Source of the DNA: Treponema sp.
GTDB taxonomy: Bacteria; Spirochaetota; Spirochaetia; Treponematales; Breznakiellaceae
Reading direction: 5' to 3'
DNA length: 34,716 nucleotides
Assembly (NCBI GenBank): GCA_031290475.1
Contig: JAITNM010000053.1
Location: 1 to 34,716, forward strand
Shown here piece by piece: positions 1 to 34,716 of this stretch (positions are counted from its first letter, which is position 1; every line of letters starts with the position of its first letter). The position numbers and the translations under genes were made by a program. The notes below the pieces were generated by a model, which saw only the letters and a program-made list of their open reading frames with translations, was not told the DNA's origin and ran no database searches.

Positions 1-1
1 G

Positions 2-265
2 AAGGCCAAGATGCTTTCCCCGGAGGAGGCGCTGCAGATTACCGGCCATGCCATAGGCGGGGTCTGCCCGTTCGCCCTTCCCCCGGGCATTGAGGTTTAT
101 CTCGATGTCTCCATGCAGCGCTTCCGGACGGTCTACCCTGCCTGCGGCAGCGGTAACTCCGCCATAGAGCTGACCATGGATGAGCTGAGCAAATACTCCC
201 GGAGTAAGGCCTGGGTGGATGTGTCCAGGCCGGTTGAGGCGGGGAACGGGCAGGGAAGGGATTAG
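2..265 (+). CDS. ybaK: YbaK/EbsC-type aminoacyl-tRNA deacylase (3' part)
   Basis: This is the C-terminal part of a YbaK/EbsC-family protein. The family hydrolyses mischarged tRNA, typically Cys-tRNA(Pro), as a trans-acting editing enzyme in the cytoplasm. The reading frame is open to the left edge, so the gene begins outside the window and only about 88 codons are visible, against about 155-165 for the whole family. Visible family signatures are the QITGHAIGGVCPF segment, followed by the hydrophobic YLDVS strand and the PACGSGNSAIELT segment near the end. The C-terminal tail after WVDVS is short and Gly-rich. Family assignment is confident; the exact substrate (Cys-tRNA(Pro) versus another mischarged tRNA) is inferred from the family only. 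Confidence 0.85.
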   Translation, partial: KAKMLSPEEALQITGHAIGGVCPFALPPGIEVYLDVSMQRFRTVYPACGSGNSAIELTMDELSKYSRSKAWVDVSRPVEAGNGQGRD

Positions 266-294
266 GCTGCTTTAAGGACCTGTTGAAAAACTAA

Positions 295-310
295 TGTTTC
301 ACGTGAAACG
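295..310. promoter_or_regulatory. parS: parS-like centromere site (ParB/Spo0J binding)
   Basis: The 16-mer TGTTTCACGTGAAACG lies in the short gap between the YbaK-like gene and the PII-like gene. It matches the widely conserved bacterial parS consensus TGTTTCACGTGAAACA at 15 of 16 positions, and the inner 14 bases form a perfect palindrome. parS sites bind ParB and usually cluster near the replication origin. No parA or parB gene is visible, so the function is inferred from the motif alone, but a match this good in an intergenic gap is unlikely by chance. Confidence 0.8.
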
Positions 311-376
311 TTTTAAGCCTTGAATTCCAGCGGGAAATAAGGTACATACCCTCTGAAACCGGGGCGCCACCTCTGC

Positions 377-1081
377 TCATTCAAAACTAAGGCCAATGAT
401 ATGGTCCACCGGCAGGGAGAAGATAAGCCCTCCCGCCTTAGTGGTAATGCCGTAGTTCTGGCTCACCGCCTGCATGATGGCGGCTTTTTGGTCCCGCTTT
501 GTCAGGATGATAATGATCTCCCGCTCGTCCTGGACTGAGACGCCGAAGAATTTAACCGGTCCCTGATGGGTCAAGCCACGGGCGTTGATAACCGTTCCTC
601 CGGTGGCTCCGGCTTCCCGGGCGATAGTCATGAATTCGTCACTGTAGCCCTGGTTAATAATTGACACAATAAGGTCGTTTTTTGTTTCACTGCTCATAAC
701 CGGTGAATCCTTTTCTAAAAAAATTTTTTCATTTTTGTGGATGCTTTCCTTAAAAACCCGGAGTATGGGGTTGTTAATACCAGAGAGGGGAATGGTAAAG
801 GCAATACCCACGCCGGGGTTGTGGAAGCCGAGTTTTTTTCTGACTTCCTTCAGTAGTACCGGAACCATCACTTCCTGTTCCAGGCAGAGGATCACCGCTT
901 TTTCGATGGAACCGATACCCAGGAGGTCCAGGACATCCGAACTCGCGGTCCCCATGCCCTTGCAGATAAAATGAAACCGGACATTTTCCTCATCAAAGAT
1001 AGATGAAATAGTCTTGGTTTTTGTCCAATCGATAATAAAAACCAAGAGTTTTAAAACCGGTATTTTGGCAACCTCGCTCAT
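377..1081 (-). CDS. Tandem-domain PII-like signalling protein
   Basis: The 234-residue protein looks like two PII-like (ferredoxin-fold) domains in one chain. The first spans roughly residues 8-105 and the second roughly 128-232. The second half has the PII-like pattern of an initial beta strand (DLIVSIINQG), a helix, a GGTVINARG strand-turn where PII proteins carry their T-loop base, and a closing hydrophobic strand (GLIFSLPVDHIIGL). The start codon overlaps the stop of the upstream DUF1538 membrane gene by four bases (ATGA), and a GAGG element lies about nine bases before it, so the two proteins are co-translated. PII-family proteins bind nucleotides and gate transporters or enzymes; here the likely partner is the adjacent membrane protein. 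The ligand is unknown, and the canonical PII uridylylation tyrosine cannot be assigned by eye. Confidence 0.7.
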   Translation of the reverse strand: MSEVAKIPVLKLLVFIIDWTKTKTISSIFDEENVRFHFICKGMGTASSDVLDLLGIGSIEKAVILCLEQEVMVPVLLKEVRKKLGFHNPGVGIAFTIPLSGINNPILRVFKESIHKNEKIFLEKDSPVMSSETKNDLIVSIINQGYSDEFMTIAREAGATGGTVINARGLTHQGPVKFFGVSVQDEREIIIILTKRDQKAAIMQAVSQNYGITTKAGGLIFSLPVDHIIGLSFE

Positions 1082-2619
1082 TTAGAAGGTTCCTCCTCAA
1101 ACTCAATAAACTCGTCCGCATTCTCAAGGGGTATAGCTTCCATAGCCGCTTCGGTCTGTTTCGCGGAAGACTTCATCCTACTAGCGTATATCAGACCCAT
1201 AAATTGAATGACGATCAAGGGCGCCATGGCGACCATGGCGACAATACCGAAGGCGTCCCGCATAAGGTCGCCGCCGGCTCCCTCACAGGTTCCCATGGCC
1301 AGGGGCAGGAGGAAAGTGGAGGTCATGGGACCTGAACATACCCCGCCCGAGTCAAAGGCGATACCGGTGAAGATCTTGGGGACAAAGAAGGTTAAAACAA
1401 GGGCGAAGGCATAACCGGGGATGAGGATCCAAAGTATGGGTATCCCCAGGAGGATCCTGACCATGGTGATTCCCAGGGCGGCGGACATGCCGATGGAAAG
1501 CCCCCGCTTCATTGCTTTTTGGGGAATGGTCCCGGAAGAAATATCTTCCACCTGCTTGTTTAACACATGTACCGCCGGTTCCGCGTTGACAATGAAATAG
1601 CCTATCAACATACCCAGGGGGACCAGTATCCATTTAAAAGGGGAAGAAGCGAGACTGAATCCTAAAAGCTGGCCTACGGGAATAAAACCGACGCTGACGC
1701 CGGTAAGAAATACTACTAATCCTATAAAAGTATACAGAAATCCAACGGCTATCCTGGCGATTTGGTGCTTTTTATACCGCCGGGACACAAGCTGGAAGAT
1801 CAGGAAAAAGACGATGATCGCCCCTAAGGCGTAAAGTACATCCTGGGCGTAATGGGGGAGTTCAAAGGCGAAGCTTTCTACCACATCCCTGGAAGTAGCC
1901 ACGTTGGGGACCTTGTGGGACTCAACTTCAGCGCTGCTGGGATTGTAAAACACCCCCAGGAGGAGGACCGCCAGGATTGGACCGATACTGCAGAGGGATA
2001 CCAGGCCGAAACTGTCGTTTTGGGAGTCCTTATCGCTTCGAATGGACGCCACGCCAACGCCCATGGCCAGGATAAAGGGAACCGTTATCGGACCGGTGGT
2101 AACGCCGCCGGAGTCGAAGGCAACGGGGATGAAGTTTGGCGGGGCAAGGAAGAGGGCTATAAACACCAGGGCGTAGAAGATAATGAGCAAAACCGAAAGC
2201 CGTATTCGGAACAGAATACGCAGAACCGCCATTACCAGGAAAAGGCCTACGCCGGCCGCTACGGTAAGTATCAGGGTCAGGTTTGGGATCGAAGGGACCT
2301 GCCGGGCCAGGACCTGGAGGTCCGGTTCGGCGATTGTTATGATAAGTCCCATAACAAAACTAACAAAGAGAGCGATAAAAAGATTCGATGTCTTGGTTAG
2401 TTGAATACCGATGCCTTCGCCCATGGGCATCATGGCCATATCGGCGCCCAGGGTGAAAAAACCCATCCCCACGATAAGCAGAGCGGAGCCTGCCAGGAAC
2501 ATCAGGATAGTTCCCGCCGGCATGGGTACCAATACCACACTGGCAACCAAAACAATAACCGTAATAGGAAGCACTGAAGAAAAGGCTTCCATTATTTTGG
2601 CTTGCAAAATTTTATTCAT
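1078..2619 (-). CDS. DUF1538 family multi-pass membrane protein (putative permease)
   Basis: About 513 residues, nearly all hydrophobic segments, ending in an acidic cytoplasmic-type tail. The protein is an internal duplication. The pair AEPDLQVLARQV (from about residue 98) and AEPAVHVLNKQV recurs, as does FDSGGV followed by GP and T (about residues 168 and 422). Twofold repeats with a Gly-rich signature are typical of transporters, and I assign DUF1538 from these repeated motifs. Substrate and energy coupling are unknown. The ATG at 2619 is preferred over an in-frame GTG at 2628, because an AGGTG element sits about eight bases before the ATG and would overlap the GTG. The downstream PII-like gene overlaps its stop codon and probably encodes its regulator. 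Confidence 0.75.
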   Translation of the reverse strand: MNKILQAKIMEAFSSVLPITVIVLVASVVLVPMPAGTILMFLAGSALLIVGMGFFTLGADMAMMPMGEGIGIQLTKTSNLFIALFVSFVMGLIITIAEPDLQVLARQVPSIPNLTLILTVAAGVGLFLVMAVLRILFRIRLSVLLIIFYALVFIALFLAPPNFIPVAFDSGGVTTGPITVPFILAMGVGVASIRSDKDSQNDSFGLVSLCSIGPILAVLLLGVFYNPSSAEVESHKVPNVATSRDVVESFAFELPHYAQDVLYALGAIIVFFLIFQLVSRRYKKHQIARIAVGFLYTFIGLVVFLTGVSVGFIPVGQLLGFSLASSPFKWILVPLGMLIGYFIVNAEPAVHVLNKQVEDISSGTIPQKAMKRGLSIGMSAALGITMVRILLGIPILWILIPGYAFALVLTFFVPKIFTGIAFDSGGVCSGPMTSTFLLPLAMGTCEGAGGDLMRDAFGIVAMVAMAPLIVIQFMGLIYASRMKSSAKQTEAAMEAIPLENADEFIEFEEEPSK

Positions 2620-2648
2620 GAACCACACCTGTTGCGATATTTATAATG

Positions 2649-2657
2649 AGTATAACA
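2649..2657 (-). promoter_or_regulatory. Extended -10 promoter element for the DUF1538/PII-like operon
   Basis: Read on the minus strand this is TGT followed by TATACT, an extended -10 hexamer matching TATAAT at five of six positions. Transcription would begin about 25 bases before the ATG at 2619. No convincing -35 hexamer is seen at 16-18 bp upstream, as expected for extended -10 promoters. Confidence 0.4.
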
Positions 2658-2671
2658 TAAATTTCGTTATA

Positions 2672-2700
2672 TTGACATAGTTTGGTTTTATCAGCATGTT
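2672..2700 (+). promoter_or_regulatory. Possible leaderless promoter for the hypothetical-glnS operon
   Basis: A perfect TTGACA (2672-2677), a 17-bp spacer and a weak -10 CATGTT (2695-2700) end exactly six bases before the ATG at 2707. No Shine-Dalgarno sequence precedes that ATG. The weak -10 makes this uncertain, but the geometry repeats at 8211, 11160, 14241 and 16531. Confidence 0.4.
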
Positions 2701-2706
2701 AAAACT

Positions 2707-3270
2707 ATGATTAATTGTCCTTCATGTGTAAATAATGTTATTCCAAAAGAATACCGGAAAATAGCGGAAAATCTCTTTCCCCCCGAGGGATACGCAACCG
2801 GTAAAGGTCCGGCGGTAGACGCAGCTATTGCCTTTTCTGAGATTTTGGGGATTGGAAATGATTACAAAAAGCTCCTCACTATTCCGAAATCCGGCAAGGA
2901 ATTGCACTCTTTTTTGGGGCATTTTCAGAATAATCTGGATCTTTTGATACAAAAGACCTGGGTTGAAAAAGCTGATGAAACCCGGAAGGAAAAGCTCCAG
3001 GACCGGGTTCCCGGGTTTATCGCGGACATAGAACGGGAAGATTATCAGAAAGCCCTGGGAGAATTCGGCGGCATTTTAGAGGAATTGGCCTATCTCTTCT
3101 TCGGCGCCCAGAGCCATAAAGATGATTTTACCGAATATACCCTGCGGATCGATACCCAAATGGGTCTTTTCTGGTGGTACGGTGGGCAGATAGGTAAATT
3201 ACCGTCTTCGGACAACGGCAGCCTTAGGGCCGTTTTGTTTATAGGCATTTGTTATTTAACCAATTTTTAA
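2707..3270 (+). CDS. Hypothetical protein, first gene of the glnS operon
   Basis: A 187-residue protein I do not recognise. It opens with a CPSC pair (Cys4, Cys7) like half of a zinc-binding knuckle, but no second CxxC pair follows. The middle is a charged, mostly helical segment (about residues 60-150, rich in Lys and Glu). The C-terminus turns hydrophobic and ends GICYLTNF. There is no signal peptide, so it is probably cytoplasmic. It ends 15 bases before glnS, and the DUF362 gene follows glnS, suggesting a three-gene transcript. No Shine-Dalgarno sequence precedes the ATG; a TTGACA sits at the right distance for a leaderless transcript. Codon use resembles the neighbours. The function cannot be inferred from sequence alone. 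Confidence 0.65.
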   Translation: MINCPSCVNNVIPKEYRKIAENLFPPEGYATGKGPAVDAAIAFSEILGIGNDYKKLLTIPKSGKELHSFLGHFQNNLDLLIQKTWVEKADETRKEKLQDRVPGFIADIEREDYQKALGEFGGILEELAYLFFGAQSHKDDFTEYTLRIDTQMGLFWWYGGQIGKLPSSDNGSLRAVLFIGICYLTNF

Positions 3271-3285
3271 AATCCGGGGGCAGGT

Positions 3286-5064
3286 ATGGAAAATAAGGAA
3301 AATTCGGCGGCAGGTTCCGTACCGGGGGAAATCCCCGGGGCGGGCGGTGATTTTATCAGTGATTTTATAAAAGAAGATCTCGCCGCCGGCCGGTTTACCT
3401 ATGTTCATACCCGGTTTCCCCCGGAGCCCAACGGCTGGCTCCATATTGGTCATTGTAAGGCCTTTTACATTGACTTTAGCATGGCCGAGCGTTTTGGAGG
3501 AAAATGCAACCTCCGTTTCGATGATACTAACCCTGAAAAAGAAGATATTTCCTATGTTAATGCTATTAAGAAAGACGTACAGTGGATGGGTTATGACTGG
3601 GAAGACCGGGAATATTACGCTTCGGACTATTACGAGTACCTCTACGATTTGGCGGTGAAGATCATCAAGAAGGGCCGCGCCTATGTGGACGACCTTTCGG
3701 ACGAGGAGATCAGTGAGTACCGGGGGACGGCGGTAGCGGACAAGGACAACATCACCCTAACCCCGCCCGGCCGGAACAGTCCCTACCGGGACCGTTCGGT
3801 GGAGGAAAATCTTGACCTTTTCGCGAGGATGCGGGCGGGGGAATTCCCCGACGGCGCCAGGACTTTACGGGCCAAGATCGATATGGCCCACCCGAACCTG
3901 CTCCTCCGTGACCCGGTGATGTACCGCATACGCCGGGAGTACCATTACCGCACCGGGAATACCTGGTGTATCTACCCCATGTACGACTTTCAGCATCCCC
4001 TTTCGGATGCTAAAGAAGGTATCACCCATAGCCTGTGTTCCTTGGAATACGAAATTCACCGGCCCCTGTATGAATGGTTTATCAGGGAAGCTGAGGTTTT
4101 TCCCTCAAGGCAGATAGAATTCGCCCGGCTCAATATGACCCGTACGGTTATGAGTAAACGCTGGCTCCTCCGGCTGGTCCAGGAAAAGCACGTTTCCGGC
4201 TGGGACGATCCCCGGATGCCCACCATCGCGGGGCTCCGCCGCCGGGGTTACACCCCCGAGGCTATCCGCAGTTTCGTCTCACAGGTGGGGATCGCCAAGA
4301 CCGACAGCATGGTGGACATTGCTTTTCTTGAGTTCTGCCTTCGGGAACATCTGAATAAAACGAGCCCGAGGGTCATGGCGGTTTTAAAGCCTTTACGGCT
4401 CATCATCGACAATTGGGAAGAGGGGAAAGTCGAAGAGCTTGAGGCGGTGAACAACCCCGAAGATGAGTCTGCCGGAAAACGTAAGGTACCGTTTACCAAG
4501 GAGCTTTGGATTGAGCAGGATGACTTTGCTGAAATTCCGCCGCCAAAGTATTTCCGGCTTTTTTCGGGCAACAGCGTCCGGCTCCGGTATGCCTATATCG
4601 TTACCTGCACAGGATTTGACAAAAATTCCGCCGGAGAAATTATCGCAGTACATTGTACCTACGATCCGGAAACCAAGGGCGGCAATGCTGGCGCTAGCAG
4701 CGCCTTGGATAACCGCAAAGTCAAAGGAACCATTCATTGGCTGTCTGCGGTTCATGGGATTCCCATTGAGGTACGGGTATACGATTATCTCTTCAAGGTT
4801 GACCGGCCCATGGAGGCGCCGCCCAAGCGGCCCGACGGGACGCCCGGTTCCTTCCTGGACAACCTCAACCCCGATTCCCTGGAAATAATTCCGGAAGCCT
4901 ATGCTGAACCTTGCCTTGGGACGGCCAAGGAAGGGGACCGTTTCCAGTTTGAGCGGCTGGGGTATTTTGTACGGGACCCGGACAAGGGAAAAAGCGGCAA
5001 GCCGGTATTCAATAAAACCGTTGGTCTTCGGGATACCTGGGCAAAAATTGAAAAAAAACAATAG
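3286..5064 (+). CDS. glnS: Glutaminyl-tRNA synthetase
   Basis: Class I aminoacyl-tRNA synthetase that charges tRNA(Gln) with glutamine. The 592-residue length fits bacterial GlnRS with its two-barrel anticodon-binding C-terminus. The HIGH motif is intact at about residues 53-56 in the context [15 protein letters not shown], and the KMSKS equivalent is VMSKR at about 288-292. The segment [10 protein letters not shown] after HIGH is typical of GlnRS/GluRS, and the context TRTVMSKR with the long C-terminal beta-barrel domain favours GlnRS over GluRS. An acidic and Gly-rich extension of about 30 residues precedes the core. Directly encoded GlnRS means the organism need not rely only on the GatCAB transamidation route for Gln-tRNA. 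The ATG at 3286 follows a GGGGGCAGG Shine-Dalgarno-like stretch, and the gene sits 15 bases after the hypothetical gene. Confidence 0.95.
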
Positions 5065-5082
5065 CGTTGAGAGGTGAAAAAA

Positions 5083-6192
5083 TTGGCATCAAAAGTTTAT
5101 TTTACTGACATGAGGTGTAAACTCGGAGAAAGTCTTCTGACTAAGATGGATCGGCTGATTCAGAAGGCGGGAATCGGGGAAATTGATTTCAAGCAGAAAT
5201 ATGCGGCTATCAAGATCCATTTTGGCGAACCGGGGAATCTGGCCTTCCTGAGGCCCAACTTTGCCAAGGTTGTAGTTAACCGGATTAAAGCCCTGGGGGG
5301 TATGCCTTTTTTGACGGATTGTAATACCCTCTACGTAGGAAACCGTAACCAGGGGCTTAATCACCTGGACGCGGCGAATGAAAACGGCTTCTGGCCCATG
5401 TCCACGGGCTGCCAGAACATTATCGCCGATGGTATCCGGGGTACCGATGATATTGATGTACCGGTTAAAAACGGCGAATACTGTAAGTTTGCCCATATTG
5501 GCCGTGCGATAATGGATGCTGATATTTTTGTTTCCCTAAGTCACTTCAAAGGACACGAAAACACCGGATTTGGCGGCGCTTTGAAAAACATCGGTATGGG
5601 CTGCGGAAGCCGGGCGGGCAAGATGGCTATGCATAATGACAGCAAGCCCACTGTTGACCAGAGCGCCTGTATAGGCTGTAAGATCTGCAGCCGGTTCTGT
5701 AACCAGGACGCCTTCAGCTTTGAGGCAAAAGGCAAGGCTGAAATTGATCAGAATAAGTGCGTAGGCTGCGGACGCTGTATCGGTGCGTGCAGTAAAAACG
5801 CCATCGGAGCTTCCTGGGATTCCAGTAACCTGGCGCTGAACTGCAAGATCGCCGAGTACACCAAGGCGGTAGTGGACGGACGGCCCAATTTTCATATCAA
5901 TGTGGTAAATCAGGTTTCGCCCAATTGCGACTGTCACAATGAAAGTGATGCGGCGGTTATTCCCGATATTGGCATTTTCGCAAGTTTTGATCCCGTGGCC
6001 CTGGATAAAGCCTGCCTCGATGCGGCGAACGCCGCGCCTCCGATACTTACCAGTATCTTGGGCGACCGGGAGCGTACCCATCATAATCACTTTACGGATA
6101 TCCATCCCACTTCTGATAGCAAGACTCAGATATCCCATGGGGAGAAAATCGGTCTTGGTTCCGGTAAGTACGAACTTATAACCGTGAAGTAG
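5083..6192 (+). CDS. DUF362 family protein with two 4Fe-4S clusters
   Basis: The 369-residue cytoplasmic protein has a DUF362-type core with a central ferredoxin module. Two CxxCxxCxxxC motifs lie at roughly residues 190-240, CIGCKICSRFC and CVGCGRCIGAC, which should each ligate a 4Fe-4S cluster. Upstream segments such as KIHFGEPGNLAFLRPNF and SHFKGHENTGFGGALKNIGMG are typical of this family, usually annotated as an uncharacterised Fe-S centre protein. A later CDCH motif may be another metal or redox site. The reaction is unknown; a role in electron transfer or anaerobic metabolism is inference. A TTG start at 5083 is chosen because GAGAGG (5069-5074) lies eight bases upstream, while a possible GTG at 5074 overlaps that ribosome-binding site. 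It follows glnS by 18 bases. Confidence 0.85.
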   Translation: MASKVYFTDMRCKLGESLLTKMDRLIQKAGIGEIDFKQKYAAIKIHFGEPGNLAFLRPNFAKVVVNRIKALGGMPFLTDCNTLYVGNRNQGLNHLDAANENGFWPMSTGCQNIIADGIRGTDDIDVPVKNGEYCKFAHIGRAIMDADIFVSLSHFKGHENTGFGGALKNIGMGCGSRAGKMAMHNDSKPTVDQSACIGCKICSRFCNQDAFSFEAKGKAEIDQNKCVGCGRCIGACSKNAIGASWDSSNLALNCKIAEYTKAVVDGRPNFHINVVNQVSPNCDCHNESDAAVIPDIGIFASFDPVALDKACLDAANAAPPILTSILGDRERTHHNHFTDIHPTSDSKTQISHGEKIGLGSGKYELITVK

Positions 6193-6224
6193 ACGCAGGT
6201 CCCGGGAGGAGCCGGAAAAGCCGC

Positions 6225-8087
6225 TTAAGCTTCGCGGTAATTCTTTATCACTTCCATAAACATCTCCCCGTATTTTTCCAGCTTTATTTCGCCAACCCCC
6301 GAAACATCGAGGAACGCCGGGCGGTTTAAAGGCCGTTTCCGGCACATATCCCGCAGGCTTGCGTCGGAAAAGATGATGTACGGCGGTATATGGGCTTCAC
6401 GGGCAAGACGGGTCCTGAGATCCCGTAACTGCGTGAATAGCCCTTCATCCATAACGCCGGCATTTTCGTCATAAGCGGCGGCAGCCTCCGCCGTTGCGGG
6501 GGTGGCGGCCGCGGGGAACGGCTTTTTGGGATGCTTTTGTTCCCGGGGGAGCATCATGGAGAGGCTTTTCTTTTCCCTGAGTATTTCCTGAGCCCGGCTC
6601 GTGAGGTATACCACGGGGTATTCGTCTTCGGTTATGCCAAGGTATTTCCCGGTAACAAGATAATCCAGCATGGTGCGGAGCCGGTGGGCATCAGTCTCCG
6701 CCATGATGCCGTAGGTACTCAGTTTGTCCAGGCCAAAACCTTGAATCTTTTTGTTTTTACTGCCCCGCAGTATTTCTATCACCATTGTTTTTCCGAAACG
6801 GCGGCGATGCTCCTCGATCCGGTACACGCAGGAAAGTATCTTTTGCGCAGGAATAGTAATGTCTATTTCTTCATATTCGGTATTGCAGTTTGAACAGTTC
6901 CCGCAATAATGAGGAGCGCTTTCACCAAAATAAGAGAGGAGCCTGGAACGGAGACAATCCTGGCTTGTGGCATAAAAGGTCATTTCTTTAAGGAGTTCCA
7001 GGTTGTGTTCGATAAGCTCTTCGTTTTTTTCGCTTTCATTTTCCCGGCTGTTGTTGATAAGAAAACGGTTGATGTGCACATCCTGAGGGCTGTAGAGGAG
7101 TATGCAGTCCGCTTTTTCTCCGTCACGGCCCGCCCGGCCCGCTTCCTGGTAGTAGCTTTCGATGTTTTTTGGCATGTTGTAGTGGATAACAAAACTCACA
7201 TTGGATTTATCTATCCCCATGCCGAAAGCATTGGTCGCCACCATGACTGTTTTTTTATCGTAGATAAAATCGTCCTGGTTTTGATGACGTTCCCTGTCAT
7301 CAAGTCCCGCGTGATATTTTGTGACCGCATATCCCCGGCCGCCTAAGGCCCCCCAAAGCTCTTCAACAGTTTTTCTCGTGGCAGAGTAAATAATACCGCT
7401 TTTATTTTTCCGATCCTGGAGTTCTGCAAGCAAGGCCTGAAATTTATCTTTTGGATGCCGTACCTCAAAATAGAGGTTCTCTCTGTTGAAGCCGGTAGTA
7501 AGGGTAAATGGCTCTTTCAAATTAAGCATACGAATAATATCTTCCCGCACTTTTCCTGTGGCGGTAGCGGTGAATGCGGCGGTAATGGGCCGTTTGGGGA
7601 GCCGGGTAATAAATTCGGTGATCTGCAAATAGCTGGGCCTGAAATCGTGTCCCCATTGGGAAACGCAGTGGGCCTCGTCGATTACTGTGAGGGGGATTTC
7701 CCGGGAAAGGCTGATTTGGGGCGGCAAACCTTTTTGGAGCCGTTCCGGGGCAACATAGAGGATTTTGATTTCCCCCGATACAACACGGGAAATAGTATCA
7801 GCGTACGCTTCCTGGCTAAGGGAACTGTTGAGGTACGCCGCCGGAATACCCGCATCCTCTAAGGCGTTCACCTGATCCTTCATGAGCGAAATAAGAGGAG
7901 ATATAACAACGGTAAGCCCCTCTAAAAGCAGGGCCGGCGTCTGATAACAAAGGGACTTCCCCGCACCTGTGGGCATAACCGCCAGGGCATCCTTTCCCGC
8001 AAGGATGGCATCAATAACCTCCTCCTGACCGGGGCGGAAACTGGTGTACCCAAAATGGTTTTTAAGGATGGCGTGTTTATCCTGCAT
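6225..8087 (-). CDS. recQ: ATP-dependent DNA helicase RecQ
   Basis: A 620-residue superfamily 2 3'-5' DNA helicase acting in recombination and replication-fork repair. Domains in order are as follows. The first helicase lobe carries Walker A TGAGKS (about 40-45) and the DEAH box (137-140) followed by the RecQ-specific aromatic-rich loop. The second lobe ends in the SYYQEAGRAGRDG motif. The zinc-binding subdomain has Cys near QDCLRS, then CGNCSNC. A winged-helix segment follows, and a C-terminal HRDC domain covers roughly the last 75 residues. All key catalytic residues are present and the length is normal. A low-complexity Ala-rich linker precedes the HRDC domain. It is transcribed convergently with the DUF362 gene, only 32 bases apart, with no obvious terminator. 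Confidence 0.95.
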   Translation of the reverse strand: MQDKHAILKNHFGYTSFRPGQEEVIDAILAGKDALAVMPTGAGKSLCYQTPALLLEGLTVVISPLISLMKDQVNALEDAGIPAAYLNSSLSQEAYADTISRVVSGEIKILYVAPERLQKGLPPQISLSREIPLTVIDEAHCVSQWGHDFRPSYLQITEFITRLPKRPITAAFTATATGKVREDIIRMLNLKEPFTLTTGFNRENLYFEVRHPKDKFQALLAELQDRKNKSGIIYSATRKTVEELWGALGGRGYAVTKYHAGLDDRERHQNQDDFIYDKKTVMVATNAFGMGIDKSNVSFVIHYNMPKNIESYYQEAGRAGRDGEKADCILLYSPQDVHINRFLINNSRENESEKNEELIEHNLELLKEMTFYATSQDCLRSRLLSYFGESAPHYCGNCSNCNTEYEEIDITIPAQKILSCVYRIEEHRRRFGKTMVIEILRGSKNKKIQGFGLDKLSTYGIMAETDAHRLRTMLDYLVTGKYLGITEDEYPVVYLTSRAQEILREKKSLSMMLPREQKHPKKPFPAAATPATAEAAAAYDENAGVMDEGLFTQLRDLRTRLAREAHIPPYIIFSDASLRDMCRKRPLNRPAFLDVSGVGEIKLEKYGEMFMEVIKNYREA

Positions 8088-8175
8088 AATGAATTAAGGC
8101 TATTATTAAATTAATACGGCAAAATGGCTATACCGTAACCCTGAAGTTTTGAAATTGCTTTAAAAATATAGGGGC

Positions 8176-8204
8176 TTTACCGCCCTTTCTTTTCCCATCA
8201 TACT
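8176..8204 (+). promoter_or_regulatory. Possible leaderless promoter for pepT
   Basis: TTTACC (8176-8181), a 17-bp spacer and CATACT (8199-8204) end exactly six bases before the ATG of pepT. No Shine-Dalgarno sequence precedes that ATG. The hexamers match consensus at four and four of six positions, so the support comes mainly from the geometry shared with other genes here. Confidence 0.45.
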
Positions 8205-8210
8205 TAAGAC

Positions 8211-9473
8211 ATGATTAGTCCTGTTAAACAAATCGATGACGCCGTTTTAATGGATTCCCTTATTTCCCGTTTTTTACGCTATATCCGGGTTTGGACTTCA
8301 AGTGAGCATAAAGTAGAAGCCACCCCTTCGACCCCTGGTCAGTGGGATCTGGCGAAACTCCTGGAGGAAGAACTCCTTGCCCTGGGCCTCAAAGAGGTGA
8401 CGGTAACGGACCACGCCTACGTGATAGGGCAGCTTCCCGCCTCTCCGGGGAAAGAGACATTCCCCGCCATTGGGCTCCTGGCCCACATGGATACCTCTCC
8501 GGATGCCCCCGGCAAGGATGTAAAGGCCCGGGTGGTAAAAAGCTACGATGGTAAGAAAATCGGTCTTGTTGGCGGCCTTTTCCTCGATCCGGCGCTTGAG
8601 CCGGATTTAGCCGGCCAGTGCGGCAAAGCCATTATCCACACCGACGGGACCACCCTCCTGGGAGCGGACGACAAGGCCGGCATTGCCGAGATTATGGGAG
8701 CGGCGGAGTACCTCCTGGCCCACCCCGAAATTGAACATGGACCGGTGGAACTCATCTTTACCCCCGATGAAGAAACCGGGAAGGGCCTTCCGGAGTTCTC
8801 GCTGGAATTGTTGAAATCCAGGGCCTGTTATACCCTTGACGGCGGTCCCCTTGGAGAACTGGAGATCGAGTGCTTCAATGCCTACGCTGCCGAGGTGCTG
8901 TTCAAGGGAAAGGTGATCCACCCTGGTACTGCCCGGGGAGTGCTTGTCAATGCGGCGCTTATGGCCGGCTGCTTTGCCGCCATGCTTCCCCGGTCGGAAA
9001 GCCCTGAAGCCACCGACGGTTATTACGGTTACTATTGTCTTTCCGCTATCCAGGGAAATCACGAAACGGCCTCGGCGGGACTTATACTCCGGGATTTTGA
9101 CGCCCAGGGGATACTGCGGCGGGTTGCGGCGCTGGAACATTTTGCAAAAGCAGTGGAAGCCCAATTTCCGGGAGGAAAAGTGACGGTAAACGCCCGGCCG
9201 CAGTACTACAACATGCGGGAAAAAATTGAGGCCTCCCCTGGGGTGTTGGAAAAGCTTAAGGCCGCAGCTTCCAATACGGGCGTGAATTTTAAGCTGAAGC
9301 CTATCCGGGGCGGCACCGACGGCTCCCGGCTTACGGAACTCGGAATCCCCACCCCGAACATTTTTACCGGCGGCAGGAACTATCACAGCCGGATAGAGTG
9401 GCTTTCCGTGTCCGACATGATTGCTGCGTGCCGTCTGGTAATTGAGCTTGTCCGGCTGTGGGGAGAACCATAG
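8211..9473 (+). CDS. pepT: Peptidase T (tripeptide aminopeptidase)
   Basis: An M20-family zinc aminopeptidase of 420 residues that removes the N-terminal residue from tripeptides in the cytoplasm. The metal and catalytic signatures are intact: HMDTSPD (His92, Asp94), GADDKAG (Asp153 bridging region), the general-base pair in PDEETGKG (Glu187/Glu188), and a late His in [10 protein letters not shown]. The [15 protein letters not shown] context is typical of PepT rather than of the related dipeptidases or desuccinylases, and the length is normal for PepT. The gene stands alone between RecQ (divergent) and the sugar kinase, which starts 41 bases downstream. Its start lacks a ribosome-binding site but has a promoter-like element just upstream. 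Confidence 0.93.
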
Positions 9474-9514
9474 CCCGTGATGATAATATTAAAAGTATTG
9501 GGAGGAGACAAGAA

Positions 9515-11107
9515 ATGAATGTAAAACAGGCAATTACTGAAGGTAAAACGAGTCTCGGTATTGAGCTTGGTTCCACTCGTATAAAGGCGGTATTGATTGA
9601 TGACCGCCACAGGCCCATCGCTTCCGGCAGCCATGACTGGGAAAACCGGCTGGAAAATGGCGTGTGGACCTATCATCTTGACGATGTTTGGGCAGGACTA
9701 CAAGACAGTTTTCGTAAGCTTGCCGGTGATCTGGAGGACCGCTACGGTGCAGCCCTTAGCCGGGTAGGCGCTATCGGTATTTCCGCCATGATGCACGGAT
9801 ACCTTGTCTTCGATAAAGACGGCAATCAGCTTGTTCCGTTCCGTACCTGGCGCAACACTATGACCGAACTAGCGGCCCAGGATCTTACCGGGAAATTCCG
9901 GTTCAATGTCCCTCAGCGCTGGAGTATTGCCCATCTGTATCAGGCCATGTTGAATGGGGAAGGCCATGTTAAAGATATTAGTTTTTTAACTACCCTGGCA
10001 GGTTTTGTACACTGGAAGCTGACCGGGGAAAAAGTACTTGGCGTTGGCGACGCCTCAGGCGTGTTTCCCATAGACAGCGTGGCAAACAACTACAACCCCA
10101 GGATGCTCGGGGTTTTCAACGAGCTTGCCCACGGCATGGGATTAGACCTTAAGCTGGAGGATGTACTTCCCACTGTCCTCGGCGCCGGCGCAAAGGCCGG
10201 CGTCCTTACCCCGGAAGGATCAAAACTGCTTGATCCTTCAGGCGGTTTGCAGGCAGGTATTCCCCTTTGCCCGCCCGAAGGCGACGCAGGAACCGGTATG
10301 GCGGCCACAAACAGTGTAAAGGAGTGTACCGGCAACATTTCTGCGGGTACATCAATATTCGCAATGATTGTACTTGAAAAAGAACTGTCCAAGGTATATC
10401 CGGAAATTGATATGGTCACGACGCCTACGGGAAAACCTGTAGCAATGGTGCACTGTAACAACTGTACCTCCGACCTTGATGCCTGGGTTAAATTGTTCGG
10501 TGAGTTAAATGAACTGGCAGGAACAAAGATAGAAAAGAGCGCGCTCTACGATGCCTTATATTACAAGGCGCTGGAAGGCGAAGCTGATTGCGGCGGACTT
10601 TTGTCCTATAACTACTATGGAGGAGAACCTATCATCGGTCTGGAACAGGGCCGGCCGCTTTTTGTCCGTACTCCTGATAGTCATTTTACCCTGGCAAATT
10701 TTATGCGGACTCTTCTCTTTTCCGCCATGGGAACGCTCAAGCTCGGCATGGATATTCTTACCGGGAATGAGAACGTCCGCATCAAAAGTCTCCTGGGCCA
10801 CGGCGGTTTATTCAAGACTAAGGGGGTGGGACAGGGATTAATGGCTGCGGCCCTCAATACGCCGATAGCGGTGATGGAATCCGCCGGGGAGGGCGGCGCC
10901 TGGGGGATTGCGCTCCTTGCGGCATATATGTTTCAAAGAGAAACCGGTGAAAGCCTTGAAGCGTACCTTGCACAAAAAGTATTTTCCGGCGACATGGGAA
11001 CGAGTGTTGAACCGGATACAAAAGACGCGGAGGGTTTTGCGGTATTTATGAAGCGGTATTCGGCGGGACTTGCGATTGAGAGCAGCGCCGCAACAAATTT
11101 AAACTAA
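9515..11107 (+). CDS. FGGY-family carbohydrate kinase
   Basis: A 530-residue sugar kinase of the FGGY/ASKHA fold. The N-terminal phosphate-binding loop reads [15 protein letters not shown], followed by the first-domain segment [16 protein letters not shown]. The C-terminal ATP domain contains [16 protein letters not shown] and [17 protein letters not shown]. The overall pattern resembles a divergent branch annotated as xylulokinase or ribulokinase-like, some members of which serve as L-ribulokinase in arabinose operons. No sugar isomerase or epimerase is adjacent, so the substrate remains open. The ATG at 9515 is chosen because GGGAGGAG lies about seven bases upstream; longer in-frame starts run into pepT. 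Codon use matches its neighbours. Confidence 0.8.
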
Positions 11108-11123
11108 ACAGAAAAACAATGGA

Positions 11124-11153
11124 TTGACAGCAGAACAAAGGCATGGATATACT
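11124..11153 (+). promoter_or_regulatory. Strong sigma-70-type promoter, probably giving a leaderless mRNA
   Basis: A perfect TTGACA (11124-11129), an 18-bp spacer and TATACT (11148-11153, five of six) lie directly before the acyltransferase gene. The -10 ends six bases before the ATG at 11160, so the expected first transcribed base coincides with the A of that ATG. No Shine-Dalgarno sequence is present. A TTG that could extend the reading frame upstream is part of the -35 hexamer itself. Confidence 0.65.
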
Positions 11154-11159
11154 ATCCCT

Positions 11160-12050
11160 ATGGAAACATTGAGTACCGCCTTTAAAGATGTTATTAAGCA
11201 GGTTATTTTCTTATCAAAAGCGGCCGCAGTGGTGACCGAAGAAAATGTGTATCAAGAGGGTGATACCGCCATTTTGCCTTTTCTGGACAAAATAGTGGAA
11301 ACGCTAATCCTTCCCGGTTCCGGAATGAGCGGTATGGAAAACCTGATAGATTTATATCAAAAAGCGGAATCAGGTAAATCCTGCCTTTTGTTTCTGGAGC
11401 ATTACAGTAATCTGGATTTATCCCTTTTTTCGTATCTTTTACGCCAAGAATCGGAAATAGGAAAGGTCATTGCCAATTCAGTAGTTGCCATAGCGGGGAT
11501 CAAGCTTAGCGAAGAAAACTCTACTGTGGCTGCCTTTACCACCGCCTACAGCCGGCTCGTTATCTATCCCAGCCGTTCCCTCCTGGGACTTGACGCCGTA
11601 AAAGACCGGGCGGAGATAGTCCGCAGCAACGGGATAAACCGGGCGGCGATGAAGACCTTGCTTAAGTTAAAGGCAGGCGGCAAGCTCATCCTGGTATTTC
11701 CTTCAGGTACCCGTTACCGTCCATGGGACCCGGACACAAAAAAAGGGGTTCGGGAGATAGATTCCTACATTAAGTCATTTGATTATATGTGCCCTGTGGC
11801 GATAAACGGTGAAGCGCTTCATGTCCGCCAGGGTGACATGATGGAAGACTCGGTGAGTAATGATGTAATACGCCTTACCGCCGGTCCGGTATATTCTTGT
11901 ACGGAATTCAGGGACAAAGCCCGGCTGGATGCGGAAGCTGCAGGCATAGAGGATAAAAAGCAGTTTACGGTTGACGTTGTAATGAAGCTTCTTGATGATA
12001 TGCATGGTAAGGCGGAAACAGAGCGGGAAAAACTTCTTAAAACTCTGTAA
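11160..12050 (+). CDS. Glycerolipid acyltransferase (PlsC-like superfamily)
   Basis: A 296-residue protein with acyltransferase signatures. The HX4D catalytic motif appears as HYSNLD (His81, Asp86), and the substrate-binding motif as FPSGTR (about 180-185), the counterpart of FPEGTRS. This pattern marks glycerol-3-phosphate or 1-acylglycerol-3-phosphate acyltransferases of phospholipid synthesis. The protein lacks the long N-terminal domain of PlsB and has no clear membrane helix, so it is probably a peripheral membrane enzyme. Position 1 versus 2 specificity cannot be decided by eye. The start at 11160 is preferred because a consensus promoter ends six bases upstream, while the alternative TTG at 11124 lies inside its -35 box. 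It is convergent with the DUF58 gene, with a hairpin between them. Confidence 0.72.
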   Translation: METLSTAFKDVIKQVIFLSKAAAVVTEENVYQEGDTAILPFLDKIVETLILPGSGMSGMENLIDLYQKAESGKSCLLFLEHYSNLDLSLFSYLLRQESEIGKVIANSVVAIAGIKLSEENSTVAAFTTAYSRLVIYPSRSLLGLDAVKDRAEIVRSNGINRAAMKTLLKLKAGGKLILVFPSGTRYRPWDPDTKKGVREIDSYIKSFDYMCPVAINGEALHVRQGDMMEDSVSNDVIRLTAGPVYSCTEFRDKARLDAEAAGIEDKKQFTVDVVMKLLDDMHGKAETEREKLLKTL

Positions 12051-12078
12051 CGCTGAAAAGTATCGAGTTTTTCAGCGT
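12050..12078. terminator. Bidirectional hairpin between convergent genes
   Basis: A perfect 10-bp inverted repeat, ACGCTGAAAA and TTTTCAGCGT, is separated by nine bases. It begins at the last base of the acyltransferase stop codon and covers the stop codon of the DUF58 gene. It could end transcription from both sides, but no U-tract follows on either strand, so intrinsic termination is not certain; it may instead block RNA decay. Confidence 0.5.
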
Positions 12079-13325
12079 GTCCCCAGCCTTAACCGCTGAG
12101 CCCTTACTCCCGGTTTACGAGTATATATCTGTGTACAGATCGCCGCCGCCTCATCAAAGTTATCTCCCTGGAAAATGAACAGTATATCTATTTCCTTATG
12201 CTTTCCCTGGTTTTTTAAGAAACGATCCAGGGCGGAATTTTCCGCATTCAACCGCGGCAATGCCAATATTAGTACCGCCGTATCCACTGTAATCTCAGGA
12301 AGAGTAGTATTACTGTTCAACGGAAGCGCCGCAGGATACGCCAAAACAGAAGTCAATTCCGCAGGAGTACCTTCCCTTATTTCCGTAAGCCCTTCAAAAC
12401 CGATGCTGATTTCTATACCCTCCCCGGCATATTCAAAAATCAGGGCCAGGGCGTTTTCGCAGAGCAGGTCTACGGCCCGCCGGCCCGCTTCGGGAGAAAA
12501 AATGCCGGGATCGGCCTGGGTATCAATAAGCAGGACCAGCCTGGAATGGGGCGGCGGTTCCCTCTCGCCCTCACGGACAAACAGATCCCCTGCATGACCG
12601 TACAGCTTCCAGTTTATTCGGCGTGGATCGTCCCCTGGAATATAGGGCCGGTGATCGATGAGGTTATCGGTGTGTAAAAAATGAGGTTCCCTTCGCTGTT
12701 CACTTCCTCCGGAATGCACCTGGAGGGGGGGCGCTTTTTCCGCCGGACAGGGTATGGAAAACAGCCTGGCTTCGTTTACCTGGGGCAGGGTAAAGGCGGT
12801 CGCGAAGAGGCCTAAAATATCAAGGATAAGTAATTTATCCCTGGCGCCATAATAGGCGCCCCGTTCGGGAAAAACACAGGAACTCCCCTTGCCGCCAACA
12901 TAATCGGGATCGAAAAGATGGTAGAAAAACCTGCCGTCAAGGGTCTTAAGACGTATTTCATACCTAATAAGTATTCCCGGGAGGTGTAATAATTTTCCGT
13001 TGTCTCCCTTTTCGCAAAGCACTGTTCCCTGATTGCTCCCCGTGGCGTATTCCGGTGAAAATCGCACAGTAATAGAATATACCTTCTTTCGATGAATGAT
13101 AGTGAGGATCATTACCAGTATGAAACAGTAAGCTATCACAGACAGAAGAACTGCTCCAAACAGAATTAGTGCTAATTCACCGCGCAGGTTTCCTGTGATA
13201 AGAGAGAGAGAGGCGATAATAATGAGCAGGACGCCCAGCGGCTTGGAAGAGAAAAATGGCCGGGAAAGAGACGTTCCCCGCCAAAGCCAGCTTTTAGAGG
13301 GTTTTGATCCTTTCAATCCGCGCAA
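12072..13325 (-). CDS. DUF58 domain protein (MoxR partner)
   Basis: A 417-residue membrane-anchored protein. Two hydrophobic segments near the N-terminus (about residues 28-48 and 52-75) are followed by a large soluble part. The DUF58 signature RPYIPGDDPRRINWKLYGHAGDL is recognisable at about residues 228-250, followed by a von Willebrand A-like fold region (LVLLIDTQADP). DUF58 proteins are usually encoded beside MoxR AAA+ ATPases and are thought to act with them in assembly of envelope or enzyme complexes. Here moxR lies upstream and overlaps by 32 bases. The TTG start at 13325 is supported by GGGAG seven bases before it. The exact client is unknown. Confidence 0.85.
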   Translation of the reverse strand: MRGLKGSKPSKSWLWRGTSLSRPFFSSKPLGVLLIIIASLSLITGNLRGELALILFGAVLLSVIAYCFILVMILTIIHRKKVYSITVRFSPEYATGSNQGTVLCEKGDNGKLLHLPGILIRYEIRLKTLDGRFFYHLFDPDYVGGKGSSCVFPERGAYYGARDKLLILDILGLFATAFTLPQVNEARLFSIPCPAEKAPPLQVHSGGSEQRREPHFLHTDNLIDHRPYIPGDDPRRINWKLYGHAGDLFVREGEREPPPHSRLVLLIDTQADPGIFSPEAGRRAVDLLCENALALIFEYAGEGIEISIGFEGLTEIREGTPAELTSVLAYPAALPLNSNTTLPEITVDTAVLILALPRLNAENSALDRFLKNQGKHKEIDILFIFQGDNFDEAAAICTQIYTRKPGVRAQRLRLGTR

Positions 13326-14241
13326 AGCAAATCTCCCGTACGAGCTTTTCTCCCTGAGAGCGGGGGTCCCGCGTTTTTAACCGATGGACCAGAACAGACC
13401 CCGCAAGAGTGGTAATGTCCTCGTCGGTGACAAAATTCCTGCCCCGTACCAGGGCCACAGCCTTTGCCGCCTCAAGGAGGTGCAACGCCGCCCGGGGGGA
13501 AGCCCCTAGTGCAAAATTCCGGTGAGTGCGGGTATCCCTGACAATATCCGCAATGGCTTCTTTCAAACTTGGATGACAGAATACCCCTTCCGCCGATTTT
13601 TGGGCTTCCAGGAGCTCAGATACCTGCATAACCGGGGTGAGACGCTGCAATGCGTATTCTGCGGGATTTTCATCGAGTATTGAGATTTCGGCCTCCCGGC
13701 TCGGATAACCTAAGGAAAGGCGCATCATAAACCGGTCAAGCTGGGCCGCAGGAAGGGGAAAGGTCCCTTCACTTTCGATGGGATTTTGGGTAGCAATAAC
13801 GAAAAAAGGCTCCGGAGGGGCGTGGGTGGTCATGCCAATGGTAACCTGCCGTTCCGCCATTACTTCCAAAAGGGCGGACTGAACCTTAGGGGTAGTACGG
13901 TTAATTTCATCGGCAAGCACGATATTTGCCAGAACCGGGCCGGGCATGAAACGGAAAGTACGGCTTTCCGGATCGAATACATCGACTCCCGTAATATCGT
14001 AAGGGAGGAGGTCCGGGGTAAACTGAATCCGCTTAAAAAGAATGGGATTACCGTCCGGGGCGGCGATGAGCCGTGCGAAGGTCTTTGCCACCGTGGTTTT
14101 TCCCAGGCCGGGGTTATCCTCAATAAGTACATGCCCCTTGGCCAAAATAGCCGCCGTCAAAAGCTCTAAAAATTCCCGCTTGCCCCGGATCACCTGCTCG
14201 GCGCCCTTTATCAACGCCTGGGCCGCCTCTTCGCCGTTCAT
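13294..14241 (-). CDS. MoxR family AAA+ ATPase
   Basis: A 315-residue AAA+ chaperone-like ATPase. Walker A is PGLGKTT (about 44-50), Walker B is VLADEINR (about 108-115), and a MoxR-specific segment TTPKVQSALLEVMAERQVTIG follows. Sensor and arginine-finger regions fall in FFVIATQNPIESEGTFPLPAAQLDRFM. The C-terminal lid with RTHRNFALGASPRAALHLLEAAKA is also typical. It forms an operon with the DUF58 gene, and the pair probably remodels or activates envelope-associated protein complexes. No Shine-Dalgarno sequence precedes the ATG, but a promoter-like element ends six bases upstream. Confidence 0.92.
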   Translation of the reverse strand: MNGEEAAQALIKGAEQVIRGKREFLELLTAAILAKGHVLIEDNPGLGKTTVAKTFARLIAAPDGNPILFKRIQFTPDLLPYDITGVDVFDPESRTFRFMPGPVLANIVLADEINRTTPKVQSALLEVMAERQVTIGMTTHAPPEPFFVIATQNPIESEGTFPLPAAQLDRFMMRLSLGYPSREAEISILDENPAEYALQRLTPVMQVSELLEAQKSAEGVFCHPSLKEAIADIVRDTRTHRNFALGASPRAALHLLEAAKAVALVRGRNFVTDEDITTLAGSVLVHRLKTRDPRSQGEKLVREICFARIERIKTL

Positions 14242-14247
14242 GGGTTT

Positions 14248-14276
14248 AGCATACCCGTAGGAGGGGTGTTACGCAA
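14248..14276 (-). promoter_or_regulatory. Possible leaderless promoter for moxR-DUF58
   Basis: On the minus strand TTGCGT (14276-14271), a 17-bp spacer and TATGCT (14253-14248) end six bases before the moxR ATG. Each hexamer is imperfect (three and four of six matches). The support is the repeated six-base spacing seen at other genes in the window. Confidence 0.35.
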
Positions 14277-14306
14277 GGGTAATAATTTTCTGATTTTGAT
14301 GGTCCC

Positions 14307-14888
14307 TTATCTACGGCCGCGCTCATTATCCGGGTGCAGAAAGCAGTTTGTCAGGTGATCGTTTACAAGCCCCACCGCCTGCATATAAGCGTACATGATA
14401 GTTGGTCCTACAAAGGAAAAGCCCCGCTTTTTTAAGTCCTTGGAAATCGTTTCCGAAAGCGGTGTTGAGGCGGGAATCTCTTTCATCGTTTTAAAGTGAT
14501 TGATCACCGGCTCCCCGTCCACCCAGTTCCAGAGCCATTTTGAAAACGAAAGGGGCCCTTCCGTCATTTTTAAGTACGCCCTGGCATTACCGATGGCGGA
14601 TTCAATCTTGCGCCGGTTCCGGATTATCCCCGTGTCCTGCATAAGCCGTTTAATGTCCCGTTCCCCATACCGGGCTATCACTTCAGGGTTCATCCCTTCA
14701 AAGGCTTCCCGGTAGCCTTCCCGGCGTTTCAGAATGGTAATCCAGGAAAGCCCTGCCTGGGCGCCCTCAAGGACGAAGAATTCAAAGAGTTTCCTATCGT
14801 TTTTTAAGGGGCGGCCCCATTCTTTATCATGGTATTTAGTATAGGTGTCATCTGAAAGACACCAGGGACACCGGATCCGTTCTTGCAT
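14307..14888 (-). CDS. tag: DNA-3-methyladenine glycosylase I
   Basis: A 193-residue base-excision repair enzyme that removes N3-methyladenine from alkylated DNA. The family's zinc ligands are visible: a Cys near the N-terminus (about Cys7 in RIRCPWC), His20 in YHDKEWG, and the C-terminal His and Cys in NDHLTNCF. The characteristic FFVLEGAQAGLSWITILKRREGYREAF helix-hairpin region and the FSKWLWNWVDG segment are present. Length is normal for Tag. It is transcribed divergently from ddl, and nothing suggests co-regulation with its neighbours. Confidence 0.95.
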   Translation of the reverse strand: MQERIRCPWCLSDDTYTKYHDKEWGRPLKNDRKLFEFFVLEGAQAGLSWITILKRREGYREAFEGMNPEVIARYGERDIKRLMQDTGIIRNRRKIESAIGNARAYLKMTEGPLSFSKWLWNWVDGEPVINHFKTMKEIPASTPLSETISKDLKKRGFSFVGPTIMYAYMQAVGLVNDHLTNCFLHPDNERGRR

Positions 14889-14941
14889 TTTAATTCTCTT
14901 GGACTTTAATTTGCCATCATATTAGGTTATGCTGGATGTAT

Positions 14942-14992
14942 CAAGAGGCTTCGCCTCTTGTTCGGTTTAAACTGTGCGGCTTCCAGCCGCAC
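14942..14992. repeat. Two tandem perfect hairpins upstream of ddl
   Basis: Hairpin one (14942-14960) has the 8-bp stem CAAGAGGC/GCCTCTTG with a TTC loop. Hairpin two (14974-14992) has the 8-bp stem GTGCGGCT/AGCCGCAC with a TCC loop. The ten bases TATCAAGAGG that open the first hairpin recur at 15004-15013. They lie between divergent tag and ddl, so they are not simple terminators. They may be part of a dispersed repeat element or structure in the ddl leader. Confidence 0.6.
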
Positions 14993-15035
14993 TAAATAGA
15001 GGTTATCAAGAGGACGAAGGAAAGGCCGGGTTGTT

Positions 15036-16133
15036 ATGAGCGGGAAAATCAGGGTAGGCATTCTGTTCGGCGGGAAATCGGCGGAACACGAGGTGTCTTT
15101 GCAATCGGCAAAGAACGTGTTGGAGGCGCTGGACCGGGAAAAATACGAGCCGATTCTGATCGGGATAGATAAATCCGGCAAGTGGCTCCTCAATGACCAG
15201 TCGAAATTCCTCCTTAACGCGGAGGACCCTAAACGGATTCGGCTTAATCCCCAGAGTGAGGCGGTTGTCCTGGCTCCCCAAAGCGGGGGGGCAATTGTTA
15301 AATTAACCGAAGGGCGGAGCGGTGGAGCGGTGGATGTGGTTTTTCCCTTACTCCACGGACCCTTTGGAGAAGACGGGACGGCCCAGGGGCTTTTGAAGCT
15401 GGCGGATATTCCCTTTGTGGGCGCCGGCGTACTCGGTTCCGCGGTGGGGATGGACAAGGACGTGATGAAGCGCCTGCTCCGGGACGGGGGCGTTCCTATC
15501 GGCAAATTTCTCGTGTTCCAGGTCCATGAATCGGCGCCGGCTTTCAAGACGGTCATCGAAAAACTGGGACTCCCCTTTTTTATCAAACCGGCCAACATGG
15601 GGTCCTCCGTAGGGATAAACAAGGTTCATAATGAAATGGAATACCATCCCGCGGTAAAAGAAGCCTTTGAGTATGACCGGAAGGTCATTCTGGAAGAATT
15701 TATCGATGGCCGGGAACTTGAGTGCGCGGTCCTGGGCAACGAGACGCTGGAGGCTTCCGTACCGGGGGAAGTGATCTCCGCCCATGAATTTTATTCATAT
15801 AACGCGAAATACCTGGACGAAAACGGGGCTGCCCTGGAAATACCTGCCAAATTGCCCAATGAACTGGTGGAAGAAATTCAGGATTTGGCGATAAGGACTT
15901 TTCAGGCGCTGAACTGCGAAGGTCTTGCCCGGGTTGATTTCTTCCTCCGGGGCAATAGGGAACTTTTTGTGAACGAGATCAACACTATACCGGGATTCAC
16001 CAGGATCTCAATGTACCCCAAGTTATGGGAAGCCTCAGGTATTGGTTATACCGAGCTTATCGGCAGGCTTCTCGACCTGGCAATTGCCAGGCACCGGCAG
16101 GAAAAGGGACTTAAAACCAGTTACGAGGCTTAA
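15036..16133 (+). CDS. ddl: D-alanine--D-alanine ligase
   Basis: An ATP-grasp ligase of 365 residues that joins two D-alanines for peptidoglycan precursor synthesis in the cytoplasm. Visible signatures are the N-terminal FGGKSAEHEVSLQSA, the substrate and ATP loop LLHGPFGEDGTAQGLL, the lysine strand PFFIKPANMGSSVGINKV, and the metal-binding end FVNEINTIPGFTRISMYPKLWEASG. Length is normal for the family. The Tyr/Phe determinant that distinguishes D-Ala from D-Lac ligases was not resolved by eye, so D-Ala-D-Ala is assigned as the default. An AAGGAAAGG stretch lies upstream of the ATG at 15036. Its stop codon overlaps the stop of the convergent thioesterase gene. Confidence 0.93.
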   Translation: MSGKIRVGILFGGKSAEHEVSLQSAKNVLEALDREKYEPILIGIDKSGKWLLNDQSKFLLNAEDPKRIRLNPQSEAVVLAPQSGGAIVKLTEGRSGGAVDVVFPLLHGPFGEDGTAQGLLKLADIPFVGAGVLGSAVGMDKDVMKRLLRDGGVPIGKFLVFQVHESAPAFKTVIEKLGLPFFIKPANMGSSVGINKVHNEMEYHPAVKEAFEYDRKVILEEFIDGRELECAVLGNETLEASVPGEVISAHEFYSYNAKYLDENGAALEIPAKLPNELVEEIQDLAIRTFQALNCEGLARVDFFLRGNRELFVNEINTIPGFTRISMYPKLWEASGIGYTELIGRLLDLAIARHRQEKGLKTSYEA

Positions 16134-16531
16134 TTTGTCTCTGGTCCCAGTCCCGGTTTATCCCACCGGGGGGGAATTTTTGCCGGTATACCCCGGGAAT
16201 TTACCAAAGCCCAGGTAACCTTTGCCGCCGCAATGAGTTCATCCCCCCGTTTTATCTCCTGGACTATAATGCCGCTTGCCGCACCCTTTTTAATGGGCCA
16301 GGAACGGATAGTAAGCCGGTCATCGGTTACGGCGGATTTCTTGTAGTCTATTTCGATCCGGGCAATATAAACCCCAAAACCAGCCTCAATAAGGGCAGGA
16401 TAATCAAAATCGACGGTTTTGAGAAATTCATACCGGGCATATTCAAGGTAATTGAGGTAATTGGCATTATTAACATGCCCATAACTGTCACATTCATAGG
16501 TACGAACGGCCAACGAACATTCGCTAATCAT
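16130..16531 (-). CDS. Acyl-CoA thioesterase (4HBT hotdog family)
   Basis: A 133-residue single hotdog domain of the 4-hydroxybenzoyl-CoA thioesterase type. The active-site region YECDSYGHVNNANYLNYLEYARYEFL matches the pattern around the catalytic Asp/His of YbgC-like enzymes (here DSYGHVNNANY), followed by IEIDYKKSAVTDDRL strands. It should hydrolyse acyl-CoA or acyl-ACP thioesters; chain preference is unknown. It shares the palindromic TTAA at 16130-16133 with ddl, each gene using it for its stop codon. A second, different 4HBT protein is encoded in the polyene cluster at 30.6 kb. The start has no Shine-Dalgarno sequence but a consensus -10 six bases upstream. Confidence 0.85.
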   Translation of the reverse strand: MISECSLAVRTYECDSYGHVNNANYLNYLEYARYEFLKTVDFDYPALIEAGFGVYIARIEIDYKKSAVTDDRLTIRSWPIKKGAASGIIVQEIKRGDELIAAAKVTWALVNSRGIPAKIPPRWDKPGLGPETN

Positions 16532-16537
16532 AACTTA

Positions 16538-16567
16538 ATTATATAAAATAAGATTCTTTTATAGCAA
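16538..16567 (-). promoter_or_regulatory. Probable leaderless promoter for the 4HBT thioesterase gene
   Basis: On the minus strand TTGCTA (16567-16562), an 18-bp spacer and a perfect TATAAT (16543-16538) end exactly six bases before the ATG. No Shine-Dalgarno sequence precedes the start codon. Together this suggests transcription beginning at or next to the ATG. Confidence 0.55.
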
Positions 16568-16591
16568 GTAGAGCCGGAATTTTAATATATC

Positions 16592-16620
16592 TTGAAAAAT
16601 CGATAAAGAAATAGTAAAAT
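16592..16620 (+). promoter_or_regulatory. Sigma-70-type promoter for the MBL-fold gene
   Basis: TTGAAA (16592-16597), a 17-bp spacer and TAAAAT (16615-16620) match the consensus at five positions each. Transcription would start near 16627, giving a short leader that contains the AAGGGTGG ribosome-binding site before the ATG at 16644. Confidence 0.6.
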
Positions 16621-16643
16621 TTGATACGATAAGGGTGGGTAGT

Positions 16644-17603
16644 ATGATGACAATTAACTTTTACGGTGTACGGGGTTCCCATCCTGCGGCGGACCGTAAC
16701 ATGACCAAATATGGCGGGAATACTTCCTGTGTTGAGGTGGTTAAGACAAATAAAAACGGTATCAAGGTACCGGTTATACTTGACGCCGGAAGCGGTTTGA
16801 TAAAACTGGGATATACCCTGGCGGGGAAGCTCTTTTCCAACGAGTATTCTAAGACATTCCCTCTATTATTTACCCATCTGCACCCGGATCATACCGAAGG
16901 TTTTACGTTTTTCACGCCTATTTTTTTCCCCTTTGTTGAGTTGCATATTCTGGGAATGGAAACTACCCATAAAAGCGTGGGGTCAATTCTAAAGGAAAAA
17001 ATGATCCCCGCTATTTATCCCATTGAGTACAAGGACTTGAAAGCCCGGCGGGTACACGGGATCCTGCGGGACGGCCAGTTTTTTTACATAACCCAGGAGG
17101 GGATGCCAACCGCGAATGACGCCGATCCTTTGTTTGAGATAAGCGTCATGCAGGCCTTTGCTCCTTCTCATCCCCAGCAGGGCGCCATGTATTACCGGAT
17201 TACGGATCCGGAAGACAATAGCAGTCTTGTCTGTGTTTGGGATATCGAAAGCCATATTGGAGGGGATGTGCGGCTTATCAAATTTGCCGAAGGGGCGGAT
17301 ATGATGATCCACGATACCCAGTATACGGAAGAGGAGTACGAAAGTACCGCGGTTCCGGTACAGGGATTTGGTCATTCCACCTATGCTATGGCTATCGAGA
17401 ACGCCCAAAAAGCAGGGGTTAAGTACCTTTTTTCGTTCCATTATAACCCCCGGCATTCAGACGCGCTCCTGGATACGGTTAAAGAAAAATACTCCAAAGT
17501 AAAGTCTCCGGAGTTTTTTATGTCCAGGGAAGGACTTTCTATAGCTTTGGAAAAAGGAAAAATTGTACAGCGCGAAAGTATCCTTGCCGGTTTTGCTAAA
17601 TAA
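16644..17603 (+). CDS. Metallo-beta-lactamase-fold hydrolase
   Basis: A 319-residue cytoplasmic MBL-fold protein. The N-terminal FYGVRGSHP with GGNTSCVEV is typical of the class related to phosphodiesterases and RNase Z. The metal motif is THLHPDH (about 77-83, the HxHxDH motif), followed by further ligand candidates in AFAPSHPQQGAMYYRI, the Asp of MIHDTQYTEEEY, GHSTYAMAIENAQKAG and the late His in FHYNPRHSD. Members with this layout have been linked to cyclic-nucleotide or other phosphodiester hydrolysis, but the substrate here is unknown. The ATG at 16644 is chosen because AAGGGTGG lies just upstream, while an upstream in-frame GTG falls inside it. It has its own promoter and converges on accA. 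Confidence 0.82.
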   Translation: MMTINFYGVRGSHPAADRNMTKYGGNTSCVEVVKTNKNGIKVPVILDAGSGLIKLGYTLAGKLFSNEYSKTFPLLFTHLHPDHTEGFTFFTPIFFPFVELHILGMETTHKSVGSILKEKMIPAIYPIEYKDLKARRVHGILRDGQFFYITQEGMPTANDADPLFEISVMQAFAPSHPQQGAMYYRITDPEDNSSLVCVWDIESHIGGDVRLIKFAEGADMMIHDTQYTEEEYESTAVPVQGFGHSTYAMAIENAQKAGVKYLFSFHYNPRHSDALLDTVKEKYSKVKSPEFFMSREGLSIALEKGKIVQRESILAGFAK

Positions 17604-17615
17604 GAATTCTAATGT

Positions 17616-18413
17616 TTACATAAACTCGCCGATCCTGCGGAATTTACGGTACCGGCGTTCCAGCAGATCCGTGACGGCGGTTTGAGAAAGCCGCGTCACC
17701 GCTTCCGTTAAATAGTTCCGCAGGGATTTTGCCATTAAGGGAATATCCTTGCCGCCGCCGCCTTCGGGCTCTTCGATTATTTTTTCGCAGATTCCAAACG
17801 AGAGCAGATCTTCCGCGCTAATCTTCATGAGTTCCGCCGCTTCCTTTTCCCTGGCGGCATCTTTCCACAAAATTGACGCAAAACCCCGGGGGGAAATAAC
17901 CGAGTAAAGGGCATTTTCCAGCATCGCAAGTTCGTCACAAACCCCCAGCGCCAGGGCGCCGCCGCTTCCCCCTTCTCCCAGGACAATTGAAATAACCGGG
18001 GTTTTCAGGGTCATGAATTCCATGATGTTCCTTGCAATGGCTTCCCCCTGGCCCCGTTCTTCGGCGCCTACTCCGCAAAATGCCCCGGGGGTGTCGATAA
18101 AGCAGAGCACCGGACGGTGGAATTTCTCCGCCTGCCGCGCCAGGCGCATGGCCTTCCGGTATCCTTCAGGATGGGGCATGGAAAAGTTCGTCTTTTTAAA
18201 TTCTTCAATATTACGGCCCCGTACCTGGCTTATCAGGGTAACCGGGATGTCACCCAGCAGGGCTATTCCCCCCAGGACCGCCGGATCATCCCCAAAAAAA
18301 CGGTCTCCGTGGAGTTCGGTAAATTCGTCGAAGATCAGGGGGATAAAATCGTTGATAGTAGGACGACCCATGGTGTGGAGCAGTTCGAGCCGTTGGATAA
18401 CCGTAAGTTTCAT
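17616..18413 (-). CDS. accA: Acetyl-CoA carboxylase carboxyltransferase subunit alpha
   Basis: The alpha subunit of the carboxyltransferase that makes malonyl-CoA for fatty-acid synthesis. Family features include FDEFTELHGDRFFGDDPAVLGGIALL near the start, PHPEGYRKAMRLARQAEKFHRPVLCFIDTPGAFCGVGAEERGQGEAIARNI in the centre, and GEGGSGGALALGVCDE. At 265 residues it is shorter than the about 320 of E. coli. The missing part is the N-terminal helical region, as in the short forms known from some Gram-positive bacteria, so this is probably not a truncation. It overlaps the accD stop by four bases (ATGA) and is translated with it. Malonyl-CoA from this enzyme would also feed the polyene cluster on the right. 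Confidence 0.93.
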   Translation of the reverse strand: MKLTVIQRLELLHTMGRPTINDFIPLIFDEFTELHGDRFFGDDPAVLGGIALLGDIPVTLISQVRGRNIEEFKKTNFSMPHPEGYRKAMRLARQAEKFHRPVLCFIDTPGAFCGVGAEERGQGEAIARNIMEFMTLKTPVISIVLGEGGSGGALALGVCDELAMLENALYSVISPRGFASILWKDAAREKEAAELMKISAEDLLSFGICEKIIEEPEGGGGKDIPLMAKSLRNYLTEAVTRLSQTAVTDLLERRYRKFRRIGEFM

Positions 18414-19237
18414 TCATAGGCCTCCGACGGAAGCTCTGTATTGAGGGGAGGATAACCAAAAGAAACACGGTAACCGTGCAGTTTGATTAACCGGGAAAGA
18501 ACCGCCCTGAGTTCGTCCCGGCGGACCACCATGTCGGCAAAACCATGTTCCTGCAGGAATTCGGCGGTTTGGAAGTGGCCCGGCAAAGACTGGCCTATGG
18601 TATCGGCAATGACCCGCTTTCCCGCAAAACCAATCAGCGCCCCCGGTTCGGCGATGATGATATCCCCCAGAGAAGCAAAGGACGCGGTAACCCCCCCGGT
18701 GGTAGGATCTCCCAGCATGGTAATGTAGAGCTGCCCTGCCTGGTTATGCCGGGCCACTGCTCCGCTGGTTTTTGCCATCTGCATCAGGGAGAAGATCCCC
18801 TCCTGCATACGGGCGCCCCCGGAAGCGGTAAAGAGGATCACCGGTAATTTATTTTCCGTTCCATATTCAAAAGCCCGGGTGATTTTTTCTCCTACCACAC
18901 TGCCCATACTGGCCATCATAAAATAGCTGTCCATAATACCAATCACCAGGGGATAGGTCATAATAGTACAGGTTCCGGTAACCACCGCTTCTCTGGTACC
19001 CCGTTCTTGTTGGAGGCGGGTTATTTTTTCTTCATAACCGGGGAAGCCAATGGGGTTTTTGGAGTTCATGGATGCGTCAAATTCTCTGAAACTTCCCTCG
19101 TCGGCGGTAAAGGCAAGCCGTTCCTGCCAGGTAAGGCGGGCGTGATAACCACAGGTGCCGCATACGTGCAGGTTTTTCAGGAAACTGTCAATTGGAGTAA
19201 TGGTTTGACAATTTGGGCAGCTGTAATTTTCCGGCAT
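18410..19237 (-). CDS. accD: Acetyl-CoA carboxylase carboxyltransferase subunit beta
   Basis: A 275-residue beta subunit that pairs with AccA. It begins with the four-cysteine zinc ribbon (Cys7, Cys10, Cys26, Cys29), typical of AccD, followed by the crotonase-like core with SGGARMQEGIFSLMQMAKTSGAV and LGDPTTGGVTASFASLGDIIIAEPGALIGFAGKRVI. Length and domain order are normal. It is the first gene of the accD-accA operon, with accA starting inside its stop codon. The ribosome-binding site before the ATG is weak, and a small palindrome AGGTTAACCT lies just upstream. Confidence 0.94.
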   Translation of the reverse strand: MPENYSCPNCQTITPIDSFLKNLHVCGTCGYHARLTWQERLAFTADEGSFREFDASMNSKNPIGFPGYEEKITRLQQERGTREAVVTGTCTIMTYPLVIGIMDSYFMMASMGSVVGEKITRAFEYGTENKLPVILFTASGGARMQEGIFSLMQMAKTSGAVARHNQAGQLYITMLGDPTTGGVTASFASLGDIIIAEPGALIGFAGKRVIADTIGQSLPGHFQTAEFLQEHGFADMVVRRDELRAVLSRLIKLHGYRVSFGYPPLNTELPSEAYE

Positions 19238-19259
19238 ACAAATAGGTTAACCTGTTTTT

Positions 19260-20027
19260 TCAGAGGTGTCCAATATTCAAAACATCAAGGACATCAAAAC
19301 CGTTCAGGACATATCCCTTTTCCTGGAGAAGAAGGACAACCTTTTCCACCGTATCAGGAATCCACTCCCGGTTAAAATTCCCATTGGGCTTTTTTCTCAA
19401 TCTAGCCGCTATTTTAAAGTGAGAATCCCGGCCGTCGTGGAGCATAATAATGCCTCCCCCCTGTTTCTCGATGTTTCTGATAATATTCCTGATAACCCGT
19501 TGTTCATGCCTGGCGGACAGAACCGCGTCACGGGGTCTTGCGGTACCAGGGACGAGAACATACCCCTGTTCCCGCCAAATTTTTTCATGCTGTTTTTTGT
19601 AGAATCCCCCCTGGGGCCGGTACATCTTTGGATTCAAGGGTTCTTCCAATACCTCAGACAGCGCCGTTTCGCATTTTTTCAAATTAACCGTGAAATTTTC
19701 AGGGTTAAGATTGACCGCCCACAGGTCTGCGTAACCGTGGTTGATAATGTAATGCCCTTCGTCCTTGATACGCCTTACCAATTCCGGGCTAAATTCAACA
19801 TTTTCTCCCAGCAGGGCAAACATGCCGTGAATTTCGTATTTCCCCAGGACATCCAGAAGCCTTCCCGTGGTGTCTCCCACCGGGTTGGGGCCGTCGTCAA
19901 AGGTAAAAATGACGATCTTTTCCGGCAGATCGATCTGTTTTTTGGTACGATCCAGGCTTTGGCATCCTGAAAAGAGACATAAGGCCCAGAAAATAACAAC
20001 GATGATTAATAATTTTGCGTTTTTCAT
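19260..20027 (-). CDS. Polysaccharide deacetylase-like lipoprotein with altered metal site
   Basis: A 255-residue exported protein. The N-terminus is a lipoprotein signal peptide with lipobox FSGC (Cys22). A NodB-homology domain follows, with motif 1 FTFDDGPNP (Asp44/Asp45) and motif 5 region IIMLHDGRD. In motif 2 the usual HxxxH metal pair reads HGYAD (His97, Asp101), so the second His is replaced by Asp. Motif 3 reads RPQGGF instead of the usual RPPYG. The family removes acetyl groups from chitooligosaccharide or peptidoglycan sugars; the changed motifs could mean altered metal use, a different substrate or loss of activity. It lies six bases after the XRE regulator gene and is probably co-transcribed with it. 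Confidence 0.8.
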   Translation of the reverse strand: MKNAKLLIIVVIFWALCLFSGCQSLDRTKKQIDLPEKIVIFTFDDGPNPVGDTTGRLLDVLGKYEIHGMFALLGENVEFSPELVRRIKDEGHYIINHGYADLWAVNLNPENFTVNLKKCETALSEVLEEPLNPKMYRPQGGFYKKQHEKIWREQGYVLVPGTARPRDAVLSARHEQRVIRNIIRNIEKQGGGIIMLHDGRDSHFKIAARLRKKPNGNFNREWIPDTVEKVVLLLQEKGYVLNGFDVLDVLNIGHL

Positions 20028-20033
20028 GACTTA

Positions 20034-20372
20034 TTACTCTAATTCCTGAATTAATCGGTCTATTTCGGCAACGAACCGCTCTTTTACCAGGATCAACTCC
20101 TGTAAAAGCGCCTCATGGGTATGGGATTTAGCTATTTCGACCGGGTGCTCCAAAAAAAGCTGATAGGGCAGTATCCCCAGGGTGTCGGATATGCACTGAA
20201 CCACTTCGGGGGAAGGGAAGTTTTTCCCGTTTTCCACGGCGTTAAGGTAGTTGGGAGAAATGTCTATGAGTTCCGAAAATTTTAGCTGGCTTATTCCCCT
20301 TTTCCCCCGGAAAGATCGAAGATTTTTGATAAACACGTCCTGGAAATGAGTCATAAAACCAGGATAAGACAT
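20034..20372 (-). CDS. XRE-family transcriptional regulator
   Basis: A 112-residue DNA-binding protein. A helix-turn-helix of the Cro/C1 type covers about residues 17-72, with the recognisable pattern GISQLKFSELIDISPNYLNAVENGKNFPSPEVVQCISDTLGI. The C-terminal third is charged and helical (LLQELILVKERFVAEIDRLIQELE), probably a dimerising coiled coil. AAGGA lies seven bases before the ATG at 20372. It is divergent from the CsgG-like gene at 20512, and the shared gap holds spaced TTACAG repeats, one overlapping that gene's -35. The gene is followed at once by the polysaccharide deacetylase-like lipoprotein. A role as regulator of this locus is inferred from position. Confidence 0.88.
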   Translation of the reverse strand: MSYPGFMTHFQDVFIKNLRSFRGKRGISQLKFSELIDISPNYLNAVENGKNFPSPEVVQCISDTLGILPYQLFLEHPVEIAKSHTHEALLQELILVKERFVAEIDRLIQELE

Positions 20373-20397
20373 TTATTTTCCTTATAAAGACACTTTA

Positions 20398-20486
20398 TTA
20401 CAGTTATTTTAACTCTTTTACAGTTGACTTTATTTATTAGATGGAGCATAATTAAGGCTAATACCGTTGTAATACGTGTTTTACAG
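20398..20486. promoter_or_regulatory. Direct-repeat operator candidate in the XRE/CsgG-like intergenic gap
   Basis: TTACAGTT occurs at 20398-20405 and again at 20418-20425, exactly 20 bp apart. A shorter TTACAG lies at 20481-20486, 63 bp further. These spacings are close to whole helical turns. The second copy overlaps the -35 hexamer of the CsgG-like gene. Direct repeats next to a divergent XRE gene are a plausible binding site for that regulator, but this is inference. Confidence 0.45.
20424..20452 (+). promoter_or_regulatory. Sigma-70-type promoter for the CsgG-like gene
   Basis: TTGACT (20424-20429), a 17-bp spacer and CATAAT (20447-20452) each match the consensus at five of six positions. 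Transcription would begin near 20459 and leave a leader of about 50 bases before the ATG at 20512. Confidence 0.6.
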
Positions 20487-20511
20487 CGATTTATCAAATT
20501 GGAGGTACGTT

Positions 20512-21276
20512 ATGAAAAGGTTGTTTTTGGTAGGTCTCAGTCTATTTTTTGTCAGTATCCTTTCAGCTCAAGAGGCGTTAACGCTTACAGATGCAATTTT
20601 TGAAGCGGCAGGCGAAATTCAGGGAAGGGTTCGAAGAAATAGTATAGTGGCAATATTGGACATAAGTTCGCGGTCCGGGCGTATGAGCGAGCATATTTTT
20701 GAAGAACTGATGGCGGAAATAGTCAACGGAAGCTACGCGACTGTTGTTGAGCGCGATCAAATTGATTTGATACTAGATGAGTTAGAGTATCAAAACGATG
20801 CGGGGGTAAGTGATAGATCCGCCGCCAGAGCCGGAAGAATGTTGGGTGCTCAGTACATTGTTACAGGAACTTTTGATCAGGAGAATGAAGATTTTCGTTT
20901 GAGAATCAAGGTAATTGAAGTGGAGTCCACCGCAGTCAGACTGATGTTCAATACTAGAGTTATCAGTGATTCATCGGTCGTTAGTTTAATGGGCCGAAGA
21001 GGTTCTTCCAGTTCTCTTACTAATGATCAACAAAGAATTCTTGAAATAGCGGAAGCTGAAATACTTTCCTATTTTAGACGCTATAAGCCTAAAGCAGATA
21101 TAGATGGCAATAAAGTTCACGGTGAGGCTAAGTATGGCAAGGATAATGTTAAGATTGATGTTACTTTTAGCCGTGGTGATTATAGAATTGATATTGTCAG
21201 TACTGCTAATGCGAGAGAGATAAATAAGTGGAAGGCAACACTTAAGTCACGTATTGACAAGAAACTGGGGAAATAG
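20512..21276 (+). CDS. CsgG-like exported protein
   Basis: A 254-residue protein with a clear signal peptide (MKRLFLVGLSLFFVSILSAQ), probably cleaved after SILSA. The mature part resembles the CsgG/LpoB-like fold. It begins with a strand like SIVAILDISS, then a helix EHIFEELMAEIVNG, then SYATVVERDQIDLILDELEYQ and ARAGRMLGAQYIVTGTFDQE, which is the typical order in this fold. There is no lipobox, so it should be periplasmic or loosely attached to the outer membrane rather than a lipoprotein. The C-terminal third is charged and unrecognised. The start follows GGAGG by seven bases. Function is unknown; relatives act in outer-membrane secretion or as envelope accessory proteins. Confidence 0.75.
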   Translation: MKRLFLVGLSLFFVSILSAQEALTLTDAIFEAAGEIQGRVRRNSIVAILDISSRSGRMSEHIFEELMAEIVNGSYATVVERDQIDLILDELEYQNDAGVSDRSAARAGRMLGAQYIVTGTFDQENEDFRLRIKVIEVESTAVRLMFNTRVISDSSVVSLMGRRGSSSSLTNDQQRILEIAEAEILSYFRRYKPKADIDGNKVHGEAKYGKDNVKIDVTFSRGDYRIDIVSTANAREINKWKATLKSRIDKKLGK

Positions 21277-21309
21277 AGCCCTTCTAATCGTATTAAGATC
21301 GTTCATGTA

Positions 21310-21329
21310 CCCGCAGCGCCTGCTGCGGG
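21310..21329 (+). terminator. Hairpin after the CsgG-like gene
   Basis: A perfect 8-bp stem CCCGCAGC/GCTGCGGG with a four-base loop lies 34 bases after the stop codon. No T-run follows immediately, so intrinsic termination is possible but not proven. Confidence 0.45.
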
Positions 21330-21435
21330 GAAAGTCACCGCGTTCGTCCTTTGGTGATTTTAAAATTTGTTTAACATAAACGATATTCGTATGAATGTCG
21401 AAAGTGACGGTGGGAAAAACCACAAAGGAAATATC

Positions 21436-21666
21436 ATGAAAAAAAGGAGAATTTTAACCGTAGTATTTCTGGGATTGTTGCTGATGGCAGGATCGGTTCT
21501 GGCAAGTTGCGACAACATAGCATCATTATTAGGCGGCGGCAGTGACAGTAGTGGCGAAAAAAGCAACTGTCCAGATGGTGGGGACTGTTATGTGTCTCCT
21601 AGTGGTAACTACCAATGGTGTGGTAAGTCCAGTTGCGGAGATGAGGACTATCGGTGTAATTGCTAA
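21436..21666 (+). CDS. Small cysteine-rich lipoprotein
   Basis: A 76-residue lipoprotein. The signal peptide starts MKKRRILTVVFLGLLLMAG and the lipobox reads LASC, so lipidation of that Cys and anchoring in the inner or outer membrane is expected. The short mature part has a Gly/Ser-rich linker and then six cysteines in three close pairs (CPDGGDC, CGKSSC, CNC), suggesting three disulphides or a metal knot in a compact exported domain. AAAGGAA lies about six bases before the ATG at 21436; a longer in-frame start at 21367 lacks a ribosome-binding site and would spoil the signal peptide. Its last two codons and stop fall inside the first copy of a 102-bp direct repeat. I know no named family for it. 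Confidence 0.72.
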   Translation: MKKRRILTVVFLGLLLMAGSVLASCDNIASLLGGGSDSSGEKSNCPDGGDCYVSPSGNYQWCGKSSCGDEDYRCNC

Positions 21667-21756
21667 TTGCCGGTAACCCGAGGCAGTTTCAATCTTCAGG
21701 CATTGAAACTGCCGCTTTACAAGCTTATAGGGGAACTATGAAAAACAGAATTGTAA
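21655..21756 (+). repeat. 102-bp direct repeat, copy 1
   Basis: This copy aligns with 22384-22485 at a constant offset of 729 bases, with about eight differences by eye. It covers the end of the lipoprotein gene, a 12-bp perfect hairpin (21682-21713, GGCAGTTTCAAT and its complement), an AGGGGA ribosome-binding site and the first codons of a DUF4418-like gene. Confidence 0.9.
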
Positions 21757-21761
21757 TATGA
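21738..21761 (+). pseudogene. Seven-codon remnant of a DUF4418 gene start (possible leader peptide)
   Basis: The reading frame MKNRIVI ends in TGA and overlaps the ATG of the beta-barrel gene in an ATGA junction. It corresponds to the first residues MKNRII of the intact DUF4418 protein at 22467 and keeps that gene's AGGGGA ribosome-binding site. It therefore looks like the truncated 5' end of a second DUF4418 gene that may now act as a translational coupling leader. Confidence 0.65.
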
Positions 21762-22375
21762 AGAGATTATTAATTATTGGGATATTTTTTATTGTTGCTT
21801 CTTTACCAGCTTTTGCAGAAGGTTTTTATATTGATATTGGCACGGGCCTTGGTATAGGTTGGACTGAGATAGACGGTTATAATATGACTGACGGATTTAA
21901 CTCTGCCGAGATTGATGAATTTGCGACTGATCTTGGATTAAAAATTGGTGGTGGGCCTTTTGGCAGTGTACCGCTTTATGGTGTATTGGAATTCGCTGCA
22001 ATGGGGCATAGATATGATAGCAGCTCAAACTACTGGCAGTTTAATTCATACCTAATTGGTCCCGGTATTATTTTTTATCCTGTGCCACTTATTCAGCTTG
22101 CGTTGTCTGGAGGACTTTCTTGGGTTTCAAATCAAGCGGATGCTTCTAACGCATCAATGTTAATGTACGATAGTAAAGGCGGGTTTGCCTGGAATGTTTC
22201 AGCAGCGTTTGATTTGGGAGAGCGTAACCATGGATGCTTAATTGGTTTAAGGTATTTTGCCGCCTATAATATTCTAGAAGCATCCAATGGAAAAAACATA
22301 GTAGATGAAAAATCATCGGCGATTAGTATTATTGTTAAATACGCTTATAGACATAAAGTAAATAAAAAAAGGTAG
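21758..22375 (+). CDS. Outer-membrane beta-barrel protein candidate
   Basis: A 205-residue exported protein with signal peptide MKRLLIIGIFFIVASLPAFA, cleaved after AFA. The mature part alternates short glycine- and aromatic-rich strands (FYIDIGTGLGIGWTEI, LYGVLEFAAMGHRYD, SYLIGPGIIFYPVP, IQLALSGGLSWVS, GCLIGLRYFAAYNI, SAISIIVKYAYRHK). This suggests an eight-strand or so outer-membrane barrel of the OmpX/OmpW size class. The specific family is not recognised. The gene is AT-richer than the housekeeping genes around and is flanked by 102-bp direct repeats. It has no ribosome-binding site close to its own ATG; the nearest AGGGG is 24 bases upstream and belongs to the overlapping seven-codon leader. 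Insertion and coupling are inferred. Confidence 0.7.
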   Translation: MKRLLIIGIFFIVASLPAFAEGFYIDIGTGLGIGWTEIDGYNMTDGFNSAEIDEFATDLGLKIGGGPFGSVPLYGVLEFAAMGHRYDSSSNYWQFNSYLIGPGIIFYPVPLIQLALSGGLSWVSNQADASNASMLMYDSKGGFAWNVSAAFDLGERNHGCLIGLRYFAAYNILEASNGKNIVDEKSSAISIIVKYAYRHKVNKKR

Positions 22376-22383
22376 GCCAGAGT

Positions 22384-22485
22384 TGTGATTGCTAATTGCC
22401 GGTAATCCAAGGCAGTTTCAATCTTCCGGCATTGAAACCGCCGCTTTACAAGCTTATAGGGGAACGATGAAAAATAGAATTATAA
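22384..22485 (+). repeat. 102-bp direct repeat, copy 2
   Basis: The second copy keeps the hairpin with one mismatch (22411-22442), the AGGGGA ribosome-binding site and the ATG, and here leads into the intact DUF4418 gene. The left end matches the last codons of the lipoprotein gene although no such gene precedes it here. This suggests that the lipoprotein and DUF4418 genes were once adjacent. Confidence 0.9.
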
Positions 22486-22904
22486 GCGGTTCAGTTACGA
22501 TTGTTCTGGGGCTTCTTATTGCTCTTGGCCCGCAGTTCATATTTAGAGTCTGTAAATTTATGGAAGATAATTATCCAAGATGTCATTGGTCGGCGCAGGC
22601 GGAGATTGGTATGGGAATGATAATCGCCGCATTGGGCGTCTGCCTGATGGTTTTTGATGAACAAAAAACACGGTTAGGACTGAATATTGGAATATTCCTG
22701 GCAAGTATTGTTGTCCTGTTCATTCCCCATGCGCTTATTGGCGGCTGTAACATGATGTCTATGACCTGCCGCAGAGTCGCTTTTCCGGCGCTGAGCGTTA
22801 TCAGCATACTGATATTGGTTGGCGCTGTGGCCAATATGTTTTATCTTGAGGGTAAAACGCGAAAGGCCGATAAGCAGGAGATGGCGGCTCAAAGGTCATC
22901 GTGA
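22467..22904 (+). CDS. DUF4418 family membrane protein
   Basis: A 145-residue integral membrane protein. It starts MKNRIISGSVTIVLGLLIALGP and has about four hydrophobic helices. Family hallmarks are the CHWSAQAEIGMGMIIAALG and HALIGGCNMMSMTCRRVAFP segments with conserved Cys/His residues, which could bind metal or sense redox state. The function of the family is unknown. The ATG at 22467 is chosen because AGGGGA precedes it and because this is where the duplicated copy also begins; an upstream in-frame TTG (22389) lies inside the repeat. It is followed by the vapBC module. The tail after the last helix is short and charged. Confidence 0.8.
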   Translation: MKNRIISGSVTIVLGLLIALGPQFIFRVCKFMEDNYPRCHWSAQAEIGMGMIIAALGVCLMVFDEQKTRLGLNIGIFLASIVVLFIPHALIGGCNMMSMTCRRVAFPALSVISILILVGAVANMFYLEGKTRKADKQEMAAQRSS

Positions 22905-22956
22905 TACGCGTTTTTTCGTGGCTCCATGGGATTTTGTATAAACTCTGCATAAACTC

Positions 22957-22985
22957 TTGACAAAAGAGAAGCCAAGGTGTATATT
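22957..22985 (+). promoter_or_regulatory. vapBC promoter
   Basis: A perfect TTGACA (22957-22962), a 17-bp spacer and TATATT (22980-22985, five of six) lie directly before vapB. The -10 is embedded in the palindromic operator at 22972-23007. Confidence 0.7.
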
Positions 22986-23007
22986 TTGAGTTAAAAATAC
23001 ACCTTGG
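22972..23007. promoter_or_regulatory. Palindromic operator of vapBC
   Basis: Perfect 11-bp arms CCAAGGTGTAT and ATACACCTTGG flank a 14-base centre that is itself partly symmetrical (TTTT and AAAA). The left arm overlaps the -10 box and the right arm ends at the GGAGG ribosome-binding site. This is the expected layout for autorepression by the VapB antitoxin or the VapBC complex. Confidence 0.65.
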
Positions 23008-23021
23008 AGGTATGGTTGGTT

Positions 23022-23213
23022 ATGAGAACAAATATAGATTTGGACGAAAATTTAGTAAAAAAAGCTATGGAAATTACTGGAATGAGCACCAAAAAAGCGG
23101 TCATAAATATGATTTTAACTGATTATATTAGGCGAAATAATCAAAAAAACATATTAAAATATCGTGGAAAGAAAATATGGGAAGGTGACATTGAAGAAAT
23201 GAGGAAAAATTGA
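23022..23213 (+). CDS. vapB: VapB-type antitoxin
   Basis: A 63-residue antitoxin. The N-terminal MRTNIDLDENLVKKAMEITG segment is a ribbon-helix-helix DNA-binding domain as in type II VapB proteins, with an N-terminal strand and then two helices (TKKAVINMILTDYIRR). The C-terminus (about residues 43-63) is short and charged and should wrap and inhibit the toxin. The ATG at 23022 matches the family start; GGAGG lies about 11 bases upstream, and an in-frame TTG at 23016 with closer spacing is possible. The gene is strongly AT-rich compared with the neighbours, as is vapC, which suggests horizontal acquisition. vapC begins two bases after its stop. Confidence 0.82.
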   Translation: MRTNIDLDENLVKKAMEITGMSTKKAVINMILTDYIRRNNQKNILKYRGKKIWEGDIEEMRKN

Positions 23214-23214
23214 A

Positions 23215-23622
23215 ATGGACATTATAATTGATTCATCTGTTTGGATAGATTTTTTCAATTATTATGACTCAAAAGAAGCTGATGTTTTGCAGGAACTGGT
23301 TGAAAATAATTTCAGTAATAATATTTTCATTTGCCCTGCAATTTATATGGAGATTTTACGAGGGCTAAAAGATGATAATGCATTCTACGATATAAAAGAA
23401 ACGCTCTTAAATTTTTCAATTTTAGATAATGATATAATGACTATAACAGACCGTGCCATAAATATTTACAGGAATTTACGTAAAAAAGGAATCACCATAC
23501 GAAAACAAAATGACTGTTTAATAGCATCTTATGCTATTTATAATGGTATTCCAATATTTCATAAAGATAAGGACTTTGAAAAGATAGCAAGCGATACAAA
23601 ATTAAAGATATATGAGCCCTAA
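23215..23622 (+). CDS. vapC: VapC-type PIN-domain toxin
   Basis: A 135-residue PIN-domain ribonuclease, the toxin of a type II system that typically cleaves tRNA or rRNA. The acidic catalytic residues are visible: Asp6 in DSSVWIDFF, Glu46 in YMEILRGL, Asp100 in NDCLIASYA, and Asp118 in FHKDKDF. Length is normal for VapC. It is cotranscribed with vapB, and the protein is expected to be held inactive by VapB. The end of the gene is followed by a short decayed stretch with a Phd-like antitoxin remnant on the other strand. Codon use is AT-rich, unlike the nearby polyene genes. Confidence 0.87.
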   Translation: MDIIIDSSVWIDFFNYYDSKEADVLQELVENNFSNNIFICPAIYMEILRGLKDDNAFYDIKETLLNFSILDNDIMTITDRAINIYRNLRKKGITIRKQNDCLIASYAIYNGIPIFHKDKDFEKIASDTKLKIYEP

Positions 23623-23675
23623 AGTCCTGGGAATGAGCCAGGCCGCTTTAGCGGCGCAACCATAAAAATCCTGTT

Positions 23676-23738
23676 TTTTGCTTCTCCATTTTGTGTAATT
23701 ACAACGGGAAACCTTGAATCCTCAACATAATCCACTTT
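23676..23738 (-). pseudogene. Remnant of a Phd/YefM-type antitoxin
   Basis: Translating the minus strand immediately beyond the methyltransferase stop codon gives a fragment containing FPVVITQNGEAK. This closely matches the conserved strand-turn of Phd/YefM antitoxins. It lacks a start codon, an N-terminal domain and the usual toxin-binding tail, and the reading continues into unrelated residues. It is best read as a short relic of an antitoxin gene next to vapBC. Confidence 0.4.
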
Positions 23739-23739
23739 G

Positions 23740-24858
23740 CTACGCCCTTTTCCTGAACCTGAGCAGGGAATACGCGTTTGCCCCCAGATCATGGTGGGCG
23801 GTCTTGAGTTCAAACCCTGCCTTTTCCACCGCCCCGGAGAGCTCTCCGAAACGGTACATTTTGCTGTTGCCATTTGCCATACAGGTAAAATAGAGGGAGG
23901 TGGCCTCCAGGGAATAAGCGGATGCCTCAAAACGCTGCATGTCCCAGAGGGGTTCAAGGACGTAGATATCCGCTTTTCCGTCAACGGCGCCGTGTATTTT
24001 AGAGAGAATCCCTGTTACTTCCTCCAGGGAAAAGCAATCCAGGAACTGGCTCATCCAGACTGCCTCGGCGCCGGAAGGGAGCGCGGTATTACGGTCAAGT
24101 ATGTCATACGGGTAGACGCTGATTCTGTCCGCAAAACCCGCGGCGGCGGCGTTTTTTTCCGCCATGGCGGTCTGGCCGGGAAGGTCCACAATGGTGACCT
24201 TTACATCGGGATCGTATGTGCAGCAGCTTATGGCCCATTTTGCGGTATTGCCGCCAATATCGAAAAGCCGTTTCGGTTTTTTGCCGTTGCCGCCGCTTCC
24301 GCTGAATACAATGGGAAGGGCATCCGGAAAAGCGACATCGGAGTAAAAGTGATCAAACTCAAACCAGCTTTTCCGGGCCTGATCGGGCAGGGAAGAAAGG
24401 GCTTCGTAGATCGTACGCCATTTTTCCCCAAATACCCGAAGTCCCTTTGGTTTCCCGGTACGTATGGATTCGGTAAGGTCAAAAGCCCCCTCATAGCAAA
24501 CGTCATTGGTAAAGTTGAAATTCACCCGGGTCATCTCGTCTTCCAGGAGGAACCAGCCTGTTTTGCCTAAAATAAGCCGTTCAGGCCCGGCGTCCTCTTC
24601 CTGTTTCAGTTTCAGGATATTCATACCTAAGGCAATTTCAACGAGCACTCCCGCGCCGTATACCGAAATGCCGCATTGACCGGCGATTTCTTCCCGGCTA
24701 AGGCCCGCGTCCCCCGCGGCGGAAACCTTCGCCAACACTCCCAGTTCCAGCATTGCCCGCACCGCCTGAAAGGTTAGGGGGGCAAAGGCAATTTTTTGGG
24801 CTTCAAACTTGGCGTTTACAGCGCGGATTTTGTCTTCATAATACGAAGTGGGGATCAT
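23740..24858 (-). CDS. SAM-dependent methyltransferase of the aryl-polyene-type cluster
   Basis: A 372-residue class I methyltransferase. The N-terminal part (about 1-100) looks like a winged-helix dimerisation region as in plant-type O-methyltransferases. The SAM site begins LFDIGGNTAKWA (about residue 193 on), followed by VTIVDLPGQ, the acidic end of strand 2. Aryl polyene and flexirubin clusters commonly carry such a methyltransferase to decorate the aromatic head, and that is the inferred role here. The GGNTAKW loop departs slightly from the usual GGGTG, so catalytic details are uncertain. It is the last gene of the operon and its ATG overlaps the ketosynthase stop by four bases. Confidence 0.8.
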   Translation of the reverse strand: MIPTSYYEDKIRAVNAKFEAQKIAFAPLTFQAVRAMLELGVLAKVSAAGDAGLSREEIAGQCGISVYGAGVLVEIALGMNILKLKQEEDAGPERLILGKTGWFLLEDEMTRVNFNFTNDVCYEGAFDLTESIRTGKPKGLRVFGEKWRTIYEALSSLPDQARKSWFEFDHFYSDVAFPDALPIVFSGSGGNGKKPKRLFDIGGNTAKWAISCCTYDPDVKVTIVDLPGQTAMAEKNAAAAGFADRISVYPYDILDRNTALPSGAEAVWMSQFLDCFSLEEVTGILSKIHGAVDGKADIYVLEPLWDMQRFEASAYSLEATSLYFTCMANGNSKMYRFGELSGAVEKAGFELKTAHHDLGANAYSLLRFRKRA

Positions 24859-26093
24859 GTGATTGCTCTCTTAAATATAAGGGATGTGTTAATTCCGCCA
24901 AAGGCAAAATTATTGGACATGACAAAATCGGTCGTAATAGCGCGCCCTTCCCCGGTAATGTAATCCAGGGGCGCTACGAGAGGATCCAGATCCCGTAGAT
25001 TGATGTTAGGGTGAAACCAGCCTTCGTTCATCATGTTAATGGTAACCCAGGCTTCAATAACCCCGCAGGCGCCCAGGGTATGTCCGGTGTAGTTTTTCAG
25101 AGTACTCACCGGGGCCGGACGCTGGAAAACATCGTAGGTGGCCCAGCTTTCGGATATGTCCCCGGCGGTTGTCCCTGTGCCATGGGTGTTAATATAACCG
25201 ATTTGATCCGGCGTTATCCCCGCGTCTTTCAGGGCCAGCTGAATCGAAATACTCTGGGTAGTCCGGTTCGGCTGGGTTATATGATTGCCGTCGGTATTGG
25301 TACCGAATCCGATTAATTCGGCGTATATTTTTGCCCCCCGTTTTACCGCATGTTCGTATTCTTCCAGAATGAGGGAGCCGGCTCCTTCTCCGATTACAAG
25401 ACCGTCCCGGCTTTTGTCATACGCTACGGGAGTCAGCTCGGGGTGATCATTTTTCGTGCTGGCGGTAAACATGGTGTCGAAAATGGCGGAATCCACCGGG
25501 CTCAGTTCCTCCGCTCCGCCCGCAACCATGATGTCCTGGATGCCGTTCTGGATGGTTTCGTAGGCATAGCCGATAGAAATACTGCTGGAAGTACAGGCGG
25601 TGTTGGTGGTAATAATTCTGCCGGTTAGCCCATAGAAAACTTCAATGTTTGCCGCGCAGGTTTGGGGCATGGCCTTAATGTATGTGGTAGCGTTCATTTT
25701 GGTCATGTCATTTAAAATGAGCATACTGTAGATGTCCATCATCGGGTCCGGGCTCGCCATGGAGGAACCGTAGGCGATACCGCAACGGCCCTCTTTTATT
25801 TCAGGCGAATCGGTAAGGCCCGCTAATTTAAAGGCGTTTTCCGTGGCCACAAGAGACAGGAGGGCAATACGGCCCATGCCGCGGATTTTTTTCCGGGGAA
25901 AGTCGGGGGGAACAAAATCCGTTATGGGAGCGGCAAGCTGGGTATTCATCCCCTTGTATTTAGCCCAGTCTTCCATGCGGCGGGTAAAATTCTTTCCGGC
26001 TTTAAGATTTGCTAAAATTACCGGCCATTCGCTTCCCAGGGTACTGACAATACCGCCGCCGGTTATCACCACTCGTTTTTTTTCAGAACTCAT
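24855..26093 (-). CDS. Beta-ketoacyl-ACP synthase (aryl-polyene KS)
   Basis: A 412-residue FabF-type condensing enzyme of the thiolase fold. The catalytic Cys is in NTACTSSS (about Cys167), and the two active-site His lie in NTHGTGTTAGD and in TGHTLGACG. All three catalytic residues are present, so this is a true condensing enzyme and not a chain-length factor. In aryl polyene pathways such KS enzymes extend the aromatic starter with malonyl units. The ATG at 26093 follows GGAAGGAG by eight bases; an in-frame TTG at 26099 sits too close to that ribosome-binding site. Genes for the ketoreductase and dehydratase lie directly upstream. Confidence 0.9.
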   Translation of the reverse strand: MSSEKKRVVITGGGIVSTLGSEWPVILANLKAGKNFTRRMEDWAKYKGMNTQLAAPITDFVPPDFPRKKIRGMGRIALLSLVATENAFKLAGLTDSPEIKEGRCGIAYGSSMASPDPMMDIYSMLILNDMTKMNATTYIKAMPQTCAANIEVFYGLTGRIITTNTACTSSSISIGYAYETIQNGIQDIMVAGGAEELSPVDSAIFDTMFTASTKNDHPELTPVAYDKSRDGLVIGEGAGSLILEEYEHAVKRGAKIYAELIGFGTNTDGNHITQPNRTTQSISIQLALKDAGITPDQIGYINTHGTGTTAGDISESWATYDVFQRPAPVSTLKNYTGHTLGACGVIEAWVTINMMNEGWFHPNINLRDLDPLVAPLDYITGEGRAITTDFVMSNNFAFGGINTSLIFKRAIT

Positions 26094-26114
26094 CAGCAAA
26101 ACTCCTTCCCAAAC

Positions 26115-26843
26115 TTAAATCAGCCCGCCGTCAATGGCGATTACCTGACGGGTAATATATGCGGCTTCCTCGGAGAGGAGGAATACCGCCAGGGCGGCCA
26201 CTTCCGCGGGTTTTCCAACCCTGCCCATGGGTACCTGCCGGAGTATCAGGTCCAGCGGCGCACCCTGGATCATCTCGGTATCAATGACCCCCGGAGCGAT
26301 ACAGTTTACCGTAATAGACCGGCTTGCCAGTTCCACCGCCAGGGCTTTGGTAGCGCCGATAATCCCCGCCTTGGAAGCGCTGTAATTGACCTGTCCCCGG
26401 TTACCGGTGATACCCGATACGGACGCCATGGTTATGATCCGCCCCCGCTTTTTACGCGCCAGGGGCATGACTAAAGGTTGTAATACGTTATAGAAACTAT
26501 CAAGGTTGGTATGCACCACCGAATCCCATTGCTCACCCTTCATTGCCGGAAAGACGGCATCCGCGTTGATCCCGGCGTTGCTTACGATGCCCCAGGGAGC
26601 GCCGTTGGCCTCAACCCACTTTTCAAGCTTTTCCCGGCACTCCTCCCGGTTATTAACATCAAACTTGAGAAGTTCAATTTTCCCGCCCTGACTCCGGATC
26701 TCCTCCGCCAGGGATTTGGCCGCTTCCTCGTTCCGGTTATAATGGGCGCATACTTCATACCCCGCCCCGGCAGCCGCCAGGGCTATGGCCCGGCCTATGC
26801 CGCGGCTCGCTCCGGTGATGATGACTTTCTTTTCAGCCTGCAT
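26115..26843 (-). CDS. 3-oxoacyl-ACP reductase (FabG-like, polyene KR)
   Basis: A 242-residue short-chain dehydrogenase/reductase. The nucleotide loop GASRGIG (about 11-17) and the catalytic residues Ser141 or Ser143 (MASVSGITG), Tyr154 and Lys158 (NYSASKAG) are intact, with NAG at about 89-91. Length matches FabG. In the cluster it should reduce the beta-keto group after each condensation, giving the hydroxyacyl-ACP for the dehydratase. AAGGA lies seven bases upstream of the ATG. It starts within the last 11 bases of the upstream dehydratase gene, showing tight co-translation. Confidence 0.92.
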   Translation of the reverse strand: MQAEKKVIITGASRGIGRAIALAAAGAGYEVCAHYNRNEEAAKSLAEEIRSQGGKIELLKFDVNNREECREKLEKWVEANGAPWGIVSNAGINADAVFPAMKGEQWDSVVHTNLDSFYNVLQPLVMPLARKKRGRIITMASVSGITGNRGQVNYSASKAGIIGATKALAVELASRSITVNCIAPGVIDTEMIQGAPLDLILRQVPMGRVGKPAEVAALAVFLLSEEAAYITRQVIAIDGGLI

Positions 26844-27336
26844 AATTTTCCTTTAAAAACTGAGAGAGGTCTTTCACATCGTAAACCGTAAGTTTTGCCC
26901 TGGCTATTCCGGGCGATTCAGGATACTTTGCCGAACTTACCTCGCAATTAAAGGTATAGACCGTATCAACCCGTACATCCTCAGCAATGGTGACAGACAC
27001 CGTTTCGCCATCGTTAATAAGCGGCCGCCCTATCTCCAGGGCGGATACACTGAGGATAAAGCCCAGCTTGACCGGCTCTCCCTTCCTGCGGTGCTCCAGG
27101 CCGGTGATGGAAGCCACGCATTGGGCCATAAACTCAAAGCTGATCCAGGAAGGCACGCCCTTAATCCGGGGATCATAAAAAAGGCAGTCCTTAGTCACAT
27201 CGTACTCCGCCTTTAGGGTACGGGCGTCCAAATTATAATCAACAATACGGCTCAGGAGGAACATTTTGCCCCTGTGGGGGAGCAGGTTAAGGAGTTCTTC
27301 CCTTTCAATTATACCGGCAGGACATGCATCAATCAT
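26833..27336 (-). CDS. Hotdog-fold 3-hydroxyacyl-ACP dehydratase (polyene DH)
   Basis: A 167-residue protein resembling the ApeP-like dehydratases of aryl polyene clusters. The segment LLPHRGKMFLLSRIVDY holds the probable catalytic His, and PSWISFEFMAQCVASITGLEHRRKGE matches the second hotdog motif with a Glu. The rest forms the expected beta-sheet strands. Such enzymes dehydrate beta-hydroxyacyl-ACP to trans-enoyl-ACP; without an enoyl reductase the double bonds accumulate into a conjugated polyene. The ribosome-binding site is weak (AGAG). A gap of 65 bases separates it from the MMPL gene upstream, the largest within the cluster, and an internal promoter there is possible but unproven. Confidence 0.82.
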   Translation of the reverse strand: MIDACPAGIIEREELLNLLPHRGKMFLLSRIVDYNLDARTLKAEYDVTKDCLFYDPRIKGVPSWISFEFMAQCVASITGLEHRRKGEPVKLGFILSVSALEIGRPLINDGETVSVTIAEDVRVDTVYTFNCEVSSAKYPESPGIARAKLTVYDVKDLSQFLKENYAG

Positions 27337-27401
27337 ACAAGTTATTTCTCTATGCTTATTATTATCTTAGCGGAAGATGATTTCCCCTGTCTACGATATG
27401 A

Positions 27402-29882
27402 TTAGATTTTATTATGAGTATTGCGCTGATCTTTTCCGCTTACCAGCATAGCGCATACAAAGGCCGTGGTCAGTCCCGTAAAGACCGTAAGCCCGAAGAG
27501 GTGAACCGGGACAAAGGTGCTCAGGGCCAGGGCGCCGAAGGAGAGGGCTGTGGTGGCAAAGGAGAGGAAAATCGCCAGATTAGTGAGAAAAGGTTCCCCG
27601 GCTTCCCTGCCGTCCTGGTTCACCTTTTCGCTTTCGGTGATGTAGAACATATAGTCCAGCCCCAGGCCGAATACCAGGATAAGTCCTACCACAGAGAAGA
27701 AACCCAGGGGAATATTCAGGGAAGCCAAAACCGTTACGGTCACCAGGGCTAAAAGGAAGGGTACCAGGCATATTCTGAAGGTTTTATCCCAGGGATAGAC
27801 AAGCTTTACCGTTATAGCAATGACCATATATGCTCCAAGGAAGAGGAGCAGCATAATCCGGGTAAGGGTATTAAGCTCCCTCCCTATGTCCTGAACTTTG
27901 TTTACAAAGTATACGTTGTCCAGTTCTTCCGCCATGGCCCGAAACGGGGCGTCTTCCTTTACATGCAGGGGCAGGACGCAGGAATACGTACCCCCCTCTT
28001 TTTCGCCTATCCAGAGATTCGCGGTGATCCCCTGCAAATAGGGGGGCAGGCTTTCACCGGGAAAGGCGTATGTTTCTTCGGCGGCCTCAAAATTCTCTCT
28101 GAAAACGGCGGCTTCTTCCGGTGGAAAGCCGAGGTATGCGTACTGGGATTCCGCCAGGGGGAGCAGGTTTCTTGCCGCCCTGTAGTTCCGTTTTTGGGCC
28201 GCCACGGAAGGTACAAACTGGGATACGGCCAGGTAGGAACCGGCGTTTCCGGCGGCAATTTCGGTATCCAGCCGCATCCTGAGGCGTTCCTCATTTTCCA
28301 GAGTTTCCTGGGAATCGGCCCCGGAAACAATGAAATACCAACCCACCGAACCGTGGTTTAAGGCCTGGGAACTCATCCGTTCCGATTCCATGAGGGTCTT
28401 CGACATGGTGTAGAGACCGCCGATATTGTTTTCCACCCGGACCTTGTCCCGGTTAATAACCAGGATCGTCAACGCCCCAAGGAAGATGCAGCCCAGAACC
28501 GCGATTTTCAGGGGCCTTTCAAAAAGCACGGGCGCCGAACCAGGTTCCGGCAGCGGCGCAATTAGCGGCGTCTTCCGGTACCATGGGGAAAATTGTATGA
28601 CCCGGCGGTTTGCCGGGGGAATGTTCCAAAGGGGGTAGATGCAGCCTACCGAGAGGAAGGCGCTCAAAAGACCGGTCAAGGAAAAAACCGCGAATTGCTT
28701 CAGGATGATGAAGGGGGCGAAAAGCAGGGCCAAAAAGCAAATTTCGGTTGAGACGAAACTTAAAAAGACGCCTTTGATAATGGAAGCGCGTATTTCCGCC
28801 CCGGTTTTAAGGTTCCGGTCCCCCTTCCAGCGGATAAAGTAATGGACTGAATAATCCACGCAGGTCCCTATCAGGGTGGTGCCAAACACCAGGGTGAGCA
28901 CGTGTACTTCCCGGAAGAAAAGGAACGACGCGGCCAGGGCCAGGCCTATGGAAAGAAAGGTGGCGCTTACCGAGACCAGGACCGGCAGGGGGGAGCGGAA
29001 GATGTACAGGAAAAGAAAAATTATGATGATCAAAGTAATGGTGGAGATGCGGGAGATTTCCCGCTGGGCATTGGAGGAACTCTCATAACTGTGGAAAGGC
29101 GCCCCGGAGTACACGAACTGTAACGCCGGAATTTCCTTGCCGATGGTTTCCCCGGCGTGGTAGATCCGCTCAACGGCGCTGGTCTTATTCGTAATTGCCG
29201 CCCCCGCTTTCGTCAGGGTTGCCCGGAGCAGCACATACCAGCGCCCTTCGTACTGAACTGCCAGTACATCGTCCCTCAGGGACATGGCGCCCCCGGATTG
29301 CAGGGCCCTGTTCAGGAAACTCCTCATCCCGCGATCCGTGAGGAAAAAGGGGTCCTCTTCAAGATAATCCAGGGAGCTGAAACTAAAGGCGCTGAAAATT
29401 GCGGCCAGGGCGTCCTGGGCTATGGTTTCGGCGCCGCCGTTTTCCAGGCTGTCCCGGGTTGCTTCGTCCAGCAGGGTGTAGCGGTACCGGAAAAGGTATT
29501 CCGTAAGCTGGGCTATGACTGTTTCATCCACAAAGAGGGAGAGATCCTCGAAAAGAAACTTTTCTCCGGCCGGCTCTCCTGCTAAAAGGCTTTGGTATAA
29601 AAGTTCCGCCCCCTGTTTGGCCTGGGCGAAATCCGGGTGCCCTGCAAGGATAGTTGTCTGCCGGGAATTCCGGTCCCCCAGGGCCTTGTCCGCAACGGCA
29701 ACGGCTTTTAAAGACCGGGAAGCGGGGAGTATGTCAAAGAGATTGGTATTGATCCGGACATTCCCCAGGAAGATAAGGGAGAGCCCCAGGGCGGCAAAGA
29801 TGCCCCCGTGGAAGAAGAGCCAGATCCACGGCGAAAGAAGCCGGGAACGTCCTTTACCGGACAGAAAAGAGGGTCTGATCAT
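27402..29882 (-). CDS. MMPL/RND-superfamily exporter of the polyene cluster
   Basis: An 826-residue integral inner-membrane transporter. It has one N-terminal helix (about residues 19-40), a large periplasmic domain, a cluster of helices (about 285-430), a second periplasmic domain and a final helix cluster (about 680-820), the typical twofold RND/MMPL layout. Signature-like stretches include GTTLIGTCVDYSVHYFIRW and GLILVFGLGLDYMFYI, each with a conserved Asp. Proteins of this kind in aryl polyene clusters are thought to move the lipid-linked pigment from the inner membrane. The ATG at 29882 is preferred; a longer in-frame start at 29942 would overlap the upstream gene by 89 bases. At 29882 the overlap is 29 bases and GGAG lies about 12 bases before. 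Confidence 0.85.
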   Translation of the reverse strand: MIRPSFLSGKGRSRLLSPWIWLFFHGGIFAALGLSLIFLGNVRINTNLFDILPASRSLKAVAVADKALGDRNSRQTTILAGHPDFAQAKQGAELLYQSLLAGEPAGEKFLFEDLSLFVDETVIAQLTEYLFRYRYTLLDEATRDSLENGGAETIAQDALAAIFSAFSFSSLDYLEEDPFFLTDRGMRSFLNRALQSGGAMSLRDDVLAVQYEGRWYVLLRATLTKAGAAITNKTSAVERIYHAGETIGKEIPALQFVYSGAPFHSYESSSNAQREISRISTITLIIIIFLFLYIFRSPLPVLVSVSATFLSIGLALAASFLFFREVHVLTLVFGTTLIGTCVDYSVHYFIRWKGDRNLKTGAEIRASIIKGVFLSFVSTEICFLALLFAPFIILKQFAVFSLTGLLSAFLSVGCIYPLWNIPPANRRVIQFSPWYRKTPLIAPLPEPGSAPVLFERPLKIAVLGCIFLGALTILVINRDKVRVENNIGGLYTMSKTLMESERMSSQALNHGSVGWYFIVSGADSQETLENEERLRMRLDTEIAAGNAGSYLAVSQFVPSVAAQKRNYRAARNLLPLAESQYAYLGFPPEEAAVFRENFEAAEETYAFPGESLPPYLQGITANLWIGEKEGGTYSCVLPLHVKEDAPFRAMAEELDNVYFVNKVQDIGRELNTLTRIMLLLFLGAYMVIAITVKLVYPWDKTFRICLVPFLLALVTVTVLASLNIPLGFFSVVGLILVFGLGLDYMFYITESEKVNQDGREAGEPFLTNLAIFLSFATTALSFGALALSTFVPVHLFGLTVFTGLTTAFVCAMLVSGKDQRNTHNKI

Positions 29883-30636
29883 CGGCGCTAATGGCTCCAG
29901 GGTAGTAGTGGTTGGACAGGGAATAGCGGATAATATCGCCATTTTGTTCGTAGAGGGTGATGGACTGTATAACCGCCGATTTGCCGTTTGCTGAGTATTC
30001 CCCGCCCATCACAATCCGCTCCGCAAAGGAACGGATCGTTTTTTCCCCGGGGATGAGCCCCACGGTCCAGGAGTTTCCCGATTCGGAGAAATAATTTTCA
30101 AAATTATTCAGGAGAAGCCGGGAATTACCGGTAAAAATAGCGCTGATAGTTTCCGCCAGGCGGAGAAAAGTTTCGTTTCCCTTGGCGTCCATTTTGCTCT
30201 TCCCCCCGCTTGGGGTGGATTGGACGAGATAATCTTTACCTACCGCCATGGTGGATGGAAAGGGAGACAAGGTATCCCAGATCATACCCAGATCCGGGGC
30301 AATGGTAAAATTCCCCTGGGAAACCAGGGTGCGTTTAAGGCGGTTTATGGTTTTGGTCTGTTCAAATTGGCCTTTAATCACCGGGTTTTTTGCCAGGTCT
30401 CCGCAGAGGGCGATGAACCGCTGCCGGTTTGTCTCTTCCAGGGGATGGCTGAATATTTCATCCCTATTTGCGCCGCTTGCCGCGCCTCCCGTCTGCGCGT
30501 ACAGGGAAGCGCTCATAATCAGCAGAAAAACTGCCGGATACAGCCATGACCGCACATAGAACCCCAACCGGGATCCGGATGATCGCCGAACTCCCGGTTC
30601 GCGGCTCCCCCCTTGAACGCTGAATTTAAATAACAC
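29854..30636 (-). CDS. LolA-like outer-membrane carrier protein
   Basis: A 260-residue exported protein with an N-terminal hydrophobic stretch (about residues 30-47, ending SASLYAQ) and a LolA-type fold. The region GQFEQTKTINRLKRTLVSQGNF followed by MIWDTLSPFPSTM is typical of LolA-like proteins in aryl polyene clusters. Such carriers ferry hydrophobic or lipidated cargo across the periplasm, here presumably the polyene lipid delivered by the MMPL pump. The start is a GTG at 30636 preceded by GGAG at ten bases. The signal peptide would then have about 29 residues before its hydrophobic core, so a GTG about 27 codons later is an alternative giving a more usual signal peptide. Confidence 0.75.
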   Translation of the reverse strand: MLFKFSVQGGSREPGVRRSSGSRLGFYVRSWLYPAVFLLIMSASLYAQTGGAASGANRDEIFSHPLEETNRQRFIALCGDLAKNPVIKGQFEQTKTINRLKRTLVSQGNFTIAPDLGMIWDTLSPFPSTMAVGKDYLVQSTPSGGKSKMDAKGNETFLRLAETISAIFTGNSRLLLNNFENYFSESGNSWTVGLIPGEKTIRSFAERIVMGGEYSANGKSAVIQSITLYEQNGDIIRYSLSNHYYPGAISADDQTLFSVR

Positions 30637-30638
30637 GA

Positions 30639-31082
30639 TTATTGCGCTCCGTCTCTTAGTTTGAATATAGCCTCAACCCGGTCTATAAAAACCTGGGGAC
30701 ATGCAAAGCAGGATTCCCCCGTATCCATTTTCATCGCCATCTGAGTACTGCCGCCTTTGGTACGAATTTCACCGGTTTTCGCATTACGGAGTTCGTATTT
30801 TATTTTAAGACAGTTTTCATATTCTTCCAGAATTGCCTTCGCCCGTACCATTTCACCGAACTTGAAGGGACCTATGTATTTCAAGCTGATGTTCGTTACC
30901 GGGTAGACGTAGCCCGTCTCTATCATCTGTAAATAGCCGTAACCTATGGAATCAAGCAGGGCGCACCGGGCTTTTTCAAAATACTTGACATAATTGCCAT
31001 GCCAGACTACCTGCATGGGGTCTACATCGTAAAATTCCACGGCAAATTCTATTTCGGCGCTTATCGGCTCACGGTCCATCAT
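30639..31082 (-). CDS. Thioesterase of the polyene cluster (4HBT hotdog family)
   Basis: A 147-residue hotdog protein. The N-terminal EFYDVDPMQVVWHGNYVKYFEKARCALLD segment has the acyl-CoA thioesterase motif, with Asp-Pro-Met-Gln and WHGNY at the active site, as in 4HBT/YbgC enzymes of aryl polyene clusters. It would hydrolyse or proofread acyl-ACP or acyl-CoA intermediates. Its start overlaps the stop of the acyltransferase gene by four bases, and a GGGAGG ribosome-binding site lies so close to the first ATG that the second ATG (31079) may be used. LolA follows two bases after its stop. It differs in sequence from the 4HBT protein at 16.1 kb. Confidence 0.85.
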   Translation of the reverse strand: MMDREPISAEIEFAVEFYDVDPMQVVWHGNYVKYFEKARCALLDSIGYGYLQMIETGYVYPVTNISLKYIGPFKFGEMVRAKAILEEYENCLKIKYELRNAKTGEIRTKGGSTQMAMKMDTGESCFACPQVFIDRVEAIFKLRDGAQ

Positions 31083-32086
31083 ACCTCCCGGGGCTTTTTC
31101 GGCGGCGCCGTTTCAACCCAAAAATCATGAAAGCTATCATTCCAAAAATCGTAAAAGTTATACCATTGGTACGGATGCTGCTTGCAGTAATATTCCAATT
31201 TTTCGGAAAAGTTACGGGCCATTTCTTTGATCCGCTCTTCCCGTTCTTTGCGGGAACAGTCAAAAGTGACGGAACTTTTGTGGATGTACATATTGTATTG
31301 GGATGAAAGGGAAACGTCTTTTTTGCGCAGGGCAAAGATAAAATAAGTGGGGGCGTCAAGCAGCGCCGCAAGGAGAAAAGAGCCGTATGAGAACGGCGCG
31401 TCTTTACCCAAAAATGGAAGCCTTAAATACTTGTTCCGGGTATTCGCCGAAGTCCGGTCGCCGGCAATTGCCACAAGTTCCCCCGCATCAATCCTGTCCT
31501 GGAGCAGTATTATTGTTTCAGGGCCGATTTCTTTGGAGCTGACGATCTGGGTCATAACCCGGGGATTGAGTTCCCTGAGCATCTGGTTAAATTTGCCTGT
31601 TATGGCAAAATCCACAATTACGGTAACCGGCAGATCCCGGGAAACCCCGGTCCGGTTATATCCCGCAAGTCCCCGGATAAATTCCATGTTACCTAGATGG
31701 GAGGAGATGAGAAGCGCCCCCTGCCCTTTTTCCAGGTTCTCTATCAGGTTCTGAATGTCGTCTTCCTGAAAGTGAATTCTCTTGAAAAGCGCCTTTCCGC
31801 ACCAGGCTTCCGCTTTTTCTACCAGGGTCAGGGAGAAGGCGGTAATATGGGGCAGGGTATAGAATTTTTCCCCTCCTTTCGCAGCCGAAATTCTTTTTAA
31901 ATACTCCCGGGATTCCGTCCGGGCATGTTTTGAAAACACAAAATAAAGAAAGCTCACAATGTAAGCGACGAACCGCGCCACAATTATCGGAAAAATTCGT
32001 ATAGTAAAGCCCATCAGCTTAAAATGCCAATACCCCGCGTCCTGTTCTTTAATTTCACTCCAGTGGGAAGCCCTTACGCCCGCCAT
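31079..32086 (-). CDS. LpxL/HtrB-like lipid acyltransferase of the polyene cluster
   Basis: A 335-residue inner-membrane acyltransferase. A hydrophobic helix lies at about residues 30-52, and the catalytic HX4E motif is HLGNME (His130, Glu135), as in lipid A late acyltransferases. Aryl polyene clusters encode such an enzyme to attach the polyene acyl chain to a glycerol or sugar-lipid acceptor, and that is the inferred role. If the host is a treponeme without lipid A, a dedicated lipid-anchoring function is more likely than LPS synthesis. A GAGGA lies 11 bases before the ATG. It sits between a glycosyltransferase gene (24 bases upstream) and the thioesterase gene (overlapping). Confidence 0.83.
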   Translation of the reverse strand: MAGVRASHWSEIKEQDAGYWHFKLMGFTIRIFPIIVARFVAYIVSFLYFVFSKHARTESREYLKRISAAKGGEKFYTLPHITAFSLTLVEKAEAWCGKALFKRIHFQEDDIQNLIENLEKGQGALLISSHLGNMEFIRGLAGYNRTGVSRDLPVTVIVDFAITGKFNQMLRELNPRVMTQIVSSKEIGPETIILLQDRIDAGELVAIAGDRTSANTRNKYLRLPFLGKDAPFSYGSFLLAALLDAPTYFIFALRKKDVSLSSQYNMYIHKSSVTFDCSRKEREERIKEMARNFSEKLEYYCKQHPYQWYNFYDFWNDSFHDFWVETAPPKKPREV

Positions 32087-32110
32087 ATTTTACGCAGTCC
32101 TCTTATCCGC

Positions 32111-32869
32111 CTATTTTTTATCACGTTTATTCCTAAAAACAAATATAATAAAAATCGGCAGGCGGATAAACATCCCGATACAGAGCCTGGTGAATACGAT
32201 ACTGATCCTGACATTGCTCCAAAGGGGGTGAAAATGGGAAAGGCCGTCTTCGGGATAGGTTACCTGTACCGGGCAAAACCGTATGGGTACGCGTTTCCAG
32301 TACAAACGGACCAGGATTTCAACATCAAACCCCATACGGTTATCGATAAACGTTCGCTGGATGATACGCCAGGTTGGTTCCACCGGATATACCCGGAATC
32401 CGCAGAGGACATCCGTAATGTTTGATGAGAGAGTTACGATTTTTGCCCAGGTATTTGCCACTTTCCGCCCGTTTTTCCGGGATTTGGGGACCGAGCTGTC
32501 ATATTCGGGCCTGCCGGAGATGAACGCTTCCGGATGAGCGGCGGATTCTTCAAGAAAAAACCCCGCCCGTCCGGTATCATGCTGACCATCGGCATCGACC
32601 TGTAAGATATGGGTAAGTCCCAATTCGTGGGCCTTTTTGATCCCCGCCTTTACCGCTCCCCCCTTGCCGATGTTTTTTTTCAGGGTTACCAGGACTACCA
32701 GGGGGTGTTCTGCGGCGATTTTTGCCAGGTATGCCTTGGTTTCCTCATTGCTGCCGTCATCCACCAGGATGATGGGCAGTCCGTGGGCAGCAAGTTTTTC
32801 CGTTACCGATACCGCCGGTTTACCATGATTGAAGACCGGGACAATGAACCCCTGTTTTACCTGATCCAT
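32111..32869 (-). CDS. Family 2 glycosyltransferase of the polyene cluster
   Basis: A 252-residue GT-A-fold glycosyltransferase. The N-terminal nucleotide-sugar region reads IVPVFNHG with LVDDGSNEET, and the DxD motif is in QVDADGQHD. The fold continues with a polyisoprenyl-type LCGFRVYP segment, and the protein ends with a hydrophobic helix (about residues 222-245), so it is probably anchored to the inner membrane. Glycosyltransferases of this type are common in aryl polyene clusters and are thought to help build the lipid or sugar anchor. The donor and acceptor are unknown. Its ATG overlaps the stop of the upstream ligase by one base (TAATG), with GGGAG before it. Confidence 0.85.
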   Translation of the reverse strand: MDQVKQGFIVPVFNHGKPAVSVTEKLAAHGLPIILVDDGSNEETKAYLAKIAAEHPLVVLVTLKKNIGKGGAVKAGIKKAHELGLTHILQVDADGQHDTGRAGFFLEESAAHPEAFISGRPEYDSSVPKSRKNGRKVANTWAKIVTLSSNITDVLCGFRVYPVEPTWRIIQRTFIDNRMGFDVEILVRLYWKRVPIRFCPVQVTYPEDGLSHFHPLWSNVRISIVFTRLCIGMFIRLPIFIIFVFRNKRDKK

Positions 32870-34716
32870 TATTTATCTCCCAGGCTGAAAGCGCCTGTCG
32901 CGTAAATAGTATTCTTGTCAGGGCTTGTCGAACTAAAGGCGATCTCCTTTTTCTGTTTCCGGTAGCCAAGTTCCAGATGAATCGGAGTATTGGGGGGAAC
33001 CACATTGGAAAATTTAATCCGTTTGAGCCGGGAAACATTGATGCCCACCCCAAAGTAGCGATCCGCCAGGCGGACCACAATTTCAAACTGGGCCACCGCC
33101 GGAAGCAGCTTGAACTCAGGAAAATGCCCGCTGTAGTAACCGCTTTCGGAGACAATGGAGAATTCCAGGAGTACCCGTTCGGCGCCTTGTTCCAACACCC
33201 TTTCCCGGGGAATTTCCCGCATCCCTGAGACCGTGTCCATGAAACCCCGGGAATTGGCAGCCGGAACAGTATCGGCGGCATTGGTGGTAAAAAGCGCCTG
33301 AATTTCGAGTTTCTTCTTTTTGCCCTGGGCATCCAGGGGCAGGGCATCCGGATAACGCCATTTCTTGGGCAGCACGGTATTCTCAAAGAATTGCAGCAGA
33401 TATTCGCTGAAATACCGGTTTATGCCGGCCTTTTCCTGATTTTCAAACCCGCTTTTTCCCGCGCCGTTCAGTACCAGCGCGGCGGCCAGGTACTGGCGCC
33501 TGTCTTCCATGGCCACCACACATACATCGGAAACCAGACCGGACTGGAGCAAACGGCTTTCCACTTCCGGGAGGGAAATGCGTTTTTCCTCGATTTTGAC
33601 GATAGAATCCGCCCGGCCCTTTAGCAAAAAACGGCCGTCCGCTAATATATCCGCCATATCCCCGGTAATGAACCCCGCCGGGTCTTTGATATAGGGGGAG
33701 CGGACAACCAGACACCCTTCTTCATTCTTGCTAATCTGGGCATTGTCAAAGGGGGTCCACTCCATCCCGTCTTTAGACTGCCGATAGGCGATCCCGCTGG
33801 TTTCGGTGCTGCCGTACACTTCCAGAGGCCAAAAACCAAAGATCCTCTCGGTTTTCCGGGCTGTTTCCGGGGGAAGGACGCCGCCGGAACTGAAAATCCA
33901 CGGTTCATTGAGGGGGAGTTTCTCATACAGGGCCGCGGCGTTGGCAGCCGGCTCACCGGAAACGGCGGGACCAGCCTTTGCTTCGCCGAATTGTTCCACC
34001 GCCCGCTTCAAAAAGGCAGGAACGGTGATAATCATGTAGGAATCACCGGTGAAATTTAAAAACTCCTCAGGAAATTCAACACGGCGTCTGCAAAAGGGAA
34101 CCGCCGCGGTAAAGGGAAGGAGGATGGAAAAGAGGAGGCCGTAAATGTGGTGCTGGCTCACCGTGGAGCAGAGCCTCCGTTTGAGGAATTCGTCCCCCCA
34201 CTTGGAAAGGATAAACCGGTTATCGTTTTCGAATTCCGTAAGGCGCTGTTGAACCGCCTTGGGCTTGCCGGTAGTACCCGAGGTATACATCATGATTACC
34301 GTTTCATCGGCATTTATGGATGGAACCGCCCCGGAAGCCAGAGCGGCCTTTTCCTTGGGGTCTAAAGGCGCCCCCAGAATATCCCGGATATTGAAGCTGT
34401 CCCCAGCTTCCTGGTCGGTAAGGAAGGCGGCGCCGGTGGTCCGTATCTCCGCGATATAGGCGGGGGAAATATTGGCGGTTAGAAGAATTTGCTTCCCGCA
34501 TTGGAGAAGGGAGGTAAAGGCAATGAGGAAATACCAGCAATCTTCCACATGGAGTATCCATTTTTCCGAAGGGAAATCTTTCTTTTGGGCATCCTGGGCC
34601 TCTATAAACCGGCGCAGCCGGGCGGTATCTGCAAGAAAATCCCCCCAGGTTTTGTAGATCCCCTCTTTCCAGGTCTGCTCATAGCAAAGAACCGTATCAG
34701 GAGAACGGGATTTAGA
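32869..34716 (-). CDS. AMP-dependent acyl ligase fused to a hotdog dehydratase (5' end off window)
   Basis: The reading frame is open to the right edge, giving at least 615 codons; the true start lies outside the window. The N-terminal 490 or so residues are an adenylating enzyme with MMYTSGTTGKPKAVQQ (the P-loop-like A3 motif), EVYGSTETSG (A5), and TGDMADILADGRFLLKGRAD with SIVKIEEKRIS (A7-A8). The last about 110 residues are a separate hotdog domain with GHFPEFKLLPAVAQFE, the dehydratase signature of FabZ/ApeI-like enzymes. In aryl polyene pathways the ligase activates the aromatic starter acid and a dehydratase acts during elongation; these are often separate proteins, so the fusion is notable. 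GT2 follows with a one-base overlap. Confidence 0.88.
   Translation of the reverse strand, partial: SKSRSPDTVLCYEQTWKEGIYKTWGDFLADTARLRRFIEAQDAQKKDFPSEKWILHVEDCWYFLIAFTSLLQCGKQILLTANISPAYIAEIRTTGAAFLTDQEAGDSFNIRDILGAPLDPKEKAALASGAVPSINADETVIMMYTSGTTGKPKAVQQRLTEFENDNRFILSKWGDEFLKRRLCSTVSQHHIYGLLFSILLPFTAAVPFCRRRVEFPEEFLNFTGDSYMIITVPAFLKRAVEQFGEAKAGPAVSGEPAANAAALYEKLPLNEPWIFSSGGVLPPETARKTERIFGFWPLEVYGSTETSGIAYRQSKDGMEWTPFDNAQISKNEEGCLVVRSPYIKDPAGFITGDMADILADGRFLLKGRADSIVKIEEKRISLPEVESRLLQSGLVSDVCVVAMEDRRQYLAAALVLNGAGKSGFENQEKAGINRYFSEYLLQFFENTVLPKKWRYPDALPLDAQGKKKKLEIQALFTTNAADTVPAANSRGFMDTVSGMREIPRERVLEQGAERVLLEFSIVSESGYYSGHFPEFKLLPAVAQFEIVVRLADRYFGVGINVSRLKRIKFSNVVPPNTPIHLELGYRKQKKEIAFSSTSPDKNTIYATGAFSLGDK

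Follow-up and report, generated by a model that had tools for sequence, protein, structure and literature searches.

How does a gene come to lie between two neighboring genes and between two copies of their junction, and what would such a duplicated junction do for it and for its neighbors? This question is raised by a stretch of 34,716 nucleotides (here called the window), which is contig C40 of a draft genome of 3.2 Mb in 306 contigs, 87% complete, and very probably that of a treponeme from the termite gut, judging by the labels of related metagenome-assembled genomes (MAGs). From left to right the locus consists of an Xre-type HTH gene, a CsgG/LpoB-like gene, a lipoprotein gene, the first copy of a direct repeat, a barrel ORF, the second copy, a DUF4418 gene and a VapBC pair, and its features are as follows:

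20034..20372, minus strand: divergent Xre-type HTH regulator gene (HTH_19/HTH_3 match)
20512-21276: CsgG/LpoB-like gene
21436..21666, plus strand: small Cys-rich lipoprotein gene, 76 aa, ending in Cys-Asn-Cys-stop (lipobox LASC, Cys pattern)
21655..21756, plus strand: repeat copy 1, with the lipoprotein end, a hairpin, a Shine-Dalgarno (SD) site and the first DUF4418 codons
21682..21713, plus strand: hairpin of copy 1, perfect 12-bp stem, downstream of the lipoprotein gene
21738..21761, plus strand: remnant DUF4418 start, ORF MKNRIVI-stop, whose TGA overlaps the barrel ATG (ATGA)
21758..22375, plus strand: putatively inserted gene for a small outer-membrane beta-barrel with a signal peptide, no SD site of its own (AlphaFold2, Foldseek)
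22384..22485, plus strand: repeat copy 2, the intact junction preceding DUF4418
22411..22442, plus strand: hairpin of copy 2, following the barrel gene, its stem with a single A.C mismatch
22467..22904, plus strand: DUF4418 membrane protein gene (PF14387, E 5.9e-29), native start conserved in relatives
23022-23622: VapBC pair

The two direct copies, 102 nt each, are identical at 94 of 102 positions, with eight substitutions, no gaps and a constant offset of 729, just as the initial annotation of this DNA had described them. Their divergence of 8% leaves a longest stretch without mismatch of 26 bp, and since a short-read assembler is unlikely to confuse copies that share so short an identical run, an assembly error behind the pair is unlikely. 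The next best ungapped match to the repeat in the whole window reaches 45/102, the chance expectation for the core motif of the repeat is 0.00, the 3.2-Mb assembly contains these two copies only, and a search of 148 relatives returned no copy, only short matches of 24-44 nt. The contents that had been ascribed to each copy (the last lipoprotein codons, a hairpin and the DUF4418 start) were found in both. Copy 1 starts within the last codons of the lipoprotein gene and copy 2 opens with Cys-Asp-Cys-stop in the same register, while the first seven DUF4418 codons are present in both copies, the seventh only partly. Between the copies lies an insert of 627 bp, that is the barrel ORF with one base before it and eight after it.

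The description of this ORF as a barrel proved right. The AlphaFold2 model, built on an alignment of eleven homologues (pLDDT 83.8, pTM 0.77), has eight predicted strands after the signal peptide, and its Foldseek matches include OmpW (E 2.9e-07), Ail, OmpX, NspA and OmpA; the sequence itself has no family match in Pfam and NCBIfam. The clear homologues, 41-63% identical in alignment, come from 10 places in related genomes, none of them near DUF4418, and these barrel genes are without a junction copy such as that flanking the barrel of the window. The GC content at third codon positions (GC3) is 0.29 in the barrel gene, 0.43 and 0.47 in its two neighbors and 0.57-0.66 in the majority of chromosomal genes nearby. 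The low value is shared in part by the entire stretch of 20.4-23.6 kb, however, so that composition alone is no proof of foreign origin. Searches of viral contigs with the barrel and with the repeat gave no matches, and a phage origin of either was rejected on this ground.

Which arrangement came first can be judged from relatives of the neighboring genes. The DUF4418 gene of the window is a clear member of its family (101.2 bits against a gathering score of 27), and a DUF4418 profile run against bacterial and archaeal genomes yielded 63 loci. The related ones are in MAGs labelled Treponema and Spirochaetaceae, whose isolate names are typical of termite guts, and in one named Candidatus Fibrimonas termitidis. 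A lipoprotein gene of the same build stands immediately before DUF4418 in eight of these loci (L072, L074, L080, L081, L090, L103, L109 and L122), which come from termite-gut MAGs of Treponema and one Fibrimonas and are used here as the outgroup. The lipoprotein of the window is 33-45% identical to its eight homologues, each directly before DUF4418, and the build of the outgroup proteins is a lipobox followed by about five conserved cysteines, mostly with Cys-x-Cys-stop at the end. The gap between the two genes measures 62-130 nt in the outgroup and 71 in the presumed ancestral junction of the window. Among the eight loci inspected there was neither a barrel between the genes (0/8) nor a junction repeated around a gene (0/8), these empty sites being from other genera only, where position and structure mark the junction as orthologous but its sequence does not align base by base. 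Elsewhere among the DUF4418 loci inspected, the gene preceding DUF4418 is often of the ABC-transporter or FtsX type (reading frames judged by eye).

The parsimonious reading of eight outgroup loci without the barrel, and of barrel homologues located elsewhere, is that the barrel joined later. DUF4418 relatives start with MKNRI or similar, so the start residues are native and conserved and the MKNRI of copy 1 is the remnant. An order of events in which lipoprotein, hairpin and DUF4418 came first, and the barrel later, with the junction duplicated, is thus well supported by the comparison of these sequences. The initial annotation had proposed the same history, with lipoprotein and DUF4418 genes as former neighbors, and the eight outgroup genomes, where the two are adjacent without barrel or repeat, agree with it; the contrary case which it had considered, the same order in all relatives, does not hold, as the order of the window was found in no relative.

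A strong hairpin is present in the lipoprotein-DUF4418 gap of all eight outgroup loci as well (z -2.1 to -6.6), and the sequences are unrelated; the position of the hairpin is thus kept from locus to locus and its sequence is not. Such a pattern would suit an element that acts in mRNA processing, attenuation or stability. An intrinsic terminator was rejected, since the hairpin of the window lacks a T run and was not called by terminator prediction, and no Rfam family was found, a chance sub-threshold match apart.

The seven-codon remnant suggests how the barrel gene could be expressed. In copy 1 the DUF4418 codons run into a TGA that overlaps the barrel ATG (ATGAAAAACAGAATTGTAATATGA, read as MKNRIVI-stop). 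The SD energy before the barrel is +0.2 kcal/mol, which amounts to none, versus -7.9 to -12.0 kcal/mol in the eight homologues examined, and the SD site before the remnant DUF4418 start in copy 1 has -6.4 kcal/mol. The absence of an SD site at the barrel, the duplicated site in front of the remnant and the ATGA overlap together indicate translational coupling, so that the barrel is probably translated from the duplicated DUF4418 start. An upstream stop overlapping a downstream start as ATGA is a textbook feature of coupling in bacterial operons. The locus shares with it this overlap and a downstream gene without a strong SD site, and differs in its upstream ORF, which is not a real gene but a leftover of seven codons from a duplicated gene start. 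We also infer that lipoprotein, barrel and DUF4418 genes are co-transcribed.

Taken together, the reading that we regard as likely is that an ancestral lipoprotein-hairpin-DUF4418 unit gained the barrel ORF, with its 102-bp junction duplicated, and that the barrel became translationally coupled in a settled, non-switching arrangement. A small outer-membrane barrel ORF would have entered the junction of the two-gene unit, possibly by illegitimate recombination or a template switch there, with 102 bp of this junction doubled around the insert. Copy 1 would preserve the lipoprotein end and its hairpin and lend the barrel a ribosome-binding site: translation could begin at the former DUF4418 ATG, run for seven codons to the TGA and, after termination there, resume at the barrel ATG that overlaps it. 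Copy 2 would give the barrel a downstream hairpin and restore a complete start for DUF4418. Neither neighbor would lose anything, the barrel would be placed in their operon, and all three genes would retain their start and stop signals, the duplicated junction acting as an expression cassette.

The route by which the barrel arrived is less constrained, as one-step models (template switching or a Campbell-type circle) and a two-step model would all be compatible with the locus; the insert contains no ORF besides the barrel, no transposase and no inverted ends, a 9-base match at its ends being rejected as an internal T-rich run. In two steps, a tandem duplication of the junction, by slippage or unequal exchange and perhaps at TGTAAT-like microhomology, would have been followed by capture of the barrel at the boundary of the copies. 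This is a possible though not a probable course. TGTAAT opens copy 1 and TTGTAAT closes it, and the T before copy 2 gives TTGTGAT, so that near-identical heptamers frame the insert, but boundary microhomology as good as this occurs in 3% of random 102-bp segments (p about 0.03), which makes it a weak argument. Leader duplications are present in relatives too (e.g. L072 1072-1233/2117-2276); the expected intermediate, a tandem duplication only, was seen in none of the eight loci.

Integration of a Campbell type, in which a circle outside the chromosome, carrying the barrel and one copy of the junction, recombined with the junction already in place, would yield exactly the observed order of junction, barrel and junction. 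It has a precedent in transposed genes of Arabidopsis, for which circles and homologous recombination were proposed and whose flanking direct repeats are derived from the target site, of host and not transposon sequence (PMC2869330). The flanking repeats of the window likewise match the target site and are host sequence, while the Arabidopsis case is eukaryotic, with its proposed circles and homologous recombination, and involves no operon or translational coupling. The circle requires that barrel and junction were linked earlier, and barrel homologues elsewhere are without such a junction, which leaves this route unlikely for the barrel of the window.

Whichever way the barrel arrived, the closest known phenomenon to the proposed duplication of the junction around it is insertion with long target duplication, described from two strains of Helicobacter pylori and frequently involving restriction-modification genes (Nobusato et al. 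2000, Gene 259:99, as cited in PMC1643837, PMC3031569 and PMC4978471). In both cases a gene unit of a bacterial chromosome is enclosed by long direct copies of its target, and both are recognised by comparing empty with occupied sites. The locus has the flanking 102-bp target copies, single-junction sites in eight loci of other genera, and no IS, transposon or integron machinery. Restriction-modification cargo, frequent in the Helicobacter system and not strictly required, is absent, the cargo being an eight-stranded outer-membrane barrel ORF, and the empty site is known from other genera, whereas the accounts cited show the empty allele within pairs of strains. A further difference from what they describe is that the duplicated target is here the exact junction of stop, hairpin, SD site and start, apparently put to use for expression, in a relative of Treponema. 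The case is a clear and well-preserved one of a rare, already described kind of insertion, set apart by its cargo, its phylum and the use to which the duplicated piece is apparently put.

The initial annotation had also suggested a phase-variation-like switch. Crossover between the copies would remove the barrel and one repeat and leave a mixture of ON and OFF cells. Direct orientation and the 729-bp spacing would indeed permit a precise deletion recreating the ancestral junction. The copies differ by eight mismatches, with a longest identical run of only 26 bp; a scan of the ORFs at 19-24 kb showed no recombinase; the assembly contains no alternative or deletion allele; and the hairpin of copy 2 has begun to decay, which argues against ongoing homogenisation of the copies. 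We consider such a switch very improbable: the arrangement is better described as a settled insertion than as a genetic switch, and loss of the barrel by recombination is not supported. Treponemes are known to carry integrons, and the hairpin inside a repeat that flanks a gene could recall a dispersed or mobile element carrying cassettes (an integron attC, MITE or REP), but the repeat has two genomic copies only and includes the coding ends of both neighbors, and with no transposase or inverted ends in the insert and no match in viral contigs this explanation has practically no chance of being right. An integron gene cassette was rejected since neither attC core, RYYYAAC (R'') or GTTRRRY (R'), was present on either strand of each copy plus 20 bp, and a dispersed repeat was rejected on copy number.

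Duplicated leaders were also observed at other loci. At L072 a 164-bp lipoprotein leader including the start (1072-1233) is repeated with 77% identity (2117-2276) before an outer-membrane-like gene which follows DUF4418; on sequence grounds this is an independent leader duplication at a locus of the same kind, and it suggests that duplication of regulatory DNA alone also occurs in these genomes. In the genome of the window itself, of which about 0.6 Mb was surveyed in stretches for background repeats, a 155-bp upstream region at L152 on contig C18 (2801-2944 and 5230-5384, 84%) stands before two different minus-strand genes, one of them with a signal peptide, which is a possible second leader duplication. 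L090 has two repeat pairs (6355-6462 with 7342-7454, and 5442-5520 with 7534-7612) around DUF4418 and the lipoprotein-like genes that follow it. Repeat pairs number 4.8 per 100 kb at lipoprotein-DUF4418 loci versus 3.6 at DUF4418 loci without the lipoprotein, which is no enrichment, and G000 itself is lower, with 0.5. It is quite doubtful, then, whether junction duplication is a general route by which envelope-protein ORFs are slotted into operons of termite-gut treponemes, with a truncated start turned into a leader peptide; if it were, L072, L090, L162 and L152, where leaders are duplicated before unrelated envelope genes, would count as additional examples. Intact traces of how a gene was added inside an operon without harm to its neighbors are rarely found, and here a single locus combines a duplicated junction, a lost ribosome site, a remnant of seven codons whose stop overlaps the barrel start as ATGA, and an outgroup order without the barrel.

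The locus also draws attention to a conserved unit of Xre regulator, lipoprotein, hairpin and DUF4418 in termite-gut bacteria, apparently undescribed; in the open literature searched, a single paper mentions DUF4418. The HTH gene of the unit is of Xre type and divergent, the lipoprotein is small and Cys-rich, and the DUF4418 protein after the hairpin has invariant cysteines. The unit was observed in the window (20034-20372 and 21436-22904) and at L074, L080, L081, L103, L109, L122, L156 and L158. Counted without self-matches, the HTH gene is upstream and divergent in 7/9 lipoprotein-DUF4418 loci and in 2/3 loci with the lipoprotein only, HTH_19 matches number only 17 across the 3.2-Mb genome, and the HTH proteins of the module belong to more than one subfamily. 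The HTH gene at 20034..20372 is probably a member of this module. The part of the window from 20400 to 23622, with the CsgG/LpoB-like gene, the three-gene unit and the VapBC pair, is AT-rich (GC3 0.24-0.47) and flanked by GC-richer genes, e.g. accA/accD-like and ketosynthase genes, and looks like a variable chromosomal spot. Close relatives of the DUF4418 protein, with about 49-60% identity, were found at L107, L112 and L074 in MAGs labelled Synergistaceae, Deferribacteraceae and Fibrimonas, a spread which suggests either transfer across phyla in termite guts or errors of binning.
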